A model generated the notes under the pieces. It did not search any database. It was not told the DNA's origin and saw nothing but the letters and a program-made list of their open reading frames with translations. Of a DNA stretch of 64,000 nt, positions 1-64,000 are shown one piece after another. The translations under genes and the position numbers were made by a program. Positions within the stretch are counted from its first letter, which is position 1. Each line of letters opens with the position of its first letter. Source of the DNA: Nitratireductor indicus C115 (GTDB lineage Bacteria > Pseudomonadota > Alphaproteobacteria > Rhizobiales > Rhizobiaceae); NCBI RefSeq assembly GCF_000300515.1, contig NZ_AMSI01000002.1, forward strand, positions 310,001 through 374,000. The letters run 5' to 3'.

Positions 1-35
1 CACCGCCATCGACATGGAGAGTTTGCGAAAAAGCA

Positions 36-3000
36 TCAGAAGCGAATGCCCAGTCGCGCATCGAGGCCGTTCGTGCTCGAACCCGACCCGAACTCGCCAT
101 TATAGCTTAAGCCGAGCGTCGCAGTTTCGGTCACCTTCATGTCGAGGCCGAGCTGCAGGACGACAGTGTCTCTGGCAATGGGAACGCCGGTGATCATATA
201 GGCTTCGCTCCCGGAGAAGGCGAATTGCGAGACCGGATCGACGTCGCCGAAAGCATGACGCCAGCCCAAGGTTCCACTGGCCGTCGCCTGGATTCCACCA
301 AGCATGAGATCGGACGAGGCCCGCAATCCCAGCGTGGTGAACGCGGTGTTGAGCGTTTGGCTTGCACTGGTGAGGGCCGCTGCCCCACCTTCTTCCGTGA
401 AGCCATCGGTACGCAGGTTGACATAGGCAAGGTTCGCAAACGGCTCAAAAGACGCTGTACCCCTGTCGAAACGGTAACCGAGTTCTCCATACGCCTGGAA
501 GCTCCCGGCGTCATAATCAGCGGTCAGCTGCTCATTGAAGCCCGGAAACGCGACCGAACGGCTGGTCGACAATTTGTGCCACGTATAAGAAAGCCCCGAA
601 CGGAACGACAGCGCGCCCCACTGCGAACCACCGTAAAGACCAAGATGATAGTTATCGCTGTCGCCGGAGGATGCACGCGCATCCGCATCGAATGTCGAAC
701 GGCTGTACCCCGCGAAGAGACCAGCTCTCCAGTCTCCGAGCGGCGCGTCGATACCCGTTATGAAACCACCGGTCGAGACGTCCAGATCGCCTACATTGGC
801 ACCGCCTTCCATATCGCTCCAGGAGCCGAAAGCCTGCCCCCATGCCGCAAGGCCTAGCGCGCTTGCTGTATCAAATTTAGGGCCATCCTCCCCGTAAGCA
901 AGAACCGGCAGGCTTGCTGCCCCAACATCGCCGAAAGCAGAGCGGATACGGTTGTTGGTGACGTCCCGCACATACTGGCTACCAAGAAGGAGCGCAGTCT
1001 GGGCAGAAGCGTGAACCTCACCAGAAAGCTGTTCAAACGCAACTTGAGCTTCGCCAGCGCTCAATAAAAGCAGCCTGTTGTAAAGCAATAGCGATGAGCC
1101 GCTCTGCTCCAGTGTGTTGAGCGCGACGGCAACATTGCGTTGGTTGTCCGTCCGGGCAACACGGTCAAAAAGGCCTGCTCCAGGCCCACCGGGGTCACCA
1201 GGGTCGCCGGGATCACCGGGATCACCCGGATCGCCAGGGTCACCAGGATCGCCGGGGCCACCAGGATCGCCGGGGCCACCGGCGTCCGCAACAGAGATCG
1301 TTAAATCGACCTCATTCGCTCCATGAACGAGATCGACATCGAGAAAGGCGGACTTCGAGATCGCCTCTGCGAACTCACCGGAAATGCCCTTCTCCGCGGT
1401 CAGGATCGTATATGTCTGGCCGTTTTGATAACTTGTGGCGGCATCGAGCGCCGTGACCTCCACATTGACACCATTGCCGATCGTGACCTTGCCGCCCCGA
1501 TCGAAGACATCCAGCGACGATTCATAGCCAATATCCTTGACGACGATCTTGTCGCTTGTGCCGTCGCCGAGAACATCCACCTCGAAGACCGAGTTGTCAT
1601 GAAAGGCGAGTGAGCCCATGACGGTCAATGTGCCGGCTGAGTTGTCGCCCGGCGCAATGCGCGCATTCCTTTCAAGCACGACGGAACCAACGGTTCCAGA
1701 GCCACCCAGCGTTCCGAACAATGTCGGATCACGGTCGGCATATACGTTGTTCGATTCCTCTCCCCAGACCTCGATCCGGTTCGAATAACGGGCGAACTTC
1801 TCTCCGGGCTCACCCTCGACCTCATAAATTCGGCCGACGGTGCCGTCGACGATCAACGTGCCGCCCCTGACCTCAAACGTGGTTTCGGTTTCCCGATCAG
1901 CCCGCGCATCGAGATCTGTCGTGTCCATATCGCTTTTCAGCACGAGCCGCGCGTCTGCACCGTCGACGACAACAGCCAGATCATCCCGTTTGGTTGTGTA
2001 GAATTCGGACAGATCGCCATCGATGGTGGTCTCCCCGGAGTAGCTTGCGATGAAGCCTCCGCCTGAGAGCCGATTGGCGAAAAGGTAGCCGGTATCGGTG
2101 TGATTGAAATAAATACCGGCGCCATCGAGAGTTATCGTTGCGTCCGCATTGATAGAACCGGCAGCGCTCGCCTCGCCCAGTTCCAACCAACCGTCGGCGC
2201 TTTCCTTCGCCCCGCCGATAATCAGCGACTTGCGGAGATTGAACTGGCCTCCGACTTCCAGACGCCCGTTTCCGCTGAGAGCCACGGCTCCGCTCGCATT
2301 GAGATTGCCGGAGACATCGAACACGCTGTTCCGGCCATCGACCGTTAGATAGGCAAGGAGCCCCACACCGGCTGTGTCGGCGCTCACCATGCCGCCGTTT
2401 TCCACGCGCATGCCGCCTTGCGATGAAATCGCAAGGATTGGCGTTTCCAATAAACCGCCGTCGGAAACCGTGATGTATCCCGTATTGAACGCGCCTTCGA
2501 GATCGATCCGCTCGCCGGCATGCAGCACCGAGCCTGCGCCGGCGATGGTCGTGTTCTCGCCGAGCTTCAGGGTCTGGGTTTCCACTTTGCCGCCATTCTC
2601 GATGGCAAAACCATTTCGGTTGATCATGGCGCCGCTATTGAGCCACTTCGATCCAGAGCCGCTGACCAGGATCGAGCTCCCCTGCCCGCCGAGCGAAACA
2701 TAGTTCGTGGAGATAAGCCCCCCATCCCGGATCGCAATGGGGTCGACGATCGCCGTGCTGCTGCTCAAGCCTCGGAGTTCATCAGCCTCCAGCACGGAGC
2801 CCTGGCCCGAAACGACGATATGGGCTTCGCCGCCCGACCCGACCGCATTGCTGATGCGAACCGTATCGGCGAAGACCTTACCGCCGTTTTCGATGATCAG
2901 GGTACCATTGCCATAGCCGGTGCCGGTCGCACCGATGCCGAGAACGCCCGCATAGGCTATGGGGGCATCTCCTGTCAGACGCCATTCAGCACCAGCGCCG

Positions 3001-3362
3001 GAAACCCTTACCGTACCTGTATTGGGTGCACTGCTAGAGCCGCCATAGCCGATAAATCCTGCTCCGCTATAGACTTTCGAACCAATGATCGACAATTCGG
3101 CGGGCACTCCGTTTACCCTGCCGACATACAATTCACCATTGATGGCATGTTGCTCCGCCCAGGTGGCCGCCCCCTGAGCAAGTGTGCAATCGGTGATGGC
3201 CGGATTGCTGCCGAGGCGGGTATCGCAGACGACCTGCGCATGCGCTTCACCGAATCCGACCGGCGCAACGCCCGAGAACAGAACGCTCAATCCGGCGTAT
3301 CCCAGAGCCGTGGAATTCCGGAGCCATTTCTTCAGCTCGAAAAATTTCCTGTTAGAAATCAA
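36..3362 (-). CDS. Type V autotransporter, outer membrane beta-barrel
   Basis: Protein of 1108 residues with a long N-terminal signal peptide (about residues 1-43, ending in AHA-Q). The passenger has repeated GTLIIENGGKV / GMRVENGGMV-type motifs, as in beta-helical autotransporter passengers. A Gly-Asp-Pro collagen-like stretch at about residues 692-727 separates it from the C-terminal barrel (about 850-1108), which ends in an aromatic residue (RF), as outer membrane barrels do. The family exports its passenger through its own barrel to the cell surface, often for adhesion. The reading frame starts with TTG at 3362, with GGAG eight bases upstream. It is host DNA just beyond the left prophage end. 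Ligand unknown. Confidence 0.9.
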   Translation of the reverse strand: MISNRKFFELKKWLRNSTALGYAGLSVLFSGVAPVGFGEAHAQVVCDTRLGSNPAITDCTLAQGAATWAEQHAINGELYVGRVNGVPAELSIIGSKVYSGAGFIGYGGSSSAPNTGTVRVSGAGAEWRLTGDAPIAYAGVLGIGATGTGYGNGTLIIENGGKVFADTVRISNAVGSGGEAHIVVSGQGSVLEADELRGLSSSTAIVDPIAIRDGGLISTNYVSLGGQGSSILVSGSGSKWLNSGAMINRNGFAIENGGKVETQTLKLGENTTIAGAGSVLHAGERIDLEGAFNTGYITVSDGGLLETPILAISSQGGMRVENGGMVSADTAGVGLLAYLTVDGRNSVFDVSGNLNASGAVALSGNGRLEVGGQFNLRKSLIIGGAKESADGWLELGEASAAGSINADATITLDGAGIYFNHTDTGYLFANRLSGGGFIASYSGETTIDGDLSEFYTTKRDDLAVVVDGADARLVLKSDMDTTDLDARADRETETTFEVRGGTLIVDGTVGRIYEVEGEPGEKFARYSNRIEVWGEESNNVYADRDPTLFGTLGGSGTVGSVVLERNARIAPGDNSAGTLTVMGSLAFHDNSVFEVDVLGDGTSDKIVVKDIGYESSLDVFDRGGKVTIGNGVNVEVTALDAATSYQNGQTYTILTAEKGISGEFAEAISKSAFLDVDLVHGANEVDLTISVADAGGPGDPGGPGDPGDPGDPGDPGDPGDPGDPGGPGAGLFDRVARTDNQRNVAVALNTLEQSGSSLLLYNRLLLLSAGEAQVAFEQLSGEVHASAQTALLLGSQYVRDVTNNRIRSAFGDVGAASLPVLAYGEDGPKFDTASALGLAAWGQAFGSWSDMEGGANVGDLDVSTGGFITGIDAPLGDWRAGLFAGYSRSTFDADARASSGDSDNYHLGLYGGSQWGALSFRSGLSYTWHKLSTSRSVAFPGFNEQLTADYDAGSFQAYGELGYRFDRGTASFEPFANLAYVNLRTDGFTEEGGAAALTSASQTLNTAFTTLGLRASSDLMLGGIQATASGTLGWRHAFGDVDPVSQFAFSGSEAYMITGVPIARDTVVLQLGLDMKVTETATLGLSYNGEFGSGSSTNGLDARLGIRF

Positions 3363-4056
3363 TGATGATCTCCCAAATCACATACCAAATGCTGTCAAAG
3401 CGCTATCGAGCGTCGAGCCGTACACACGACTGCTCCAGAGCATGTCATTCAGCATGCAATTGGGAGTTTGGCCATTAGAACAGATGCACTATCGGCTGCG
3501 TTTCGACGGAGATCTGGGCGCCGGTGAAAGCACAAGTTTGATTTCACGCTGAAACATTTTTGCTCACGGGAAGTAATCCCCAATACGAAATTCTCTAAAC
3601 GCATTAAAATATTGGGCTTATGGCGGCTTCCGAACCAAAACGGGCCGTCGAGAGCGCGAAACATCGTCACAGATCGGAAGGTATAAAAACGGAGCCTACG
3701 GCAGAGAAATATAAAGCGACCTGGCTTATCTGTCGAACTGGAACCGCAATGGCCCTTCGGTCGTCACTGCGGTGCAGAAAGTTCCTATCGTTCCAAAATG
3801 GTGCGGACGGCGCGCACCCGCACCAAACCCCTTTTATTGTAACTAAATGATTTTTTGTGGTGAATTCCGGGAAAAGTCACTCTTTTTGTACCACAAATTG
3901 TATCGCAAAATGCGGAATTATATCGAACCTCATCGTTTGCTTATCCCATCGCCTCATTGCTCCAAATTTTTCACGTGGACGTGGGGCGACGAGAACGGCC
4001 ATCGCTCCAGTCTGAACGAGAGCAGACGAACTCATTTCGGCTATGACGCATGCAAT
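3363..4056. other. Intergenic region holding the left prophage junction
   Basis: No convincing gene is seen between the autotransporter start and the SNase gene. The first part is host DNA and should contain the autotransporter promoter. The 18-bp att core lies at 3795..3812, and what follows is phage DNA, distinctly AT-rich around 3840-3970. Short reading frames here lack ribosome binding sites and protein-like composition. Confidence 0.6.
3795..3812. other. Left attachment site core
   Basis: The 18 bases AAAATGGTGCGGACGGCG match 51716..51733 exactly; they are the complement of the tRNA-Leu 3' end (CGCCGTCCGCACCA) plus following T residues. This is the displaced original 3' end of the tRNA gene, so host DNA lies to its left and phage DNA to its right. 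Confidence 0.88.
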
Positions 4057-4551
4057 TCAACACCAATTTTCCTTAAACCCGCGCCATTCATGCGCCAGGC
4101 CCTTTCTTATCAAACCTTGGCCGACGTCCCGCCCCTCAACTCGGATGGTCGCCAAGGTGCGCCCATAGCGATCCTGTCCGTTGCGCTCAATAGTAAACCG
4201 GTGTCCATTTAGTGCGCGTCGCAATTCGTCTCGCGCCTGAACCGCCAAACGTCGTTCTCGATCGCAGGATCCATTCATCTCAGGGGCATTAAAGCCTTCA
4301 AGCCTGAACTTCTCTCGGTTTATCCAAATCGTATCGCCATCAACGACGCAATTAACGCGCTGACCGCTGCCACAGATTGGCATAGCAATAACCCGGCCAG
4401 CCGCCACGGGCTTGGGCTCCACGGCCTCTGGCTTCGGGCGCGGATTGGAGGGTTGTACTGTATGGGAAGCATCTGGTGCTATCTTCCAGCCCACAAAACC
4501 CGCTACGACGAGCGCGGTGCCAAACCATATTGTAGATAATACTGGATGCAT
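4057..4551 (-). CDS. Thermonuclease (SNase)-like protein, membrane-anchored or secreted
   Basis: 164 residues. An N-terminal hydrophobic segment (about 5-25) would anchor or export the protein. It is followed by a proline-rich linker and a staphylococcal-nuclease-like fold with VVDGDTIWI, KFRLEGFNAPE and DRYGRTLATI, which match the metal-binding Asp and catalytic Arg/Glu blocks of the family. The family cleaves DNA and RNA outside the cytoplasm. A GAGGG ribosome site precedes the ATG. It is the first gene inside the left end of the prophage and reads outward, a common position for lysogenic cargo. A role in competitor DNA degradation is only a guess. Confidence 0.82.
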   Translation of the reverse strand: MHPVLSTIWFGTALVVAGFVGWKIAPDASHTVQPSNPRPKPEAVEPKPVAAGRVIAMPICGSGQRVNCVVDGDTIWINREKFRLEGFNAPEMNGSCDRERRLAVQARDELRRALNGHRFTIERNGQDRYGRTLATIRVEGRDVGQGLIRKGLAHEWRGFKENWC

Positions 4552-4728
4552 CAGTATCCCTCCCTTTATCTCGATGATCCTGCAAATCGGTTACGATAAA
4601 GGAAAAGGCCAAACCCCTTTGGTTAGGCAAGCAATTAGGATCAATTACTGCCATGTCCGCCGCAAGCACTTCAGGTATGGTTATTGTTTATATCGAAAAA
4701 TTGAAGACGTTCAGCTGGCCGGACCACC

Positions 4729-5007
4729 TCATCGGGTCGGGCTAGGAATATGCATCTGTATCGAAATCGGCCCGCGCACACCCCCGCCCTTCGCTCCGCA
4801 TTTTGAACAGCGGAGATAAGGCACGATGGTGTGATGGAGCAGAACGAAGTCGCGACCGAAGCGCTTGGCGAGGGCTTCCAGGTCCAGCCTGGCATGATGC
4901 CCGCATGTCCCACCCTTGACCTGTTGGTGACAGTGGATGCTGACGGTGTAACCGTCATCGATCATGTTTGCGAGGATGTTGAGGTTGTAGCTGACGTGTT
5001 TCACCAT
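4729..5007 (-). CDS. Small zinc-ribbon protein, paralogue of 5343..5609
   Basis: 92 residues, function unknown. It has two cysteine-containing blocks (CHQQVKGGTC and LRCSKCGAKGG) separated by DLEALAKRFGRDF. The small protein at 5343..5609 shares the plan: CVRC, then LDRNALERRFGKD, then MRCRHCKNK. The two probably arose by duplication and now flank a short divergent region. Cys pairs suggest a zinc ribbon for nucleic-acid or protein contact. The ATG used has no clear ribosome site; an internal ATG at about codon 16 is an alternative. Confidence 0.6.
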   Translation of the reverse strand: MVKHVSYNLNILANMIDDGYTVSIHCHQQVKGGTCGHHARLDLEALAKRFGRDFVLLHHTIVPYLRCSKCGAKGGGVRGPISIQMHIPSPTR

Positions 5008-5078
5008 GAGAACAAAAATGGAACAAACACTAGACTCGTCAAGCCGGCTTGGTGTAGGAATTGTTTCTCAGTTCAGAC

Positions 5079-5300
5079 ATGGAAAGCATGGAGAGAGCCG
5101 TGCAGAAACCCGATACGACGCGCGTCCGGGAACCCGATCCCTATGACGTTGCGGCATCCGAGATCATTGAGGCTTGCGGGGGCGACCCGCACAATGCGGT
5201 AGTCGCGCTTCTGGGCGAACGCGATTACCTGGTCGGCCGCATAGAGGCCCTGGAAGCTTCGGTGAGCTGGGGTTTCGTGCGCGCAGGGGAAGCGCGCTGA
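5079..5300 (+). CDS. Small hypothetical protein
   Basis: 73 residues from the ATG at 5079. Acidic helical protein with the central segment DPYDVAASEIIEACGGDP followed by a probable amphipathic helix. No recognised family. It starts a rightward run with the zinc-ribbon and SRAP genes. A TTG at 5061 preceded by AGGA could extend it by six residues. Confidence 0.55.
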   Translation: MESMERAVQKPDTTRVREPDPYDVAASEIIEACGGDPHNAVVALLGERDYLVGRIEALEASVSWGFVRAGEAR

Positions 5301-5342
5301 TGATCAGGAAAACGGTGCGGCGTTCGATTTCTGGAGCCGCAA

Positions 5343-5609
5343 ATGCGACAGTTCAAACCTCGACACCTTTCGGAAGTCGTTCCCTTCACCCCTGACGGCA
5401 ACATCACCTTCAGGGACATTCCGGTCTATTATGTGCTGGGCGGCTTTTGTGTCCGTTGCAAGCACATCGCAGAGCTTGACCGGAATGCCCTGGAACGCCG
5501 CTTCGGAAAGGACGCGCCGGCGCATCGTCTTTCAAAGCGCATGCGCTGCCGGCATTGCAAAAACAAGGCCGGCAATACAATCTTGGTCATCAATCAGTGG
5601 CCAAGGTGA
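5343..5609 (+). CDS. Small zinc-ribbon protein
   Basis: 88 residues with CVRC near residue 39 and CRHC near residue 72, separated by the helix DRNALERRFGKDAP. It is a clear relative of the divergently placed 4729..5007 product. The spacing of the Cys pairs fits a zinc ribbon. Function unknown. It lies ten bases before the SRAP gene and is probably co-transcribed with it. Confidence 0.62.
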   Translation: MRQFKPRHLSEVVPFTPDGNITFRDIPVYYVLGGFCVRCKHIAELDRNALERRFGKDAPAHRLSKRMRCRHCKNKAGNTILVINQWPR

Positions 5610-5618
5610 GCGTGCCCC

Positions 5619-6272
5619 ATGTGCAATCTCTACAACATGACCACCACGCGCGAGGCGATCCGCCAGTTCGTGCAAACGACCCGCGAATACCAGTTCAACG
5701 AGCCATCCCTGCAGGTCTACCCCAACCGCTATGCGCCGATCGTGCGCGTGGGAGAGGATGGCGAGCGTGAGCTCGTGCGCGCCCGCTGGGGCATGCCGAC
5801 GCCGCCGATGTTCGTCAAGGGAGCGCACGACAGCGGCGTGACCAACATTCGCAATGTCAGCTCCGCCCACTGGCGCCGCTGGCTCGGCCCGGAATATCGA
5901 TGCCTCGTGCCGGCAACCAGCTTTGCCGAGCCCGACCCATCGAACAAGCCGGAAGGCGGTCGCACGCCGGACGCATGGTTCGCCTTGAACGAGAACCGGC
6001 CGCTCTTTGCCTTCGCCGGCCTATGGACGAAATGGCACGGCAAGCGCATGGCGCGCGAGGAACCCGCCGACCACGAGATTTATGCGTTTCTCACCACGGA
6101 ACCGAATGGCATCGTCGCGCCGATCCACAAGAAGGCCATGCCGGTGATCCTGACCACGGCCGAGGAACTGGACACCTGGTTGCGCGCACCATGGAACGAA
6201 GCAAAGACCCTGCAACGCCCCCTGCCCGACGATCAGCTGACCATCGTAGATAAGCCGGATATCCCAGAATGA
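5619..6272 (+). CDS. SRAP (YedK/HMCES) family protein
   Basis: 217 residues starting Met-Cys, as the family requires: Cys2, exposed after methionine removal, forms a thiazolidine crosslink with abasic sites in single-stranded DNA. Other family blocks are seen: [15 protein letters not shown] (Asn), the FAEPD segment in place of the usual FYEW, and [12 protein letters not shown] (His). The family shields abasic sites during replication and can remove its own initiator Met. SRAP genes are frequent in temperate phages, where they may protect modified or damaged phage DNA. It overlaps the next gene by four bases (ATGA). Confidence 0.9.
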
Positions 6273-6481
6273 TTGTTCCCCCAAGACGGGCAGAAGGCGA
6301 TCCGGAACGGACGCGCGAATGCCAACAGGCCCTGCAAGCCGAATTCCGCGCCCTTGCACAACGCGCGCACGGTGCCGGGTGGAGCGAGACCGAAATCGAG
6401 CAGGCACTGTTTCGTCTGGCTGTCGAACACATTCGTGAACACCAGAATGCTGAGCCTGCCTCCGAGCAGCGAAAGCACTAA
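6269..6481 (+). CDS. Small hypothetical protein coupled to SRAP
   Basis: 70 residues, start overlapping the SRAP stop codon (ATGA), which implies translational coupling. Helical and charged, with a C-terminal segment [19 protein letters not shown]. No family recognised. Confidence 0.65.
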
Positions 6482-6540
6482 CGTGGCTTCTGAGGCACAA
6501 GAAAAGCGCTGACACGCTTTCTCATTTCCATCTTTTCACA

Positions 6541-7134
6541 GTGAGCCGAATAATTATGATGACGCTCAAGGGACACATCATTCGATCAGCGAGCGCTTAC
6601 CGTTTTGCACTCGCCACGGTCGGCACATTCAATCGCACGGCTGTGCGACATCGGAGGATGGATGTGGGACGAGAATGCACGCCAGGAAATTCAAGTAATG
6701 CAGCGACGCAGCAACAACACGACGTCGGACAGCCACTCAACGGCATTGTTGAAGACGTTTGCCGTTCGCTTTCGCGCCTCCTGAAAGAAAAATCGAACAA
6801 GAGCCTGTTTTTCACCCTGGGCGTCGAGGGCAGCGTCATCACAGTAACCGCGAACTTGCGCGGTGTCGGACGGAAGGGTGCATATCTACGACGCGTCGTC
6901 AGATACTCCAGCAACCGACCAGTGGCTCAAATAGCGCTTCTGCCGCCGCAGCGGTACATCGTCTCCATATTCCGCGAGCACGCAGAATACACAGGCTTTG
7001 AGACAGTTTCAGACAGCGACAGCGAAGGCATCGCGCTACAAGCCAGCTTGAGACTGATCGAAGAATTCGTAGCAAATCGAAACATGCACACAAGCAGCGC
7101 AAAAACTGCAAACACTCTGAAATTCACGGCCTAG
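6541..7134 (+). CDS. Hypothetical phage accessory protein
   Basis: Up to 197 residues from GTG at 6541. ATG codons at 6556 and 6658 are also possible, and the conserved-looking part begins after residue 60. The middle (LFFTLGVEGSVITVTANL, VAQIALLPPQRYIVSIF) looks like a small beta-rich domain followed by a C-terminal helix. Codon use is less GC-rich than the structural genes. Function unknown. Confidence 0.5.
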   Translation: MSRIIMMTLKGHIIRSASAYRFALATVGTFNRTAVRHRRMDVGRECTPGNSSNAATQQQHDVGQPLNGIVEDVCRSLSRLLKEKSNKSLFFTLGVEGSVITVTANLRGVGRKGAYLRRVVRYSSNRPVAQIALLPPQRYIVSIFREHAEYTGFETVSDSDSEGIALQASLRLIEEFVANRNMHTSSAKTANTLKFTA

Positions 7135-7170
7135 CGGCGAGCCAGACACGGGGGCGATGGAAGAGGAACA

Positions 7171-7455
7171 ATGACTGACAAGCTTGCCAAGCAGCTTCTC
7201 GAAGCAGCAGCCGATTTCGAACATTTTGCACCGGAAGAAGTTAAAGCTTATCTCAGACGTGCAGCGATCAGGATCAGCAACGCCCAAAGGCCGCGCAACA
7301 ACATCATATTGCTGTCCGAGGTGACCGAGGTGATGAGCGACTACGCAGAGCAACAGAATCTCACCATCGATGAAGCTGTCAATGCGGCGTTGCTCGACTG
7401 GGCTTCCGCACGTGGAATGATCGAAATTCAGGATTTGGGAGACGAAGAAGAATAG
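7171..7455 (+). CDS. Small hypothetical protein
   Basis: 94 residues, preceded by GAGGAACA before the ATG. Entirely helical in appearance; the part from about residue 43 (NNIILLSEVTEVMSDYAEQQ) resembles a short alpha-helical DNA-binding or regulatory protein, but no family is assigned. Confidence 0.6.
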   Translation: MTDKLAKQLLEAAADFEHFAPEEVKAYLRRAAIRISNAQRPRNNIILLSEVTEVMSDYAEQQNLTIDEAVNAALLDWASARGMIEIQDLGDEEE

Positions 7456-7468
7456 GCAGGAGGGTTTG

Positions 7469-7525
7469 ATGGGTTTCAAGCCGCCCGCCGGAAACGCAAA
7501 GAGATGGATGGGCTGCTTCTCTTGA
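7469..7525 (+). CDS. Possible 18-residue leader peptide
   Basis: ATG at 7469 with a strong AGGAGGG site four bases upstream reads 18 codons and stops inside the start of the next small gene (7504). The strong site and 22-base overlap suggest a coupling peptide for the membrane protein that follows. Supported only by this arrangement. Confidence 0.3.
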   Translation: MGFKPPAGNAKRWMGCFS

Positions 7526-7677
7526 TTGGACTGGTGATATCCATTGCAGGCGCAGTTATTCTCCTCTCAATTTCCAGACTAATCGCAGAGGGTCTTAAAC
7601 TAGGCCTGCAAACGCAAATTGCCCCGGCTGCCACAAGGACTATTGGGGGAACCAAGGAAAGACGGTTATTGTTCTAA
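7504..7677 (+). CDS. 57-residue single-pass membrane protein
   Basis: Starts MDGLLLLIGLVISIAGAVIL, a clear transmembrane helix at residues 3-24, followed by a short basic tail. Its own ribosome site is weak; translation may depend on the overlapping peptide at 7469. Function unknown. Confidence 0.45.
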   Translation: MDGLLLLIGLVISIAGAVILLSISRLIAEGLKLGLQTQIAPAATRTIGGTKERRLLF

Positions 7678-7774
7678 GGCTTGATCTTGCGCAGATTGGA
7701 TATCACCTCGTACGCAAATGAAGACGAATGTCTCCAAGGCAACGAGCGCCCCATAGGAACCGGACTCTTGCCGA

Positions 7775-8248
7775 TCACGCGATAGGGTGAGGCATTCCAA
7801 AAGCGAAATCGCTCCCCAAATAGTCGCACACCGTATACACCACAATCTCATACGTTATCCGATTGGACTTAGGCCGGGCGGAATGTCGGCGCGCACGGTC
7901 CAGCGAAGGGATATATGAGAACTTCTGGATCATATGTGACACGACCGGGCTATCGAAACTACTTGTAGCCAACTCGGATATAAACATCTCACGGAGATCC
8001 TTGAGGATCAGGAGTTCCTGCATCATCTCTTCACTGACGAGGCCAGTCAGATGCGCAATACGAATCTTGGCTTCAAACGACGAAAGCGGAGCACCGTCAC
8101 GAAAAAACCAGCTAGCGTGACGGCGCGAATTCACCAGGTGGCGGCGCAGGGCTTTCTCAAGCCAGACTTCAACATTCGTTGCACCGATAATGGCGCAACC
8201 GCGATCCGTGCTGTCCTCCAGTTCGGTCCTGGAAAATTTTGAAACCAT
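7775..8248 (-). CDS. MltR-like (mannitol operon repressor family) protein
   Basis: 157 residues. The core VEVWLEKALRRHLV, then APLSSFEAKIRIAHLTGLVS, then LLILKDLREMFISEL follows the pattern of MltR-type helical proteins (gap, glycine/serine turn, ARI.LA..LGLI, then LRIRN.fAH). MltR of E. coli binds HPr and represses the mannitol operon; related proteins of unknown role are scattered in mobile DNA. No mannitol genes are near, so the function here is unknown. Confidence 0.6.
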   Translation of the reverse strand: MVSKFSRTELEDSTDRGCAIIGATNVEVWLEKALRRHLVNSRRHASWFFRDGAPLSSFEAKIRIAHLTGLVSEEMMQELLILKDLREMFISELATSSFDSPVVSHMIQKFSYIPSLDRARRHSARPKSNRITYEIVVYTVCDYLGSDFAFGMPHPIA

Positions 8249-8314
8249 GAATTCTCCCCCAACCTGATCCCGTGATCAGACATAAACCCCGCATCTAAGA
8301 GCCAACATGTGGCG

Positions 8315-8596
8315 TCATTCGCCCTCATCGGTCTTACGCTTATCTTCGAGCGCAAACAGCATTGCCTTCTCTCGCCCACAAGCGTGCTTCCTCATGTAAA
8401 ACAATATCAAGGTTTGCTGCTGAGCATGCGACAGCATTGAGAAGTCTGAACGGAATCTTGAAATCAAGTCTTCAGATACCGTCGCATCAGGGATCCAGCG
8501 ATAACGGAACGGAACTGCCAAAACGAGCACGGCTGCTGCGATTGCGAGCGCAATCACGATAGCGTTTTCCCGCAGATATTCAAACGTCTGCCCCAC
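8315..8596 (-). CDS. Small membrane protein
   Basis: 93 residues with one transmembrane helix at about 11-29 (AIVIALAIAAAVLVLAVPF) and a charged C-terminal domain (ISRFRSDFSMLSHAQQQTL, then CGREKAML). Same orientation as the lysis genes and about 90 bases downstream of them, so it may be the last gene of the late operon. Unknown function. Confidence 0.55.
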   Translation of the reverse strand: MGQTFEYLRENAIVIALAIAAAVLVLAVPFRYRWIPDATVSEDLISRFRSDFSMLSHAQQQTLILFYMRKHACGREKAMLFALEDKRKTDEGE

Positions 8597-8684
8597 CGCA
8601 CGATCCCCAATTCCCGTATTCGGCTAATTATAACATCGTTTGAACGCACACAATCCAATGGCGCCTTTGAAACAGTGAAGCACC

Positions 8685-9026
8685 TCAAGGTGGCGGTCTT
8701 CCTGTCAGCCACGTGTACCCGGCAACGATCCAGCTCGCGAGCGTTACCACCCCGATGCCGATCCGAATGAGCCATCGCCCGAGTGTTCCGGCGCCGGCCG
8801 CCTGAGTGCGCAACTGCGCCATATCATCGGTAACCGGCTTCATGTCGTTGACCGTCTTCTTGGTCGCCTCGACCTCACCTTCAACATGAGAAAGCCGCTC
8901 GCTCACCTCGTCGAGGCGGCGGTGCACGACGGCGCGGCTGTCATCGGCACGTTTCAGCCGATCGTCGATTCCCTTAAGCTCACCGAGAATTTGACCAAGG
9001 GTTCGCTCCACGCTTGCTTCGCTCAC
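8685..9026 (-). CDS. DUF1515-like phage membrane protein
   Basis: 113 residues from a GTG start at 9026 that overlaps the o-spanin stop (GTGA). An N-terminal coiled coil (LGQILGELKGIDDRLKRADD and following heptads to about residue 75) is followed by a C-terminal transmembrane helix (WLIRIGIGVVTLASWIVAGY). This architecture matches small rhizobial phage proteins annotated DUF1515. The position at the end of the lysis cassette suggests a role in membrane disruption or regulation of lysis. Confidence 0.7.
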   Translation of the reverse strand: MSEASVERTLGQILGELKGIDDRLKRADDSRAVVHRRLDEVSERLSHVEGEVEATKKTVNDMKPVTDDMAQLRTQAAGAGTLGRWLIRIGIGVVTLASWIVAGYTWLTGRPPP

Positions 9027-9304
9027 CGCCCCTGCCCCTCGATCGCTTTCACCGCATCCACAAGCGCTGCCTTGCCGCGCCCGCAATCTCCCAGATTGCG
9101 CCGGTCGATCGCCCAAAGCCGCGAGGCCTCAGATGAACCGAGAGCACGCTCGGGCAGCGTCACCACAGGCGCGCATGGCGCCTTCAGGCTCTCGGGGATT
9201 GGCGCCAGCTCCGGCCGCTCAACGGCCGACCTGGTCGAGGCGGTCGCGCAGCCCCCGGCCAATAAAGGAACGCATAACACAAGCATCGCCGCCGGCTTCC
9301 GCAT
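9023..9304 (-). CDS. o-spanin (Rz1-like outer membrane lipoprotein)
   Basis: 93 residues with a lipoprotein signal: MRKPAAMLVLCVPLLAGGC, lipobox LAGGC with Cys19. Its first 86 bases overlap the end of the i-spanin gene in another frame, the classical Rz/Rz1 arrangement. Spanins join inner and outer membranes and complete lysis after the endolysin has cut the wall. The proline-containing middle (PELAPIPESLKAP) fits Rz1-type proteins. Confidence 0.82.
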   Translation of the reverse strand: MRKPAAMLVLCVPLLAGGCATASTRSAVERPELAPIPESLKAPCAPVVTLPERALGSSEASRLWAIDRRNLGDCGRGKAALVDAVKAIEGQGR

Positions 9305-9674
9305 CGGCCTTCTCCTGTTCTGAAATTGCTGCCTCAAGGGACCGGATCGTCTCCGCATCCCGGTCCCGCTTTTCGAGATAGGCGCGCTCGGCCGTGGCAA
9401 TCGCGCCCTGCGCCTTTCGGCGCTCCTCGGCCATCTCAGCCAGCATACGCCGGCGGGTTTCCTCCCAGGCGCGACGCTCGGCAACCGCCCCTTCCCGCCG
9501 AACACGGTCGACCCTGCCGTCGGCCACGATCTCGAGCACCGGGCCGAGCAGCGGAACGAGGCGAAGCGGGCCGAGCGGCAGCCCCTCATAGACGAGGATG
9601 GAGATGGCCGCCGCAAGCGCAGCCCCGCCAAGGGCGGAGGCCAGGCCGCGCAGGCCCCCGACAAGCGTCAGCAT
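9219..9674 (-). CDS. i-spanin (Rz-like inner membrane protein)
   Basis: 151 residues from the ATG at 9674, which shares a base with the endolysin stop. It has two hydrophobic segments near the N-terminus (about residues 2-25 and 30-45), then a long periplasmic coiled coil (EETRRRMLAEMAEERRKAQG and onward to about residue 125). Location after the endolysin and the overlap with a lipoprotein gene identify it as the inner membrane spanin. Confidence 0.8.
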   Translation of the reverse strand: MLTLVGGLRGLASALGGAALAAAISILVYEGLPLGPLRLVPLLGPVLEIVADGRVDRVRREGAVAERRAWEETRRRMLAEMAEERRKAQGAIATAERAYLEKRDRDAETIRSLEAAISEQEKADAEAGGDACVMRSFIGRGLRDRLDQVGR

Positions 9675-10180
9675 CAGCCGAGCCCACGCAGGCACAGCGC
9701 CTGCTCGCTGATGCGGCCGGGCGAACCCTTCACGCGGCGGTTCACCAGACCGCGCACCACCTTGCGCTTCACATAGACCCAGCGGCTCAGTTCGCCACAG
9801 GCTCCGCGCAGGTCTCCGGCCTTGATCTTGCGCACCAGCTTCGAGCGACAGGCCGCACCGGTGCCGGCATTGAAAGCCCAACTGTTGATGGCGATGTAGG
9901 TATCATCCGGCGCATTCCTGAGTTCCGGCACGCAGGCGAGCATGCGGCGCTCATGGGCAAGAATATCCTTGCGAAGCATGGCGTCACATTCGGCATCCGT
10001 TGCCCGCATGCCCTTCTTCACCTCCGGCCCGGTGTGACCGTCGCAAATGGTCCAGACACCGCCGCTGTCCAGATAGGCGACATATTCACGCCCCTCCCAA
10101 GACGAGTAGAACGCTATCGCCGAGGCGAGCAAAGCTGCGCCAGCGGAACCAGCGAGAAAGCGACTGCGAATTCTAGTCAT
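9674..10180 (-). CDS. Phage endolysin, GH24 lysozyme, SAR type
   Basis: 168 residues from ATG 10180. The N-terminal weakly hydrophobic, Gly/Ala/Ser-rich helix (FLAGSAGAALLASAIAFY) fits a signal-arrest-release segment. The catalytic triad region is SWEGREYVAYLDSGGVWTIC followed by DGHTG, giving the GH24 Glu, Asp and Thr. AINSWAFNAGTGA is the second conserved block. It cleaves the glycan strand of peptidoglycan at lysis. It overlaps the holin gene by eight bases. Confidence 0.9.
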   Translation of the reverse strand: MTRIRSRFLAGSAGAALLASAIAFYSSWEGREYVAYLDSGGVWTICDGHTGPEVKKGMRATDAECDAMLRKDILAHERRMLACVPELRNAPDDTYIAINSWAFNAGTGAACRSKLVRKIKAGDLRGACGELSRWVYVKRKVVRGLVNRRVKGSPGRISEQALCLRGLG

Positions 10181-10391
10181 TGGGCAAATCCTTCTGTGCG
10201 ATGATGCGGGATACGAATGCCGCGGCCACGGTGAAGAACGACAGGCCGGCGAAGAGGCCCGGCGGCAGCGGCAGGAATTCTCTAAGAAGCGGCAAGGCCA
10301 CCTCTGCCCCGGACAACAGAGCGGCGAGCACAATGAAGCGGATGCTCCACGCATGGCGGAGCACCGCTTTCCAGTTGCTGGAAAGGCGCAA
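10173..10391 (-). CDS. Phage holin
   Basis: 72 residues with two transmembrane segments (about 18-38 and 43-62), a basic N-terminus and a charged C-terminus (AQKDLPND). Size, topology and position directly before the endolysin are those of a small holin that forms the inner membrane lesion and sets lysis timing. Similar proteins occur in rhizobial prophages. Confidence 0.75.
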   Translation of the reverse strand: MRLSSNWKAVLRHAWSIRFIVLAALLSGAEVALPLLREFLPLPPGLFAGLSFFTVAAAFVSRIIAQKDLPND

Positions 10392-10891
10392 AGATCGATT
10401 CCTTGGTTGAGACGAGACTGTCGGAAACTTTTCTGGGCAGATTCAGAAGCGAGCTGACACGGTCAGTCAGACGCTCATCGGCGAAATCTAGATTAGCGGA
10501 AATGCGAGCAGCTACCTCTCGTAGCAACGCACCTCGACAAAGCAAGGTGGTTGTGCTTTGAGGCAGAATACTGCTTTTAAGGGTTGTCTATCAAACTGGG
10601 CGAGCCGAATTGGTGAAATTAAAAACCTGTTTGTAAACCTTCGATCTCGTAAGGCAACCTCAACGAAATTGTCTTGTTTTCATTGAAATGGTCATGAACC
10701 CAGCCATCGACCCGCAAAAAATCTGATGATGCACAAAATCCAATAGCGCTCACCAATCTACTTTTGTACACGAGGGAGAATCGTAGCAGAAAATATCTAA
10801 TCAAATTAAATAAACAAAAAAGGAAAAATAATCGAATAAATAAAGACGAAGTATAGGAACTTGTTAATTTAAATATGCATCAACACGGGGG
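10392..10891. other. AT-rich junction between lysis cassette and cargo island
   Basis: No intact gene is supported. Base composition falls sharply after about 10560, marking the left edge of the acquired island. A 61-codon leftward frame at 10619..10804 contains SDFLRVDGWVHD, which recalls the repeat domain found in some large glycosyltransferases; it may be a remnant. The promoter of the rightward glycosyltransferase gene should lie in 10780-10880. Confidence 0.45.
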
Positions 10892-12649
10892 GTGGGCATG
10901 CTTATAATTCGCATAGACTTTGATAAAGCCAGGTCTACATGGCATAAATTGCCGATATTCATTCAGAATATGACGCCTCACAGGCTCAAACATTGGGCCT
11001 GGCGCAGAATGAACGAGAGGCGAAATGTTGATACTCTAAATTCTCGTCCAAAAGACGAAGATAAAAAAGAAGTCTCCAGCGAACCCTTGATTGATGCAAT
11101 CAATCTTCTACCTAAGGGCGACATAGCTATCCTATCCATTGCCAATGCGATAATGGAACGCAATGTAAATCACAAAACAAAAATTCAAATAATTTCATTA
11201 CTCAGTGAAAATGGATTTCTTACTGAGAGCGAGAAGTTCATGGAATTAGTTATACATGATTTATTAATTGAAGGAAAAAGATCCTCACATCAACTAATCA
11301 AATCACTAAAAAAGACTGACATATATCTAAACTCAATATCAAAAATTCCATTCACTTCCGGAACGCCATCTACTAAAAAACACGGTCGCATTATATACGC
11401 GATCAATAACAGCCTACCTCATTACTCCAACGGCTACTCGATCCGCAGTAAGGGCGTGATTCAGGGATTAAGATCTACCGGTTTCGACGTTGTAGCAGTG
11501 ACACGAGCCGGATACCCGTATGATTTGAATGCAGTACAGGATCCGACAGTAGGCGAATGGGATGAAGTGGACGGAATTCGATACTATCGGATCAAGACGC
11601 CGACACTAAAAGATCCGGGAACTCATGAATACTACTTACTTGCTTCTGATGCATGGGAAAAAATTATCCGGACCCATCAACCTGAATTAATAATTGCAGC
11701 GTCGAATCATCGAACTGCACTTCCCGCTTTAATTGCTGCCCGCCGCTGCTGCGTCCCTTTCATCTATGAAGTTAGAGGTTTCTGGGAAATAACCAGAGTT
11801 TCGCGCGAGCCTGAATACGAAGATTCACTGGGATACAAAGTTCAGGTGGCGTTGGAATCCCGCGTTTCATCAGAAGCAGACCACCTGTTAACGCTCAACG
11901 CTCCTATGAAGGAGGAACTAATCAGTCGCGGCGCGGAAAGGGACAAAATTTCGCTATTTCCCAACTCTGTAGAAGCAGAAGAATTCCCCTTGATGCCCCG
12001 CGATGGCGCCCTAGCTCAGAGCTTGGGCATTCCGGATGATGTGCCGGTGATCGGCTACATCGGGAGTTTTGTGGACTATGAGGGGCTTGATCACCTCATT
12101 CAGGCTTGCGGTTTGCTAAAATCCCGCGGGTTGACGTTCAGATTACTGTTGGTGGGGGGAGACAAAGGGGGTGCCGACTCGAAACATACTCTTACCCGCG
12201 ACTTGCACTCAATCGCATGTGACGTAGGCATTGTAGACTGGCTAATCATGCCAGGACGCATACCTCATGAGGAGGTGGCGAACTACTATTCGTTGATTGA
12301 CATTGCGCCACTCCCAAGAAAGCCAGTTCGTGTGTGTGAACTCGTTTCACCATTGAAACCTGTAGAAGCGATGGCAATGGGTAAGGCCGTGGTAGTTCCA
12401 GACATGCCAGCAGTTTCGGAAGCTGTGCAGCACGAAAAAACTGGTGTGATCTATGAAAAGGGGAACGTCCTGTCGTTGTCTGACGCTTTGGCAAATCTGA
12501 TTGAGAACCCAGAAAAGCAGGTGAAACTGGGGAACGCCGCGCGCGCTTTTATCCTAGAGAACCGCACTTGGTCCGCCTCTGCGAGGAACATCTTGGGGGT
12601 GCTACAAGTTCTAGCAATGAAGAACGACAATGTGGACGTCGAACGCTAA
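10892..12649 (+). CDS. GT4 family glycosyltransferase (cargo)
   Basis: 585 residues from GTG 10892; ATG 10898 behind GGGGGGTGGGC is equally possible. Residues 1-160 are a helical extension of unknown role. The GT-B fold follows: GRIIYAINNSLPHYSNGYS starts the N-terminal Rossmann domain, and YIGSFVDYEGLDHL (about 388) with CELVSPLKPVEAMAMGKAVV (Glu483, Glu492) form the nucleotide-sugar site of GT4 enzymes. It probably transfers a sugar from a nucleotide donor in polysaccharide synthesis at the cytoplasmic membrane. The gene is AT-rich against the phage, reads opposite to the late operon and is followed 39 bases on by a heparinase-like gene. Confidence 0.85.
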   Translation: MGMLIIRIDFDKARSTWHKLPIFIQNMTPHRLKHWAWRRMNERRNVDTLNSRPKDEDKKEVSSEPLIDAINLLPKGDIAILSIANAIMERNVNHKTKIQIISLLSENGFLTESEKFMELVIHDLLIEGKRSSHQLIKSLKKTDIYLNSISKIPFTSGTPSTKKHGRIIYAINNSLPHYSNGYSIRSKGVIQGLRSTGFDVVAVTRAGYPYDLNAVQDPTVGEWDEVDGIRYYRIKTPTLKDPGTHEYYLLASDAWEKIIRTHQPELIIAASNHRTALPALIAARRCCVPFIYEVRGFWEITRVSREPEYEDSLGYKVQVALESRVSSEADHLLTLNAPMKEELISRGAERDKISLFPNSVEAEEFPLMPRDGALAQSLGIPDDVPVIGYIGSFVDYEGLDHLIQACGLLKSRGLTFRLLLVGGDKGGADSKHTLTRDLHSIACDVGIVDWLIMPGRIPHEEVANYYSLIDIAPLPRKPVRVCELVSPLKPVEAMAMGKAVVVPDMPAVSEAVQHEKTGVIYEKGNVLSLSDALANLIENPEKQVKLGNAARAFILENRTWSASARNILGVLQVLAMKNDNVDVER

Positions 12650-12688
12650 TCTCCGGTCGAACTGAAATCTGCCAACATTCTACGATAA

Positions 12689-14770
12689 ATGTATCCGTCT
12701 CAGATGCCCTATGAGGCGGAGCACAGTTCGAACGAACCTGATCAACATGGCCACAGATGTGATCAAAGCCCCAATGGATATGCTTTCAAAATGAAATCTG
12801 TCGATCAGCACCCAAATATGTTTTCGCCAGATGCCGAAGCTGTCTTTTTCTCCGACGAAGAATCGATAAACTTCTTTTCTCGATTGATCGCGACCTATCC
12901 ATTGCGCCCCTTCGAGCAACTGGACGAGCGTCCAAGCGTACCGGGCCCCGCCCTTACAAAGAAGGTCGAAAGGCTTATCAAAGAAGGATGGAGCCGTGAT
13001 GGTATCGACAATGTACCACTCTCCCCTCCGCTTCCTTGGGACCAACACAACCGGTCCTTCTCCTTTCACATCCATGCTTGGGAACCAATTTCCCGAATTT
13101 TAACAGCATACGAAGATAAGAAAGATGAAAAATTCATAAAAGTATGCATCGCATTTTGCGATGACTGGATTGAAAAATTTCAAAAACCGTTATTGTCGGG
13201 ACGAAATATCGACACTTCTGTGGAAAAAGCTCTAAATAATAATGATACTATGGCATGGTATGACATGGCCGTAGGACAGAGGATACAACGATTTTCATAT
13301 TTGGCAGATATACTTATTAGGTCCACAGATACAACTCTTGAAGAGAAGGATATATTATTAAAAACACTTGTATTTCATCATGAATTATTATCGAGGGACG
13401 ATTTTTTTATATCTCACAACAATCACGGCTTTTACCAAGCCGTTGGGCAACTCGCGAGCGCTAGCCGCTTTGCCATGTTGCCTGGCTTCTCTGCATACAT
13501 AGAGAAAGCAAACTATCGCCTGGAGGAAATGCTCAAAAAGAGCTTCTTTGACTCTGGCCCACACAAGGAGCATTCACCCGCCTACCATAGCATGGTACTC
13601 GGAAGCGTAATCGGAGCGCGAGAAGCTGGACTTATCAGTCACGGAAACCTCGAAGAGACGTTAATTCGCGCCGAGGAGGCATTGGGATGGATGATCCAAC
13701 CAGACGGCTCCCTAGTACCTTTTGGCGACACATCACCTACTATCAATGCGTACCTCCCTCAACAAGTGAGCCATTTTCGCAATGCCGACCTAAAAAACCT
13801 TCTAACTGGAAGCAATAGAACAGAAAACATCCCCACTGGACTTAAATCATACAAAGAAGCAGGATACGTCTTTGCACGAGAAATAAATAAAAACAGTACA
13901 AACAATTTTTCTTACCTATCTCAAATATCTGCATTTCATTCAAGGGTTCACAAACACGCAGATCATTTAAATTTCGTTTGGCATGATCTCGGCGTAAATA
14001 TTTTTACTGACCCTGGAAGATACGGATATGTTGGCAAGACGAAGCTTGGAGACGACCTGTCAAATCAAGGCTTCTATTACTCTGATCCACGCCGTATTTA
14101 TGTCGAGAAGACTCGTGCGCACAACTGCGTCGAAATCGACGGAAAGGATCATCAGAGGAAAGGTGCCAAGCCTTTTGGTTCTGCTTTGCAGTTCGCGGAT
14201 ACGGTTGCAGGATTATGGATCACCTTGTCCGAAGTTCGGCATCCCACACAGATTCGACATTTTCGACTTCTGGTTTGTAATCCCGGACATTTTATAGTCG
14301 TTGCGGATTGGTTAAAGGACGGAAATGATAAACATCATGACTTCCGCCAGTGGTTTCAACTAGCACCAGGATGGCATGCCACCCTCACCGCAACCAACAC
14401 CATCCATGCACACCATGATGCTAGCCACCTCGATCTTGTCGGCATGGCGTTGGCAGACGGCAACGCCGGCAGCCCAATACAAGGACAGACGGAGCCTGAT
14501 ATCCAAGGGTGGATTTCAGATGACCACCTTTCTCTCGTGCCTGCCACCTCTCTCTATTGGGAAGTCAAAGATAGACCTTGGACCACATTTGCGACAATCT
14601 TCAGCCTTTCAGGTAATTTGGATATTAAACACTCCTCAATAAGCAAAAGCTTCACAATAATTTCGACAAACTGGATTGACGACAAAGGAGAACACGATTT
14701 GCGAATTCACAGAGACTCTATGACCAATGAGATTTCAGCCTCCTTTAAATCCAGGAAGATATCCCTTTAA
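12689..14770 (+). CDS. Heparinase II/III-like polysaccharide lyase (cargo)
   Basis: 693 residues. The N-terminal half (about 80-400) has the helical toroid character of alginate lyase/heparinase proteins, with FISHNNHGFYQAVGQ and GPHKEHSPAYHSMV blocks. The C-terminal half begins with HSRVHKHADHLNFVW (HKHAD at 421-425) and FTDPGRYGY, the heparinase II/III domain signature. Family members cleave acidic polysaccharides by elimination, or are needed for export and turnover of the cell's own exopolysaccharide when encoded beside glycosyltransferases. No signal peptide is seen, so the protein may be cytoplasmic. Same AT-rich island and strand as the glycosyltransferase. Confidence 0.85.
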   Translation: MYPSQMPYEAEHSSNEPDQHGHRCDQSPNGYAFKMKSVDQHPNMFSPDAEAVFFSDEESINFFSRLIATYPLRPFEQLDERPSVPGPALTKKVERLIKEGWSRDGIDNVPLSPPLPWDQHNRSFSFHIHAWEPISRILTAYEDKKDEKFIKVCIAFCDDWIEKFQKPLLSGRNIDTSVEKALNNNDTMAWYDMAVGQRIQRFSYLADILIRSTDTTLEEKDILLKTLVFHHELLSRDDFFISHNNHGFYQAVGQLASASRFAMLPGFSAYIEKANYRLEEMLKKSFFDSGPHKEHSPAYHSMVLGSVIGAREAGLISHGNLEETLIRAEEALGWMIQPDGSLVPFGDTSPTINAYLPQQVSHFRNADLKNLLTGSNRTENIPTGLKSYKEAGYVFAREINKNSTNNFSYLSQISAFHSRVHKHADHLNFVWHDLGVNIFTDPGRYGYVGKTKLGDDLSNQGFYYSDPRRIYVEKTRAHNCVEIDGKDHQRKGAKPFGSALQFADTVAGLWITLSEVRHPTQIRHFRLLVCNPGHFIVVADWLKDGNDKHHDFRQWFQLAPGWHATLTATNTIHAHHDASHLDLVGMALADGNAGSPIQGQTEPDIQGWISDDHLSLVPATSLYWEVKDRPWTTFATIFSLSGNLDIKHSSISKSFTIISTNWIDDKGEHDLRIHRDSMTNEISASFKSRKISL

Positions 14771-15073
14771 TTTGCACCTTCAGTACGCATTATTCGCCCG
14801 CCTAAATTGAAAGGCAGTTGGGTCGTCCATAATATTTCCCGTTGTCTCTGCGGCATCAGAGAATATCATCAAGCAAGATACCACCCGTAATGATGGCGAG
14901 TACCGCAGTTACAGTGCTACCCAAATATTCCCGATGGTCCGAGCGTAATTGAAGGAAGCTCCGTGGCGACGGAATCAACCGGCAGCACAACGGTTGCGCT
15001 CAGCGCTGTTCGCGCCAGCGAAGGCATCTGCTTAGTCGTGCGCTTCATTTCCGCCGTAGAAGTGTCAGCGAGA
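14771..15073. other. Right junction of the cargo island
   Basis: No gene can be supported with confidence. Composition returns to GC-rich after about 14950. Two overlapping leftward short frames are visible. One is at 14917..15048: ATG after GGCGGAA, 43 residues starting MKRTTKQMPSLARTAL. A second frame, ending near 14857, carries a hydrophobic end (STVTAVLAIITGGILL). Together they could be a frameshifted small membrane protein. Confidence 0.35.
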
Positions 15074-15391
15074 TCAGGGCTCTACGTCTTCCCCCCCCTT
15101 TGCCGCAGGATTGAAATCAATGATCACGCCATCCGGCGCGACTTCCAGCGCAGGCGGAAACGCTTCCGTTTCTGTAGGATAGCCCCCATGGGGAGAGATC
15201 AGTGTCAGGTGTATCTCGCCATTGATGCGAGAGACCGGGCCGACGATGAAATCGCAGGGCACGTTCTCCACCGTCGCCCCTTCCGGGATGCTGGAAAAGT
15301 CATAGGGTGCGCCGTTGATGGTGAGGATGTCGCCCTGCTTCTCGACTGTGAGCGAAGCGTCCCGGTGTTGCGGAGAAAGATCAATATGCAT
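15074..15391 (-). CDS. Tail-fibre-associated phage protein
   Basis: 105 residues. The start ATG overlaps the tail-fibre stop by one base, so the two are translationally coupled. Beta-rich sequence (DILTINGAPYDFSSIPEGAT, then CDFIVGPVSRINGEIHLTL). Unknown family, but its position just after the fibre gene is where fibre chaperones or small fibre-tip proteins are encoded. Confidence 0.65.
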   Translation of the reverse strand: MHIDLSPQHRDASLTVEKQGDILTINGAPYDFSSIPEGATVENVPCDFIVGPVSRINGEIHLTLISPHGGYPTETEAFPPALEVAPDGVIIDFNPAAKGGEDVEP

Positions 15392-16482
15392 CAGTACCAC
15401 CTTCCGATAGCTTGAACGTAGACGCTCTTGGAAATTCCAGACGCCAGAGAAATCGAAGACCATGGCGCGAGGTTCGCAACGGCCAGACTTTGCGAATAGA
15501 TTCCCACTGCGCTTGGCACATACGATGCCCGCTGAAACGACGCTGAAATCGCGGGCGCCGTGCTAAATGCCGCCGGAAATGTCCAGGTAAGGTAGCTGGC
15601 CGGCGAAAAGAATGCGCCGCGAGGCGTCGACATATCCGTGTTGGTCAGATCGATGGTGGACCAACAAATCTGAGTGCCATCACCCAGGCGAACATAGGAG
15701 CCGTTTGCGTTATCGCCGCGAACTGGAATTAACGGCAACCAACGCGAATATACATTGGTCGTGCTCGCCACACGATACCAAATCGAAGGCAATGCTGACG
15801 TGCCGCCATATCGGTGCGCAGTCTGGTGTTTTGTATCATTGTACAGCTGTCGCTGGGTCTCGATGAACCAGAAAGTCCCGACATCTGGGGGAAACGTTCC
15901 GGGATTGGAAATCGAAAACAGTCCTGTTTCACCCGGCAACAGCGTATCGATATTCTTGTTCGCTGAACCGCCGTAATACTCGCCATAGAACGCATTCTTT
16001 GCATTGATCGCGCCATCGACGCGAAGGAGCTTTGCATAGAACGAGTTCGGGGCGTTCTGCACGTCATGCTTGTCCAGCTGCACCGGCAGGATATTCATAA
16101 GGTCCAGGACGCCGGGACCAGTGAACAACGGAATCTTGCCAGCTGCTCCTTCAAGCCCGGCAAGCGCCGACAGGTTGCCCCCGCCAAGCAATTCGATGAG
16201 CTGCCATGTCTTCGCGGCCACGCGCGACAGGTCCGCCTGATAGCGAATGCGGGCGACCTGCCCGGCTCCGGCGGCGGCCGCAGGGCAATTGTCCGTCAAC
16301 GTCCCCGTCGTCGCACCGGTCACCGTTGCGATAACCATCGACAGGCCGGAGCCAGGCAGATGGATCGTATCCCCCTCCTGGATAGCCCCGCCGACCAGCG
16401 AGGCCCCAGCCCATGTGAATTCGTTGGAACCCGCCGTCAGGGTGACAGCACCAATAAGGTCTGGCTGAAGTGCCATCGTCAC
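15391..16482 (-). CDS. Tail fibre protein
   Basis: 363 residues. The Gly/Ala/Thr-rich N-terminal domain (AGSNEFTWAGASLV onward) is followed by a short helical linker and a C-terminal portion with WFIETQRQLYNDTKHQTAHR, IWYRVASTTNVYSRW and DGTQICWSTIDLT, motifs common in phage fibre receptor domains. It is expected to bind the host surface. It is the nearest virion gene to the polysaccharide cargo island, which may matter for receptor choice. Confidence 0.82.
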   Translation of the reverse strand: MTMALQPDLIGAVTLTAGSNEFTWAGASLVGGAIQEGDTIHLPGSGLSMVIATVTGATTGTLTDNCPAAAAGAGQVARIRYQADLSRVAAKTWQLIELLGGGNLSALAGLEGAAGKIPLFTGPGVLDLMNILPVQLDKHDVQNAPNSFYAKLLRVDGAINAKNAFYGEYYGGSANKNIDTLLPGETGLFSISNPGTFPPDVGTFWFIETQRQLYNDTKHQTAHRYGGTSALPSIWYRVASTTNVYSRWLPLIPVRGDNANGSYVRLGDGTQICWSTIDLTNTDMSTPRGAFFSPASYLTWTFPAAFSTAPAISASFQRASYVPSAVGIYSQSLAVANLAPWSSISLASGISKSVYVQAIGRWY

Positions 16483-16667
16483 GCCTCCTCGTCGATTTCG
16501 TGCGCCTCAACGGTCTCGCCTGCCCCTTCCATGGCTGCGAGCTTCCTCTGCAGGGCGAGAATCTGGCCAACGGCTGCGATCCATTTTTTGCGGTAGTGCT
16601 CGGCATCGTCTGCCGACACGATGGCAAGCACCATCGGGTCGACCTGCGATTTCTGCGGGTCTGGCAT
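16479..16667 (-). CDS. Small phage tail-module protein
   Basis: 62 residues, overlapping the fibre start by four bases (ATGA). A helix WIAAVGQILALQRKLAAME dominates and the tail is acidic. Unknown function. Confidence 0.6.
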   Translation of the reverse strand: MPDPQKSQVDPMVLAIVSADDAEHYRKKWIAAVGQILALQRKLAAMEGAGETVEAHEIDEEA

Positions 16668-16706
16668 GATTTCAATCTCGTGCTGGTGTGGGTTCAGGCG
16701 GCGCGT

Positions 16707-17045
16707 TCAGCCGTTGAGCGATCCATTGTCGAGCCTTACCTCGACAAGCACCGCCTCGATCTCGGCGGAACTGGTGCAGTCTCGAATGCGGCGCTTGAAG
16801 CTGCGCCGGCGCTGATCGACAAGCGCCAACCTTGCATTGCTCGCGGCGGCGTTCGAAAGCGACGCCTGCCTGTCTCCTTCGTCATCGAACAGCGTCATGT
16901 CGCCAGATGCAGCGGCAGCGGCCTTCAGAGCATGCAGATGCTGCATCGGGCCTAGCATGGCCTGGATGTCATCGGCAAATAGCTGATCGACTTTGGCGAG
17001 CGCCTGTTGCCTTGCCGTTTCGACCCTACTCAAAATCAATTTCAT
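16707..17045 (-). CDS. Helical tail-module protein
   Basis: 112 residues from ATG 17045 (MKLILSRVETARQQALAKVD), overlapping the upstream gene by 20 bases. Mostly helical, with Ala-rich repeats and a possible coiled coil at the C-terminus. No family recognised; position suggests a tail or fibre accessory protein. Confidence 0.65.
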   Translation of the reverse strand: MKLILSRVETARQQALAKVDQLFADDIQAMLGPMQHLHALKAAAAASGDMTLFDDEGDRQASLSNAAASNARLALVDQRRRSFKRRIRDCTSSAEIEAVLVEVRLDNGSLNG

Positions 17046-17457
17046 ACCAATTTTCCTGATACGGCCATTCAGGCTCGATATAGACGCGGAGCTTGCACGG
17101 CTCATCGATCTCCAGATCGAGAGGCTCGCCATCGGCGATGCAACTGCTGACCAGGGCATCGCCAAGGTATACACGCACCATGGAACCCTTCTCGATTCCA
17201 TCGATGCGGAAGAGAGTATCTTCCAACCTTGTGATGCTGTGTTCGTGGACCGGCCTTTTGCAGATGCACCCCTCGACCACATAGTCGGTCAGAATATCGC
17301 AGGGCGTGAAGACATGATTGCGCCCCTCGCCCGGATCGACCGGAGGAAACTCGACAAAAAGCTTCCCGCTTCCGGCCATCAACTCGGATAGACCCGGCGG
17401 CACCGGATCGTTGACAACGTGAAGGATTTTCCCGTTTGCATCGTGTTCTGCGATCAT
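17026..17457 (-). CDS. Phage tail-module protein, beta-rich
   Basis: 143 residues, overlapping neighbours on both sides. Contains SGKLFVEFPPVDPGEGRNHV and a C-terminal beta domain (DGIEKGSMVRVYLGDALVS, CKLRVYIEPEWPYQ). The predicted all-beta C-terminus and position next to fibre genes suggest a tail-tip component. Family not recognised. Confidence 0.65.
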   Translation of the reverse strand: MIAEHDANGKILHVVNDPVPPGLSELMAGSGKLFVEFPPVDPGEGRNHVFTPCDILTDYVVEGCICKRPVHEHSITRLEDTLFRIDGIEKGSMVRVYLGDALVSSCIADGEPLDLEIDEPCKLRVYIEPEWPYQENWYEIDFE

Positions 17458-17882
17458 ATGTCGAAGTCCCAGACATAATATTTGACGTCGTAATCCTTGA
17501 TCGGGTCGCCGTACCGGAAGTTGATGAATTCAAACCGGTTGTTGTAGACGTTGCACATGTACATGTAGCGGGTCGGATCAACGAGCCAATGCAGGCATGT
17601 CCCAACATGCTGGCGCCAAAGCGCCGTGTAGAATGTCCGGTCACGAACGGTCAGAAACACCATCGGGCGGCGGGCATAGGTGCGGGTGAAATTCACCGTC
17701 ACGCTGCTCGTTTCCTGAAGATAGCCATCAGGCCGTGGCGAATAGAATGAACCCGACTGCAGCAGGGCAAGGGTCGACCATTTGCTGTTGAAGGTCAGGT
17801 CCTTTTCGTCTGCGGTCAGCACATCGACCCCCGGCCTGGATACCTTCATCCCATCCGCTTCGAGAACGATCCTAGAGACCAT
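17454..17882 (-). CDS. Tail-tip paralogue 3
   Basis: 142 residues beginning MVSRIVLEADGMKVSRPGVD. It shares this N-terminal pattern with the two genes upstream (17872..18261 and 18254..18688), so the three form a tandem family. The C-terminal half is beta-rich and aromatic (VTVNFTRTYARRPMVFLTV, YNNRFEFINFRYGD). A role at the tail tip or baseplate is inferred from position only. Confidence 0.7.
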   Translation of the reverse strand: MVSRIVLEADGMKVSRPGVDVLTADEKDLTFNSKWSTLALLQSGSFYSPRPDGYLQETSSVTVNFTRTYARRPMVFLTVRDRTFYTALWRQHVGTCLHWLVDPTRYMYMCNVYNNRFEFINFRYGDPIKDYDVKYYVWDFDI

Positions 17883-18261
17883 CTGCCCGGACCTTCATGA
17901 CGGCATACAGCGAGTAGCCGTTATAGTTCAGATTGTTGTGAAGGATGTTCAGCCAGAGTGACGTGTTGGAATCATACTCCGTCCAGAAGCGCAACGAGGT
18001 GTTCGACGGGTTCAGACTGAACGTCAGCTCCGGGATGATGTAGACCGCCGGCCGATAGCCGAGATCGGGAACGATGATGTTCACCGGCGCATTGTTCAGA
18101 AGCTGGACGCGCCCCGTCTGGACAAGCTGGAAGCTCTCAAACCCGGGTTCCGTCGTGAACAGCAACTGCGCATCGCTGGCCGTTTCGGCGTTGAAGCCAG
18201 GCTTGGATATCCAGAGACCATGCGTTGCCCCGCGCACACCAAGAAGAACACGCTCAACCAT
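17872..18261 (-). CDS. Tail-tip paralogue 2
   Basis: 129 residues starting MVERVLLGVRGATHGLWISK with PGFNAETASDAQLLF following, matching the N-termini of its two neighbours (V/I-L-G...G...SRPG). It has the common plan: short N-terminal motif, Y-P or L-G-Y-R-P block (DLGYRPAVYIIPEL), and an aromatic C-terminus. Overlaps both neighbours by 8-11 bases. Confidence 0.7.
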   Translation of the reverse strand: MVERVLLGVRGATHGLWISKPGFNAETASDAQLLFTTEPGFESFQLVQTGRVQLLNNAPVNIIVPDLGYRPAVYIIPELTFSLNPSNTSLRFWTEYDSNTSLWLNILHNNLNYNGYSLYAVMKVRADGL

Positions 18262-18688
18262 AGAGATTCCGCATCACGCTGTAGAAGAAGGTGCGTTCGC
18301 CGTTCCCGACGGGATTCGCATTCGATTTCGAAATCTGTATCCCCTCCGACCCGATAGCGACCGCACTGGCGAAGTAGATTCTCACGCGCCAGTTCTGCTC
18401 GTCATTCACGGTGATGTTCCACCATTGATCGAGATTGTTGTTCTCTCCGGACATGGTGACCATCACGAGAGGCGGCGCCGTCACGGCTCCCGGATATGTG
18501 ATGTTGAACGTGCTCGATCCGCTGAGCTTGAACGTGCCGCGCTGAACGATATTCCCCGCTTCCTGCCAGCGGCTGTCGAACGACACATGCTCAGGCAACA
18601 ATGCCGGATCGAGGACGTCGTAGCCGGGACGCGAAGCGCGCAGGACAAAGGTGCCGTCGAACGCACCAAGGACAATGCGATTGGCCAT
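18254..18688 (-). CDS. Tail-tip paralogue 1
   Basis: 144 residues starting MANRIVLGAFDGTFVLRASR and PGYDVLDPALLPEHVSFDSR, the best preserved of three tandem related proteins. Contains FNITYPGAVTAPPLVMVTMS, parallel to the NFTRTYARRPMVFLTV block in paralogue 3. Its ATG shares a base with the stop of the tail tip protein gene. Confidence 0.72.
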   Translation of the reverse strand: MANRIVLGAFDGTFVLRASRPGYDVLDPALLPEHVSFDSRWQEAGNIVQRGTFKLSGSSTFNITYPGAVTAPPLVMVTMSGENNNLDQWWNITVNDEQNWRVRIYFASAVAIGSEGIQISKSNANPVGNGERTFFYSVMRNLYG

Positions 18689-21441
18689 CAGTCGGAAACC
18701 ACGATGCGGCCTTCATCCAGCTGGAACCGGATCTTGCCGTCCGGGCTGGTAATCAGGCCGGAGCTGACCTCGCCGATATGTGCAATGTTCAACTTCGCAA
18801 TGCCGCCGGCAAATACGATTGGGTTCACGGTCTCGTCCCCGTCGGTCAGAACGAATTCATCCGAATGGAAAACCGTTCGCGACACGGTGCCGTTGACATC
18901 CATGTAGAAGAAGGCGTCCGCCCCCTCCGCGATCAACTTCACCATGTAGCGCGACCAGCCGCCGCCCGGGTCGGCCCCCGCCTCGGCTGTTATCGTAACG
19001 CTTGCCGCGATATCGCCAACGGCAACCCCCAGGTCCGTGATCGCGGCAGCATTCGCAACTGTCTTTCCGTCGACGGTGTTGATCTGCCCCTGAAGCAGGG
19101 TAACCGCGGATGCAATGTCCTCATCCACGGAGACACCCAGATCCGTTATCGCCTGGGCAAGTCCGCTGATATTGCCCTCATTGTTCGTCACGCGAACCGT
19201 CAGCGCATCGAGAGCGGTGACGGTCGCGTAGTCGCCCAGAGACACTTCCAGCTGCTCCAGCCTTTGCGCGAGCGCGGAGTTTGGCCCCACGGCCACGTCA
19301 ATGGCTTCGGTGAAGGCGGCCGTAATCCCATTTCGGGTTTCCGTCAGTTCGCGGCGGATCTTCTGCCTGTCGCTGTAATCCGAATATCCCTGATCGGCGA
19401 TGGACGCGACGAGCTGCCTTGCATCATCGATCAGCTTCCTGACGCCTGGACCCATCCATTCGGTGGCTCCATCGATTGCATCCCTCAGCCCATCGAGATC
19501 GACATCCGAATAGACGTTGAAACGAACGTCCCGTGTGCGCACAAGCAACCATCCAGACCAGAGCGTCCGACGGTTGGAGAAAGGAATATAGCGCGCACGC
19601 ACCTGGTAATCGGTATCGGGCAGAAGCCCCTGCGAGATCAGGAGCTCGCCATCCGACACCTGGTCGGTACGCCCGCGATAGACAACCTCGCCCGTAACGG
19701 CGAGCCGGACCTCGAACTCGACGCCCTGAACATCCTGGACCTGGCCATACCAGCCAAGCAGGATCGCCGGGCGCCGCGCCGCGCCCGTATTGTCGGGAAC
19801 GATATCCGGCTCCGCCGTCCAGTCGTAGATGGGCTGCGGCTCCGGCGTTATCGGGCCCGTAGGACCAACCTCCCAGGGCAACTCATCGGTCGGCGGGTTC
19901 CATCCCCAATCGCCGGGATCGGCCTCTTTCAGGGAAACAGCCTGGTTGGAGTTCTCCAGATCGTCCATGGACGAGATTTCGAAGAGCTTGCCCACATAGC
20001 CGTTATGGGCGCTCGTCCACGAAACCGTGTCCAGCGGCTCCAGCAGCCACGCTTCCGGCGGCAATGTATGGCGATGCTTCCGGAAGCGGCGATTGTCGCG
20101 CATCAGGGCGGATTGCAGGCGCTGGACCTGGATTGCAAACGGGACCGCGGGGAATTGCACCGGAGCGATCAATTCCCGGCCGTCGTCAGCGCTGACAAAA
20201 TCCGGATCGATGCGCAGCGGCGCATCCTTCATCTCCCAGGCGGCTTCCGGTTCGGGATAAGTGGCGCTCACACCATTATAGGTCTGTTCGAGGCCCGGAT
20301 GCGGATCGAAGGACTGGTTTTCCGTGATGACGACGGCTTCATCGGTGAAGAAATAGGACGGCAGCGCCGGCGCACCGACACGGATCTTGTAGACGCCGCC
20401 GATTTCCGCCATGCGGCCATTGCAGGCCTTGAGCAGCTCTTCGATGACATAGAGCGGCGCATGATCGAACGGCTTGATCTCAAAGCCGCACCGGAACTGC
20501 CGCTCGCTATCGACCAGCCGGTCGCATTCGTTCATGGCCGCAAACCAGTTCGACAGGGGCAGCCTGCTTGCCGGTATCGCACCCCCGAACACCAGGGAGC
20601 CCTGATAATAGATGCCGCGCAGAATATTGTAGATGATGACTGCCGGGTTGTCGGTAAACGCGTAGGTGGCGAAGTCGCCCCAGCGCTGCGGTCCACTCCC
20701 GCCCACCGTGTCATCGAAACGCGGATCGTATAGCGGGAGCCCCTCGACCTGCCATATCGCTTCGGGCAGATCGCGAAACAGGTCGCGGTTGAATTCAGCT
20801 GTCAGAATGACGTGAGCAACGCCCCGTCCGATCATGTCGGCCTGCCAGGGCCGATCAGCATCGCCACCAAAGACGGAGCGCAGCTTCGCGTCGGCGTCCA
20901 CACCGCCACTCGGAAGGTATTTGGCAAAGAGCCAGTAGATGCCGGGATGGTCTCCGTCTGTGAATTCCTCGAAGGGATAGCTCTCCGGACCGAACCAGGA
21001 GAATGATCCGGCCTGTTCCCCCAGAGCGGGGTTGCGCGTGACCATCCGACCGCGCATCGACACTTCGTTCGAGATGCTCGTGACCGGCAAGTCAGAAAGG
21101 CCGATGACCTGGGCCAATCCCGCATTGGAGGTCTTTCGAACCGCACCCCAGGTATTCGCATAGACGAGATGGCCGGCGGTCGCATAAGTGCCCACGAGAA
21201 AGGACATGGATTTGACGCCACCGACCGAAATCTTGGTGCGGATTCCGGATTGCTGCGGTTCGTCCTGCTTCATGAGGACGCTCTGAAGCAGTGACATGCC
21301 CAGTTTCAGAGCGACGCCGAGAACCAGTTTCCCGATGGTCGTCGATGTCAAAAGACCGATAAGCCCGGCCAGAGGCCCGGCATGGGCATAGGCGGTTCCG
21401 GCAAGCAGGAACCAGGCGGTCCAGAAGAAAATGCCGATCAT
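18688..21441 (-). CDS. Tail tip / host specificity protein (J-like)
   Basis: 917 residues. It begins with a hydrophobic segment and the GLIGLLTSTTIGKLVLGVAL region typical of central tail tip proteins. These are followed by KTSNAGLAQVIGLSDLPV, a large beta-rich domain, a fibronectin-like part near 600 (RLAVTGEVVYRGRTDQVSDG) and a C-terminal helical-beta repeat (LGVSVDEDIASAVTLLQG) with a DUF1983-like end (LITSPDGKIRFQLDEGRIVV). It probably forms the tip that contacts the receptor and delivers DNA. Follows the NlpC-like gene, as in lambda and GTA-type tails. Confidence 0.88.
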   Translation of the reverse strand: MIGIFFWTAWFLLAGTAYAHAGPLAGLIGLLTSTTIGKLVLGVALKLGMSLLQSVLMKQDEPQQSGIRTKISVGGVKSMSFLVGTYATAGHLVYANTWGAVRKTSNAGLAQVIGLSDLPVTSISNEVSMRGRMVTRNPALGEQAGSFSWFGPESYPFEEFTDGDHPGIYWLFAKYLPSGGVDADAKLRSVFGGDADRPWQADMIGRGVAHVILTAEFNRDLFRDLPEAIWQVEGLPLYDPRFDDTVGGSGPQRWGDFATYAFTDNPAVIIYNILRGIYYQGSLVFGGAIPASRLPLSNWFAAMNECDRLVDSERQFRCGFEIKPFDHAPLYVIEELLKACNGRMAEIGGVYKIRVGAPALPSYFFTDEAVVITENQSFDPHPGLEQTYNGVSATYPEPEAAWEMKDAPLRIDPDFVSADDGRELIAPVQFPAVPFAIQVQRLQSALMRDNRRFRKHRHTLPPEAWLLEPLDTVSWTSAHNGYVGKLFEISSMDDLENSNQAVSLKEADPGDWGWNPPTDELPWEVGPTGPITPEPQPIYDWTAEPDIVPDNTGAARRPAILLGWYGQVQDVQGVEFEVRLAVTGEVVYRGRTDQVSDGELLISQGLLPDTDYQVRARYIPFSNRRTLWSGWLLVRTRDVRFNVYSDVDLDGLRDAIDGATEWMGPGVRKLIDDARQLVASIADQGYSDYSDRQKIRRELTETRNGITAAFTEAIDVAVGPNSALAQRLEQLEVSLGDYATVTALDALTVRVTNNEGNISGLAQAITDLGVSVDEDIASAVTLLQGQINTVDGKTVANAAAITDLGVAVGDIAASVTITAEAGADPGGGWSRYMVKLIAEGADAFFYMDVNGTVSRTVFHSDEFVLTDGDETVNPIVFAGGIAKLNIAHIGEVSSGLITSPDGKIRFQLDEGRIVVSD

Positions 21442-21443
21442 GG

Positions 21444-21857
21444 TCAGACCCGGAAAGCGCGCGCGGCTTCGAAGAAATCGGCGGATCCCAGCCCGCCCTC
21501 CTCGCGCAACAGGATGATGCGCTCGCCCTGGACGATGCCGAGGGCGAACAGGCCGGCGTCATGCGCAGGCACAGCGGCGATATCCCCCACCTGCGCCTGA
21601 GAGGGATGGATTTCCGGCAGATGCGCGGCAGCGAGATCGGCGTGGCTGGCAAAGCCGTCGCGCTTGAGAAGGCGCAGTCCGCCGGCGAGCGACGTGTATC
21701 GGCCGCGATAGCCGGAGGCGATGTCCTCGCCCGTCATTGCGGCAACCGCGCCGGCGGCAAAAAGCGCGCAATCGAACGCGCCCCAGGCGAAGGGCCGGGC
21801 CTTGTTCTCTTCCACATAGTCGAGCAGTGCGCTCTGCCAGAAGGAATAGCGGTTCAT
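21444..21857 (-). CDS. NlpC/P60-like tail assembly protein
   Basis: 137 residues from ATG 21857 (MNRYSFWQSALLDYVEENKA). Contains WGAFDCALFAAGAVAAMTGE with the putative catalytic Cys, and HDAGLFALGIV further on, as in DUF6950/NlpC-P60 proteins. The phage members cleave peptide stems of peptidoglycan during entry or help assemble the tail tip. Place between the 210-residue tail protein and the J-like gene matches lambda gpK and GTA peptidase. Confidence 0.8.
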   Translation of the reverse strand: MNRYSFWQSALLDYVEENKARPFAWGAFDCALFAAGAVAAMTGEDIASGYRGRYTSLAGGLRLLKRDGFASHADLAAAHLPEIHPSQAQVGDIAAVPAHDAGLFALGIVQGERIILLREEGGLGSADFFEAARAFRV

Positions 21858-22486
21858 CCGATCGGCCCCGATTTCTCGCCCCAGGCGATTTCCCACTGCC
21901 CGGAAACATCCGTGAATTTGTAGAAGCGGTCGCCGCCGCGCTGGCGCTGGTATTCGTCGGATTTCTTGGCCGGCACCTTCCTGGTGAGCACACGCGTGTG
22001 GGAAACCACCTCGAGGCGGATGGAACCTTCCGAATTGGCCTTTGGCCGCTCGATGGGCGTCGTGTTGACGAAACCGAGGAAGCGCGGCACGGCCGGCGCG
22101 ATGGGCAGCCGGGTCTCGCGGTTGAGATAAAGCCTGTGCACCTCGACCGGCGCATGACGCGGGTCATATTCACGCACGGCCTTGAGAATGGCCGGATCGA
22201 GCTGGCTGAAGGAAATGGTGATCTTGCGCACCGTCAGATCGGATACGAGCGGAATGGCCGGCACGTTCTGAAGCCCGCCCATGCCGTAATAGGGCCGCGT
22301 GACCGTGGCGCCGGTCTCTCCGGATACAACCGCGATATCGACATGGTCGGCCCCATTCCAAAGGCCGATGCTTTCCGGCGCACCCGTGGCGCGGTTCTTC
22401 GCCGTGATCCAGACAAGGTCGCGGCGAATAAGGCCGCCCCGAGCCTGCAACTCGGCAGCGGTCGCCGCATCGACTGCGCGCACCAT
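21854..22486 (-). CDS. Minor tail protein (distal tail/hub, GTA-type)
   Basis: 210 residues. Contains VRKITISFSQLDPAILKAVR and EVHRLYLNRETRLPIAP, features of the conserved tail proteins that precede the NlpC-like gene in alphaproteobacterial phages and gene transfer agents (DUF2163/BR0599-like). It overlaps the next gene by four bases. Predicted to be a tail hub component. Confidence 0.75.
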   Translation of the reverse strand: MVRAVDAATAAELQARGGLIRRDLVWITAKNRATGAPESIGLWNGADHVDIAVVSGETGATVTRPYYGMGGLQNVPAIPLVSDLTVRKITISFSQLDPAILKAVREYDPRHAPVEVHRLYLNRETRLPIAPAVPRFLGFVNTTPIERPKANSEGSIRLEVVSHTRVLTRKVPAKKSDEYQRQRGGDRFYKFTDVSGQWEIAWGEKSGPIG

Positions 22487-22512
22487 GGACTTCTCCGAAT
22501 AGGGTAGTGGGT

Positions 22513-23172
22513 TCAGGGAACCAGCCGCTGGATGGCGGTGAAGGCAATCGAGACGGTCCCGAAATCATCGGCCTCGCTCACCGAGAGGCTTCCTGGCATG
22601 ATCCGCATATAGGCGGCAGGCTTGATCAGCTCGACAGCCGCGCCGGCTGCCGCACCTGTTTCCAGATGCGGGCGAAACTCGAACAGCGGCGTCTGCCCCG
22701 TGCCGCCAGCCTCAACCGGCACCGAAAGCCGGTGCAGACTTCGCCGTTCGGGATCGGCACCGTAGCGCAGGGCAAACATATCGCCGCGGGACAGACGGTA
22801 TCCGGCGGGCAGACCCTCGATGCGGATGGATTTGTTATCGGCGCCGAGCGAATGGACCGTCGGCGCCACCGCGCCGAGCAGCGTTCCATCCGGATCATGG
22901 CGCGGAAAGGCTGAACGCGGATCGTAGAACAGGAAGGACTGCATGGAGCCGTCGAGCGTGTCGATCAGCGCCTGCGTCTCAAGCCCATCATCATGAAAGG
23001 CCGGAAACAGGCGCACGGGCGCACTCCACAGAGGCGGGGCCATCTCATCGGCGAGAATCTGGCCGCTCGACAGCCCGGAATATTCTTCCGAACGCTGCAG
23101 GCGAAAGGGAGCCGCCGCGACGTTGATGATGTCCTGAAACTCGGCAAGCGAGAGAGGAAAGGAATAGGCCAT
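22513..23172 (-). CDS. Distal tail protein (DUF2460-like)
   Basis: 219 residues starting MAYSFPLSLAEFQDIINVAA, directly after the tape measure gene with a one-base overlap. Contains DGSMQSFLFYDPRSAFPRHD and SLSVSEADDFGTVSIAFTA. The order tape measure, this gene, hub, NlpC, J is that of GTA-like siphoviral tails, where this position holds a distal tail protein. Domain assignment is by context. Confidence 0.72.
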   Translation of the reverse strand: MAYSFPLSLAEFQDIINVAAAPFRLQRSEEYSGLSSGQILADEMAPPLWSAPVRLFPAFHDDGLETQALIDTLDGSMQSFLFYDPRSAFPRHDPDGTLLGAVAPTVHSLGADNKSIRIEGLPAGYRLSRGDMFALRYGADPERRSLHRLSVPVEAGGTGQTPLFEFRPHLETGAAAGAAVELIKPAAYMRIMPGSLSVSEADDFGTVSIAFTAIQRLVP

Positions 23173-25274
23173 CAGCCGCGCGCCCTCGGATCGTCACTGA
23201 TTTCCTGCACGCGGTCGGGCAGCGTGCGGTCGAAACGGTCGATGGCGTTCCGGCTCACCTCCACCGCGACATTCTCGCTTTCGGCGCGGATGGTGGGGCG
23301 GAACATGGGGCCCTCTTCGCCGACCACACGAAGGGTGACGAGCCCGCCCCCCTCGCCGCGCGAATCCGCCATGCGCTGCGGCATTGAGAAAAGCCCGATG
23401 CCGAGGCCCGTATTCATCGCCTCGAGCAAGGGACGGTATTGCTCAGCCGGTCCTGCCTTCACGACAAATTCGCGATTGTGGACGATGCCCGCAGCATCCT
23501 TCGGATTGCCGCTGCCGGTCCAGCCACCCCTGTCATAGAGGCCGACACCGGATGACGCGAAGCCGAGCCCGCCGGGAAACATCTGCAATCCGCCGGAGCC
23601 GCCGAATATGCCGGCGAGCGGGCCGGTTCCCAGAAGAGCCGCCTGCGCTGCCGCAAAGGCAAGCTGAATGGCCAGGCGCTTGATGGCATCCTCGGCCCGG
23701 CCGGAATTGTCGATCATCGCAACGAGAGCGTCTTCACCCGCCTGAAACAAAAACTCGACAGCCCGGGTTCGCTCTTCCTGCGCAGCCTTCAGCGCCGCTT
23801 CGGCCGCACGCTGCGCCTCGATTGCGGTGACAAGCGTGTTAATTCGTTCGCCCTCGCGCGAGGCGGCATCTGCGCCGGCATTGCGAAGCTCGTTCGATAT
23901 CCGCTTTTGCAGATCGGTCTTGCCCATCTGCTCCAGCTCATATTCGAGCGCCGAGATGACCTTCGCGATTGCCTCGGCTTCCTTCTGGCTTTCCTTGGCC
24001 GAACCCTTGGCAGTGCTATCAGCTTCCTTGCGCGCCACGGCCAGTTCGGCCAGTTCGCGCGCCTGGGCTTCCGTCAGCGATGCGCCCTGCGAGGATGCAT
24101 CGTTCAGGATGCGCTGCGTTTCGGCGGCAATGGCGCGTTCGCGGTTCGAAAGAGCGAGCTGTTCGTTGAACTTGCGGATGTATTCGACAGAGGTGTCGAT
24201 GGTCTTTTTTGAGCCGTTCTGGCCGGGTCGATACACGAAATCTTCGGAATACCCGTTTCGACGATCCAGCTGATCCTGGACGACAGATATCTCATCAACG
24301 AGTTTACGGCGCTTTTCCTCAAGACCCTTGATATGCCCTTCTTCAAGGCGACGTTCAGCCTGCGCCAGTGCGCCTTGGATATTCGTAAGGTCGCTGCGCC
24401 GGCGTCCGATTTCGTCATCGAGGGAACGGAGCTCAGCGTCCATGGAGGCGCGCTTTGATTGAAGCGTTCCGGTTTGCTGAGCCTCGAATTCATTGAAGCT
24501 GTCCAGAAATCGAAACCACGCCGATGTCGCATCGATTATCGCTTCCTTGACCCGCGTCCCGATGGTCGCGGTTAGAACATTGAATTTCCTATCTACCTCC
24601 TCGGCCTTGCGGATCATCTCCGCATCCATCACCAGACCAAGATCACGCGCCGCTGCGATCTGATCGCGGATGCCCTGCTCGCCCTCATCAATCAGTTCCA
24701 CGAACCGTTCGCCGGCAGACCCGCCGAACAGCTCATCGGAAATACGGATCCGCGCCGCCTGGTCAAACTGTTCCAGCTTGCCGATGATTTCAGTGAGAAG
24801 TGCGGAAGGGTTCTTGAGCTTGACGGCAAGCTCCTCGGTGGAATAGCCGAGCCGTCCAAAGGCCTCCGCTGCCGAACCGCGCCCCGTTGCAATGAACTCA
24901 TCGGCGCGCAGGTTCAGTTCCTTCAGACCGTCGGTCAGGATATCGACGCCGATGCGGTTCTGCTCGGCAACGAATTTCAGTTCCTGGAAGGATTCGACAT
25001 CGACGCCGGCCTGCTTGGCCTGGCGACCGACTTCGGCAACCGATTCAGCTGCCTGCTTAACTTTAGCGATTACGGCCGTCGCTCCGATGGCAGCAAACAA
25101 TGCCGGCACAGCACGCAACGGAGCCGTGATGGATTCGACACCAGTGCGAGCCTTGCGCATTGCGCCATTTATGCCCGCACCGGTTGCCTGGGCATCGCGT
25201 CGAATCTTGGCCCATGCTGAATCAATACCGGACGTGTCTGCGCCGAACCGATATCGAAGATCCTCGTTAGCCAA
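23172..25274 (-). CDS. Tail tape measure protein
   Basis: 700 residues. Starts with RYRFGADTSGIDSAWAKIRR, as in lambda gpH-type tape measures, then a hydrophobic stretch (LRAVPALFAAIGATAVIAKV), long coiled coils (about 200-530) and a Gly-rich hydrophobic part near 550-590. It determines tail length and passes into the host during DNA entry. The length predicts a tail of roughly 100 nm by the usual ratio of about 0.15 nm per residue. Confidence 0.9.
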   Translation of the reverse strand: MANEDLRYRFGADTSGIDSAWAKIRRDAQATGAGINGAMRKARTGVESITAPLRAVPALFAAIGATAVIAKVKQAAESVAEVGRQAKQAGVDVESFQELKFVAEQNRIGVDILTDGLKELNLRADEFIATGRGSAAEAFGRLGYSTEELAVKLKNPSALLTEIIGKLEQFDQAARIRISDELFGGSAGERFVELIDEGEQGIRDQIAAARDLGLVMDAEMIRKAEEVDRKFNVLTATIGTRVKEAIIDATSAWFRFLDSFNEFEAQQTGTLQSKRASMDAELRSLDDEIGRRRSDLTNIQGALAQAERRLEEGHIKGLEEKRRKLVDEISVVQDQLDRRNGYSEDFVYRPGQNGSKKTIDTSVEYIRKFNEQLALSNRERAIAAETQRILNDASSQGASLTEAQARELAELAVARKEADSTAKGSAKESQKEAEAIAKVISALEYELEQMGKTDLQKRISNELRNAGADAASREGERINTLVTAIEAQRAAEAALKAAQEERTRAVEFLFQAGEDALVAMIDNSGRAEDAIKRLAIQLAFAAAQAALLGTGPLAGIFGGSGGLQMFPGGLGFASSGVGLYDRGGWTGSGNPKDAAGIVHNREFVVKAGPAEQYRPLLEAMNTGLGIGLFSMPQRMADSRGEGGGLVTLRVVGEEGPMFRPTIRAESENVAVEVSRNAIDRFDRTLPDRVQEISDDPRARG

Positions 25275-25482
25275 TGCCGTTCCCCTGGTTCAAACGTTTC
25301 CTGTCGCGCGCAGCAAGCGCGGACTTCGCGGCCTCATAAGCATCGCGTGTCGGCGGCTTTGTCTGCGCTTTCCTCGCTCCGGTGGAGATGGCCCAGCCCT
25401 CCCATGCCGCCCGGAAATAGGCGAAGCCGGTTTGCCAGAACTCAGCTTCTGTCCAGTGCAGCACGCCGCCGGCGAACTTCAT
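25267..25482 (-). CDS. Tail assembly chaperone, second frame
   Basis: 71 residues, overlapping the upstream chaperone by four bases (ATGA) and the tape measure by eight. The sequence HWTEAEFWQTGFAYFRAAWE is typical of the small protein (DUF1799/phage_TAC-like) that pairs with the GTA gp10-like chaperone. It may be made separately or as a frameshift extension of the upstream protein. Confidence 0.72.
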   Translation of the reverse strand: MKFAGGVLHWTEAEFWQTGFAYFRAAWEGWAISTGARKAQTKPPTRDAYEAAKSALAARDRKRLNQGNGIG

Positions 25483-25895
25483 CCATTCCCCGAAGGGGAG
25501 ACGCTCGATTGGCCGATTGCGCGCGCCAGCAGGCCGAGCGCCATGGCCTGCAGTTCCCTCTCGCTTTCGGCCTGCGCTTTTTTTGCGTCGTCTTCCTCCG
25601 CCGGTGTCAGACCCGACACGGCGCCGGAAATCGCGACATAAACCGCCGTCAGTCCGGATGCGCCATTCACCTTCGGCCAGAGCGCATCCGCATTGCCGGC
25701 ACCGAGCAGGATGGCGAGCGCCGCGCGCAGGGTTTCGGGCCGGCGCGCAAAAAGCACCTCCTGCAAACCGTCGAGCGTGTCGGTCTTCGTCTCGGCCATG
25801 AGCCGGGCGATGTGATCGAGCGAAGCCTGCACGATGACAGGCTCAGCATCGGGCAAGGTGAGAGAGCGCTCACCGCGCCATGCGTTTTCGGCCAT
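25479..25895 (-). CDS. Tail assembly chaperone, GTA gp10-like
   Basis: 138 residues. WRGERSLTLPDAEPVIVQAS near the N-terminus is followed by the helical blocks LDGLQEVLFARRPETLRAAL and AVYVAISGAVSGLTP, characteristic of gene-transfer-agent gp10-like proteins. Between tail tube and tape measure genes this is the position of lambda gpG. A compact hairpin with a UUCG loop precedes its stop codon. Confidence 0.78.
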   Translation of the reverse strand: MAENAWRGERSLTLPDAEPVIVQASLDHIARLMAETKTDTLDGLQEVLFARRPETLRAALAILLGAGNADALWPKVNGASGLTAVYVAISGAVSGLTPAEEDDAKKAQAESERELQAMALGLLARAIGQSSVSPSGNG

Positions 25896-25897
25896 GA

Positions 25898-26326
25898 TCA
25901 GACAGCCGTGTAGGCGATCTCACCCGAGGCCTGGACCTCGGCGGAGAAGTTCATGTCATTGTCGAGATCGCCGGAGAACTCGAAATTCGACACCAGCCAA
26001 TCGCCGATGAAGTCGCCATAGCCGGGAACGAAGACACGATATCCGGTAAGAACCGTCTGGTTGACCGCCGCATCCGCAAGAAGCTTGCCGGCGGCGTCAT
26101 CGTCGAAAATGCCGGAACCGGAGAAGTTCACGTCCTTGCCGCCATATTTGCGCACACGGATCGGCGGCTGTCCCCGGTCAGTGCAGTTCGCGCGCTTGGA
26201 TTCGATGATGTCGTTGAGAAGGCGGAAGTTGGTGGTGTTGATGCCGCAGACGTTTTCCCAATCGTCCGGTGCGGGCTGACCCGACGGACGCTGGATGATG
26301 AGAAGGCGGCCGAGCTGCGTCGACAT
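25898..26326 (-). CDS. Major tail tube protein
   Basis: 142 residues. Contains CGINTTNFRLLNDIIESKRA with a CTDRGQPPIRVRKYGGKDVN block and an FSGSGIFDDD motif, the pattern of TP901-1-type and GTA major tail proteins. It polymerises around the tape measure into the tail tube. Short gap before it suggests its own strong ribosome site, as expected for an abundant protein. Confidence 0.85.
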   Translation of the reverse strand: MSTQLGRLLIIQRPSGQPAPDDWENVCGINTTNFRLLNDIIESKRANCTDRGQPPIRVRKYGGKDVNFSGSGIFDDDAAGKLLADAAVNQTVLTGYRVFVPGYGDFIGDWLVSNFEFSGDLDNDMNFSAEVQASGEIAYTAV

Positions 26327-26353
26327 GGCATGTTCTCCTATGGAAAGGCCGGG

Positions 26354-26758
26354 TCAGGAGACCCGCAGATTGTAGGTGAGCGTGAGTTCCCAGACCGGCA
26401 GCTCGCCGCCGGGAAAGGCAGCGATGGCGGTCTCGACATGGGTGCAGTCCTGGCAGACCCCGCCGAGCGAAGGGTCTGCATCGAGCACCCCCTCGATCCA
26501 CAGGGACGCCTCGTCGCAAAGATCGTCACCGCCGGCAGCGGCCGCGATATAGGCATTGATGCCGAGGCGCGGTTCCCGCCGCTTGCGCTGGGCGCCACGG
26601 CTGACCGGCTCGCTGGGTATCGCCACCACGAGGCACGGGCATTCCGCGATATCGGGCAGCGGCCGACCATCGGCCTTCCGCACTGCCCAACCGACAGGGG
26701 CCGCCTGTTGAAGCAAGGCGAGCGCCTGGTTGCGGATCAGGGTGCGTGGATGTGGCAT
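26354..26758 (-). CDS. Tail terminator-like protein
   Basis: 134 residues. Contains LGINAYIAAAAGGDDLCDEA and GELPVWELTLTYNLRVS, resembling lambda gpU-type terminators, which cap the tail tube and meet the head. Position between the head-tail joining gene and the tube gene agrees. The ATG overlaps the upstream stop by one base. Confidence 0.7.
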   Translation of the reverse strand: MPHPRTLIRNQALALLQQAAPVGWAVRKADGRPLPDIAECPCLVVAIPSEPVSRGAQRKRREPRLGINAYIAAAAGGDDLCDEASLWIEGVLDADPSLGGVCQDCTHVETAIAAFPGGELPVWELTLTYNLRVS

Positions 26759-27087
26759 CAGGCGCGCTCCAGCTCGCAGCGCACCATGCCTCGCCCGTCC
26801 GGCATGGGTTCCCGGACGATCCAGGCCACACCCTTGAAGGTGAAGCGGTCACCGTCCTTCAGCCCGGGCACATCGGCCTCTGCAAAGGAGACCTTGGGAG
26901 ACATGCCGTTGACGCCGGGCTCACCGAAGCCGCCGCCGGCAACGACCTCGCCGAACGGCCCTCGCACGACGGCGCGCACGGGTGCAGGAAGGGCGACACC
27001 GCCAATCGTGAGTTCGACCTCCTCGCCCAACGCATCAAGAAACGCATCGGGCATGTCGATAAAGACAGGATGTGCGGGGATCGTCAT
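26758..27087 (-). CDS. Head-tail joining protein (FII-like)
   Basis: 109 residues. Begins PAHPVFIDMPDAFLDALGEE and has a short beta-domain end (DRFTFKGVAWIVREPMPDGR), the pattern of lambda FII/Gp-type head-tail connectors. It would link the portal complex to the tail. Confidence 0.7.
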   Translation of the reverse strand: MTIPAHPVFIDMPDAFLDALGEEVELTIGGVALPAPVRAVVRGPFGEVVAGGGFGEPGVNGMSPKVSFAEADVPGLKDGDRFTFKGVAWIVREPMPDGRGMVRCELERA

Positions 27088-27101
27088 GCAAGCGTTTCCC
27101 G

Positions 27102-27302
27102 TCAGGATGCAGGTTCGGCGGGCTTCGGCGTAGCCGAAACGCCGGAAGGCTCATCAGCCTGCCGCCCGAACCGCGCATCGAACTCGGAGGCCTTCTCCCG
27201 GCTCACCTTCGCAGGGTTGCCGGGCTCCACCCGCTTGCCCTCATGATCGCGCACGGCGACGGGCCAGCGGCCCGTGACGAGATCGGAATTCTTCGCCATC
27301 AC
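27102..27302 (-). CDS. Small head-tail module protein
   Basis: 66 residues; contains DSDLV-like N-terminus and KRVEPGNPAKVSREKASEFD. The motif 'K-V-S-R/D...A-S-E-F/L...GKA' recurs in the downstream end of the next gene's N-terminal part, suggesting a related fold. Overlaps the 135-residue gene by four bases. Function unknown. Confidence 0.6.
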   Translation of the reverse strand: MMAKNSDLVTGRWPVAVRDHEGKRVEPGNPAKVSREKASEFDARFGRQADEPSGVSATPKPAEPAS

Positions 27303-27706
27303 GCCGCCCCTCCATTGGATTTCTCGCTGGCTGCTTCCAGTTCCTCGATGCGCTCGGACAGGATCTGGTTGTCGCCTGCGAGCGTGTCGCGTTCGGAAGC
27401 CGTCAGCTTGAGTTGCTCCTCCAGCTCCGCGACACGGTCCTTCAGCGAGGTGACCTCATTCTCGAAGGCGGCGGTGACCGCCTGCAGTTCCTTGTCGAAG
27501 GCCGCGCGCGCGTCGGCAGAACCTGCCTGATCGCCGCCCGTCCCGCTTTCCTTGCCCTTGCCGGTCCACGGCCCGAATTCCCTTTCGAATTTCGCGGCCT
27601 CTTCGGGCGAGAGACCGCCCTTGCCGCCAAGCGGCACTTCCGAACCGGGCGGATAGCTGCGTGAGCCGAGGGTGATCGTGGTGTTGAAGCGATGCGTTTT
27701 CGACAT
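27299..27706 (-). CDS. Coiled-coil head module protein
   Basis: 135 residues. N-terminal GSRSYPPGSEVPLGGKGGLS and EEAAKFEREFGPW, then a strong coiled coil (VTSLKDRVAELEEQLKLTAS onward). Lies immediately downstream of the capsid gene. It could be a head completion or scaffold-like factor; no family assigned. Confidence 0.62.
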   Translation of the reverse strand: MSKTHRFNTTITLGSRSYPPGSEVPLGGKGGLSPEEAAKFEREFGPWTGKGKESGTGGDQAGSADARAAFDKELQAVTAAFENEVTSLKDRVAELEEQLKLTASERDTLAGDNQILSERIEELEAASEKSNGGAA

Positions 27707-27796
27707 GGAATCGTCTCCTTCAAAAGCTTGTTGCGTGCCTCCCGCAGCCCTTCGCCGAACGGAACGACCGGCGAAGGGTTGAAGGCGGCACGCGGA

Positions 27797-28828
27797 TCAG
27801 CGCACCAGGGCGAAGAGCGAGGCGTTGGGCTCGGGCATGATCGGCAGGGGTGCGGATTGCGTCTGCACGATGGTCCGGCTGGGGTTCTTCTCGGGCCACA
27901 TGTCGGGGAAGCGCTCCATGGAAAGCAGCGCCTCATTGTCGAGGATGGCGCCATAGGCAAAGTGCCCGTTGAAGCCAAACGGGTCGAAGATGCCGACACC
28001 ATAGCTCGGCCAGAAATTGTTCTTCACGCCGCCGACCGTATAGGGCTGCGAATACTGCACGAAGGTGAGCTGGCCGATAGTGCCGAGCACCGTGTGGTAG
28101 ACACCTTCGGCACCGGTCGACACCGGCCCCAGCTGGAATTTGCCGCCGTCCTGGCGACGGTTGTCAAGCGCATCGAGGAAACGCTGCGACTTCTTGAGAA
28201 GCCCGGCAGCGCCGGGCCCGAGCAGGACCGTGCGGGCGGTGAAGCCGTCCGTATCGGCCAGAAGCTGAACCCAGGCCTCAACATCGTCATAGGGATCGAC
28301 GCCCGCCTCGCCCCAGCGCGAAACACCGGCAAGGGCAATCGTCAGGGCCGGGTCGCGCCCGAAGTCCACCGTCTGCGTCGGATAATCCTCGCCCTCAACG
28401 ACGACCTGCCCGGTGCGCAGGACCTGACTGCACATGGCTTCCTCGCGCCGGGTGATGCGCAGGTCCTGGTCGTCGACCAGCATGGCGAGATTGTAGGCGT
28501 AGCGCTTCTCCGGCGTCATGTCGCCGGTGAGCCGCTCGCCGGGAATGCGGATCATGTTCTGACGCGGACGCAGCGTGTTCTGCGGCTTCACATAGGCAGG
28601 CGTAAAGCTGGTCGCCTTGAAGCCGCGATTGCTGGAATCCTTGCCTGGCACGTCGGGATGAACAAAGGGGGCGAGCTCACGATCTGGCAGGATCTTGTCG
28701 AAGACAATTTCCTCCAGATCGGAAAGCACCACCGTGCTGAACATGGTGCTGCGCAGAAAGGCCTCCGGCCGGTCGCGCGGCGGCAGGACGGCAACCAGCT
28801 CCGCCGTGTTAAGAAGAATGTTGCTCAT
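27797..28828 (-). CDS. Major capsid protein (lambda gpE family)
   Basis: 343 residues from ATG 28828 (MSNILLNTAELVAVLPPRDR). Contains NRGFKATSFTPAYVKPQNTL and YAYNLAMLVDDQDLRITRRE, and an IFDPFGFNGHFAYG block near the end; these match the phage major capsid protein E family. It forms the icosahedral shell. The gene follows decoration and scaffold genes in the same operon. Confidence 0.9.
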   Translation of the reverse strand: MSNILLNTAELVAVLPPRDRPEAFLRSTMFSTVVLSDLEEIVFDKILPDRELAPFVHPDVPGKDSSNRGFKATSFTPAYVKPQNTLRPRQNMIRIPGERLTGDMTPEKRYAYNLAMLVDDQDLRITRREEAMCSQVLRTGQVVVEGEDYPTQTVDFGRDPALTIALAGVSRWGEAGVDPYDDVEAWVQLLADTDGFTARTVLLGPGAAGLLKKSQRFLDALDNRRQDGGKFQLGPVSTGAEGVYHTVLGTIGQLTFVQYSQPYTVGGVKNNFWPSYGVGIFDPFGFNGHFAYGAILDNEALLSMERFPDMWPEKNPSRTIVQTQSAPLPIMPEPNASLFALVR

Positions 28829-28898
28829 GGGAATGACCTTTTCGGTTCGGTCGGCATCCACGCGGCTGGCGCCGGCGGACAGGGACATGGATTGAGGA

Positions 28899-29261
28899 TC
28901 AGGCGAGCGTGCGCACGAAGAGCGGCAGGCCGGCTGCGCGGAATGCGGCCTCGACGCTGTCGGCATCGTGTCCGGCGCCGAAGACGAGCTTGCTCGCGTC
29001 AAGGCCGGCGGAGGCATAGGCGGCGACCTCGATGTCGCCGCCCGAGGCATCGGCATCGAAGGCGAGCACAAGAGCAGGCACTTCCGATCCGTCTGCGGAG
29101 GCCGCGAGGGAGATCGTGTATTTGTCATCCGCCGTGATGCGGCCGAGCACGGTTCCGCGCTCATAGGCGCCGCCGGTCAGGGTGATGTTGCGCGTGATGA
29201 CCGGAATGTCAGAGACGAGAAGGTCGTTCGGCGCAAAGGTTGCAGTGTTCATGACTGTCAT
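28899..29261 (-). CDS. Head decoration protein (gpD-like)
   Basis: 120 residues: PNDLLVSDIPVITRNITLTG, then GRITADDKYTISLAASADGS and SAGLDASKLVFG. This is the pattern of lambda gpD-type decoration proteins, which bind as trimers on the expanded capsid and stabilise it. Directly upstream of the capsid gene. Confidence 0.85.
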   Translation of the reverse strand: MTVMNTATFAPNDLLVSDIPVITRNITLTGGAYERGTVLGRITADDKYTISLAASADGSEVPALVLAFDADASGGDIEVAAYASAGLDASKLVFGAGHDADSVEAAFRAAGLPLFVRTLA

Positions 29262-29320
29262 CCTCGATTGATGGCCCCATCGGGCCGTTTATGGGGAATC
29301 TCCGGCCGCAGCCGGATCGC

Positions 29321-29854
29321 TCATGCGTTGTCCGGCTTTCGCCCGTGCATCGACTGGATGGTGCGTTTCACATTGGCGACCAGAGCCTGCCGATCATTGC
29401 CCGCACCTGCGGCACTGCCCGAGCCGATCTTCGGGCTGCGCCCCTTCATGCGGCCGGCGAGGCTTCCGGTTCCGGCACTGGAGTGTTCGAGCAGTGCGCC
29501 GGCCTCCCTGGCGGAATAGAAGCGCTCCCCGAAGGCAAGCTCGGCGGCAAGGCCCGGATTGGCATCAGCCTTGGGATGGGTGAGGATGGCGCGAATGCGG
29601 CCCTGCTCGGCACGGCGCACGCGAGCGGAAGAGGCCTGCGGCTGATCCTCTTCTTCCTCGGCATTCTTGGGTCGTTCGTCATCCTCGGCAGAGGTGTCTT
29701 CTTCCTCGGATTCAGCGGCGGGCTGGTCTTCGTCTTCCTCGGCGCCGGTCTCCACCTCTTCTTCCTCGAGGTTCTCCTCCGGCTCGTTCTCAAGGCGCGA
29801 GCCCTTCTTCCGTCCACGCACGGCGGCGAGGACGCTTGCAGTCAGCGTCGACAT
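29321..29854 (-). CDS. Acidic scaffold-like head protein
   Basis: 177 residues. The N-terminal half is strikingly acidic and low-complexity (runs of Glu/Asp at about 20-75). The C-terminal half has ILTHPKADANPGLAAELAFG, as in the scaffold tail found fused to or beside S49-type prohead proteases (lambda gpC/Nu3 arrangement). It presumably guides capsid assembly and is degraded by the protease. Here scaffold and protease are separate genes 23 bases apart. Confidence 0.72.
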   Translation of the reverse strand: MSTLTASVLAAVRGRKKGSRLENEPEENLEEEEVETGAEEDEDQPAAESEEEDTSAEDDERPKNAEEEEDQPQASSARVRRAEQGRIRAILTHPKADANPGLAAELAFGERFYSAREAGALLEHSSAGTGSLAGRMKGRSPKIGSGSAAGAGNDRQALVANVKRTIQSMHGRKPDNA

Positions 29855-29877
29855 CTGTCTCTCCTTTGTCGCTGGTT

Positions 29878-30792
29878 TCAGCCGGCCAGACGGCCGAGCT
29901 CTTCTTCAAAAGCGGCAAGCACCTGGCTGGGCCGCGCAACCGCGTCAGCAAGGCCGAGGTCGACCGCTGCCTGACCGCGAAAACACTTCGCTTCCGTCGC
30001 CATGGCAGCGTCGAAGCTCAAACGACCGGCGCGGAAGCGTGAGACCGTTTCCGCGAAATCCCTGCGCATCTCCTCCATTTCGGCGAGCGCCTCTTCCAGC
30101 ACATGCTTGGGGATCGGGCCATAGGAGTTGAAATCGTCCTTTCGCGCGCCGGCCTTCATGATGGTGACATCGAGGCCCTGATTGGCGAGCCATTTGCTCA
30201 CATCGACATGCATCGAGATCACCCCGATGGAACCTGCCTGGCCGTTCCGCGGAATGACGATCTGGCGCGCGGGTGCGGCGAGCAGATAGCCGGCGGACAA
30301 GGCATGATCGGTCAGGATCGCTATGGTGGGCTTTGCCTGCGAAAGCTCAAACAGGCGCTCCGCGCAATCAAAGGCACCGGTTACCTCGCCGCCGAAACTG
30401 TCCACTTCGACAACGACACCATGGATGGAATCGTCCGTCCGGCAATCGTCGGCCTGCAATCCAATGGCTTCATAGGTGGTCTGGCCGGAGGATTTTCCGA
30501 TCCACTTGCCCTTGTTGATGAGCGTGCCCTCGACCTCGATCAGGGCAATCCTGTCCGAAAGCCGCTTCGGACCGCGGTAAACGGGCTGACCCCATCCATC
30601 GACCGCATCGCGCAGAGTGTCGCCGACAACACCGAACTGTTCACCGCCATGGATTACAGCCTCGGCATCCGGCATTCCCAGCACACGTGGACCGAAGGCA
30701 CGGGCAATCACATTGCCCTTTCCCTCATGCAGCATGAGCGGCGTGTTGAACATACGCGCCGCGATCTCGGGATAATGTGCCGCGTGGCTCAT
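29878..30792 (-). CDS. Head maturation protease, S49 family
   Basis: 304 residues from ATG 30792, overlapping the portal stop by four bases. Contains LIEVEGTLINKGKWIGKSSG, VVEVDSFGGEVTGAFDCAER, LSAGYLLAAPARQIVIPRNG and the AGSIGVISMHVDVS block, the S49/SppA-like serine protease fold with the nucleophile in SAGY. Lambda gpC homologues process portal and scaffold in the prohead. Confidence 0.88.
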   Translation of the reverse strand: MSHAAHYPEIAARMFNTPLMLHEGKGNVIARAFGPRVLGMPDAEAVIHGGEQFGVVGDTLRDAVDGWGQPVYRGPKRLSDRIALIEVEGTLINKGKWIGKSSGQTTYEAIGLQADDCRTDDSIHGVVVEVDSFGGEVTGAFDCAERLFELSQAKPTIAILTDHALSAGYLLAAPARQIVIPRNGQAGSIGVISMHVDVSKWLANQGLDVTIMKAGARKDDFNSYGPIPKHVLEEALAEMEEMRRDFAETVSRFRAGRLSFDAAMATEAKCFRGQAAVDLGLADAVARPSQVLAAFEEELGRLAG

Positions 30793-32531
30793 GCTGCCCT
30801 CCTGCGAATGGCGGGGATGCCCATCGGATGACGCCAGGCCTGCTTTTTGTCCGGCCCGTTCACCTCTTCCTCGATCTCCTCGTCGGGATCCTTGGTTTCG
30901 GTGATGGTCTCGCTCTGGGTCCGCGTTTCCGGCATCGCCGCATCGGGATCGAGGCCAAGCTTGATGTAGAAGTCGCGTTCCCGCTTCTTCTGAAGAGCGT
31001 TGACCTTCCAGTCGCGGCCCTGTTCGGCGGATTCCTGCTGCAGCGTGGACAGATTCGAGGCGATGCGCAGACCAGCCGCCTGGGCTTCCCTCTGCGGGTC
31101 GATCCAGCCGCGACCGGGCCCGATCCATTCCGCATGGCACCATGCAGCCGGGTTCTGATCGAACGGCACGGCATTGGCCGGAAGCACGATCAGACCCTTG
31201 TCAAAAATCTCTTCGAGGAAGGCTCGATAAATGCGCCCCATGAACTGCGCCGCGAAATTGTTCTTGCGGCTGGTCAGCCCCTTCCAGACTTCAAGCAGCG
31301 CCGCACGGGCCGAGGAATAATTGACCTTCGACCAGTCCATGGTGAGCTGCTCATAGGAAAGGCCCACGGCGCTCGCGATCTTGCGCAAGGCGGCATTGAC
31401 GAAGGCCTCGAAATTCGCGTTCGGATGTTCCGGACGCGTGAACTTCGCGGTCTCGCCGGGCTGCAGCGTGTTCACCCGCACGCCCGGCAGGTTGATCGGC
31501 GCCGCGTCGTAATAGGCCTGCTGCGCCTCGGCCATCGCGCCATACATGCTGCCGACAGCAGACGTGCCGTCCGCGCCGAGCGAATCCATCAGCTCGTCCG
31601 GATCGAAGGGCGTTTCGATGAACGCCGCCATCACGGCATTGAGCAATGCCGCCTGGCTCTCGAAATCCTCATAGTCCGTCGCCTGCTTGATCGAGCGGAT
31701 CACCGGCGCCCAGTTCGATGCACCGCGCGTCATGCCCGCGCGCGCCGCCTCGAAGGCATGCACGACAATCGGCCTGCCCCATTCGGTTTCCCGCTCGACA
31801 CGGTCCCATTGCCACTGGTTGGGCATGCCCATGAACACGTCGCCGGGATGCGCGCGGCGGAAGTGATAGGCTACGGCAGCGCCGTAATCGTCGATCTCGA
31901 CACCGTCGCGCAACGTCTTGTCATCCATCCGGCCCATGGGGTTTGAACACCGGCCCGGATCGACAACCTGCACCGCGGTCTGGAAACCCGGCGCATCGTC
32001 GCGCCAGATCAGGATGGCCATGGCCTCGCCATCGGCGCCGAAGCGGTGACGGGCGGCAAGCCCGAGGATGCCGGCCATGTTCTTCGAGCGCTCGGCGTCG
32101 CACCACATGTCGACATCCTGCGTATAGTCCCGCCACAGGGCCTCGATCCGGTCGGCGACTTCCTCCGCCTCGTCATAGCTGAGGTTGAGCGAGGCATAGT
32201 TCGGCTTTGCCGACAGGATCCAGCCCGAGCCGATGATGTTGTCGACGAGCCGCGTCACACCGGCGGAAGCCCAGCCGTCGTTTCGCGCCACATCGTTCAG
32301 CCGGTCGACCAGGCTCTCCCGGTCCCAGCGCAGAGCTGAATGACCCGACCAGGTGCGCGGCCTCCATTTGGCGAGCGACGGGTTGTCGTAACCTGCCCCC
32401 TGATAGGCCGTGGACGCCATCAGGCGGTTGCGCGCCATCTGTGCCCGGGCAGCCCTGCGCATGGCAGCCGGAAGCGGCGCACCGTTCGGCCCCATCAAGT
32501 CAGGAGCCTCGCCAGATACCCTCGGTGTCAT
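30789..32531 (-). CDS. Portal protein (lambda gpB family)
   Basis: 580 residues. Contains NRLMASTAYQGAGYDNPSLA, LVDNIIGSGWILSAKPN, AYHFRRAHPGDVFMG and SYEQLTMDWSKVNYSSARAA, all typical of lambda-type portals (P-B4 family). The dodecameric ring at one capsid vertex is the channel for DNA packaging. It overlaps both neighbours by four bases. Confidence 0.92.
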   Translation of the reverse strand: MTPRVSGEAPDLMGPNGAPLPAAMRRAARAQMARNRLMASTAYQGAGYDNPSLAKWRPRTWSGHSALRWDRESLVDRLNDVARNDGWASAGVTRLVDNIIGSGWILSAKPNYASLNLSYDEAEEVADRIEALWRDYTQDVDMWCDAERSKNMAGILGLAARHRFGADGEAMAILIWRDDAPGFQTAVQVVDPGRCSNPMGRMDDKTLRDGVEIDDYGAAVAYHFRRAHPGDVFMGMPNQWQWDRVERETEWGRPIVVHAFEAARAGMTRGASNWAPVIRSIKQATDYEDFESQAALLNAVMAAFIETPFDPDELMDSLGADGTSAVGSMYGAMAEAQQAYYDAAPINLPGVRVNTLQPGETAKFTRPEHPNANFEAFVNAALRKIASAVGLSYEQLTMDWSKVNYSSARAALLEVWKGLTSRKNNFAAQFMGRIYRAFLEEIFDKGLIVLPANAVPFDQNPAAWCHAEWIGPGRGWIDPQREAQAAGLRIASNLSTLQQESAEQGRDWKVNALQKKRERDFYIKLGLDPDAAMPETRTQSETITETKDPDEEIEEEVNGPDKKQAWRHPMGIPAIRRRAA

Positions 32532-32764
32532 CCGAACGTCACCCCCCTGCTTCTGGCCCGTCCGCTCGCGCGCTGCCCGAGCTGCGCCTCGAGGCGGCGG
32601 ATGAAGGCGCGCAACGATGCCCGGTTCGCAGCCGAAAACGTCACTTGCTCGCCCTCATAGGACACGCTTGCCGTGAGGCTTCCCGTTTCCAGCTTGAACT
32701 CGGCGGCGCGCGCCTTCTCGAGCTGCGCCGCAAGCGCCGCCCGCCTTTCCGGTGTCAAAGCCAT
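32528..32764 (-). CDS. gpW-like head-tail connector
   Basis: 78 residues from ATG 32764: MALTPERRAALAAQLEKARA, then LETGSLTASVSYEGEQVTFS and ASLRAFIRRLEAQL. This is the lambda gpW pattern (two helices and a beta hairpin). gpW closes the filled head and allows FII binding. Located between terminase and portal genes as in lambda. Confidence 0.85.
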   Translation of the reverse strand: MALTPERRAALAAQLEKARAAEFKLETGSLTASVSYEGEQVTFSAANRASLRAFIRRLEAQLGQRASGRARSRGVTFG

Positions 32765-32771
32765 GATGGTC

Positions 32772-34811
32772 CTATGTGTTGCGGCGCCTGGCGCGCTCTG
32801 CCCGCTGCCGCGCGGCGGCAATGAGTGCCTCCTTCGAGGCATGTTCCTTGTCCGCAGTGGCCGGTTGCTGTTCGCCCGCCACCGGGTTGATCAGGTCTTC
32901 GAGATCGCCCTGGACGGGCTTTTCCAGCTTCGACAGGCGCTCGGCGAGCATGTCCCACTCTTCGTCTGTCCAGTAGGTAACGCCCAGCCGAATCGCGCCG
33001 GCATGCGCCTGGTTCATCATGTCCAGCGCCTCGTTGCGCTGGCCCGAAGGCAGCTTCCAGACATAGCGGGGATGGCCGGAGCGCGTGCGTTCCTCGACGC
33101 GGATCTCAGATGTCACCTGCTGGTAGAAGTCATCGCCCAGCCCCACCGCAAAGCGGATATAGCCGGCGCGGTCCGGGTCTTCCTTTTTCAGGTCGCGATA
33201 GAGCCCGATCTTCATGATCGAGGCGTTGAAGTTGAAGAAGCGCGATGTCCATTTCTGCTTCTTCGGCTTGCCCTTCCGGTCGAACTCGCGCACCTGCGAC
33301 AGAAGCCGCGCATTGTCCCGGTTGTCGCCGCGCACCATGATGACGCGGGATTTCGGGTGCTTGCGGACCCAGCCCCACACATCCTCGGTATAGGCGTTGC
33401 CGTCGATGGCCGCGATATCGGCTGAGCGCTGGTTGCCCCATTCGTCCGGCCAGGTCCGTTTCAACAGCCGGTCGAGCGCGGCGCGAACCTCCGGCTCGCT
33501 GATATGACCCGAATGCGCCCGATAGCCCGGAAGATGGCTCCCGGCCCGATAGTCGACCACGCCACGGTCGATCACGCATCGATAGCGGTTTCTGCCGTAA
33601 CCGATCAGCTGCCATTCGACGCGGTCGCCCTGCACGTCCATGCCGAGGGCAAGAGCCAGGGCTTCAGCGGGGATCAGACCGCGCCTGAAGCCGGTCTCCT
33701 CGCCCCGGTCGCGCAGGTCTTCCCAGGCAACCGCCTTGTTGTCGGCTTCGAAAGGCAGGCCGAGCCAGTCGTTGAAGAAAACCTGCTCGGCCCCTGCCCC
33801 CTTTTCCTTGTCGTCCGGCCCACCCGACTGCACCTTGAGCCAGGCGCGCGCCAGGGCCTCCCAGCTTTCGAGCGGCGAATAGGCGACCCAGATGTGAAAC
33901 GAGCGGTGATAGCGCGCCCGCTCCGGATATTTGGCAACCCAATGCGCCCCGTTCTCGGGTGCGACCATCCAGGCGCGATGGTGTTCCCTGATTTCGCATC
34001 CGCAATGGATGCACACGAAATGCGCATCCTCCGGGTGCTCGGGATCGATATGATCCCGCATGTTCTCCCAGCGCAGTTCCTGCAATTCGCGGCAGTGCGG
34101 GCACGGGACGTGATAGCTCTCCTGGGTGCCCAGATGATAGTTCGTCGTGATCCGGCAGCCGGGCGATACCAGCGGCGTCGATATCTTGAAGACCTTCCGG
34201 TTGAAGAACGCCTTCGAGCGGCTGTCAGCCTGCGTTTCCGGGTCGCCCGCCTCGTTCACCGACCATTTGGCGAGATCGTCCTGAACCTGCTTGCGCGGCG
34301 AGATCATCGACAGGCCGGCCGGCGAATTCGCGCCCGCTGCCTGAATGGCGCCCCGCCCGTCGATCCGTTCCTTGTAGAGGATCGAGTTTCCGCCATCCCG
34401 GCTCGATTCGGAGAACAGGGCGCGGATCGCGTCCGTTTCCCGCACGAGCGGCATGAGCTTCGTTTTCGACCAGCGAGCGGCGTTTTCCTCGGTCGGATGG
34501 ACGTAGAGGAAATCGCACGGGTCCATGTCCATGGTCCCGAGCGTGAAGATGTTCGCCAGGATCGTGCCGCCCACCTGGGCGGACTTCCCGAGCGTCACCA
34601 CGCTGCACGGGTCTTCCGGCGAAAGGGCCTTCAGGATCTCCGAGAAGAACGGAAACAGCGCCTCGTTATACGGTCCCGGAAAGGCGGAGATGCGATCCGA
34701 GAAGACGATGTTCTGCTTGGCCCATGCCAGGTAGTCGACGGGCGGCGGCGGTGTCGCCGCATCGGAGAGCGCCTCGTATTTGAGCCGCTCGGGGTTGAAC
34801 AGCATCGTCAT
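32772..34811 (-). CDS. Terminase large subunit (lambda gpA family)
   Basis: 679 residues. The N-terminal ATPase has VVTLGKSAQVGGTILANI (Walker A-like, near 75) and PCDFLYVHPTEENAARW (Walker B region). A Cys-rich insertion (CPHCRELQELRWENM, CIHCGCEIREHHRAW) and the C-terminal nuclease (LALGMDVQGDRVEWQLIGYG) follow. It translocates and cuts concatemeric DNA at the portal. The gpA type predicts cos-type ends for this phage. Confidence 0.93.
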   Translation of the reverse strand: MTMLFNPERLKYEALSDAATPPPPVDYLAWAKQNIVFSDRISAFPGPYNEALFPFFSEILKALSPEDPCSVVTLGKSAQVGGTILANIFTLGTMDMDPCDFLYVHPTEENAARWSKTKLMPLVRETDAIRALFSESSRDGGNSILYKERIDGRGAIQAAGANSPAGLSMISPRKQVQDDLAKWSVNEAGDPETQADSRSKAFFNRKVFKISTPLVSPGCRITTNYHLGTQESYHVPCPHCRELQELRWENMRDHIDPEHPEDAHFVCIHCGCEIREHHRAWMVAPENGAHWVAKYPERARYHRSFHIWVAYSPLESWEALARAWLKVQSGGPDDKEKGAGAEQVFFNDWLGLPFEADNKAVAWEDLRDRGEETGFRRGLIPAEALALALGMDVQGDRVEWQLIGYGRNRYRCVIDRGVVDYRAGSHLPGYRAHSGHISEPEVRAALDRLLKRTWPDEWGNQRSADIAAIDGNAYTEDVWGWVRKHPKSRVIMVRGDNRDNARLLSQVREFDRKGKPKKQKWTSRFFNFNASIMKIGLYRDLKKEDPDRAGYIRFAVGLGDDFYQQVTSEIRVEERTRSGHPRYVWKLPSGQRNEALDMMNQAHAGAIRLGVTYWTDEEWDMLAERLSKLEKPVQGDLEDLINPVAGEQQPATADKEHASKEALIAAARQRAERARRRNT

Positions 34812-35431
34812 GATGCAGACCGCAATTCCGTCTCGTCCTGGTCGGCCACCATGGCCGGTGTCGCCTCGGCCTGTGTCCGGAAGGAAGCCGCAGCCCTGGC
34901 GCGGACCTCGCGGAACGCCTTCTGCAAAACCTGCTGGGCATCCCGCTCGGGAATGGCGAACTCCGCCGCCAGGGCGTTTGCCATGTCGCGCAACCCTTGC
35001 TCCATGACCTTGAAGGCCTCGCCAACCGCCCGGCCCATCTCACGGCGCGCTGCATCGGCCAGCATGTAGCGACCGCACGCCAGCGCTTCCTCGCGCTCGG
35101 CCTGGGCGGTCTTGATCCGCTGTTGCTTCAGGCGCTCAGCGGCGAGTTCGTCATGCACGGGCTCGACGGACGAACGCAGCGACGTTGCCGGCTCCGTCTG
35201 CGCGCGAACCGCCGCGCCGTTGCCGCCCAGCCGTTGCGATGGCTCCAGCGATTTGTAGAGCTGGGCCTGGGCAATCTCTGGTCGGATACGGGCAAGCCGG
35301 CCCTCGCCCTCGATGGCCTCGCCGAAGATTTTACCTTCCGCGATGTATTGCGAAACGCGGCCGGGCGTGACGCCGACAAGGCGCGCGAAGTCGCCCTTCG
35401 CCATCGTCTCGACTTTAGCGGTTTCGCTCAT
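34808..35431 (-). CDS. Terminase small subunit (Nu1-like)
   Basis: 207 residues. The N-terminal winged helix motif FARLVGVTPGRVSQYIAEGK recognises DNA, and a coiled-coil middle (ERLKQQRIKTAQAEREEALA) fits Nu1-like small subunits. It overlaps the large subunit by four bases. It should bind the cos region, probably near the start of this operon (35431..35581). ATG 35431 has only a weak ribosome site; the in-frame ATG at codon 10 is possible. Confidence 0.83.
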   Translation of the reverse strand: MSETAKVETMAKGDFARLVGVTPGRVSQYIAEGKIFGEAIEGEGRLARIRPEIAQAQLYKSLEPSQRLGGNGAAVRAQTEPATSLRSSVEPVHDELAAERLKQQRIKTAQAEREEALACGRYMLADAARREMGRAVGEAFKVMEQGLRDMANALAAEFAIPERDAQQVLQKAFREVRARAAASFRTQAEATPAMVADQDETELRSAS

Positions 35432-35580
35432 CTTTAGGCTTCGACTTTAGGCTTTCAAAATCGGCTCAGACTGCCGAAACCCCGCGGCTCGAATTACTCG
35501 CTGCGCGGGGTTGGCCAGGAAGGACCCAAAAGGCCGAACGGGGGTGTCGGGGTGACCATGACGACTATCCGTCGAGGCAA

Positions 35581-36354
35581 TCAGCGGTTCGGGCGGCGCA
35601 AGATCAGGTCGGCAGAGCGTTTGAAGTTGATGGGAAGGCGCGCCCGAGCAGTCTCGGTTGCCCAACGTTTCCAATCGAAGATGTCGGCGTAGTCCGGCGC
35701 GGTGCTGACGAACACAAAGACCGGCGTTATCGCTCCCCGCCTATCCCGCTGCCAGATACCCCGGGGAAGATTGGTCGGGCGCACCGACCCGATCCGGGGG
35801 GCGTCCTTTCCGTAGGAAACGAAATACCGCGCAGCACCGCTACGCTTTTTGGCCCTTTTGGTTCTTTCCGTTTCGTTGCCGTGCCCACTGTCACCAATTC
35901 GCAGCTGGGAAAGGATCTTCGAATATAGAGCATGCGGGACATTGCCATGAGCATTGAGCTTCAACCCTTGGGCAGGCATTGCGTATTCATGCCTCTGCAT
36001 GATCCCCACTTGAATCAACCGCTTTTCCCAACGCGTGTGCGGTCTCCGCCCGCCCCTGATCTGGGTAAGCAGGTATTTTCCGGCTGGGGTTCCCTTTTCT
36101 GCGGTTTCTTTGAAGCCGAACTCCGCGAGCATGGTCTTTTTGGTGGCCCACTTCACATAGTGCGCATTCAGCGTCCACCGTGTCGGACGGTCGAACACCC
36201 GCATCATCCATTTACGGGAATTCTTCCGGATGTCCTGCGCCGTCCAGGTCAGCGCCCTCGCCGCTGCAAACGGCAGATCGCGCCCCAGATCCCTCGCGAG
36301 CGTCTGCTCGAACTCTTTCTGGTTGAAGGTGACCGACGTTTTCATGTTCACCAC
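35581..36354 (-). CDS. Phage hypothetical protein upstream of terminase
   Basis: 257 residues, basic. Contains LPFAAARALTWTAQDIRKNS, DRPTRWTLNAHYVKWATKK, and LLTQIRGGRRPHTRWEKRL, a pattern seen in uncharacterised virion-associated phage proteins. It is separate from the overlapping late genes (150-base gap) and less GC-rich, so it may be a later addition. A dyad lies just upstream at 36360..36376. Function unknown. Confidence 0.68.
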   Translation of the reverse strand: MVNMKTSVTFNQKEFEQTLARDLGRDLPFAAARALTWTAQDIRKNSRKWMMRVFDRPTRWTLNAHYVKWATKKTMLAEFGFKETAEKGTPAGKYLLTQIRGGRRPHTRWEKRLIQVGIMQRHEYAMPAQGLKLNAHGNVPHALYSKILSQLRIGDSGHGNETERTKRAKKRSGAARYFVSYGKDAPRIGSVRPTNLPRGIWQRDRRGAITPVFVFVSTAPDYADIFDWKRWATETARARLPINFKRSADLILRRPNR

Positions 36355-36359
36355 AACCA

Positions 36360-36376
36360 GGTGTTAAAACAACACC
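36360..36376. promoter_or_regulatory. Inverted repeat between divergent genes
   Basis: GGTGTT-AAAAC-AACACC, a perfect 6-bp dyad, lies in the 31 bases between the leftward gene starting at 36354 and the rightward small gene starting at 36386. Position is that of an operator for a divergent promoter pair. No second copy was seen. Confidence 0.4.
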
Positions 36377-36385
36377 AGTATCAAT

Positions 36386-36577
36386 ATGACCATGGACAAG
36401 GTTCGAACTCTGCCCCGGATAAGGTGGAACAAACTATCTTGGCGTGATGATCGCCAGACCGTGGAGTGGTCCGCCGACAAGCCAAGACGAAGTGGTCATC
36501 TTGCCACCATGCTGTTTATCGCGCTTGTGACCATGTCAGTTGCCGGCGCATTTGCGGTAGCTTTCACATTGTCCTGA
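36386..36577 (+). CDS. Small membrane protein
   Basis: 63 residues; basic N-terminal half then one transmembrane helix at the C-terminus (ATMLFIALVTMSVAGAFAVA). Divergent from the flanking late genes, with no clear ribosome site. A lysogen-expressed small membrane protein is possible, but the gene may be spurious. Confidence 0.4.
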   Translation: MTMDKVRTLPRIRWNKLSWRDDRQTVEWSADKPRRSGHLATMLFIALVTMSVAGAFAVAFTLS

Positions 36578-36699
36578 AATTTGGGAATAGAACCCCATCG
36601 CGGCCAAGCTGAGATCGCAGATCGATCCGCTTGGCCTGGGCCTGATGGCGCTGCTCACCCGGAGTGCGGCTCTGTCAGGTCTCCTGTTTCGATTGCGTA

Positions 36700-37362
36700 T
36701 TACGATTTGCTGAGATGTGCAAGATCGAGCTCAACGGGCACGATGCGACCGAAAATCATCACCTCGACCAGAGCGCGGCCCTCGTGTGGACCTTCTCCGA
36801 TTTTGATCATCTTACCCGGGTAGCCGGAGAAAGGGCCGCCCTCGACCATCACTTTTTCGCCCTTCGCAAATACTGCTCCTGCATTCTGTGGCACGTCGCG
36901 GAGCGTTGCCAGTTCTGCCTTTATTTTCAATATGCTGGCATCATCAATGAAGAAGGGGCTTTCACCGTCTCCCAGCACTGAGAGTGTATGCTTGATCATC
37001 GCTAAGCCCGCCCATGCCTCGGCTATGTTGGGCACCTTCACGAAAATGTAGTTGGGCCATGCAATCACCCAAATCTGCTTTCCTGGGCTGCCGGTGCGCC
37101 TCCCGCTCATCGTTCGATCCGCCTTTCGAAGCGGAAGCCAATGTTCGATGAGCGCTGCAGACAGAGATTTATCCACATCATTCTCACGGTTCGGCGCCAC
37201 TTTGATGATTGCCCATCGCTTTAGCGGGCCATCCATACCAGCAGCGGCAAGCAATGCCTGCTGCCGTCGGCTCACCTTCATCTGCTTGTCGGATTCAGCG
37301 TAGCACCTATCGAGATTGATATTATCCGCCTCACTCAGCTGCTTGCCGCGCGCCATCATCAT
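36700..37362 (-). CDS. NusG-like transcription antitermination protein
   Basis: 220 residues. After a 45-residue extension the NusG N-domain appears: RWAIIKVAPNRENDVDKSLS and IWVIAWPNYIFVKVPN (the I/V-F-V block). The C-terminal KOW domain is FAKGEKVMVEGGPFSGYPGK and MIFGRIVPVELDLAHL. NusG paralogues such as RfaH and LoaP bind RNA polymerase and suppress termination in specific operons. This one is encoded last in the early operon and just before the late operon, the position of an antiterminator such as lambda Q. Its start overlaps the initiator gene by 32 bases. Confidence 0.82.
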   Translation of the reverse strand: MMMARGKQLSEADNINLDRCYAESDKQMKVSRRQQALLAAAGMDGPLKRWAIIKVAPNRENDVDKSLSAALIEHWLPLRKADRTMSGRRTGSPGKQIWVIAWPNYIFVKVPNIAEAWAGLAMIKHTLSVLGDGESPFFIDDASILKIKAELATLRDVPQNAGAVFAKGEKVMVEGGPFSGYPGKMIKIGEGPHEGRALVEVMIFGRIVPVELDLAHLSKS

Positions 37363-38440
37363 TGCCTTCTGCCTCGTTTGCCCTGATTGCCGCCTCGAAC
37401 TCGCTCAACCCTCCCGGCCCGCCTGCCGGGAAGAACACCACCGGTTGCTTTCCCGGATCGGGAACCCAGAGCCATCCACGACGCTCAAATTCCAAGCGCC
37501 AAGTCTCGAACTCCCTCGATCCGACCTGCACCGGCTCGAACGCCGAGCCGATGTCATGCCATCGCTTGGCGAACCGATGCCCCTGGCGCAACCGCGCTTT
37601 CTGGTACAGCGTGGACACCAGCGGCCACCCCTTTTCGGCCTCACCTTCTGCCGTCAGTAGGTGAGCCAGTATCCAGGCGCACCATGGCTTGCTGAAAGGC
37701 GTCGCATGTTCGTTGAAGGGCTGCGCGGCTGGCGCCGGAAGCTTCTCCCAACGTCTTTCCGCGAGGTAGACACCGAAGGTACAGATCGTGGTGCGCCCGC
37801 CGACATTGGCGTGAGCAAGATAGTCACTGATCCTCTCGACCGCAGTCTGCCGCTCCTCAGGCGTCAGGCCGAAAGCTGCCGACAGAGCCTTGGGTTCGCT
37901 ATCGGTCACGTAAGTTGGCCACTTCGGATGGACACGCTTGAGCCATCGCTCGACCTGCTTTCTGTCTTCCAATTGCCCGCGCGATTTTTCTTCTTCGTTT
38001 TGTGGGGTCGTTAAGGAGGGGTCGTTAATAGGTGCCGGTTCTGAACCGGCAGGGGGTGCCGGCTCAGAACCGGCAGGGGGTGCCGATATACCGGCAGGGG
38101 TGCCGACCTGTCGGCAGGGGGTATCCGCCTCTTCAACCGTCGCGACGGAAGGGTGCACGGGATCAAGAACAACGCGATAGACATGTGCACTATCGCGCCC
38201 GCTGTCACTCGCCTGCACGAAGCGCTCAAGATATCCGGCCTTGACCAGCCGCTCGATCGCATCAAATACGGTCGAGCGTGCGCAGCCCATCTCGTCGGCC
38301 ATCTTCACCTGGCTGCGGCGGCACCAGCCCAGATCATCGGTATGACGGCCCAACACACAGAGCACCTGCAAATCACGCGGCTTTAGAGATCGATCGGTTG
38401 CCGCTCTTGCCGGGATAATTGAAAGACGAGGTCCGCTCAT
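37331..38440 (-). CDS. Replication initiator-like protein with winged helix
   Basis: 369 residues. The N-terminal winged helix (LKPRDLQVLCVLGRHTDDLG, MADEMGCARSTVFDAIERLV) is like that of phage replication proteins. A low-complexity linker with PAGSEPAP repeats (about 108-136) is encoded by DNA iterons at 38031..38118. The C-terminal domain (WLKRVHPKWPTYVTDSEPKA onward) is helical. This resembles lambda O: a DNA-binding N-terminus, origin repeats inside the gene, and a C-terminus that would recruit helicase. No phage helicase is seen, so host DnaB is the likely partner. It is the penultimate gene of the early operon. Confidence 0.72.
   Translation of the reverse strand: MSGPRLSIIPARAATDRSLKPRDLQVLCVLGRHTDDLGWCRRSQVKMADEMGCARSTVFDAIERLVKAGYLERFVQASDSGRDSAHVYRVVLDPVHPSVATVEEADTPCRQVGTPAGISAPPAGSEPAPPAGSEPAPINDPSLTTPQNEEEKSRGQLEDRKQVERWLKRVHPKWPTYVTDSEPKALSAAFGLTPEERQTAVERISDYLAHANVGGRTTICTFGVYLAERRWEKLPAPAAQPFNEHATPFSKPWCAWILAHLLTAEGEAEKGWPLVSTLYQKARLRQGHRFAKRWHDIGSAFEPVQVGSREFETWRLEFERRGWLWVPDPGKQPVVFFPAGGPGGLSEFEAAIRANEAEGNDDGARQAAE
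38031..38118. repeat. Four dyad-containing iterons, candidate phage origin
   Basis: Four consecutive repeats start with GGTGCC at 38031, 38055, 38079 and 38099 (units of 24, 24, 20 and 20 bases). Each holds a dyad: GCCGGTTCTGAACCGGC, GCCGGCTCAGAACCGGC, GCCGATATACCGGC and GCCGACCTGTCGGC. Two GGGGTCGTTAA repeats and an AT-rich stretch (37981-38030) lie next to them. All are inside the initiator gene, as the lambda origin lies inside gene O. Confidence 0.72.
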
Positions 38441-39132
38441 TCTGCCGCCTCCACCATCATGGCTTCAAGCGCACGATCGCCCCACTGGGCGGCCATGGCG
38501 TCCGCCATTCCGGGAAAGAAGCGTGACCGCTCCTTTCCCCGATCCTTGCCGGGCGACATGCGCCAGACGCGGTTCCAGGCACGCCATTCGTCGCTGCCCT
38601 TCTCTGGTTCCGGCAGGCGGTCAGTCTCGGTCAGTGGCAACAGGCCGCGCAGATACCAGCCCGTTGCCTTGTATTCGGGATGACCGAACCAGAATGGCTG
38701 CACCATGTGCGGCGCCGGCAGGTCCGCAGGCATCCGGTCCCGGGCGAGATCATGCATTTCCGGATTTTCAATTGCCACGCGCTCAATCGGCGCGCGCCAG
38801 CACACCGTGAAGAGGTCGACACCTTCTTCGAACTCCGTTTTCAGGTCGTTCCAGCTGCGACCGCGCGGCAGCTTTTTGGGAGGCGTCATCTTGCCCGGCC
38901 CTGACAGCCAACGTCTTCCCGAGCGACATAATCGCGTGCAAGGCGGATGCGCCACGATCAGCAGATCCCAGCCATCCGTCAGCACGGGCCGCACATCACC
39001 GACGATATGCCTGTTGCTGCCATCTTCGGCCGGCAACAGGTCGCAAGACCAGGCATCGTGCCCGTGTTTGGAAAAGGCCCGCCGCACAATCCCCGAATAT
39101 TCGCATGCCACAAGCACGCGCATGCCGCTCAT
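38437..39132 (-). CDS. C5-cytosine methyltransferase-like protein
   Basis: 231 residues from ATG 39132 (overlap ATGA with the gene before). Seen motifs: MRVLVACEYSGIVRRAF (motif I-like), IVAHPPCTRLCRSG (motif IV, PPC with catalytic Cys) and VAIENPEMHD (motif VI-like ENP). The protein is short for a DNA C5 methyltransferase and a target-recognition domain is not obvious. Phage proteins of this type are annotated as DNA cytosine methyltransferases; protection of phage DNA from host restriction is the likely role. Confidence 0.75.
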   Translation of the reverse strand: MSGMRVLVACEYSGIVRRAFSKHGHDAWSCDLLPAEDGSNRHIVGDVRPVLTDGWDLLIVAHPPCTRLCRSGRRWLSGPGKMTPPKKLPRGRSWNDLKTEFEEGVDLFTVCWRAPIERVAIENPEMHDLARDRMPADLPAPHMVQPFWFGHPEYKATGWYLRGLLPLTETDRLPEPEKGSDEWRAWNRVWRMSPGKDRGKERSRFFPGMADAMAAQWGDRALEAMMVEAAE

Positions 39133-39677
39133 CCCGCCTTCCTCCATGCCTGAAAATCCTGTCGCAGCGCGCGCCATCTGTCGGCGGCGTCGGTGTTCTG
39201 GTTGAGTTCGCTTCGCGAAGTGATGCCGAGTACGGAGCGCAGCTTCTGGGCCGCGCGTTCATCCGTGAGCGGGCGTTCAAGCCCGTGGCGCTGTTCGAGA
39301 AAGGCCTTGAAGGCAGGCTCCGCGCATTTCATCGCGGCTTCGGCGGCATAGTCTGGCGCGGCCCCTTCCCGCCGGCTGCCCTGGCCAGTTTCCGCGTTTG
39401 GCGGCGTCTTGCGCAATGCCTCTATCGCGCGATCGAGAAGGGCGAGAAGAAAGCCCACCATGGCAGGCGAAGCCGCCATGAACTCGACTTCCTCGAAGGT
39501 CGCCGCGTCGCAGCGCATGAGCGTGATCAACGCGCCATGCTCATCCTCGCCGACGATCATCTCGCCCATATCGTCGGCAGCACGCCGCCAATTGCCCGGC
39601 GCGACGGCGGCAAGCCTGGCGCGAATGCGGCGCAGCTGCTCGGCCTCGATCTGGCGCGGGTTCGGAGCGGCGTTCAT
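39129..39677 (-). CDS. Hypothetical early phage protein
   Basis: 182 residues. Contains GNWRRAADDMGEMIVGEDEH followed by a helical region (MVGFLLALLDRAIEALRKTP) and a C-terminal helix-rich part. Similar small proteins with the 'GEMIVGEDE...A..I..M' pattern are common in rhizobial prophages near replication genes. Function unknown; overlapped by four bases on each side. Confidence 0.65.
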   Translation of the reverse strand: MNAAPNPRQIEAEQLRRIRARLAAVAPGNWRRAADDMGEMIVGEDEHGALITLMRCDAATFEEVEFMAASPAMVGFLLALLDRAIEALRKTPPNAETGQGSRREGAAPDYAAEAAMKCAEPAFKAFLEQRHGLERPLTDERAAQKLRSVLGITSRSELNQNTDAADRWRALRQDFQAWRKAG

Positions 39678-40030
39678 GGGCGCACCCCGTCACCGGCATC
39701 GACTGCCTCGCAGACCATGGATCGAGCCATGTCACGCCGCTTCTGGTTCTGCAGATGCGTGACCATTTCCAGATGGTCGATGCGCACGCAAAGCCGTTGC
39801 CGGCACTTGTGGTCTATCTGCTTTCGACCGGGAATGAAGCCGTGCTCGTTCGTCCATGAGACCTTGTGGACGGCCACGGTCTGCCCATCGAGGGACATCC
39901 GGGGATAGCCGCCGCCTCGGCCTTCGCCGCTCGTTGGTCCGGTCCATAGATGGCATGCTGTCAGATAGCCTGTATCGACCACCTCGACACGCGCCATGAT
40001 TTTGCGGCGTATGCGTTCCCGCCTGGTCAA
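39674..40030 (-). CDS. HNH nuclease-like protein
   Basis: 118 residues. The core TVAVHKVSWTNEHG, KQIDHKCRQRLCVRIDHLEM and TLQNQKRR-like tail are the HNH pattern of phage NUMOD/HNH_3 nucleases (H of DHKC, N/R, and CVRIDHLE). Such proteins nick or cut DNA; in phages some assist packaging and others are homing enzymes. It is set within the overlapping early operon rather than interrupting a gene, so it is probably not a recent homing insertion. Confidence 0.8.
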   Translation of the reverse strand: MTRRERIRRKIMARVEVVDTGYLTACHLWTGPTSGEGRGGGYPRMSLDGQTVAVHKVSWTNEHGFIPGRKQIDHKCRQRLCVRIDHLEMVTHLQNQKRRDMARSMVCEAVDAGDGVRP

Positions 40031-40314
40031 CCCATCCTCCCGTGCTTGCGCATCACTGTCTCAAGCGACTTCGCGGCAAGCTCCAGCGCACGCCGCGCGC
40101 GCACTTCCTGCAACCCCGCGAATTTGGCCTGTTGCAGCGCGTCGGAAGCAGCAGCCACCTTGCGGCAGGCCCGCATGATCTCGGCATCGGGCTTTGCCAC
40201 CTGCACACGCGGAGCAGGCACACGAAGCTTTTCCACCTCTTCGAGAAGAACCTTGCCGACCACGCTGGAGAGTCGGCGCTTGATGCCGTCGATCTGGTCG
40301 ATTGGTGCGCTCAT
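40027..40314 (-). CDS. Small helical early protein
   Basis: 95 residues from ATG 40314 (MSAPIDQIDGIKRRLSSVVG). All-helical with a basic, alanine-rich C-terminal half (ASDALQQAKFAGLQEVRARR). Unknown. Overlaps both neighbours by four bases. Confidence 0.62.
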   Translation of the reverse strand: MSAPIDQIDGIKRRLSSVVGKVLLEEVEKLRVPAPRVQVAKPDAEIMRACRKVAAASDALQQAKFAGLQEVRARRALELAAKSLETVMRKHGRMG

Positions 40315-40604
40315 GCCCCGGCCCCTTCCGCAAACGCAGCCATGGCATCGCAAAACCGCGCGAGCCCATCTGCAAGGCCGTCCGCGATCCGCCCCCGCTC
40401 ATCGCGCGTGGCGCGCATTGCCGTGATCCGGAACAGCACGAAGCGCTCCCCCGCATCGAAACGCCGCCTGCGGCAGATGGCCGTAACGACTTCCTGATGC
40501 GTCAGAAGGATCGCGTCGGGCACGGCAAGCAGAAGCCGCGCGAGCGCGCGGTCACCGTCCGCATCGTGCATCTGCCGCAGGATCGGCAGCATGGAATCCG
40601 TCAT
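40311..40604 (-). CDS. Small helical early protein
   Basis: 97 residues from ATG 40604 (MTDSMLPILRQMHDADGDRA). Helical, Ala/Arg-rich; contains DAILLTHQEVVTAICRRRRF and GERFVLFRITAMRATRD. No family recognised. Four-base overlaps on both sides show it belongs to the operon. Confidence 0.62.
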   Translation of the reverse strand: MTDSMLPILRQMHDADGDRALARLLLAVPDAILLTHQEVVTAICRRRRFDAGERFVLFRITAMRATRDERGRIADGLADGLARFCDAMAAFAEGAGA

Positions 40605-40930
40605 GGCTGCTCTCCATTGCTTGAGGCATGGTGTGGCCGCTGTTTCACGTTGCACCCGGTGAAACAGTTTGATTTTTCGGGATTTTCCATTTGCGAAAGG
40701 GGCGGCAGGTAATAGTCGCGCACATCCCTGCCGAGGAAATCGCAAAGTGCGATCACCTTCTCGACAGACACATTCGAGCCACCTGCCGCGCGGGAGAGAT
40801 CGGAGATCGTCACCCCGATTTCACGGGCGAGCGTCCGATATCCCCTGTCGTCGGCGCGCAGGGTAGACCGGCAATCGCGCGCAAAGCGCCGCCAATCGAA
40901 AGAGGCCCGTGCCGCGTCGGAGGTCAGCAT
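40601..40930 (-). CDS. HTH (Cro/CI-type) regulator
   Basis: 109 residues. The DNA-binding helices are RTLAREIGVTISDLSRAAGG and SVEKVIALCDFLGRD, a standard XRE fold, followed by a short tail (YYLPPLSQMENPEKS). A small operon-internal regulator. The last third of its gene contains the dyad at 40640..40667. Confidence 0.75.
   Translation of the reverse strand: MLTSDAARASFDWRRFARDCRSTLRADDRGYRTLAREIGVTISDLSRAAGGSNVSVEKVIALCDFLGRDVRDYYLPPLSQMENPEKSNCFTGCNVKQRPHHASSNGEQP
40640..40667. promoter_or_regulatory. Split parS-like dyad, copy 1
   Basis: CTGTTTCAC-N10-GTGAAACAG, 9-bp perfect arms separated by ten bases. The arms joined without the spacer give TGTTTCACGTGAAACA, the bacterial parS palindrome. 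A second copy with the same spacing is at 49974..50001. A T-rich tail (TTTGATTTTT) follows on the + strand, so a rightward terminator is an alternative reading. Confidence 0.5.
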
Positions 40931-41238
40931 GGCAGCCCCTCCCCCTCACCCCAGCGGTGTTGCCCGCCATGGACGAGCGTCACGCCATGGGCGGCGGGCG
41001 GATGCCCCAGCGCCGCCCAAAGCGCTGCGCGCGGCTCCGGTGAGGCAAGCCGCCCCATCCAGGCCATATGAAATTCGACATTCGTCACCCCTGCCCGCTT
41101 GCGCATGTCGGCACGGAAGGCCCGCACGATTTCCGTGCGCCGCCACGGTTCCCCGCTATCGGAAACGCAGAACTCGGCGCGCGCCCGCAGGAACAGCGAC
41201 AGCATGACGGGGGAGAAGTCGGGGCGAGGAAGCGTCAT
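40924..41238 (-). CDS. Hypothetical early phage protein
   Basis: 104 residues from ATG 41238 (MTLPRPDFSPVMLSLFLRAR). Contains FRADMRKRAGVTNVEFHMAW, a helical region with a Trp-containing tail (ALWAALGHPPAAHGV). Unknown function. Coupled to both neighbours by overlaps. Confidence 0.6.
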   Translation of the reverse strand: MTLPRPDFSPVMLSLFLRARAEFCVSDSGEPWRRTEIVRAFRADMRKRAGVTNVEFHMAWMGRLASPEPRAALWAALGHPPAAHGVTLVHGGQHRWGEGEGLPC

Positions 41239-41477
41239 TCCGGCATCTCCTTCAAGCGCGCTCGAAGAAGGAAATTCGTCCAGGCCAAGTCGAGTGCGGC
41301 CTTTGCCGCGTGCTCGTCTTTCGCCGTGCCGGACGGGCCGGAGAGATTGTCTCCGACAAACATGCGCCAACGCCACTTCTCGGCACCGATCGGCGGGAAG
41401 ACCGCACCGACTTCCACGCAACCGGAGAAGGCGGTGTGACGACCATGGCGATAGGAAGATTTCTTCCACCGGATCAT
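41235..41477 (-). CDS. Hypothetical early phage protein
   Basis: 80 residues, MIRWKKSSYRHGRHTAFSGC and KWRWRMFVGDNLSGPSGTAK, then helix EHAAKAALDLAWTNFLLRAR. The aromatic/basic N-terminal half and C-terminal helix resemble small rhizobial prophage proteins of unknown role. Overlaps its neighbours by four bases. Confidence 0.6.
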   Translation of the reverse strand: MIRWKKSSYRHGRHTAFSGCVEVGAVFPPIGAEKWRWRMFVGDNLSGPSGTAKDEHAAKAALDLAWTNFLLRARLKEMPE

Positions 41478-42610
41478 TCCGCCGCCTCCCCCGCCTCATA
41501 TCCCCATGCGTCCCATCCGGGCCGGGGTGAACGGCAGAAAAGCTCCAGCCTGGCCATGGCCGGATAAAGCCGCTCGATTGTCTCGGCATAGAATTCCGGC
41601 TTGGCGCTGTGTCGCCCCTTGCGCTCGCGGTGCACCGTCTCTGGCTGCGATCCGGGCAGCGGTGCTGCAACATCGCCGCGCCGACCGATCAAAAGCAGTT
41701 CGTGCCGGTCGCGGCCCCAATATCCGGTTCCGGCGACTTCCTTGTCCCAAATCCAGTGGTGCACATAGGTGAAGCCACAGCCTTCCATCACGCGCAAGGC
41801 ATCCGGCAACATGGGGTTTGTCGCCCAAAGGAAGAGCACGGCAGGCCAGTCGCCGCCGATAAGCCGCGTCATCAAGGCGACAATCTCATCCGTGGGCATG
41901 GTGGGATAATGGTTCTCGGCGCTCTTCTCGCGCCCGGTCACCTCAGAGCGCACGCCATACCGCCACGGAGGATCCGCATAGTAGACGGGATAGGCCCGCT
42001 CGACCGCTTCAGGCGCAGACGCCCGCCCCTTCTCGGCCACAATATCCATATGCGCCAGCCGCACGGCGTGCCGCGCCTTCTGGTTTTCCGCCCGCAAATC
42101 CTTGGCGACCTTCATCAGCTCGCGGCGGTTCTCCGTTTCGGGCATGAATGCGGTTTTGATGGTCTTGCGCGCCGGCTGCTTCACGCCGTCCCGGCCCTCG
42201 ACCTCATCATGGTGGGGAATTTCCCCACCCTTCACCAGGCGCTTGCGAACGGCGCTCACCGTCTTGTGGTCGACGCCCACCATGGCCGCGATGGCGCGTG
42301 AGGAGATCGACAGCGTATCCCGCAATTGATCCTCGATCACCGCCTTCTTCTGCGCGCTGGAAAGGTGCCGGCGCGAAACGTTCAGCTCCCGCGCAAGTTT
42401 GCGCTTTTCAGCTTCCGTCAGACCCTTGCGCACGAAGCGCGGCCAATCCACCAGGCCAAGGCTCTCGCAGATGGCGACGCGATGGTGTCCGTCCAGGATT
42501 TCGCCGTTCTCGTCATACTCGACAGGCACAAGCACGCCGTGCTCCACGATGGACGCTTCCAGCGCGGCATATTCTTCGGCGGTCAGGGCTGGCAGGAGCT
42601 GATATTTCAT
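41474..42610 (-). CDS. ParB-like domain fused to MT-A70 adenine methyltransferase
   Basis: 378 residues. The ParB/Srx-like N-domain has LDGHHRVAI (DGHHR at 40-44), then an HTH-like segment SSRAIAAMVGVDHKTVSAVR (103-122), and the MT-A70 domain from about 205 with catalytic DPPW at 213-216 and FLWATNPMLPDALRVM. It probably methylates adenine N6 in DNA, with the N-terminal part choosing the site. Such fusions occur in phage DNA. The HTH and the DGHHR motif recall KorB/ParB proteins that bind palindromic operators. Its stop overlaps the 80-residue gene and its start the GapR-like gene. Confidence 0.85.
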   Translation of the reverse strand: MKYQLLPALTAEEYAALEASIVEHGVLVPVEYDENGEILDGHHRVAICESLGLVDWPRFVRKGLTEAEKRKLARELNVSRRHLSSAQKKAVIEDQLRDTLSISSRAIAAMVGVDHKTVSAVRKRLVKGGEIPHHDEVEGRDGVKQPARKTIKTAFMPETENRRELMKVAKDLRAENQKARHAVRLAHMDIVAEKGRASAPEAVERAYPVYYADPPWRYGVRSEVTGREKSAENHYPTMPTDEIVALMTRLIGGDWPAVLFLWATNPMLPDALRVMEGCGFTYVHHWIWDKEVAGTGYWGRDRHELLLIGRRGDVAAPLPGSQPETVHRERKGRHSAKPEFYAETIERLYPAMARLELFCRSPRPGWDAWGYEAGEAAE

Positions 42611-42939
42611 CAGTCCATCCCCAGCGCGGCCTTGTAGAGATCAAGCACGGCCTCGGCCTCATGACGTGCCGCCTGATCCATCTTGCGCAGCTTCACCAGT
42701 GCGCGCACGGCCTTGGTGTCGAACCCCATGGCCTTGCACTCGGCATAGATTTCCTTGCGGTCATCGGAGAGCGCGTCGATATCCTCCTGCACCCGCTCTA
42801 TCCGCTCGATGAAGGCGCGCAGCTGTCCCGCCGCGATGGTCTGCGGGCCTTCTGCCTCATCGGCCTCCGCCGCCATTTTCTTGCCCGGGCGCTCACGTGC
42901 GGGGCCGCGCGGCTCATAGGGATCGTAGGCGTCCATCAC
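42610..42939 (-). CDS. GapR-like (DUF2312) DNA-binding protein
   Basis: 109 residues. After an acidic/basic N-terminal tail the GapR core follows: LRAFIERIERVQEDIDALSD, KEIYAECKAMGFDTKAVRAL and KLRKMDQAARHEAEAVLDLY. GapR in Caulobacter is an essential nucleoid protein that binds overtwisted DNA and stimulates topoisomerases ahead of replication and transcription. The phage copy, encoded beside the sliding clamp, may serve phage replication or compete with the host protein. Its stop overlaps the ParB-methyltransferase start by one base. Confidence 0.85.
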   Translation of the reverse strand: MMDAYDPYEPRGPARERPGKKMAAEADEAEGPQTIAAGQLRAFIERIERVQEDIDALSDDRKEIYAECKAMGFDTKAVRALVKLRKMDQAARHEAEAVLDLYKAALGMD

Positions 42940-44078
42940 GCAGCCGCCTGGGCATGCGTCCAGTCCTTCAGCGTCGAAAGCGCAAGGTCCGAGGAGGCCC
43001 CGCCGCGCATCGGCATCATCACGGCATAGGGCGCGCCGGCCCCGCGCAGCAGCGCCGCGCTACCCGGGCTGGAAACCATCAGCCGCACCACGTCGTCATG
43101 GTCGAACTGGGCCAGCGCCGCGCCGAGATAGCGCGCATTGAACTCGATCGATCCCGGATCCTTGACGCCGATGGTCGCCGTTTCGGTGAGGTATTCCCGC
43201 GCCAGCACTGGCAGGTCGATCGTCGTGTAGCCGCACACGACCAGCCCGTCGGCATCATAGGCAATGCCAACGCCATGCCTACGGAGGCCGGCACAGGCGA
43301 GAACGTCATGCATTCGGTTGATCGCCCCGGCGAGCACGCGGCGGTCTGCGCGGATCTCGATCGCACCGGCAGTGTCCGGCACCACACGCCGCCAGTCCGG
43401 ATAATTGCCGTCGATCAGCTTGGCGGTCAGCGTCATGCCTGGCAGCGTGAAGCGCATCGCCTGGCGCTTGGTGTCCAGCCGCACCGCCTTTGCCGGCGCG
43501 AGCGCGGCGAGCAGCGCCACGGTGTTGGTGGTGATGATCGGCCGGCCCATCTCTGCCGCCGAGAGCGCGACGGGGAAAACGCCCATGCGATGGCCGTCCG
43601 TCGCCACCATGTGGCCCTCGTCGAGGCAGATCCCGTTCAGGTAGTAGCGCGTGTCCTCATAGGAAACGAACGCCTTGCAGAAGCGCAGGCCATCGCGAAA
43701 CGCCTCCCCGTCGACGGCGATTTCGGTCGAAAATTCGCCGCTGGGATCGAGCGCTTCCCATTCGACGGTCGGCAGGTCATAGCGTCCGCCGGGAAAGATC
43801 AGCGTCGCCCCCTGCGCCCCGGCCTCGATCGAGATATTTGCATCCCGCCCGACATGCCGCACCAGCGCCGCGAGCGGGCGAAGCAGGATAGCCGCCCTGC
43901 CCTTCGCCCGCGTGCACGCCAGTTGCACCGACAGATACTCGTCGAGATTGGTGCCGGAGAGGGTAGCACCGTCGAACTGCACGGTTTCGAGCAGCGGCGC
44001 GGTCGCGCGGCGCGGCACCACCTTCGACATGAGGGATAACGCGCCCTTGAGCGCGCCGGCTGTCGTCTCAAGTTTCAT
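42936..44078 (-). CDS. Phage DNA polymerase sliding clamp (DnaN-like)
   Basis: 380 residues from ATG 44078 (MKLETTAGALKGALSLMSKV). Contains GTNLDEYLSVQLACTRAKGR, HMVATDGHRMGVFPVALSAA and LIDGNYPDWRRVVPDTAG, all signature blocks of bacterial beta clamps, and a C-terminal end near VMMPMR. The ring tethers the polymerase to DNA. No phage polymerase is seen here, so it presumably works with host Pol III or replaces the host clamp. Coupled to the GapR-like gene by overlap. Confidence 0.9.
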   Translation of the reverse strand: MKLETTAGALKGALSLMSKVVPRRATAPLLETVQFDGATLSGTNLDEYLSVQLACTRAKGRAAILLRPLAALVRHVGRDANISIEAGAQGATLIFPGGRYDLPTVEWEALDPSGEFSTEIAVDGEAFRDGLRFCKAFVSYEDTRYYLNGICLDEGHMVATDGHRMGVFPVALSAAEMGRPIITTNTVALLAALAPAKAVRLDTKRQAMRFTLPGMTLTAKLIDGNYPDWRRVVPDTAGAIEIRADRRVLAGAINRMHDVLACAGLRRHGVGIAYDADGLVVCGYTTIDLPVLAREYLTETATIGVKDPGSIEFNARYLGAALAQFDHDDVVRLMVSSPGSAALLRGAGAPYAVMMPMRGGASSDLALSTLKDWTHAQAAA

Positions 44079-44238
44079 GGCAGTTTCCTTTCCGGTTTTC
44101 CGCGCGCGCCCGCTTGAGCGCCGCGTCGTGAAACGGGTTGCTGTGTTCGACATCCATCGCAGCCACTTCATCGGGAAAGCGATCGGCAAGGCCCCATCCG
44201 GGCATGCGCAGGTTCGGGCTGGGCTGATTGCTGCGCAT
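44068..44238 (-). CDS. Small hypothetical early protein
   Basis: 56 residues from ATG 44238 (MRSNQPSPNLRMPGWGLADR). Its end overlaps the clamp start by eleven bases and its start overlaps the small membrane protein stop by one base. Polar with a basic tail; unknown. Confidence 0.5.
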   Translation of the reverse strand: MRSNQPSPNLRMPGWGLADRFPDEVAAMDVEHSNPFHDAALKRARAENRKGNCHET

Positions 44239-44336
44239 CAGGCGGCCCCCGGCGTGATGGCGGAGAGCCACAGAAGCAGCAGCGCATAGAAGCAGACGAC
44301 GATCAGCGCCGCCCGGAAGGCTCGGGCCGCGCTCAT
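44238..44336 (-). CDS. 32-residue membrane peptide
   Basis: Reads MSAARAFRAALIVVCFYALL and then a few more residues to TPGAA: one transmembrane helix after a basic start. The ATG at 44336 overlaps the stop of the GcrA-like gene (ATGA), and its stop overlaps the next ATG, so it sits precisely in the coupled operon. Too short for most gene callers. Confidence 0.5.
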   Translation of the reverse strand: MSAARAFRAALIVVCFYALLLLWLSAITPGAA

Positions 44337-44593
44337 GCGTCTTCCTCCGCCACGCTTTCGCACTGGAGGAGGAAGACGCGGTGAAAGGCGCAGTATCGGC
44401 TATGCTGCCCGCCGGCTGCCCAGCGCTCCGGCTCCACCGGCGCCGCGCAGAAATGTATGCCGCCAGCCACCTCCCGAATGGGAAAGCGGCAGGCCCGCTC
44501 GGCAAGGTCGGCCATCCGAACGCCCCGCCTCTTCCCATCCGGCGCGCGCGGCGCCTTGCGGCAGGCGATCATCTCTTCGATGGAGCGCTTCAT
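44333..44593 (-). CDS. GcrA C-terminal-domain-like protein
   Basis: 86 residues. The end contains ACRFPIREVAGGIHFCAAPV with QHSRYCAFH following, which parallels the GcrA C-domain pattern CxWPI...FxFCG...YCxxH. The N-terminal HTH of GcrA is missing; only a short basic segment (PDGKRRGVRMADLAERACRF) precedes. In Caulobacter GcrA binds sigma-70 through this domain and activates CcrM-methylated promoters. A domain without the DNA-binding part could redirect or block sigma-70 holoenzyme. Assignment is by motif and moderately certain. Confidence 0.6.
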   Translation of the reverse strand: MKRSIEEMIACRKAPRAPDGKRRGVRMADLAERACRFPIREVAGGIHFCAAPVEPERWAAGGQHSRYCAFHRVFLLQCESVAEEDA

Positions 44594-45084
44594 GCCGCGC
44601 CCCCGTCCACCACGGAAAACCCGCCCGCCTGGCGCACACCGGCAGCGTGCTTGCGGCAGGCGGCGATGATGTCGGAAAGCTCTCCGAGACGCCGGTCATA
44701 GGCCTGCGCCTCCGCTGGCGTGATCTTCCCGTCAGCGAGAGCCGCGGCCATGGTGGCCATCATGTCGCCGGCCTTGCGGCAAAGCTCGGCATAGCCGCGC
44801 ATGATATCCGCCTCGGCATCGGCCACTTCGCGCGGATCGGAGAGCCTCCGGCCCGAAAGCTCGGCCAGAGCGCCCGTCATTACCGGCATGGCGGTTTCGG
44901 CTTCCAGCGCCCAGAGCGCGTCGAGCGGCATCAGCTCCTTGCCGTCGGCCTGGTTCCAGCGTCCGACCGTGGATTTGGAATAGCCGCAGATTTCGGATGC
45001 GCGCTCGATGCCGCCGGCAGCGGCGATCATGTCGCGCTGCGCGGCCTTCATGCGGTAGTGGCGGACCTGGGCATTGGGAACCAT
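44590..45084 (-). CDS. CII-like phage regulator
   Basis: 164 residues behind an excellent GGAGGAAACC site. The N-terminal HTH is QRDMIAAAGGIERASEICGY with SKSTVGRWNQADG, as in phage CII/YdaS-type and rhizobial 'regulatory CII' proteins. The helical C-terminal region (EVADAEADIMRGYAELCRKA) may multimerise. First gene of the leftward replication operon, so it may control lysogeny or the operon itself. Confidence 0.7.
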   Translation of the reverse strand: MVPNAQVRHYRMKAAQRDMIAAAGGIERASEICGYSKSTVGRWNQADGKELMPLDALWALEAETAMPVMTGALAELSGRRLSDPREVADAEADIMRGYAELCRKAGDMMATMAAALADGKITPAEAQAYDRRLGELSDIIAACRKHAAGVRQAGGFSVVDGGAA

Positions 45085-45210
45085 GGTTTCCTCCGGGCAA
45101 AAGAATTCCCGCGCCGGGAAAACCCGGCGTCGTTTCCCGTGGCGGGAAAGGGTTTGTGCTGTCAGTCTGCGGGCATGGAAAAGAGACCGGACACCCGCGA
45201 AATCATGCCG

Positions 45211-45636
45211 TCAGGGCGGCGACCGGAGAGCGCCCCTCGGCACGCCCTCCGGCCCCTTCACGCTGCTCTCACGGTTGTGGGTTTGCGCCCCGCAAGGCTG
45301 CGACCGCAGACCGCCCGACTTTTCGGGCGTGCCGTCCGCAGGCCAGCGAGGCTTCGCCTCGCGCTCGGCCGCGAGGACAGATCGAAAAGGCCGCCGCACG
45401 CCGCATTCTTGGGCGCGCTCCTCGGCCATGTCGGCAATCAACCGCTCGATGCTCGAATGCCCGTCATGGGCAGAAAGCGCGCGAAGCAGGATCGCCATGG
45501 CCGGCGAAAGACGAATGGAAACGAAAGAAGCCGCGCCCGCCGGAACGCAAGACCCGAAACCGGCAGGCACGGCAGTTGCCGCGTTCTCGGGCGGGAGAAC
45601 GTTGAGGGCGGATGCTTGGAGATGGACGGGACTCAT
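45211..45636 (-). CDS. Hypothetical early protein with repeated N-terminal segment
   Basis: 141 residues from ATG 45636, GGAG eight bases before. The segment AATAVPAGFGSCVPAGAASF is encoded by a 41-bp sequence repeated at 46315. The middle (FVSIRLSPAMAILLRALSAH and SSIERLIADMAEERA) looks like a short DNA-binding or helical antitoxin-like domain. The last 50 residues are polar and low-complexity. Reality is likely but not proven. Confidence 0.5.
   Translation of the reverse strand: MSPVHLQASALNVLPPENAATAVPAGFGSCVPAGAASFVSIRLSPAMAILLRALSAHDGHSSIERLIADMAEERAQECGVRRPFRSVLAAEREAKPRWPADGTPEKSGGLRSQPCGAQTHNRESSVKGPEGVPRGALRSPP
45542..45582. repeat. 41-bp direct repeat, copy 1
   Basis: Begins GGAACGCAAGACCCGAAACC and ends GGCAGTTGCCGC, identical to 46315..46355. 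It encodes part of the N-terminus of the 45211..45636 product when read leftward. The second copy lies in the leader of the next upstream leftward gene. Confidence 0.8.
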
Positions 45637-45713
45637 TGGGCCGGCTCCGCTTGCGCTGAAACCGGCCCAATGCTCCATTCGTGCTGTCGAGACACGAAGA
45701 AGGATTCGCCAAC

Positions 45714-46061
45714 ATGCCGGATGAAAAACCCGACTACGAAAGGACGATCGTCCAACTTGCTGGGGAGGTTGCCGCGCTTCGCGAGATCGTCGCCAGCATC
45801 ATTATCAACCTCCCCGAACGCGCCATGCACAACGTGGCGGCCGGTATTAGAGGGCACCTTTGCGATCTCGATCATAAGGTCCGCGAAACGCAAAACGACA
45901 ATTGGCGCGACTACGCTGCAGCGGCTCATAATCTGGCCGCCCCCCTCGAAGACGCGATATCGATGTGGATTGATGATCTTATCGAAGGCTCGAGACTGCG
46001 CACGATCCAGCCATATCCTATCAATCCTATCGATCAGGTTGATCGGCAACGCGGCTATTGA
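45714..46061 (+). CDS. Hypothetical immunity-region protein
   Basis: 115 residues from ATG 45714 (MPDEKPDYERTIVQLAGEVA) behind GAAGGA. Helical, acidic; divergent from 45211..45636. Convergent with 46027..46281, with a 35-base overlap. Unknown role. Confidence 0.62.
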   Translation: MPDEKPDYERTIVQLAGEVAALREIVASIIINLPERAMHNVAAGIRGHLCDLDHKVRETQNDNWRDYAAAAHNLAAPLEDAISMWIDDLIEGSRLRTIQPYPINPIDQVDRQRGY

Positions 46062-46281
46062 CGAATGCCAGCTCGGCACGCCGCCGCGCGCTAAGCGTCG
46101 GATTATCAGGATTGTTGGACCACGCCATGCGGCGTTCCGCTTCGCGTTCACGCCGCCGCACCGCATCCTTGCGGCGCTGCTGGAAGCGCCATGCGGCGCC
46201 TGGAGACACGAGTGTCCGCTCCCGGTTGAAAACGATTGTCGAGTGGTGCCGCAGATGGGTGGTGACCGATGATCGCTGCAT
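46027..46281 (-). CDS. Basic early phage protein
   Basis: 84 residues from ATG 46281, with AAAGGAG eight bases upstream. Strongly basic: WRFQQRRKDAVRRREREAER and a C-terminal PTLSARRRAELAFVN. A nucleic-acid-binding role is suggested by charge only. Downstream of the Cro-like gene and the second 41-bp repeat. Confidence 0.6.
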   Translation of the reverse strand: MQRSSVTTHLRHHSTIVFNRERTLVSPGAAWRFQQRRKDAVRRREREAERRMAWSNNPDNPTLSARRRAELAFVNSRVADQPDR

Positions 46282-46314
46282 GGGAAACTCCTTTGAAAAG
46301 AAGCCGTGCCCGCT

Positions 46315-46355
46315 GGAACGCAAGACCCGAAACCGGCAGGCACGGCAGTTGCCGC
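46315..46355. repeat. 41-bp direct repeat, copy 2
   Basis: Same 41 bases as 45542..45582, in the same orientation, 733 bases from the end of the first copy. It lies between the Cro-like gene and the leftward 84-residue gene. An open frame through it reads VPAGFGSCVPAGTASF, starting at ATG 46412, but soon runs out of frame with the annotated gene. Confidence 0.8.
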
Positions 46356-46408
46356 TTCGCGGGGTGGCGCGAAACGGCCCTGGGAGGAACTGGATTGAGG
46401 AAGCGCGC

Positions 46409-46633
46409 TCATTCGGCAGCCTCAGCGTCTGAGACCGAAGGGCCAAAGATGTCAGGCCGCAGTTCGTGTCGCGAAATTCCCGAAAGGCGTTCAACTTCGA
46501 GAACCTTGTCGGGGGGTATCCGGCCTCTGGACCGCCAGTTTGCAACGACGCTTGGATTACTGACACCAAGCGTCCGAGCGGCCTTGGTAAGGCCACCGAG
46601 CTTGTTCACGAGCATGTCCACAGGGTTCGTCAT
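46409..46633 (-). CDS. Cro-like (YdaS-type) regulator
   Basis: 74 residues from ATG 46633 (MTNPVDMLVNKLGGLTKAAR). The helix-turn-helix is TKAARTLGVSNPSVVANWRS with RIPPDKVLEVERLSGISRHE, the YdaS/Cro pattern. Divergent from the CI-like gene, and operators lie between them. It should favour the lytic path by repressing the CI-like gene and starting the leftward early genes. Confidence 0.8.
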   Translation of the reverse strand: MTNPVDMLVNKLGGLTKAARTLGVSNPSVVANWRSRGRIPPDKVLEVERLSGISRHELRPDIFGPSVSDAEAAE

Positions 46634-46644
46634 ACGCCCAAATA

Positions 46645-46657
46645 TCACGCTACGTGA
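46645..46657. promoter_or_regulatory. Operator O1 (TCACGCTACGTGA)
   Basis: A 13-bp near-perfect dyad twelve bases upstream of the Cro-like start, matching the operators at 47251..47267 and 47284..47296 (TCACGCAACGTGA). Placed where a repressor would block the leftward early promoter. Confidence 0.62.
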
Positions 46658-46689
46658 ATTTTTAACAAGCCCTCATGCGTTATTTTTTT

Positions 46690-46700
46690 TCACACCGTGA
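46690..46700. promoter_or_regulatory. Operator-like variant O2 at the repressor start
   Basis: TCACACCGTGA keeps the TCAC/GTGA half-sites of the other operators but with a spacer two bases shorter. It covers the GTG start region of the CI-like gene, so binding could control repressor synthesis. Confidence 0.45.
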
Positions 46701-47008
46701 ATATGGCATCAAGAAGCATGGCCGATGGTGGACGTTCAAACAAAGATATCGCAATGCGACTGGCAGCTCTGATGAGCGTGCTTGATGAAAACCAATCCCA
46801 ATTCGCAATGCGAATTGGCGTGTCGCAGCCCGCTCTGAACAACTATCTCAAAGGGATTCGTCGGCCCGATATAGATGTTGCCATCAGAATCCAGATGAAG
46901 ACCGGCGCTACTCTTGATTGGATTTACCTTGGGGATCGCTCAGGCCTCCCTGCACGGCTCTTAGAGGCCCTACCTGACCTTTCTGATCATGGGAAAAAGG
47001 CAATATAG
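46697..47008 (+). CDS. CI-like repressor, HTH only
   Basis: 103 residues from GTG 46697 (ATG at 46703 is an alternative). The XRE fold is QSQFAMRIGVSQPALNNYLK and RRPDIDVAIRIQMKTGATLD-type helices. There is no LexA/S24 peptidase domain, so RecA-stimulated self-cleavage is not expected. It is divergent from the Cro-like gene across operators O1 and O2, and most likely is the prophage repressor. Confidence 0.8.
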   Translation: MNMASRSMADGGRSNKDIAMRLAALMSVLDENQSQFAMRIGVSQPALNNYLKGIRRPDIDVAIRIQMKTGATLDWIYLGDRSGLPARLLEALPDLSDHGKKAI

Positions 47009-47174
47009 GCGCGGACCTCGAAACCGTCTCCCACTCTTCGCCCAAGCAAAAGACGAGCTGCCTTACAAACCCCAGAACCTGCAGAGCTTCCCTCTTATCC
47101 TCGGGGAGCTGAGTGTAAATCTGGCATGCTATGCGCTTTAAGTGCGGATCCGTCTGAATCCTCAAGTTATCCAA
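46908..47174 (-). CDS. Small hypothetical protein with TTG start
   Basis: 88 residues read from TTG 47174, which has a perfect AGGAGGG six bases upstream; this decides the start over an ATG at 47216. Sequence LRIQTDPHLKRIACQIYTQL then EDKREALQVLGFVRQLVFCL looks protein-like and helical. Its 3' end overlaps the repressor gene by 101 bases on the other strand. Unknown role; antisense effect on the repressor transcript is conceivable. Confidence 0.5.
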   Translation of the reverse strand: MDNLRIQTDPHLKRIACQIYTQLPEDKREALQVLGFVRQLVFCLGEEWETVSRSAPILPFSHDQKGQVGPLRAVQGGLSDPQGKSNQE

Positions 47175-47250
47175 GGCGAGCCCTCCTAGAACATTACAGG
47201 AACATTCTAGGTACAATTTCCTATAAAGCGCAATCCATCAGTTTCATGAT

Positions 47251-47267
47251 ATTCACGCAACGTGAAT
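47251..47267. promoter_or_regulatory. Operator O3
   Basis: ATTCACGCAACGTGAAT, a 17-bp dyad, the best copy of the operator family. It lies in the 178-base leader of the rightward accessory operon, 17 bases from O4. Confidence 0.68.
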
Positions 47268-47283
47268 TTTTCTGTTGAGATAA

Positions 47284-47296
47284 TCACGCAACGTGA
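47284..47296. promoter_or_regulatory. Operator O4
   Basis: TCACGCAACGTGA, same core as O3, 33 bases from it centre to centre (about three helical turns). Together O3 and O4 could hold repressor at the promoter of the 47395 operon. Confidence 0.66.
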
Positions 47297-47394
47297 TAAT
47301 TATTGCCCGTTCCCCTCCCGCAGGGGCCGCATCGGGCAAGAGGTCTCCGCCCGGTGCGGCCCACCTGAGAGGGCCAACCGAACGGAGCAAATTC

Positions 47395-47622
47395 ATGATC
47401 ACGTTTCAAAGCACCGTGGGCGGAAAGCCCGCAACGCCTGCCCTTGTCGAACCCGATCCGGTTTCGCGCATGGCCGATGCCATGCTGCACATCGCCGGCG
47501 GTGGCCGCACGGTGGACAAGGACGCCTTATCCCTGATGGGCTTTTCCGCCGCCGAGATCGACCGCTACGGCATCGAGGCGCGCGACCTGGCGAACGCCCG
47601 CGAACAGAGCCGGGCGGCCTGA
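47395..47622 (+). CDS. Small protein, first gene of rightward operon
   Basis: 75 residues from ATG 47395, ACGGAG seven bases before. FQSTVGGKPATPALVEPDPV then helical RMADAMLHIAGGGRTVDKDA and GFSAAEIDRYGIEARDLANA. The last part resembles short DNA-binding or adaptor proteins but no family is assigned. Directly downstream of operators O3 and O4. Confidence 0.6.
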   Translation: MITFQSTVGGKPATPALVEPDPVSRMADAMLHIAGGGRTVDKDALSLMGFSAAEIDRYGIEARDLANAREQSRAA

Positions 47623-47626
47623 ACCG

Positions 47627-47728
47627 ATGCTGGCCTTCCTCTCCCGGCCCCGCGTCAATGACGTGGCGATGATGCTGACGGCCTTTGCCATCGGCTTTGT
47701 TGTCACCGCCATTGGCGCAGCTGCGTGA
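47627..47728 (+). CDS. 33-residue membrane peptide
   Basis: MLAFLSRPRVNDVAMMLTAF followed by AIGFVVTAIGAAA: basic N-terminus and one transmembrane helix. Starts four bases after the preceding stop and ends before the next small gene. Similar tiny membrane genes recur in this operon. Confidence 0.45.
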   Translation: MLAFLSRPRVNDVAMMLTAFAIGFVVTAIGAAA

Positions 47729-47744
47729 GCGGCTGGAGGCGCCC

Positions 47745-47879
47745 ATGTGGACCGCCCTCGCCGCCTTTGCCGGCATATCGCTCGGCCTGATCCTCGTCAC
47801 CGCCTGGGTCGCCTCCCTCGCCCTCCGCGAGCACCCCGGCGACGACTTTCTCAACAAAGAAGACGATTGGGGAATGTGA
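47745..47879 (+). CDS. 44-residue membrane peptide
   Basis: MWTALAAFAGISLGLILVTA is a transmembrane helix, followed by an acidic tail ending DDFLNKEDDWGM. GGAGG lies seven bases before the ATG at 47745. Its stop overlaps the start of the reductase-like gene by one base (TGATG). Confidence 0.55.
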   Translation: MWTALAAFAGISLGLILVTAWVASLALREHPGDDFLNKEDDWGM

Positions 47880-49102
47880 TGTGGCAGCCAACGCTCTTTG
47901 AAGGCTCGAAGCGTCTCGCCTATGACGACGCGATCGAACTGACCTTGCAATCCCTTCAGGCGTATGGGCCGCAGCATGATCATTGGGCGATCGCATGGTC
48001 GGGCGGGAAGGATAGTTCGGCGCTGTTGACACTGATTGTCCATCTGATCGAGGTCGGCCGGATCGTTCCGCCAAAGTCGCTTACCGTATTTTACGCCGAT
48101 ACTAGGCAGGAACTGCCACCCCTGGCCATCGCCGCTTTACAGATCATGGAGCAGCTTCGCGAACGCGGGATCCGCGTTGAAGTAGTCATGGCTCCGCTGG
48201 ACAAGCGATTCCTGGTTTACATTCTCGGCCGAGGCGTTCCGCCCCCAAACAACAACACGCTTCGCTGGTGCACCCGTCAGATCAAAATTGACCCCATGGC
48301 TGCTGCTTTGGAAGCGCGGCTCGCCGACCTTCCCGGCAATATTCTTATGCTCACAGGAGTGCGGCAGGGCGAGAGCGCCGTTCGAGATAGCCGCATCGTC
48401 ATGTCCTGCGGCAAGGATGGCGCTGAGTGCGGTCAAGGCTGGTATCAGCAGATATTGCCGAACGCAAAGGGCATACGGGGACGAATCGCGACGCTAGCTC
48501 CACTACTTCATTGGCGTGTCTGCAACGTGTGGGACTGGCTTCGCATCTACGCACCGATGAAGGACTATGGCGGTTGGGCAACTGCAGTGATCGCCGATGC
48601 TTATGGAGGCGATGAGGCGGAGGAAAAGAACGCGCGCACTGGCTGCGCCGGCTGTCCGCTTGCATCGAAGGATCTGGCGCTCGATACCATCGTGGCAATG
48701 CCGCAATGGGAATACCTGGCACCGCTGAAATGGCTTAAGCCGCTCTATCGTCGCCTTCGTCTTCCTGAAAACCGGCTGCGCAAGCCCGGCGCCGAACGGT
48801 TGAAAGATGGTTCTATCGCCGCAAATCCGCAACGCATGGGACCGATCACACTCGATGCGCGGCTAAAAGGTCTCGATACCGTTCTTTCGATCCAGTGGAC
48901 CATCAATCGATTTGCAAAGCATATCGATCGACCGACGATCGACCTTCTCAGCGCTGAGGAGGAGGCGCGCATCCGCGAACTGATCTCGGCCAGAACATGG
49001 CCGCAAGGATGGAACGGCGACGAGCCTACCGCTGACATTCCACTGGATGCCGTCTTCCCCGATGGAACCGTCCAACCGCTCCTGATCGGCACACAAATAT
49101 GA
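47879..49102 (+). CDS. PAPS reductase / DndC-like PP-loop enzyme
   Basis: 407 residues from ATG 47879. The PP-loop SGGKDSS is at 41-47, RWCTRQIKIDP at 129 (Cys131) and GCAGCPLASKD at 255 (Cys256, Cys259), consistent with an ATP-dependent sulfur-transfer or adenylyl enzyme with a metal or iron-sulfur site. DndC, the closest type by these motifs, works in DNA phosphorothioation, but no DndA, DndD or DndE genes are seen. Orphan members occur in phages; the target is unknown. It is the core of the operator-controlled rightward operon. Confidence 0.82.
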   Translation: MWQPTLFEGSKRLAYDDAIELTLQSLQAYGPQHDHWAIAWSGGKDSSALLTLIVHLIEVGRIVPPKSLTVFYADTRQELPPLAIAALQIMEQLRERGIRVEVVMAPLDKRFLVYILGRGVPPPNNNTLRWCTRQIKIDPMAAALEARLADLPGNILMLTGVRQGESAVRDSRIVMSCGKDGAECGQGWYQQILPNAKGIRGRIATLAPLLHWRVCNVWDWLRIYAPMKDYGGWATAVIADAYGGDEAEEKNARTGCAGCPLASKDLALDTIVAMPQWEYLAPLKWLKPLYRRLRLPENRLRKPGAERLKDGSIAANPQRMGPITLDARLKGLDTVLSIQWTINRFAKHIDRPTIDLLSAEEEARIRELISARTWPQGWNGDEPTADIPLDAVFPDGTVQPLLIGTQI

Positions 49103-49365
49103 CTTCTTCCAGCACCACCGCAACTACTGCACGCCCTACAAGCGAGCAGAACAGCGCCATCATCGAAGCCCAAGCCATCATCCTTTTCTATCAGGATGAA
49201 CTGGAAAACCTCCGGTGGATCGCCGAGTGCGACACGAAGGGAAACCGCTCGACCGGCGACAAGCTTGGCCGTGACCTGGATCGCTGGGAAAACCACCCCG
49301 AGCACGTGAAGGACCGATTTCGCCAACGCGCTCGCAAATCATATGAGGAGCGTTCCGATGGCTGA
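49099..49365 (+). CDS. Small hypothetical protein
   Basis: 88 residues, overlapping the reductase-like gene by four bases (ATGA). Ser/Thr-rich start, then a helical domain with ILFYQDELENLRWIAECDTK and DRWENHPEHVKDRFRQRARK. Unknown. Could be a partner of the reductase-like enzyme. Confidence 0.6.
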   Translation: MTSSSTTATTARPTSEQNSAIIEAQAIILFYQDELENLRWIAECDTKGNRSTGDKLGRDLDRWENHPEHVKDRFRQRARKSYEERSDG

Positions 49366-49669
49366 CCGTCGCCCCTTTGATCCACAGAACCCGTGTGATG
49401 CCTTGGCGGATCTCGCGCGGGTGCAAATTGCTTATTACGGCAGCGAAGTCATGAGCGCGCCCCAGTATGTACGCATGGCTGCCGATCCTAATGGCCAGTT
49501 CGAAGCACTGTTGATCGGTCTCCTGACCGGCGTCGCCGGCATCGCGATGTCGAACATCAGACCCGAGGCCCATGCCGAGGTTCGCTCCGCGCTCTTGGCG
49601 CTCATCCCCGATGCCGTCGACAATGCGCGCGACATCTTCGAGCTGCCGCCGCTGGAGCCAATCCAATGA
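49358..49669 (+). CDS. Small hypothetical protein
   Basis: 103 residues from ATG 49358 (MADRRPFDPQNPCDALADLA), with GAGGAG upstream. Contains helix FEALLIGLLTGVAGIAMSNI, amphipathic rather than clearly transmembrane. Overlaps the previous gene by eight bases. Unknown. Confidence 0.6.
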   Translation: MADRRPFDPQNPCDALADLARVQIAYYGSEVMSAPQYVRMAADPNGQFEALLIGLLTGVAGIAMSNIRPEAHAEVRSALLALIPDAVDNARDIFELPPLEPIQ

Positions 49670-49956
49670 GCATCACCCGCCACAAAAGCCGCCTGCAGGT
49701 CTGCTGCGACCACTGCCCGGCCAGCTATCCGAACACCTACGAGGCCGAGGATTTCGACGTGATGATCTCCGATGCCCGCACGGCCGGCTGGCGCATCGTC
49801 AAGGCGAAAGTCGATGCAGGAACCGGAGACGACACATCCGACCTGTTCGGCCAGGCGCCGCGCGTGGCTGGCAAGAAGCCTGACAAGCAGGGCTATCTGC
49901 ACATCTGCCCAGACTGCCAAAAAGCACCCAATGTTGACCGGAGGGCGCTGGTATGA
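49666..49956 (+). CDS. Zinc-ribbon protein
   Basis: 96 residues. CCDHCPASY near residue 13 and CPDCQKAP near 84 make a zinc ribbon around an SDARTAGWRIVKAKVDA helix-strand segment. This type is common in rhizobial prophages. Overlaps the previous gene by four bases. Confidence 0.68.
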   Translation: MSITRHKSRLQVCCDHCPASYPNTYEAEDFDVMISDARTAGWRIVKAKVDAGTGDDTSDLFGQAPRVAGKKPDKQGYLHICPDCQKAPNVDRRALV

Positions 49957-50015
49957 AGGACGATTGCGAAAGGCTGTTTCGCTTGGTTACAGGTGAAACA
50001 GTCGAGGTCGAATGA
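49953..50015 (+). CDS. 20-residue coupled peptide
   Basis: Reads MKDDCERLFRLVTGETVEVE, start overlapping the zinc-ribbon stop (ATGA) and stop overlapping the next ATG. Supported only by the unbroken chain of overlaps. The second parS-like dyad at 49974..50001 lies inside it. Confidence 0.3.
   Translation: MKDDCERLFRLVTGETVEVE
49974..50001. promoter_or_regulatory. Split parS-like dyad, copy 2
   Basis: CTGTTTCGC-N10-GTGAAACAG, one mismatch in the left arm relative to 40640..40667 and the same ten-base spacer of different sequence. Arms conserved and spacer not suggests a protein binding site rather than coding conservation. Confidence 0.48.
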
Positions 50016-50245
50016 CCATGGCCCGGACACGCAAAAAACCGATTACGGCTGCCCGCGTCGAGCGCGCCATTGATACGCTTGCCGGCGTCATGGCAACGGC
50101 CGGCCCGGATGCTCCCCTGCTCATCCCTCTCTGGAAGCGCCTGCAGTCTGAGTTGGAGCGGCTCAAGGAGGAGGAAGCCATCCTTGCTGCCGCCATGGAA
50201 CGGGTCAAACAATCGCGGGATCAAACGGCAGCGCGATCTTCTTGA
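50012..50245 (+). CDS. Small coiled-coil protein
   Basis: 77 residues from ATG 50012 (or 50018): basic start, then helices AARVERAIDTLAGVMATAGP and WKRLQSELERLKEEEAILAA. Last gene of the operon; its end overlaps the integrase 3' end by 41 bases on the other strand. Confidence 0.6.
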   Translation: MTMARTRKKPITAARVERAIDTLAGVMATAGPDAPLLIPLWKRLQSELERLKEEEAILAAAMERVKQSRDQTAARSS

Positions 50246-51575
50246 GCTCATTCTGCCGCCATTCCATTGTCCCGCCTGCGCCATAGCGCGGCCTGTCGAT
50301 CGTATGCCCCATCAGGATCATGCGCAATTCAGGGTCCAGGCCGGCAATCTTCATTCGATCCTCAAATGAATGCCGGAACGAATAAATGGTGTGCGAGCGG
50401 CTCGGAAAGAGCCCGTTCTCCCGAAAATATTTATTGAGCGTAGCCGAAAGGTCGTTTTCCCGATTCCGATAGCGCGGAAAACCTTCCGGAAATCTGCTGA
50501 ACACCTCCAGCGCAACGCCGATAAGAGGCAACTTTCGCTCAGACGACGCCGTCTTGATCTCGCGCGGATCCTCCGGGTCCACACGCGGCTCAATCGAGAG
50601 GTGGGGAATATCGGCGTCAATATGGATGCTCTGCTTCGTCAAGTTTGCGATTTCGCTGGGCCGCGCGCCTGTTTCGATCAGGGCCAGCGCAACGCCGCGC
50701 GCCTCGTCATTCATCGTCTGCATGGCGCCGGGCTTGAGGATGGTCCCGACGATCCACTCGACACTGAAAGGCGGACGAATGCGTTTCTTCTTCTCGTGAA
50801 AATTCAGCTTGCTGAATGGATTGAAGCGATCGGTTTCGCCCATATGGGTGAAATAGGCTTCGTAGAGCACCCGCAGATTGCCGAGATCACGGTTGCCAGA
50901 AGACGCGGAATGCGTAGCTTTTCTGCCCTTTGGGGCAACTTTCTCCAACCAGAAACGATAGAACCGTTGCGCATCTTCTCGCGTGATTTCGGTCATTTCC
51001 TTGTCGCCGACCAGATCGACGAAATTGTTGACCGCCCGCCGCTTCACCTTCTTCCATTGCGCTCTCTGATTCTGGCTTTTGTTGACCAGCTCATCGGCGA
51101 CGATCTCATCGACATATATCTCGAAGGCCTTGGAAACAGTCACGGTCGGGAGCGGAACGGCACCGACAACAGCCTTGCTTGCTTCTCGTGAAAGACTTCC
51201 GTTTTCGATGGTTTCAAGACGCGCGATGATATCATCGAGAGAAGCAGACTTCCCGAGGGCGGCCCCGGACCTGAATGTGAAGCCCAAGGCCTCGACACGC
51301 TTGACCGCCGCCTGATAACGCGCCCTGGCGGTATCCCTCGGCGCATCGAGCAGCAGCGATGCCCACAAGGCATTGTCCGCCTCTTCGAGCAGATCGCGCT
51401 TCGCGCGGGCAAGCGCCAGGTCACCGGTTTTCAGAGATTGCCGTATTGACGGCGAGCGTTCGTCAACCAGTTGCAAGCGCGCCGGGACGCGCCGCATGTA
51501 ATAGTAGGTACCGTCTCTCAAATACAGAAAACGGTCTGGTTTACCCGCTGATCCGCCCCCAGAGCGCTTCGCCAT
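50205..51575 (-). CDS. Tyrosine integrase
   Basis: 456 residues. N-terminal arm domain (RFLYLRDGTYYYMRRVPARL), core-binding domain near 140-240, and catalytic domain from about 290: ETGARPSEIANL (Arg305), EIKTASSERKLPL (Lys), TIYSFRHSFEDR (Arg401, His402; the usual first His is Tyr398) and GHTIDRPRYG (His and Tyr nucleophile). It integrates and excises the phage at the tRNA-Leu core 141 bases from its start. No excisionase was recognised. Confidence 0.93.
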   Translation of the reverse strand: MAKRSGGGSAGKPDRFLYLRDGTYYYMRRVPARLQLVDERSPSIRQSLKTGDLALARAKRDLLEEADNALWASLLLDAPRDTARARYQAAVKRVEALGFTFRSGAALGKSASLDDIIARLETIENGSLSREASKAVVGAVPLPTVTVSKAFEIYVDEIVADELVNKSQNQRAQWKKVKRRAVNNFVDLVGDKEMTEITREDAQRFYRFWLEKVAPKGRKATHSASSGNRDLGNLRVLYEAYFTHMGETDRFNPFSKLNFHEKKKRIRPPFSVEWIVGTILKPGAMQTMNDEARGVALALIETGARPSEIANLTKQSIHIDADIPHLSIEPRVDPEDPREIKTASSERKLPLIGVALEVFSRFPEGFPRYRNRENDLSATLNKYFRENGLFPSRSHTIYSFRHSFEDRMKIAGLDPELRMILMGHTIDRPRYGAGGTMEWRQNELKKIALPFDPAIV

Positions 51576-51715
51576 TCAACCACCTGAAATACATGAAAGT
51601 CACCCAAAATGTATCTCAGTTTGTATCGCGAAATTCAGAAACTCCGCAATGGCAAAAATTGATCAAGTCAATTTACCAAATAAAATCAATAACATAGGAT
51701 GGATTGGCGAGGGCA

Positions 51716-51733
51716 AAAATGGTGCGGACGGCG
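51716..51733. other. Right attachment site core
   Basis: AAAATGGTGCGGACGGCG, identical to 3795..3812 and overlapping the 3' end of the tRNA-Leu gene including its encoded CCA. The phage copy restores an intact tRNA after integration. Confidence 0.88.
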
Positions 51734-51805
51734 GGAATCGAACCCGCATGATCTAGGATCGAGGAATTTTAAGTCCCTTGCGTCTACCAGTTTCGCCACG
51801 TCCGC
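51720..51805 (-). tRNA. tRNA-Leu(UAA)
   Basis: 86 bases on the minus strand, starting GCGGACGTGGCGAAACTGGT with anticodon TAA in GGGACTTAAAATTCC, a long variable arm, TTCGATTCC T-loop and encoded CCA. The acceptor stem GCGGACG pairs with CGTCCGC. The prophage occupies its 3' end. Confidence 0.95.
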
Positions 51806-51889
51806 TCGGGCACAACGACTAGCGAGAGAAATCCCCGCGATCAAGCGCGATACGCATGTTCCTGCAAAAATACGTATGTTCAGAATGGA

Positions 51890-51915
51890 AAACGGGTGGT
51901 TGCAACCACCCGTTT
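51890..51915 (-). terminator. Rho-independent terminator of wrbA
   Basis: AAACGGGTGG-TTGCAA-CCACCCGTTT, a perfect 10-bp stem, 27 bases after the wrbA stop and ending in a T-run on the minus strand. Being symmetric it could also stop rightward transcription. Confidence 0.75.
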
Positions 51916-51941
51916 CAATTTCATTGCATATGCAAATGACT

Positions 51942-52541
51942 TCAGCGGGAAAGTTTCGCCGTGATTTCCGCAAGACGCTTGCCCTGGAAGCGCGCGCCTT
52001 CAAGTTCCTGATTGGAAGGCATGCGGGAACCATCGCCATTGGTGGTTGTGGTCATACCGTAGGGAGCTCCGCCACGCACCGTATCGTTGCCCATCTGATC
52101 CTGGTAAGCGTAGGATAAGGGCACGATCAACATTCCGTGATGCTGAAGCGCGGTCTGCGTGGAAATGAGCGCGACTTCTGCGCCGCCATGCTGGGTTGCG
52201 GTCGACACCATCACCGTGGCCGGCTTGTCGATCAGCTTTCCTTCAGCCCAGAGAGGCCCTGTCTGGTCGAGGAAATTCTTGATCTGCGAGGCCATCATGC
52301 CGTAGCGCGTTGAAACACCGAAAATGAAGCCGTCATAATCTGCCAGCTCCAGCGGCTCGGCAATCGGCGCCTCCTGATCGAGCTTATAATGCGCCTTCTT
52401 GGCGACCTCTTCGGGCACCAGCTCGGGAACCCGCTTGATCGTAACATCGGCACCGGCGGCACGCGCGCCTTCGGCCGCAGCCTTGGCCATCGCTTCCATA
52501 TGGCCCCAGCTCGAATAGTAGAGAACGAGAATCTTGGTCAT
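51942..52541 (-). CDS. wrbA: NAD(P)H:quinone oxidoreductase WrbA
   Basis: 199 residues from ATG 52541 (GGAG eight bases before). Flavodoxin-like fold: [20 protein letters not shown] binds FMN phosphate; [20 protein letters not shown] and [20 protein letters not shown] are WrbA-specific. A tetrameric FMN enzyme that reduces quinones by two electrons and limits oxidative stress. It is host DNA just beyond the tRNA. Confidence 0.93.
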
Positions 52542-52550
52542 TCGTATCAC

Positions 52551-52855
52551 TCCAGGTTCCTGAATTTTAAAGATCGCCCTGCGGCAAGACCGTTTCGATA
52601 AGCCGGCGGCCCCGGCAGTTTCCGTGCCGGAATGTAGCCATCTCAGAGTTCACAAAAAACAGCCAAGTTCCCGACACACTGTTCACCATTTGAAGACAGG
52701 CATTCCCGCAGGCTGAAGGTCTGAAGCCATGCAACGAATGCGGAAAGCAAGGCGATTGAGCGCCCTTCGCTCAACGCCGTTTCGGATACTTGAGGCTCTA
52801 TTGTGCGCCTGCGGCAGGCCATCTATCTGTGTGCCAGCAACTAGGAATGAAACAC
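52551..52855. other. Intergenic region, divergent promoters
   Basis: No gene is seen between the divergent wrbA and CinA-domain genes. Both promoters should lie here. No clear operator or hairpin was recognised. Confidence 0.5.
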
Positions 52856-53608
52856 ATGACAGACATCGTGACCGCCGGCATGATCGTTATCGGCGATGAA
52901 ATCCTTTCAGGCCGCACCAAGGACAAGAATATCGGCCATCTTGCCGACATGCTGACGGCCGTTGGCATTGATCTCAAGGAGGTCCGCGTCGTGTCCGACG
53001 ACCGTGAGGCAATTGCCGACGCCGTCAATGCGCTGCGTTCGCGCAACACCTATGTGTTCACGACCGGCGGTATCGGCCCCACGCATGACGACATCACCGC
53101 AGATTCCATAGCCTTTGCGCTCGGCCTCCCTTGCGGTTACGACGACAAGGCCTATCGTCTTCTGGAAGCCCATTACGCCAAACGCGGCATCGAATTCACC
53201 GAGGCCCGCAAACGCATGGCGCGGATGCCAGAAGGCGCAACTCACATCGACAATCCGATCTCGATCGCGCCCGGCTTCCATATTGCCAACGTCTATGTGA
53301 TGGCTGGCGTTCCATCCATCTTTCAGGCCATGCTCGACAATGTGATACCGACACTTCAAACCGGCACGAAACTGAGCACGCGTTCCGTCCCCTCTCCGCT
53401 TCCCGAAGGCACTATCGGTGGCCCGCTCGGCGAGGTTCAGAAAGCCCACCCCGATACGATCATCGGTTCCTATCCCCAATACAGCGATAACGGCTTCTGG
53501 ACGGAGATCATCATTCGGTCTCGCTCTCAGGAAGCTTTGGCCGCCGCAACCGAAGCAGTCGAAAATATGCTCGCGTCGATGCAACCGCAGGAACCGTCCG
53601 TCAATTGA
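52856..53608 (+). CDS. CinA N-terminal (MoaB/MogA-like) domain protein
   Basis: 250 residues from ATG 52856 (AGGA nine bases before; ATG 52847 also possible). Contains VTAGMIVIGDEILSGRTKDK, YVFTTGGIGPTHDDITADSI and VYVMAGVPSIFQAMLDNVIP, the molybdopterin-binding-like fold of CinA/COG1058. It lacks the C-terminal deamidase domain of full CinA. The family includes ADP-ribose pyrophosphatase activity in some members. Confidence 0.9.
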   Translation: MTDIVTAGMIVIGDEILSGRTKDKNIGHLADMLTAVGIDLKEVRVVSDDREAIADAVNALRSRNTYVFTTGGIGPTHDDITADSIAFALGLPCGYDDKAYRLLEAHYAKRGIEFTEARKRMARMPEGATHIDNPISIAPGFHIANVYVMAGVPSIFQAMLDNVIPTLQTGTKLSTRSVPSPLPEGTIGGPLGEVQKAHPDTIIGSYPQYSDNGFWTEIIIRSRSQEALAAATEAVENMLASMQPQEPSVN

Positions 53609-53774
53609 TCTGGCTCAAGTCGCGCAATCCACGCCGCCCTATAGTGACCGCAACGCCCTGATCGGGCGCCGCGCGTCCTCCGGGACAGACAGGATCGTGC
53701 TATATTGTCCAGTGGCGCATGGCCGGGCGGGCAACGCCCCGGAGCCGATGCGAGACGAGATCAGGGAGTCTGAA

Positions 53775-54617
53775 ATGACCTACAAGACCATCCTCGCCAT
53801 TCTGCAGAGCGAAGCCGACGCCGGCCGCGTCCTCGATCTCGCACTACCCCTGGCCTCGCGCCACGACAGCCACGTCATCGGCCTCCACGCCGAGGCATTG
53901 CCCATGGTAATCGCCTCTCCGATGGGCGGGCCGGTCGTCGATTTCAGCGTCGACATGCAGGAGGAGACCAGCCGCCGCCACACCGTCATCCGCGCCCTTT
54001 TCGAGGAACGCGCGCGAATTGAGGGTGTGGCCAATGAATGGCGCGGTTTTGACAGCGTTTCGGGAGATTCCGCCGTTTCCGGCATCGAAAGCGCGCGCAG
54101 CGCCGATCTCGTTGTCGCACAGCAGACGGATCCCGATGCAAGTTCCGGCATGATCGCCAATATCGAGGCACTGCTTTTCGAAACCGGGCGCCCGCTCCTC
54201 CTGGTACCCTATGTGCGCAAGGAACGGGCGGCGAGCTTCAAGAAGATCATCCTTGCCTGGAACGGCAGCAAGCAGGCCACTCGCGCGGCCTTCGATGCCC
54301 TGCCCTTCATGAAGGAGGCCGAGAGCGTGGAGGTTCTTTGTGTCGATCCTCAGGACACACCCCGTCGCGACGCAGAAATGGCAGGAACGGCCATTGCCGC
54401 AGCACTTGCCCGCCATGACATTGAGGTCACGATAAAGATCGAGAATTCGGGCGGCGTTGCGCATGGCGAGGTGATCGACAATCGCATTGCCGATACAGGC
54501 GCTGACCTGCTGGTCATGGGAGCGTTCGGGCGCTCGCGCCTCAAGGAATTCGTTTTCGGCGGTGCCACCCGCACCCTGCTTCAGTCCATGACGATCCCGA
54601 CCCTTCTGTCGCATTAG
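53775..54617 (+). CDS. Universal stress protein, tandem UspA domains
   Basis: 280 residues from ATG 53775 behind GGGAG. Two UspA-like halves: MTYKTILAILQSEADAGRVL starts the first, KKIILAWNGSKQATRAAFDA the second, which ends in GAFGRSRLKEFVFGGATRTL with the G-x2-G-x9-G-S/T ATP-binding pattern. Cytoplasmic stress-survival family; ligand unknown. Stands alone between CinA-like and phosphoribosyltransferase genes. Confidence 0.9.
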   Translation: MTYKTILAILQSEADAGRVLDLALPLASRHDSHVIGLHAEALPMVIASPMGGPVVDFSVDMQEETSRRHTVIRALFEERARIEGVANEWRGFDSVSGDSAVSGIESARSADLVVAQQTDPDASSGMIANIEALLFETGRPLLLVPYVRKERAASFKKIILAWNGSKQATRAAFDALPFMKEAESVEVLCVDPQDTPRRDAEMAGTAIAAALARHDIEVTIKIENSGGVAHGEVIDNRIADTGADLLVMGAFGRSRLKEFVFGGATRTLLQSMTIPTLLSH

Positions 54618-54809
54618 GATCAGGCGTCGAACCGGCAGAGGTGATATAGGGAGCGCCATATTTCATTGATGGAAGGGCGCTCCTGCGGGAAAATGCGTGG
54701 AAAGTGCCGGAAAACCGGCATCGGGCTTGCACGGAACCGCAATTTCCGGCTAATCCCCCGCGCATTCTGTTTTCCGCGCCTCAAAAGCGCTCAGTGGAGT
54801 GCATGGACA

Positions 54810-55307
54810 ATGTCTCTTCCCGAAAAAGCCTTTCCCGTCTCCTGGGATCAGTTCCACCGCGATGCGCGCGCGCTCGCCTGGCGCCTCTCCGGCGTGAACG
54901 GGCAATGGAAAGCCATCGTCTGCATCACGCGTGGCGGGCTTGTTCCAGCTGCGGTCATTGCGCGCGAACTCGACATCCGCCTCATCGAGACAGTCTGCGT
55001 CGCCTCCTACCACGATTACACCGAACAGGGCGATCTCAGGATATTGAAGGAAGTCCACCCCTCGCTGATGGAAAATGACGGTGCGGATGTCCTCATCGTC
55101 GATGACCTGACCGACACGGGCAAGACGGCGGCAATCGTGCGTGCCATGATGCCGCGCGCGCATTTCGCAACGGTCTACGCAAAGCCCAAGGGGCGCCCGC
55201 TGGTCGACACCTTCGTCACCGAAGTCTCACAGGACACCTGGATTTATTTTCCCTGGGATATGGGCTTTTCCTATCAGAAGCCCATCGCCGACGGCCAGCC
55301 GGACTGA
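54810..55307 (+). CDS. gpt: Xanthine phosphoribosyltransferase
   Basis: 165 residues from ATG 54810. [20 protein letters not shown] and the PRPP motif [14 protein letters not shown] identify a type I phosphoribosyltransferase; [20 protein letters not shown] is the Gpt block. Converts xanthine and guanine with PRPP to XMP and GMP in purine salvage. Length is typical of bacterial Gpt. Confidence 0.9.
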
Positions 55308-55607
55308 GCAGACGACCTCCCAAGGGCTCCCCTGGGCTCCTACGGCCTTCTGACGCCGGAAGATAAGAGACCCCTTTTAAGTATCCGCGCATAAGCGCGC
55401 GGATATGCATGGCCGCGCGCCCGCATGCGGCAATGCGGTTGATTATTCGCCAAGATCGATTATCTCTGTCACTCAGGGTTTGAGCGTTTGTAGAATCGCC
55501 GCCCATGCTGCGATGCAAATCCGCTTCGGGTAATCGCGTAAGCAGTCTATTCGGAACCAAGGGGCCTGTTGTGAATCCCGGATATGAAGCCGGGAAGAAG
55601 GAGAAGT
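55308..55607. other. Intergenic region with a hairpin
   Basis: No gene is seen. A 9-bp inverted repeat TATCCGCGC / GCGCGGATA spans 55382..55405 but has no following T-run, so it is not a clear terminator. It may be a small structured leader or chance. Confidence 0.4.
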
Positions 55608-56105
55608 GTGATTATCAGTCACTGCACACGCATGCGGTTGACCGAAAGGGTCCGGCGTCTGTTCGGCGGCAATCCACGCCGCGTTCAGGCCGCAGCCCTG
55701 CCATGGCGTACATCCGCAAAGGACGGCTCCCTGGAAATCATGCTTGTGACGAGCCGCGACACGGGCCGCTGGGTGCTGCCGAAGGGCTGGCCCGAGGGGC
55801 CTGAGCGCCTGGGGCAGACCGCACAGCGAGAAGCGGTCGAGGAAGCCGGTATAGAGGGTGTGGCGGCGGACACCGAAATCGGTCGCTTTTATTACAAGAA
55901 GCTTCGCGGTTCCGGTGTCGAATGGCGCTGCGAGGTCGCGATCATCCCTCTTCGGGTGACGCGTGAGCTCAACAAATGGCCGGAACGGAAGAAGCGCACC
56001 CGCCGCTGGTTCTCGGCCCGCGATGCCGCGCGGCTGGTCGATGAGCCCGATCTGGCGGAAATGCTGCTGCGCTTCGCCGACAATCCACGGGAAATTGCTG
56101 CCTGA
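55608..56105 (+). CDS. NUDIX hydrolase (DIPP-like)
   Basis: 165 residues from GTG 55608, which is directly preceded by GAAGAAGGAG; an ATG at 55632 is an alternative. The NUDIX box is GWPEGPERLGQTAQREAVEE followed by AGI. VLPKGW before it and the short C-terminus are typical of diphosphoinositol-polyphosphate/diadenosine-polyphosphate-type hydrolases. Substrate unknown. Confidence 0.85.
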   Translation: MIISHCTRMRLTERVRRLFGGNPRRVQAAALPWRTSAKDGSLEIMLVTSRDTGRWVLPKGWPEGPERLGQTAQREAVEEAGIEGVAADTEIGRFYYKKLRGSGVEWRCEVAIIPLRVTRELNKWPERKKRTRRWFSARDAARLVDEPDLAEMLLRFADNPREIAA

Positions 56106-56235
56106 AGGCGTTCCATGGCCCGTGCCGGCTTGCCGTTGAGGCCGTTGTCTCCTAACCCGTTCCCAATCGGCCCGGACCGGGCGTGATGCCATGCGCAATC
56201 CTTGGGGATCGCTTGGCTCGAACACTGGATTTGGC

Positions 56236-57768
56236 ATGACCGAAACCGCCACGACCCCGCGCAAGCAGACGCTCGACAAGGATCTGGACAAACTCGTCCA
56301 TGTCGAGGAAGCCACAAGCACCGTCGCGCGTGGCCTCGTGGCGCCCGGTCTGGCGCTTCTCTTTCTCGCCCTCGCCGCCATTTTCGCCGGCACATACACG
56401 TTTGGCGAGCCGGGTGCCATCATCATCGTCGCTGCGGCGGCCATCGGCGCCTACATGGCGCTCAACATCGGCGCCAATGACGTGGCCAACAATGTCGGCC
56501 CTGCGGTCGGCGCCAAGGCGATGACACTGGGCGGAGCTCTTCTTATCGCAGCCGTCTTTGAAACGGCCGGCGCGCTCATCGCCGGCGGCGACGTGGTAAG
56601 CACCATTTCAAAGGGCATCATCGACCCGGCTGCGGTGGGAACGCCGGAAGCCTTCGTGCGCGCCATGATGGCCGCCCTCATCTCCTCGGCGCTCTGGATC
56701 AATCTTGCCACCTGGATCGGGGCTCCGGTTTCCACCACCCACTCGGTGGTGGGCGGCGTCGTGGGAGCGGGCGTGGCGGCAGCCGGCATCTCTTCTGTCG
56801 ATTGGCACACCATGGCGCAGATCGCGGCAAGCTGGGTTGTTTCCCCGGTAATCGGCGGTATCGTTGCGGCCATCTTCCTCGCCTTCATCAAGACCGCGAT
56901 CATCTACCAGGACGACAAGATCACTGCGGCGCGCCGCTGGGTGCCCGTTCTGATCGCCGTCATGGCCGGCGCCTTCGCCTCTTATCTGGCGACGAAGGGG
57001 TTGAACCATCTCATGAAGATCCGCCAGTCCGACGCGCTATTGATCGGGCTCGGTGTCTTCGCCGTCAGCTGGATCGGAGCGCATGTGCTTGTGCGCCGTC
57101 AGTCCGAAGGGATGGAGAACCGCAACCAGTCCCTGCGCCGGCTGTTTCATTTGCCGCTGGTCATTTCAGCCGCCCTGCTCTCCTTTGCCCATGGCGCAAA
57201 TGACGTCGCCAATGCCGTCGGACCGCTCGCGGCAATTGTTTTCACCGCCCAGCAACACACGGTCGATGCGACCGTTGCAATTCCGCTTTGGGTGATGATC
57301 ATCGGTGCCGCGGGCATTTCCCTGGGGCTCGTTCTGTTCGGCCCCAAGCTTATCCGCATGGTTGGCGAGCAGATCACCAAGCTCAACCCGATGCGCGCTT
57401 TCTGCGTTGCGCTGTCGGCGGCCATCACCGTGATCATCGCTTCAGGCCTCGGCCTTCCGATCAGTTCCACCCATACGGCCGTCGGCGCGATTTTCGGCGT
57501 CGGCTTCTTCCGCGAATGGTACACCGCCCATTCCAAGCGCCGTCGCGCCTATCTCGAGCGCAAGGGCATCGAGTTCAAGAGGAACGGCAATGGCGAGGCC
57601 GATGAAGAGGAGCTGGAAATGCAAACCACCTCCCGCGAGGAAATCGCAAGGCGCAAGCTCGTGCGCCGCGTCCATGTCCGCACCATCGTTGCTGCCTGGG
57701 TAACAACGGTTCCTGCCGCGGCGGTCCTGTCGGCTGGCATTTTCCTGTTCCTGGATTTCATTGCCTGA
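56236..57768 (+). CDS. Low-affinity inorganic phosphate transporter, PiT family
   Basis: 510 residues from ATG 56236. The duplicated PiT signatures are GANDVANNVGPAVGAKAMTL (about 78) and AHGANDVANAVGPLAAIV (about 320), each in a block of transmembrane helices; GAPVSTTHSVVGGV and PISSTHTAVGAIFG follow them. Symports phosphate, as a metal-phosphate complex, with protons in the inner membrane. A charged cytoplasmic segment (about 435-480) precedes the last helix. Confidence 0.92.
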   Translation: MTETATTPRKQTLDKDLDKLVHVEEATSTVARGLVAPGLALLFLALAAIFAGTYTFGEPGAIIIVAAAAIGAYMALNIGANDVANNVGPAVGAKAMTLGGALLIAAVFETAGALIAGGDVVSTISKGIIDPAAVGTPEAFVRAMMAALISSALWINLATWIGAPVSTTHSVVGGVVGAGVAAAGISSVDWHTMAQIAASWVVSPVIGGIVAAIFLAFIKTAIIYQDDKITAARRWVPVLIAVMAGAFASYLATKGLNHLMKIRQSDALLIGLGVFAVSWIGAHVLVRRQSEGMENRNQSLRRLFHLPLVISAALLSFAHGANDVANAVGPLAAIVFTAQQHTVDATVAIPLWVMIIGAAGISLGLVLFGPKLIRMVGEQITKLNPMRAFCVALSAAITVIIASGLGLPISSTHTAVGAIFGVGFFREWYTAHSKRRRAYLERKGIEFKRNGNGEADEEELEMQTTSREEIARRKLVRRVHVRTIVAAWVTTVPAAAVLSAGIFLFLDFIA

Positions 57769-58476
57769 CAAAGGCTGGCGACTGTGCCCCCTCGGCATCG
57801 CGTAGAAATTTTATCGCGGGGCGCGAAGACCAGCAGGCCCATGCGAAAGAAAATTAGCCGCCTTCTCGCAAGCCCCGGAAATCAAGGCTTCCCGCAGAAG
57901 CAAGCACCGACAACCGACTTCCCCAGTATTCACATACTCACACACAACATCTAGCGGTTTGCCGATATCCGGAAACGACTGCTTGACGGCCCGCCACGAG
58001 TCGCCTTTTATGAAAATCTAGTCTGCGTCTCACGGCGTGGTTGGCTGCTTACCGAGTTGGCCGATTTTCCGGATTGTGTTGCGTTTTCCTGAGGTTTGCC
58101 CGACGTTTGCACGGGGTCAGACCTGGGGATTTTTGCGCCTTGAGGCAAGCAGGTGAGAGCTGCGTGCTGGCTCTTGTTAAGAAAGCTGTTAACACTACAT
58201 TTAGTGTATCCAGGTATGCTTTCATACTAGATAGTGCGGGTGTTATGTCGCAGCATGATCGCTTGTTGCGTCAGGTTGGGGGCGGTTCTGCGCCATGCGG
58301 AACAATGGCTTTGGCGGTCCGAAAACGCGGTTGCGCGCAAGGCACCAACCTTCAAGAACGGAGAGCCGCTTCGGGTATTGGCGGCAGTCGGCGGACCAGG
58401 AGCTTCGCCCGGCAAAATGTGATGAGGCATTTGTCGGCGCGGGTACTATATTTAGGACGGGGGCAAAGAGGACGAA
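57769..58476. other. Intergenic region upstream of nrdJ
   Basis: No gene is supported in these 708 bases. The last 300 hold the nrdJ promoter with NrdR boxes (58174..58237). The conserved B12-box of a cobalamin riboswitch (GCCACTG) was not found. The untranslated leader after the boxes is about 240 bases. Confidence 0.55.
58174..58237 (+). promoter_or_regulatory. nrdJ promoter with tandem NrdR boxes
   Basis: ACACTACATTTAGTGT at 58192..58207 matches the NrdR box consensus (acaCwAtATaTwGtgt) closely; a weaker box TCATACTAGATAGTGC lies at 58222..58237. Start-to-start distance is 30 bases, about three helical turns, as usual for NrdR pairs. A possible promoter, TTGTTA (58174) and TACATT (58196), overlaps box 1, so NrdR with dATP would block transcription. 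Confidence 0.7.
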
Positions 58477-61400
58477 ATGCGCATCGAACGTCGCTTCACG
58501 AAGGAAGGTAAGAGCCCTTATGCGGAGATTGCCTTCCGCAAGGCCACCAGCGAAATCAAGAACCCGGATGGCTCCATCGTCTTCCGGCTGGAAAACATCG
58601 ACGTGCCTGCGCAGTTCTCTCAGGTAGCGAGCGACATTCTGGCGCAGAAATATTTCCGCAAGGCCGGCGTTCCTGCGCGCCTGAAGAAGGTCGAAGAAAA
58701 CGACGTCCCCTCTTTCCTGTGGCGGTCTGTGGCCGATGAGGATGCGCTGAAGGCACTTCCCGAAGATGAGCGCTATGGCTCCGAGACGAGCGCTGCGCAG
58801 GTCTTCAACCGTCTTGCCGGCACCTGGACTTACTGGGGCTGGAAGGGTGGATATTTCAATTCGGAAGCCGATGCGCAGGCTTTCATGGACGAATTGTGCT
58901 ATATGCTCGCCACCCAGCGCGTGGCGCCCAACTCCCCGCAATGGTTCAACACCGGCCTGCACTGGGCCTATGGCATCGACGGTCCCGGCCAGGGCCATCA
59001 TTATGTCGACCCCTTCACCGGCAAGCTCACCAAATCCAAATCGGCCTATGAGCACCCGCAGCCCCATGCCTGCTTCATCCAGTCCGTCGGCGACGATCTG
59101 GTGAATGAAGGCGGCATCATGGACCTTTGGGTTCGCGAGGCGCGTCTGTTCAAATATGGCTCCGGCACCGGCTCCAACTTCTCGCATCTGCGCGGCGAAG
59201 GTGAAAAACTCTCCGGCGGTGGCAAGTCTTCCGGCCTGATGTCGTTCCTCAAGATCGGCGACCGGGCAGCCGGCGCCATCAAGTCCGGCGGCACGACGCG
59301 CCGCGCGGCCAAGATGGTCGTCGTCGACATCGACCATCCCGATATCGAGGCCTATATCGACTGGAAGGTGAAGGAAGAGCAGAAGGTTGCCGCTCTCGTC
59401 ACCGGCTCCAAGATCGTCAAGAAGCACCTCGAAGCCATCATGAAGGCCTGCGTCAATTGCGAAGGCGACAATGGCGACTGCTTCGACCCGGCCAAGAACC
59501 CTGCCCTCAAGCGCGAGGTCCGCGCGGCCAAGCGCAATGCGGTTCCCGAGAACTACGTCAAGCGTGTGATCCAGTTCGCGCGCCAGGGCTACACCGATAT
59601 CGAGTTCAAGACCTATGACACGGACTGGGATTCGGAAGCCTATCTGACGGTGTCCGGCCAGAACTCGAACAATTCCGTCTCCTTGAAGGACGACTTCCTG
59701 CGCGCTGTGGAGACCGATGGCGACTGGAGCCTGATCAATCGCATCGACGGCAAGGTTGCCCGCACGCTGAAGGCGCGCGACCTTTGGGAGAAGATCGGCT
59801 ATGCCGCCTGGGCCTCCGCCGATCCCGGCCTCCATTTCAACAGCACGATGAACGACTGGCACACTTCGCCGGCCGCCGGTCCGATTCGCGCCTCCAATCC
59901 GTGCTCGGAATACATGTTCCTGGACGATACGGCCTGCAACCTGGCCTCCATGAACCTTCTCCAGTACCGCAACAAGGACGGCTCCATCGACATTGCCGCC
60001 TATGAGCACACGGTGCGCCTGTGGACGGTGGTTCTGGAAATTTCAGTGATGATGGCGCAGTTCCCGTCCAAGGAAATCGCGCGTCTTTCCTACGAATACC
60101 GCACGCTCGGCCTCGGCTATGCCAATATTGGCGGCCTGCTGATGACCTCGGGCATTCCCTACGATTCAGCCGAAGGCCGCGCCATCTGCGGCGCACTGAC
60201 GGCCATCATGACCGGCGTTTCCTATGCCACCTCCGCGGAGATGGCGGGTGAGCTCGGCGCATTCCAGGATTACGAGCGCAATGCCGGGCACATGCTGCGC
60301 GTCATCCGCAATCATCGCCGCGCCGCCCATGGCTTGAGCGAGGGCTATGAGGGCCTTTCCGTCGATCCCGTGCCGCTGAAGGCGGAAGACTGTCCGCAGC
60401 CCGCCCTCATCGAGCACGCCAAGCGCGCCTGGGACCGGGCGCTCGAACTCGGCGAGAAGAACGGCTATCGCAATGCCCAGTCGACCGTCATCGCGCCCAC
60501 CGGCACGATCGGCCTCGTCATGGATTGCGACACCACAGGCATCGAGCCCGACTTCGCTCTGGTGAAGTTCAAGAAGCTGGCCGGCGGCGGCTACTTCAAG
60601 ATCATCAACCGCGCCGTGCCGGAAGCCCTGCGCACGCTCGGCTATTCCGAGGCCCAGATCGCCGAGATCGAGGCCTATGCGGTTGGCCATGGCAATCTCG
60701 ACCAGGCGCCCGGCATCAATCCCTCGACGCTGAAGGCCAAGGGCTTCGACGACGAGAAGGTTGCCGCCCTCAATACCGCTCTGAAATCGGCTTTCGATAT
60801 CAAGTTCGCCTTCAACAAGTGGACGCTCGGCGAGGAATTCTGCAAGACCGCGCTCGGCTTCACGCAGGAACAGCTCGACGATTTCTCCTTCGAGATGCTG
60901 CCGGCCCTCGGCTTCACGAAGAAGGAGATCGAGGCCGCGAACATCCACATCTGCGGCGCGATGACGCTCGAGGAGGCGCCGCATCTCAAGGAAGAGCACC
61001 TGCCCGTCTTTGATTGCGCCAATCCGTGCGGCAAGATCGGCAAGCGCTACCTGTCGGTGGAGAGCCATATCCGTATGATGGCGGCGGCCCAGCCTTTCAT
61101 CTCGGGCGCCATCTCCAAGACGATCAACATGCCCAATGACGCGACAGTGGAGGACTGCAAGGAAGCCTATATGCTGTCCTGGAAGCTCGCGCTGAAGGCC
61201 AACGCCCTCTACCGCGACGGCTCCAAGCTCTCGCAGCCGCTGAACGCGTCCCTCCTGTCGGACGACGAGGAAGAAGCCGACGATCTGGTCGAGGAACTGG
61301 TCGCAGCTCCCACGGCAGCGCAGGCGGCAATCGTCACCGAGAAGATTGTCGAACGTGTCATCGAAAAGGTGGTGCGCGAGCGCGAGAAACTGCCCAACCG

Positions 61401-62229
61401 CCGCAAGGGCTACACCCAGAAGGCGGTCGTAGGCGGGCACAAGGTCTATCTTCGCACCGGCGAATTCGACGATGGTCGCCTCGGCGAGATTTTCATCGAC
61501 ATGCACAAGGAAGGCGCTGCCTTCCGCGCCATGATGAACAATTTCGCCATCGCCATCTCGCTCGGCCTGCAATATGGCGTGCCGCTCGAGGAATATGTGG
61601 AGGCCTTCACCTTCACCAAGTTCGAGCCGGCCGGCATGGTCCAGGGCAATGACGCCATCAAGAATGCCACGTCGATCCTCGACTATGTGTTCCGCGAGCT
61701 CGCCGTTTCCTATCTGGGCCGTTCGGACCTCGCCCATGTGGACACCTCCGACTTCACCAACACCGCACTCGGTCGCGGCATCAACGAAGGCAAGGCCCTT
61801 CCCTTCTCCAAGGGCCTGACGCGCGGCGCCACCCCCTTCAAGGTGGTCTCCGGCAAGACCAGCGAGCCGAAGGGCGAAGGCAGCGCGCCTGCCGTGCGTG
61901 CGGTTTCCTCCGGCGCGACCGTCCATGCGCTGAAGCCGGCTGTGGCCGGCCTCCAGGAAGAAGCGACGGCCTTCCGCCGCGACTATGAGGAGCGCGCCCG
62001 CGAGCTTGCTGAGGAAGTGGCGCAGGAAGACGTGACCGAGGCGCTCTTCACGGATGAGGCCGCCCAGGAGGCAGCCGACGCCAAGAAGGTCGAGAGCCAC
62101 CGCCGCCAGCAGGCGATCATGCAGGGCTACACCGGCAACATGTGCTCGGAGTGCCAGAACTTCACGATGGTGCGCAACGGCACCTGCGAAAAGTGCGACA
62201 CCTGCGGCGCCACAAGCGGGTGCAGCTGA
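58477..62229 (+). CDS. nrdJ: Vitamin B12-dependent ribonucleotide reductase, class II
   Basis: 1250 residues, full length for the large alphaproteobacterial NrdJ. The catalytic segment [20 protein letters not shown] begins at 474 (Cys476, Glu478), and a C-terminal Cys-rich tail ([20 protein letters not shown]) probably binds zinc. Uses adenosylcobalamin to make the thiyl radical and reduces ribonucleotides to deoxyribonucleotides with or without oxygen. Alone in its operon, with NrdR boxes upstream and a terminator downstream. Confidence 0.96.
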
Positions 62230-62271
62230 GGCTTTTGTCGAAGCTCATCCCTTGAACGGATAAGAGACGAT

Positions 62272-62299
62272 AAAGCCCGGGTCGAAAGGCCCGGGCTTT
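62272..62299 (+). terminator. Rho-independent terminator of nrdJ
   Basis: AAAGCCCGGG-TCGAAAGG-CCCGGGCTTT, a perfect 10-bp stem 42 bases after the nrdJ stop, ending in a short T-run. Confidence 0.85.
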
Positions 62300-62549
62300 C
62301 TAGATGGGTTCACCGTTTCACGGAAACCCTGAACCGATCTATCTCTTTGTTTTTCCGCATTTACGCAGACGTCAGGTGATTCCACCTGACTGCAAAATGC
62401 TCTAATTCAGACAGCCACCATCATCCTGAACTCTCGCCGGTGATGCCGGCTCCGGCTCTTGCAAAAGACCTCCCGGCACGTTTTGTCTGTCTGGAGATGC
62501 CCCACCCAGGGCAACATGTCGATTTTGATCCTGTTTGGAGCAACCCGAA

Positions 62550-63188
62550 ATGAAGCGCTGCCTGATGCTGGATGTCGATGGCGTCCTGATCAATGGCCGA
62601 CCGGAAGACGGCCGTTCATGGGCGACGGATATTGAGCGTGATCTCGGCATACCACTTGAGAAACTAAGCTCCGTCTTCTTTGCCCCACATTGGGAAGACA
62701 TCGTGTCGGGCAGGAAAAATCTTCTCGACACAGTCGAAGCCTGCCTGCCGCTTCTCGCACCAGGCCTGACGGCCATAGAGCTCATTGATTATTGGTTTTC
62801 AAGGGATTCCCGCATAGACGAATCCCTGCTTCAGGAATGCGACGAGCTTCGCCGGCGCGACACACACATCTTCCTCGCCACCAATCAGGAACACATGCGT
62901 GCCGAACACCTGATGGAACGGCTTGCGCTTGAGAAGCATGTCGACGGCATCATCTACTCGGCAAAGATCGGTGCCCGCAAACCCCAGCCGGCGTTTTTCG
63001 AAGCCGCTTCCAGGCTGAGCGGCTTTGCGCCAGCAAACATTCTGCTGGTGGACGATACGAAAGCGAATGTCGAGGCAGCGGTTCAAGCCGGCTGGCGGGC
63101 TGAGCACTGGTTTGGAAACGGCAGCCTTCTGAGCCTGGTGGATCGCGCCTACGAACCGGCGGAAGAAATCCCAAGCCCGGAGAGTTGA
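62550..63188 (+). CDS. HAD-superfamily hydrolase
   Basis: 212 residues from ATG 62550 (GGAG nine bases before). HAD motif I LMLDVDGVLI (DxD), motif II IFLATNQEH, motif III KIGARKPQP (Lys) and motif IV ILLVDDTKANVEAA are all present. A cap domain lies between motifs I and II. It is a phosphatase-type HAD enzyme; substrate unknown. Confidence 0.9.
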   Translation: MKRCLMLDVDGVLINGRPEDGRSWATDIERDLGIPLEKLSSVFFAPHWEDIVSGRKNLLDTVEACLPLLAPGLTAIELIDYWFSRDSRIDESLLQECDELRRRDTHIFLATNQEHMRAEHLMERLALEKHVDGIIYSAKIGARKPQPAFFEAASRLSGFAPANILLVDDTKANVEAAVQAGWRAEHWFGNGSLLSLVDRAYEPAEEIPSPES

Positions 63189-63267
63189 TCAACACCAGGA
63201 GTAACAACCTTCTCGCCCGGCATTCATGCGAGGCCGCGTAAGAAGATGCAGTAATTGGGGCCTTCTC

Positions 63268-63657
63268 CTACTCCGCGCGAGCAAGGCAGGGATCGAGCAT
63301 CACTCTGGTTTCATCCACACGCGAATAGCCACCCGCAAAAAGGACGACATCGCCGGGCTGCATGCCGTTGGTGGAATAGGTCACGCACAACACCTGCACG
63401 CCGGGCGCCTCGCACATCACGAGATAGGCGAGCGTACCGTCCGTCTCGACCGCTGACAGCGGTCCTTGGGTCGTCATGGTTATGCGCCCATCATAGGCCG
63501 GCGCGCGCTCTATCCAGTCAGCAATGGTTTTGCAGGTGGCCGGCTGGTCCGCATAGGCTTCGCCCTTGCGAAATGGCCCTGCCGGATCACAGCACTCCTG
63601 CGCAGGCGCTCCCATAGTGAACATGGTGAGCATCGCTGCAAAAAACGGGGTGCGCAT
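63268..63657 (-). CDS. Small secreted protein
   Basis: 129 residues from ATG 63657 (an upstream ATG at 63684 is in frame). Signal peptide RTPFFAAMLTMFTMGAPAQ, cleavage before ECCDP. The mature part has Cys pairs (ECCDP, ATCKTI, VMCEAPGVQVLC and DPC), suggesting disulfides in the periplasm. Unknown family. Confidence 0.7.
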   Translation of the reverse strand: MRTPFFAAMLTMFTMGAPAQECCDPAGPFRKGEAYADQPATCKTIADWIERAPAYDGRITMTTQGPLSAVETDGTLAYLVMCEAPGVQVLCVTYSTNGMQPGDVVLFAGGYSRVDETRVMLDPCLARAE

Positions 63658-63811
63658 GCGATGTCCGCCCATCATACTCAACATCCAATCGATTTCTAAG
63701 CAGGTTCCGCCTACCAACCCGCTGGAACCAGGGCACACCGGTCCAAGGCGCAGCATTGATATCCACTACAAGCCCTGGGTTCCTGTAGATGAAGGCGTTT
63801 TGTCTCGCCCC

Positions 63812-64000
63812 TCACCCACCCGTCTTGCCGAGCCAATGCCACCATTCCTGCTCGTCGCCGGCGAATACGTTGAGATCGATGCGCCCGTCCACGCCCTTGG
63901 AAAGACCCGACCCCGAATATTGCCAGAACACCCAGTTGCGGCCCGGATAGACCTTGGAGGGGTGGGCCGCCACCGAGCGCAGCCAGAAGGGATGGTTCGG
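63812..64000 (-). CDS. GH25 lysozyme, C-terminal end (cut by window)
   Basis: The last 62 codons of a leftward gene that begins beyond 64000. VYPGRNWVFWQYSGSGLSKG and GRIDLNVFAGDEQEWWHWLG are the end of the glycoside hydrolase 25 barrel (1,4-beta-N-acetylmuramidase), including the WQYSGSG-type strand. Stop TGA at 63812. Probably a host wall-remodelling enzyme. Confidence 0.8.
   Translation of the reverse strand, partial: PNHPFWLRSVAAHPSKVYPGRNWVFWQYSGSGLSKGVDGRIDLNVFAGDEQEWWHWLGKTGG

What the first reader, a model, noticed from the sequence alone, without database searches (positions are those of the whole stretch)
38031..38118. Lambda-like replication origin inside the initiator gene
Four repeats of about 20-24 bases, each with its own dyad (arms of 4-8 bp), lie inside the initiator-like gene with an AT-rich block and two GGGGTCGTTAA repeats beside them. 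Position and structure repeat the lambda ori/gene O design, but the sequences are unrelated. The coding consequence is a PAGSEPAP repeat linker, so the DNA, not the protein, is likely what is conserved.
Basis: partly seen in the sequence, partly recalled or inferred. Interest (0 to 1): 0.75.

Follow-up and report, generated by a model that had tools for sequence, protein, structure and literature searches.

The report
Phage replication origin inside initiator gene
A bacterial virus appears to carry the starting point for copying its DNA inside the gene for the protein that starts the copying, and in its relatives one amino acid of that protein changes in step with the DNA repeats it is thought to read.

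Summary
Four tandem dyads lie at 38033-38116 inside gene 37331..38440(-), a PHROG_270 replication initiator of a prophage, probably rhizobial, beside two 11-bp repeats. They encode a disordered linker between a winged-helix and a C-terminal domain. With the protein held fixed, 1 of 2000 synonymous shuffles reaches the repeat score.

In 114 of 145 non-redundant homologues a linker dyad array beats synonymous shuffling. Dyads occur in all three reading frames. Array sequence follows the winged-helix domain, not the C-terminal domain. Residue 60 of the recognition helix predicts base 5 of the half-site in 123 of 126 genes (Arg: TGCCC; Asn: TGCCA; others: TGCCG); the rule was read from these data and independent switches are few. 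Beyond the array most homologues have locally weak duplex with 13-14-bp repeats and a GAGAGA motif; the window gene shows this only weakly.

Best reading: a lambda-like, iteron-type phage origin with exchangeable initiator/iteron cassettes. The design is known from lambda O and the plasmid pSK41. This family's origin and its apparent one-residue specificity switch were not found described in the searches made. Binding and initiation are untested.

The parts
37331..38440 (-). initiator gene, 369 aa, PHROG_270 replication initiation protein; origin inside
38162..38428 (-). winged helix-turn-helix domain (residues 5-93)
   Evidence: HTH_36; AlphaFold2 model with helices 21-32, 44-51, 55-68 and strands 71-75, 86-90
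38237..38278 (-). recognition helix (residues 55-68); residue 60 (codon 38261-38263) is the apparent specificity residue
38101..38116 (-). iteron 1 (first in gene direction): TGCCGACAGGTCGGCA
38081..38096 (-). iteron 2: TGCCGGTATATCGGCA
38057..38075 (-). iteron 3: TGCCGGTTCTGAGCCGGCA
38033..38051 (-). iteron 4: TGCCGGTTCAGAACCGGCA
38003..38143 (-). coding stretch for the low-confidence (presumably disordered) inter-domain linker, residues about 100-146
   Evidence: block means of pLDDT 48-57 for residues 101-150 except the last block, 78 for 151-160
38018..38028 (-). putative unwinding repeat, copy 1: TTAACGACCCC
   Evidence: spacing of AAC[GC] in homologues peaks at 13-14 bp
38004..38014 (-). 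putative unwinding repeat, copy 2: TTAACGACCCC
37995..38001 (-). degenerate copy 3: AAAACGA
37984..38023 (-). weakest 40-bp duplex of the gene
37978..37996 (-). purine tract then CGCGCG (GAAGAAGAAAAATCGCGCG), at the place of the GAGAGA motif of most homologues
37331..38002 (-). C-terminal domain (residues 147-369) with stop, presumed replisome-recruiting part
   Evidence: mostly high-confidence fold; function inferred

Best explanation
This is most likely the replication origin of a temperate phage, probably of Rhizobiales, built into the gene of its own initiator. The N-terminal winged-helix domain binds the half-sites TGCCGRY / RYCGGCA, so the four dyads are iterons. Recognition-helix residue 60 reads or gates the fifth base. 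Bound initiators strain the adjacent weak duplex with its 13-14-bp repeats, which melts. The C-terminal domain brings in the host replisome. The linker peptide is essentially a by-product of the iterons. Winged helix and iterons are exchanged between phages as one cassette. Shown by sequence: the array, selection on DNA rather than protein, co-variation with residue 60, the weak block in most homologues, cassette exchange. Inferred: binding, melting, helicase recruitment and actual initiation.
For: Protein: best PHROG is 270, 'replication initiation protein', over nearly its full length. Dyads exceed protein-constrained nulls in the window gene and in 116 of 145 homologues (at most 10 of 200 shuffles), 114 of them at the linker. 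Frames vary. Residue 60 predicts half-site base 5 in 123 of 126 genes and carries 1.06 of 1.149 bits; the next best of 26 residues carries 0.45. Residue 60 lies in the recognition helix of the model. Arrays share a repeated 6-mer in 463 of 472 scorable pairs alike in winged helix but not in C-domain, against 10 of 35 in the opposite case and 14 of 227 with neither alike (pairs not independent). L108 and L145 have C-domains 83% identical over 280 aa, no BLASTP match between winged helices, and different iterons. The 42 nt before GAGAGA are weaker than 95% of same-protein draws in 107 of 134 genes. GAGAGA lies in codons 86-230 of 119 of 145 genes against a mean of 20.3 and a maximum of 32 in 100 rounds of synonymous shuffling. 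Lambda O shows the same layout: weakest 40 bp at nt 437-476, right after its iterons at 349-433.
Against: No binding, unwinding or replication data. In the window gene the weak block is no weaker than its protein explains (722 of 2000), and the GAGAGA motif is absent (26 of 145 genes lack it). GC skew of the prophage shows no turn near 38 kb. Independent residue-60 switches are few: 5 supported pairs, 4.7 on average concordant and 0 discordant, median p 0.0625 on the C-domain tree, and 1 supported pair on the N-domain tree. The rule was read from the same data; only the 11 genes added later are a test, all obey it, and 10 of them carry Arg60. L029 (Ala60) has TGTCG-type half-sites and so falls outside the rule; it and five other genes with too few TGCC half-sites were not counted. 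29 of 145 genes do not pass the shuffle test; seven of these keep PA-type peptide units. Unit length varies (16, 19, 20 bp), odd for one rigid dimer site.
Confidence: 0.88

Rival explanations
1. Autoregulatory operator: the initiator's winged helix binds the dyads to repress or pause transcription of its own operon, and the origin lies elsewhere.
For: Many of the best fold matches of this winged helix are transcription regulators. Covariation shows who probably binds, not what for.
Against: The array begins about 320 nt inside the gene, next to duplex that is weak in most homologues and has 13-14-bp repeats. The strict unit occurs nowhere else in the 64-kb window. The protein family is annotated as replication initiator.
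Confidence: 0.07
2. RNA hairpins: the dyads act in the mRNA, for instance with the NusG-like antiterminator encoded next door.
For: A NusG-like gene follows (also annotated). Arm position 7 shows left-right pairing (odds ratio 4.2), and G-T mismatches at position 6 outnumber A-C (121 to 69).
Against: At arm position 6 only 216 of 440 units pair, with no left-right association (p 0.19); A-C breaks are common. Half-site base 5 follows a recognition-helix residue. The only Rfam match up to E 1 in 36600-39200 is below its gathering score and outside the array.
Confidence: 0.03
3. Protein-level repeat: selection keeps a PAGSEPAP-type flexible linker and the DNA repeats are a by-product.
For: Most units lie in one frame (335 of 440), the window linker has a clean 8-residue repeat, and seven genes that fail the shuffle test keep two or three PA-type units.
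Against: 105 of 440 units use the other two frames. Synonymous shuffles rarely reach the observed repeats in 116 of 145 genes and in the window gene. Linker residues change with half-site type.
Confidence: 0.02

Closest known systems
Phage lambda O / ori-lambda and Stx-phage origins
   Same: Origin in the middle of the initiator gene; 4-6 iterons of 18-19 bp, each an inverted repeat; an AT-rich block beside them (PMC7466680 passages; annotated lambda iterons); weakest duplex right after the iterons.
   Different: Iterons are unrelated, G+C-rich and of variable half-site spacing; the unwinding block is only mildly AT-rich and carries 13-14-bp repeats; no detectable homology to lambda O in a direct profile comparison; a NusG-like gene, not a P-like gene, follows.
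RepA_N plasmid initiator pSK41 Rep and the chimeric pPR9 Rep
   Different: No RepA_N domain hit; a phage, probably of Gram-negative hosts; C-terminal domain not shown to be related.
repABC plasmid p42d (RepC)
   Same: Rhizobial replicon with oriV inside the initiator gene, in or near an A+T-rich region (PMC3155836 passages).
   Different: The paper contrasts repC with plasmids that have recognizable iterons; here iterons are prominent and the protein family differs.
Sinorhizobium phages phi2LM21 and phi3LM21 initiators
   Same: phi2LM21_p26 is a homologue (42%) named putative replication initiation protein, with TGCCG dyads in its linker.
   Different: A term search of the paper's main text found no 'iteron', 'repeat' or 'origin'.

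Membership tests
PHROG_270 replication initiation protein | profile match over most of the protein | tested here: met
   E 1.1e-37, residues 8-356 on profile 34-364 of 383
Lambda O / ori-lambda | four or more iterons, each a dyad, inside the initiator gene | tested here: met
   four dyads at 38033-38116
Lambda O / ori-lambda | weak AT-rich block beside the iterons on the 3' side | tested here: met
   weakest 40 bp of the gene at 37984-38023; mild, and in excess of protein constraint in 107 of 134 homologues but not in the window gene
Lambda O / ori-lambda | initiator is a homologue of lambda O | tested here: inconclusive
   profile comparison with lambda O: probability 0.1%; best PHROG is 270, lambda's is 277; both give hits to O-like families 345, 391 and 678, weak for the window protein
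Lambda O / ori-lambda | gene P-type helicase loader next door | tested here: not met
   next gene downstream is NusG-like; other genes of the prophage were not all tested
Lambda O / ori-lambda | initiator binds the iterons and opens DNA | not testable with these tools
   needs purified protein
RepA_N plasmid initiators | RepA_N domain | tested here: not met
   not among the 12 Pfam matches up to E 1; HTH_36 is
RepA_N plasmid initiators | Rep boxes centrally inside rep, encoding the linker | tested here: met
   layout only: array encodes part of the low-confidence linker, residues about 100-146
repABC (RepC) | RepC homology | tested here: not met
   no RepC family among Pfam hits or NCBIfam hits up to E 1

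The most novel reading that the evidence does not exclude
The family follows a one-residue specificity code. Recognition-helix residue 60 sets base 5 of the iteron half-sites (Arg to TGCCC, Asn to TGCCA, small or acidic residues to TGCCG). Because the iterons sit in the same gene, one recombination or a concerted change of the array creates a new, mutually compatible replicon type. The gene is a self-contained, exchangeable origin-specificity cassette upstream of a shared unwinding block and C-terminal domain.
Probability: 0.7. Interest if true: 0.7.

Novelty: new variant of a known kind. Interest (0 to 1): 0.6.

Why it matters
How an initiator and its origin change specificity together without losing function is hard to study, because natural intermediates are few. 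This family offers over a hundred natural pairs, each in one gene, and an apparent single-residue determinant. It can be tested with natural proteins and natural arrays alone. It also gives a DNA signature for locating origins in related prophages, and shows an origin acting as the recombination joint between two protein domains.

Tried and rejected
GC skew of the prophage (5343-51575): no turn at the array, uninformative. The 5-mer inverted-pair test does not detect the known lambda iterons (146 of 500 shuffles reach the observed value), so its failures in 29 of 145 homologues are weak evidence of absence. AGA makes up 121 of 228 Arg codons at the GAGAGA motif and 175 of 5182 elsewhere, but this is circular because the motif was located by its letters; the synonymous shuffle replaces it. 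Lambda O as a sequence relative: no match. RNA element: no Rfam family at its gathering score. Sampling of C-terminal relatives in viral contigs failed because the alignment had no conserved stretch. Genome searches: 15 of 397 genomes of the order (single protein), 3 of 385 of the class, one of them the window's own (alignment), 40 of 301 relatives, 14 of 297 around another centre; queries and limits differ, so rates are not comparable. Fold search says only 'winged helix' for residues 6-94; the C-terminal domain was not searched alone.

The claim that this origin is undescribed rests on nine searches (listings only) and passages of six papers, of one of them also a full section; subscription journals are mostly missing.

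Data left out: loci L001-L004; in the sets open frames under 150 codons; genes with N (1); near-duplicates (282 to 169); in the residue-60 table 6 of 132 genes with fewer than 4 TGCC half-sites (L023 Arg60, L029 Ala60 with TGTCG-type sites, L031, L032, L037 Lys60, L258 Asn60 with 2) and 37 of 169 genes whose helix the search pattern did not match, a few of which (L267, L270) look like Arg60 with TGCCC by eye. The printed label '<=5/200' is wrong: the script counted at most 10 of 200; 2 of the 116 passing genes (L083, L113) have their best signal outside the linker.

Full report
WHAT IS THERE. The gene 37331..38440 on the minus strand encodes 369 aa. Its best PHROG is 270, 'replication initiation protein' (E 1.1e-37), with an N-terminal HTH_36 domain. 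It lies in a prophage that IMG/VR holds as a 46,233-bp contig with an identical gene, which maps to about 5343-51575 of the window if collinear. Near it lie a NusG-like gene just downstream, an MT-A70 methyltransferase, a DNA polymerase III beta-like protein and a gpA-type terminase. Read along the gene, the array is TGCCGACAGGTCGGCA cccc TGCCGGTATATCGGCA ccccc TGCCGGTTCTGAGCCGGCA ccccc TGCCGGTTCAGAACCGGCA, then TTAACGACCCC twice and AAAACGA, then GAAGAAGAAAAATCGCGCG.

MORE THAN CHANCE. The loose dyad pattern is over-represented in the window (11 against a mean of 2.58, 0 of 100 shuffles), and the strict unit occurs only in the array. With protein and codon usage fixed, 1 of 2000 shuffles of the window gene reaches the score. 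Redrawing only codons 105-141 gives 4 dyads in 8 of 5000. On its own the window is therefore significant but not overwhelming, because the linker peptide repeats too.

HOMOLOGUES. Relatives came from phage records, viral contigs and genomes; searches kept the best 80 of 151 and of 135. A first non-redundant set had 145 genes. In 69 of 145 none of 200 synonymous shuffles reached the observed number of matched inverted half-sites, and in 116 of 145 at most 10 did; in 114 of these 116 the signal lies at codons 95-165. Of the 29 that fail, many carry other winged-helix types with repeats that the test does not suit; seven keep two or three PA-type peptide units with less regular dyads. A larger set had 169 genes out of 282 with an open frame. 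In the 126 genes whose helix the pattern matched and that hold at least four TGCC half-sites there are 440 units, mostly 3 or 4 per gene, of 16 bp (190), 19 bp (182) or 20 bp (53). They start in codon frame 0, 1 or 2 in 64, 41 and 335 cases. The same DNA element is thus read as CRYVGT, VPTGGQ or PAGPESA, as expected if DNA is what is kept.

WHO READS IT. Residue 60 lies inside helix 55-68, the recognition helix of the predicted winged helix (mean pLDDT 83.6). In the 126 genes, Arg60 goes with TGCCC in 35 of 36, Asn60 with TGCCA in 3 of 3, and Asp, Ala, Glu, Ser, Leu or Thr with TGCCG in 85 of 86; one Gly60 gene has a mixed array. Of 26 residues scanned, residue 60 carries 1.06 of 1.149 bits and the next best 0.45. 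The exceptions are L095 and L096 (mixed arrays) and L135 (Arg60, TGCCT). L029 (Ala60, TGTCG-type sites) was not counted because it has no TGCC half-site. The pairing Arg-guanine and Asn-adenine fits common protein-DNA contacts (recalled). The rule was read from the first 115 genes; the 11 added afterwards all obey it, but 10 of them carry Arg60. On a C-domain tree of 123 genes, residue class changes 7 times, base 10 times, and the combined state 10 times, so by parsimony every residue change can coincide with a base change. Of five supported independent pairs, 4.7 on average go the same way and none the other way, median p 0.0625. On an N-domain tree without the recognition helix there is one supported pair. 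The covariation is very tight, but the number of independent switches is small.

CASSETTE EXCHANGE. Of 476 gene pairs with C-domains at least 50% identical over at least 150 aa, 35 have winged helices with no BLASTP match at E 0.001. The clearest is L108/L145: C-domains 83% identical over 280 aa, TGCCG dyads in one and GGTGTCAC-type repeats in the other. Conversely, the window and L047 share 91% of the winged helix but 29% of the C-domain. Where winged helices are alike and C-domains not (535 pairs, 472 scorable), arrays share a repeated 6-mer in 463 of 472; in the opposite case in 10 of 35; with neither alike in 14 of 227. These pairs are not independent of each other. Other winged-helix types (most of the 37 of 169 genes that the helix pattern does not match) carry other repeats, for instance GTGTCCAGAAA in L133, CCGGCAAAT in L138 and GGTGAA in L148.

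UNWINDING BLOCK. A GAGAGA motif lies in codons 86-230 of 119 of 145 genes, against a mean of 20.3 and a maximum of 32 in 100 rounds of synonymous shuffling. The 40 bp before it rank among the weakest 5% of their gene in 97 of 119. In the larger set the 42 nt before the motif are weaker than 95% of same-protein draws in 107 of 134. AAC[GC] repeats there are spaced mostly 13 or 14 bp (59 and 69 of the spacings; 32 at 12, 23 at 15), which is not a codon period. The window gene lacks GAGAGA, and its block is not weaker than its protein explains (722 of 2000), although it is the weakest 40 bp of the gene. In lambda O the weakest 40 bp also directly follow the iterons.

DNA OR RNA. Arm position 6 pairs in 216 of 440 units with no left-right association (p 0.19), while position 7 does associate (odds ratio 4.2, p 2e-12). 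Together with the residue-60 rule this favours independent protein half-sites TGCC[N]RY over an RNA stem, without excluding some role of pairing.

MECHANISM. Most likely initiators bind the eight half-sites, probably as dimers on each dyad with tolerance for 16- to 20-bp units, wrap or bend the array, and melt the block at about 37984-38028. The C-terminal domain then recruits host replication proteins. Binding, melting and recruitment are inferences from lambda and pSK41 (PMC7466680 passages; PMC5703833 section 14).

KNOWN OR NEW. Origins inside initiator genes with iterons are known in lambdoid phages and RepA_N plasmids, and pPR9 shows a natural swap of NTD plus origin whose new NTD is HTH_36. 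For this family, the phi2LM21 paper names the initiator, but a term search of its main text finds no 'iteron', 'repeat' or 'origin', and the searches listed under Tried and rejected found no description. I file it as a new variant of a known kind.

Noticed in passing
window 36700-37362 (-): NusG/UpxY-like antiterminator gene directly downstream of the initiator; the same order is annotated in phi2LM21, phi3LM21 and Nsp-JY10. Why an antiterminator follows the origin gene is unexplained.
   Followed up: no
window 42936-44189 (-): DNA polymerase III beta (sliding clamp)-like protein, Pfam central domain E 1.1e-9, inside the prophage.
   Followed up: partly
window 41474-42610 (-): MT-A70 methyltransferase domain behind an N-terminal part that reads like ParB (by eye).
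   Followed up: no
L006 (PP395642.1): A phage recorded from Nostoc carries an initiator of this family with TGCCG dyads; the host label may reflect an accompanying heterotroph.
   Followed up: no
L267, L269, L270: Initiators lacking GAGAGA have a GGTGGT- or GTAGTAGT-like stretch and then CGCG repeats at about the same place, perhaps another unwinding block.
   Followed up: no
window 36-3362 (-): Autotransporter-like protein (by eye) outside the prophage with a GDPGDPG tandem repeat (1187-1282).
   Followed up: no
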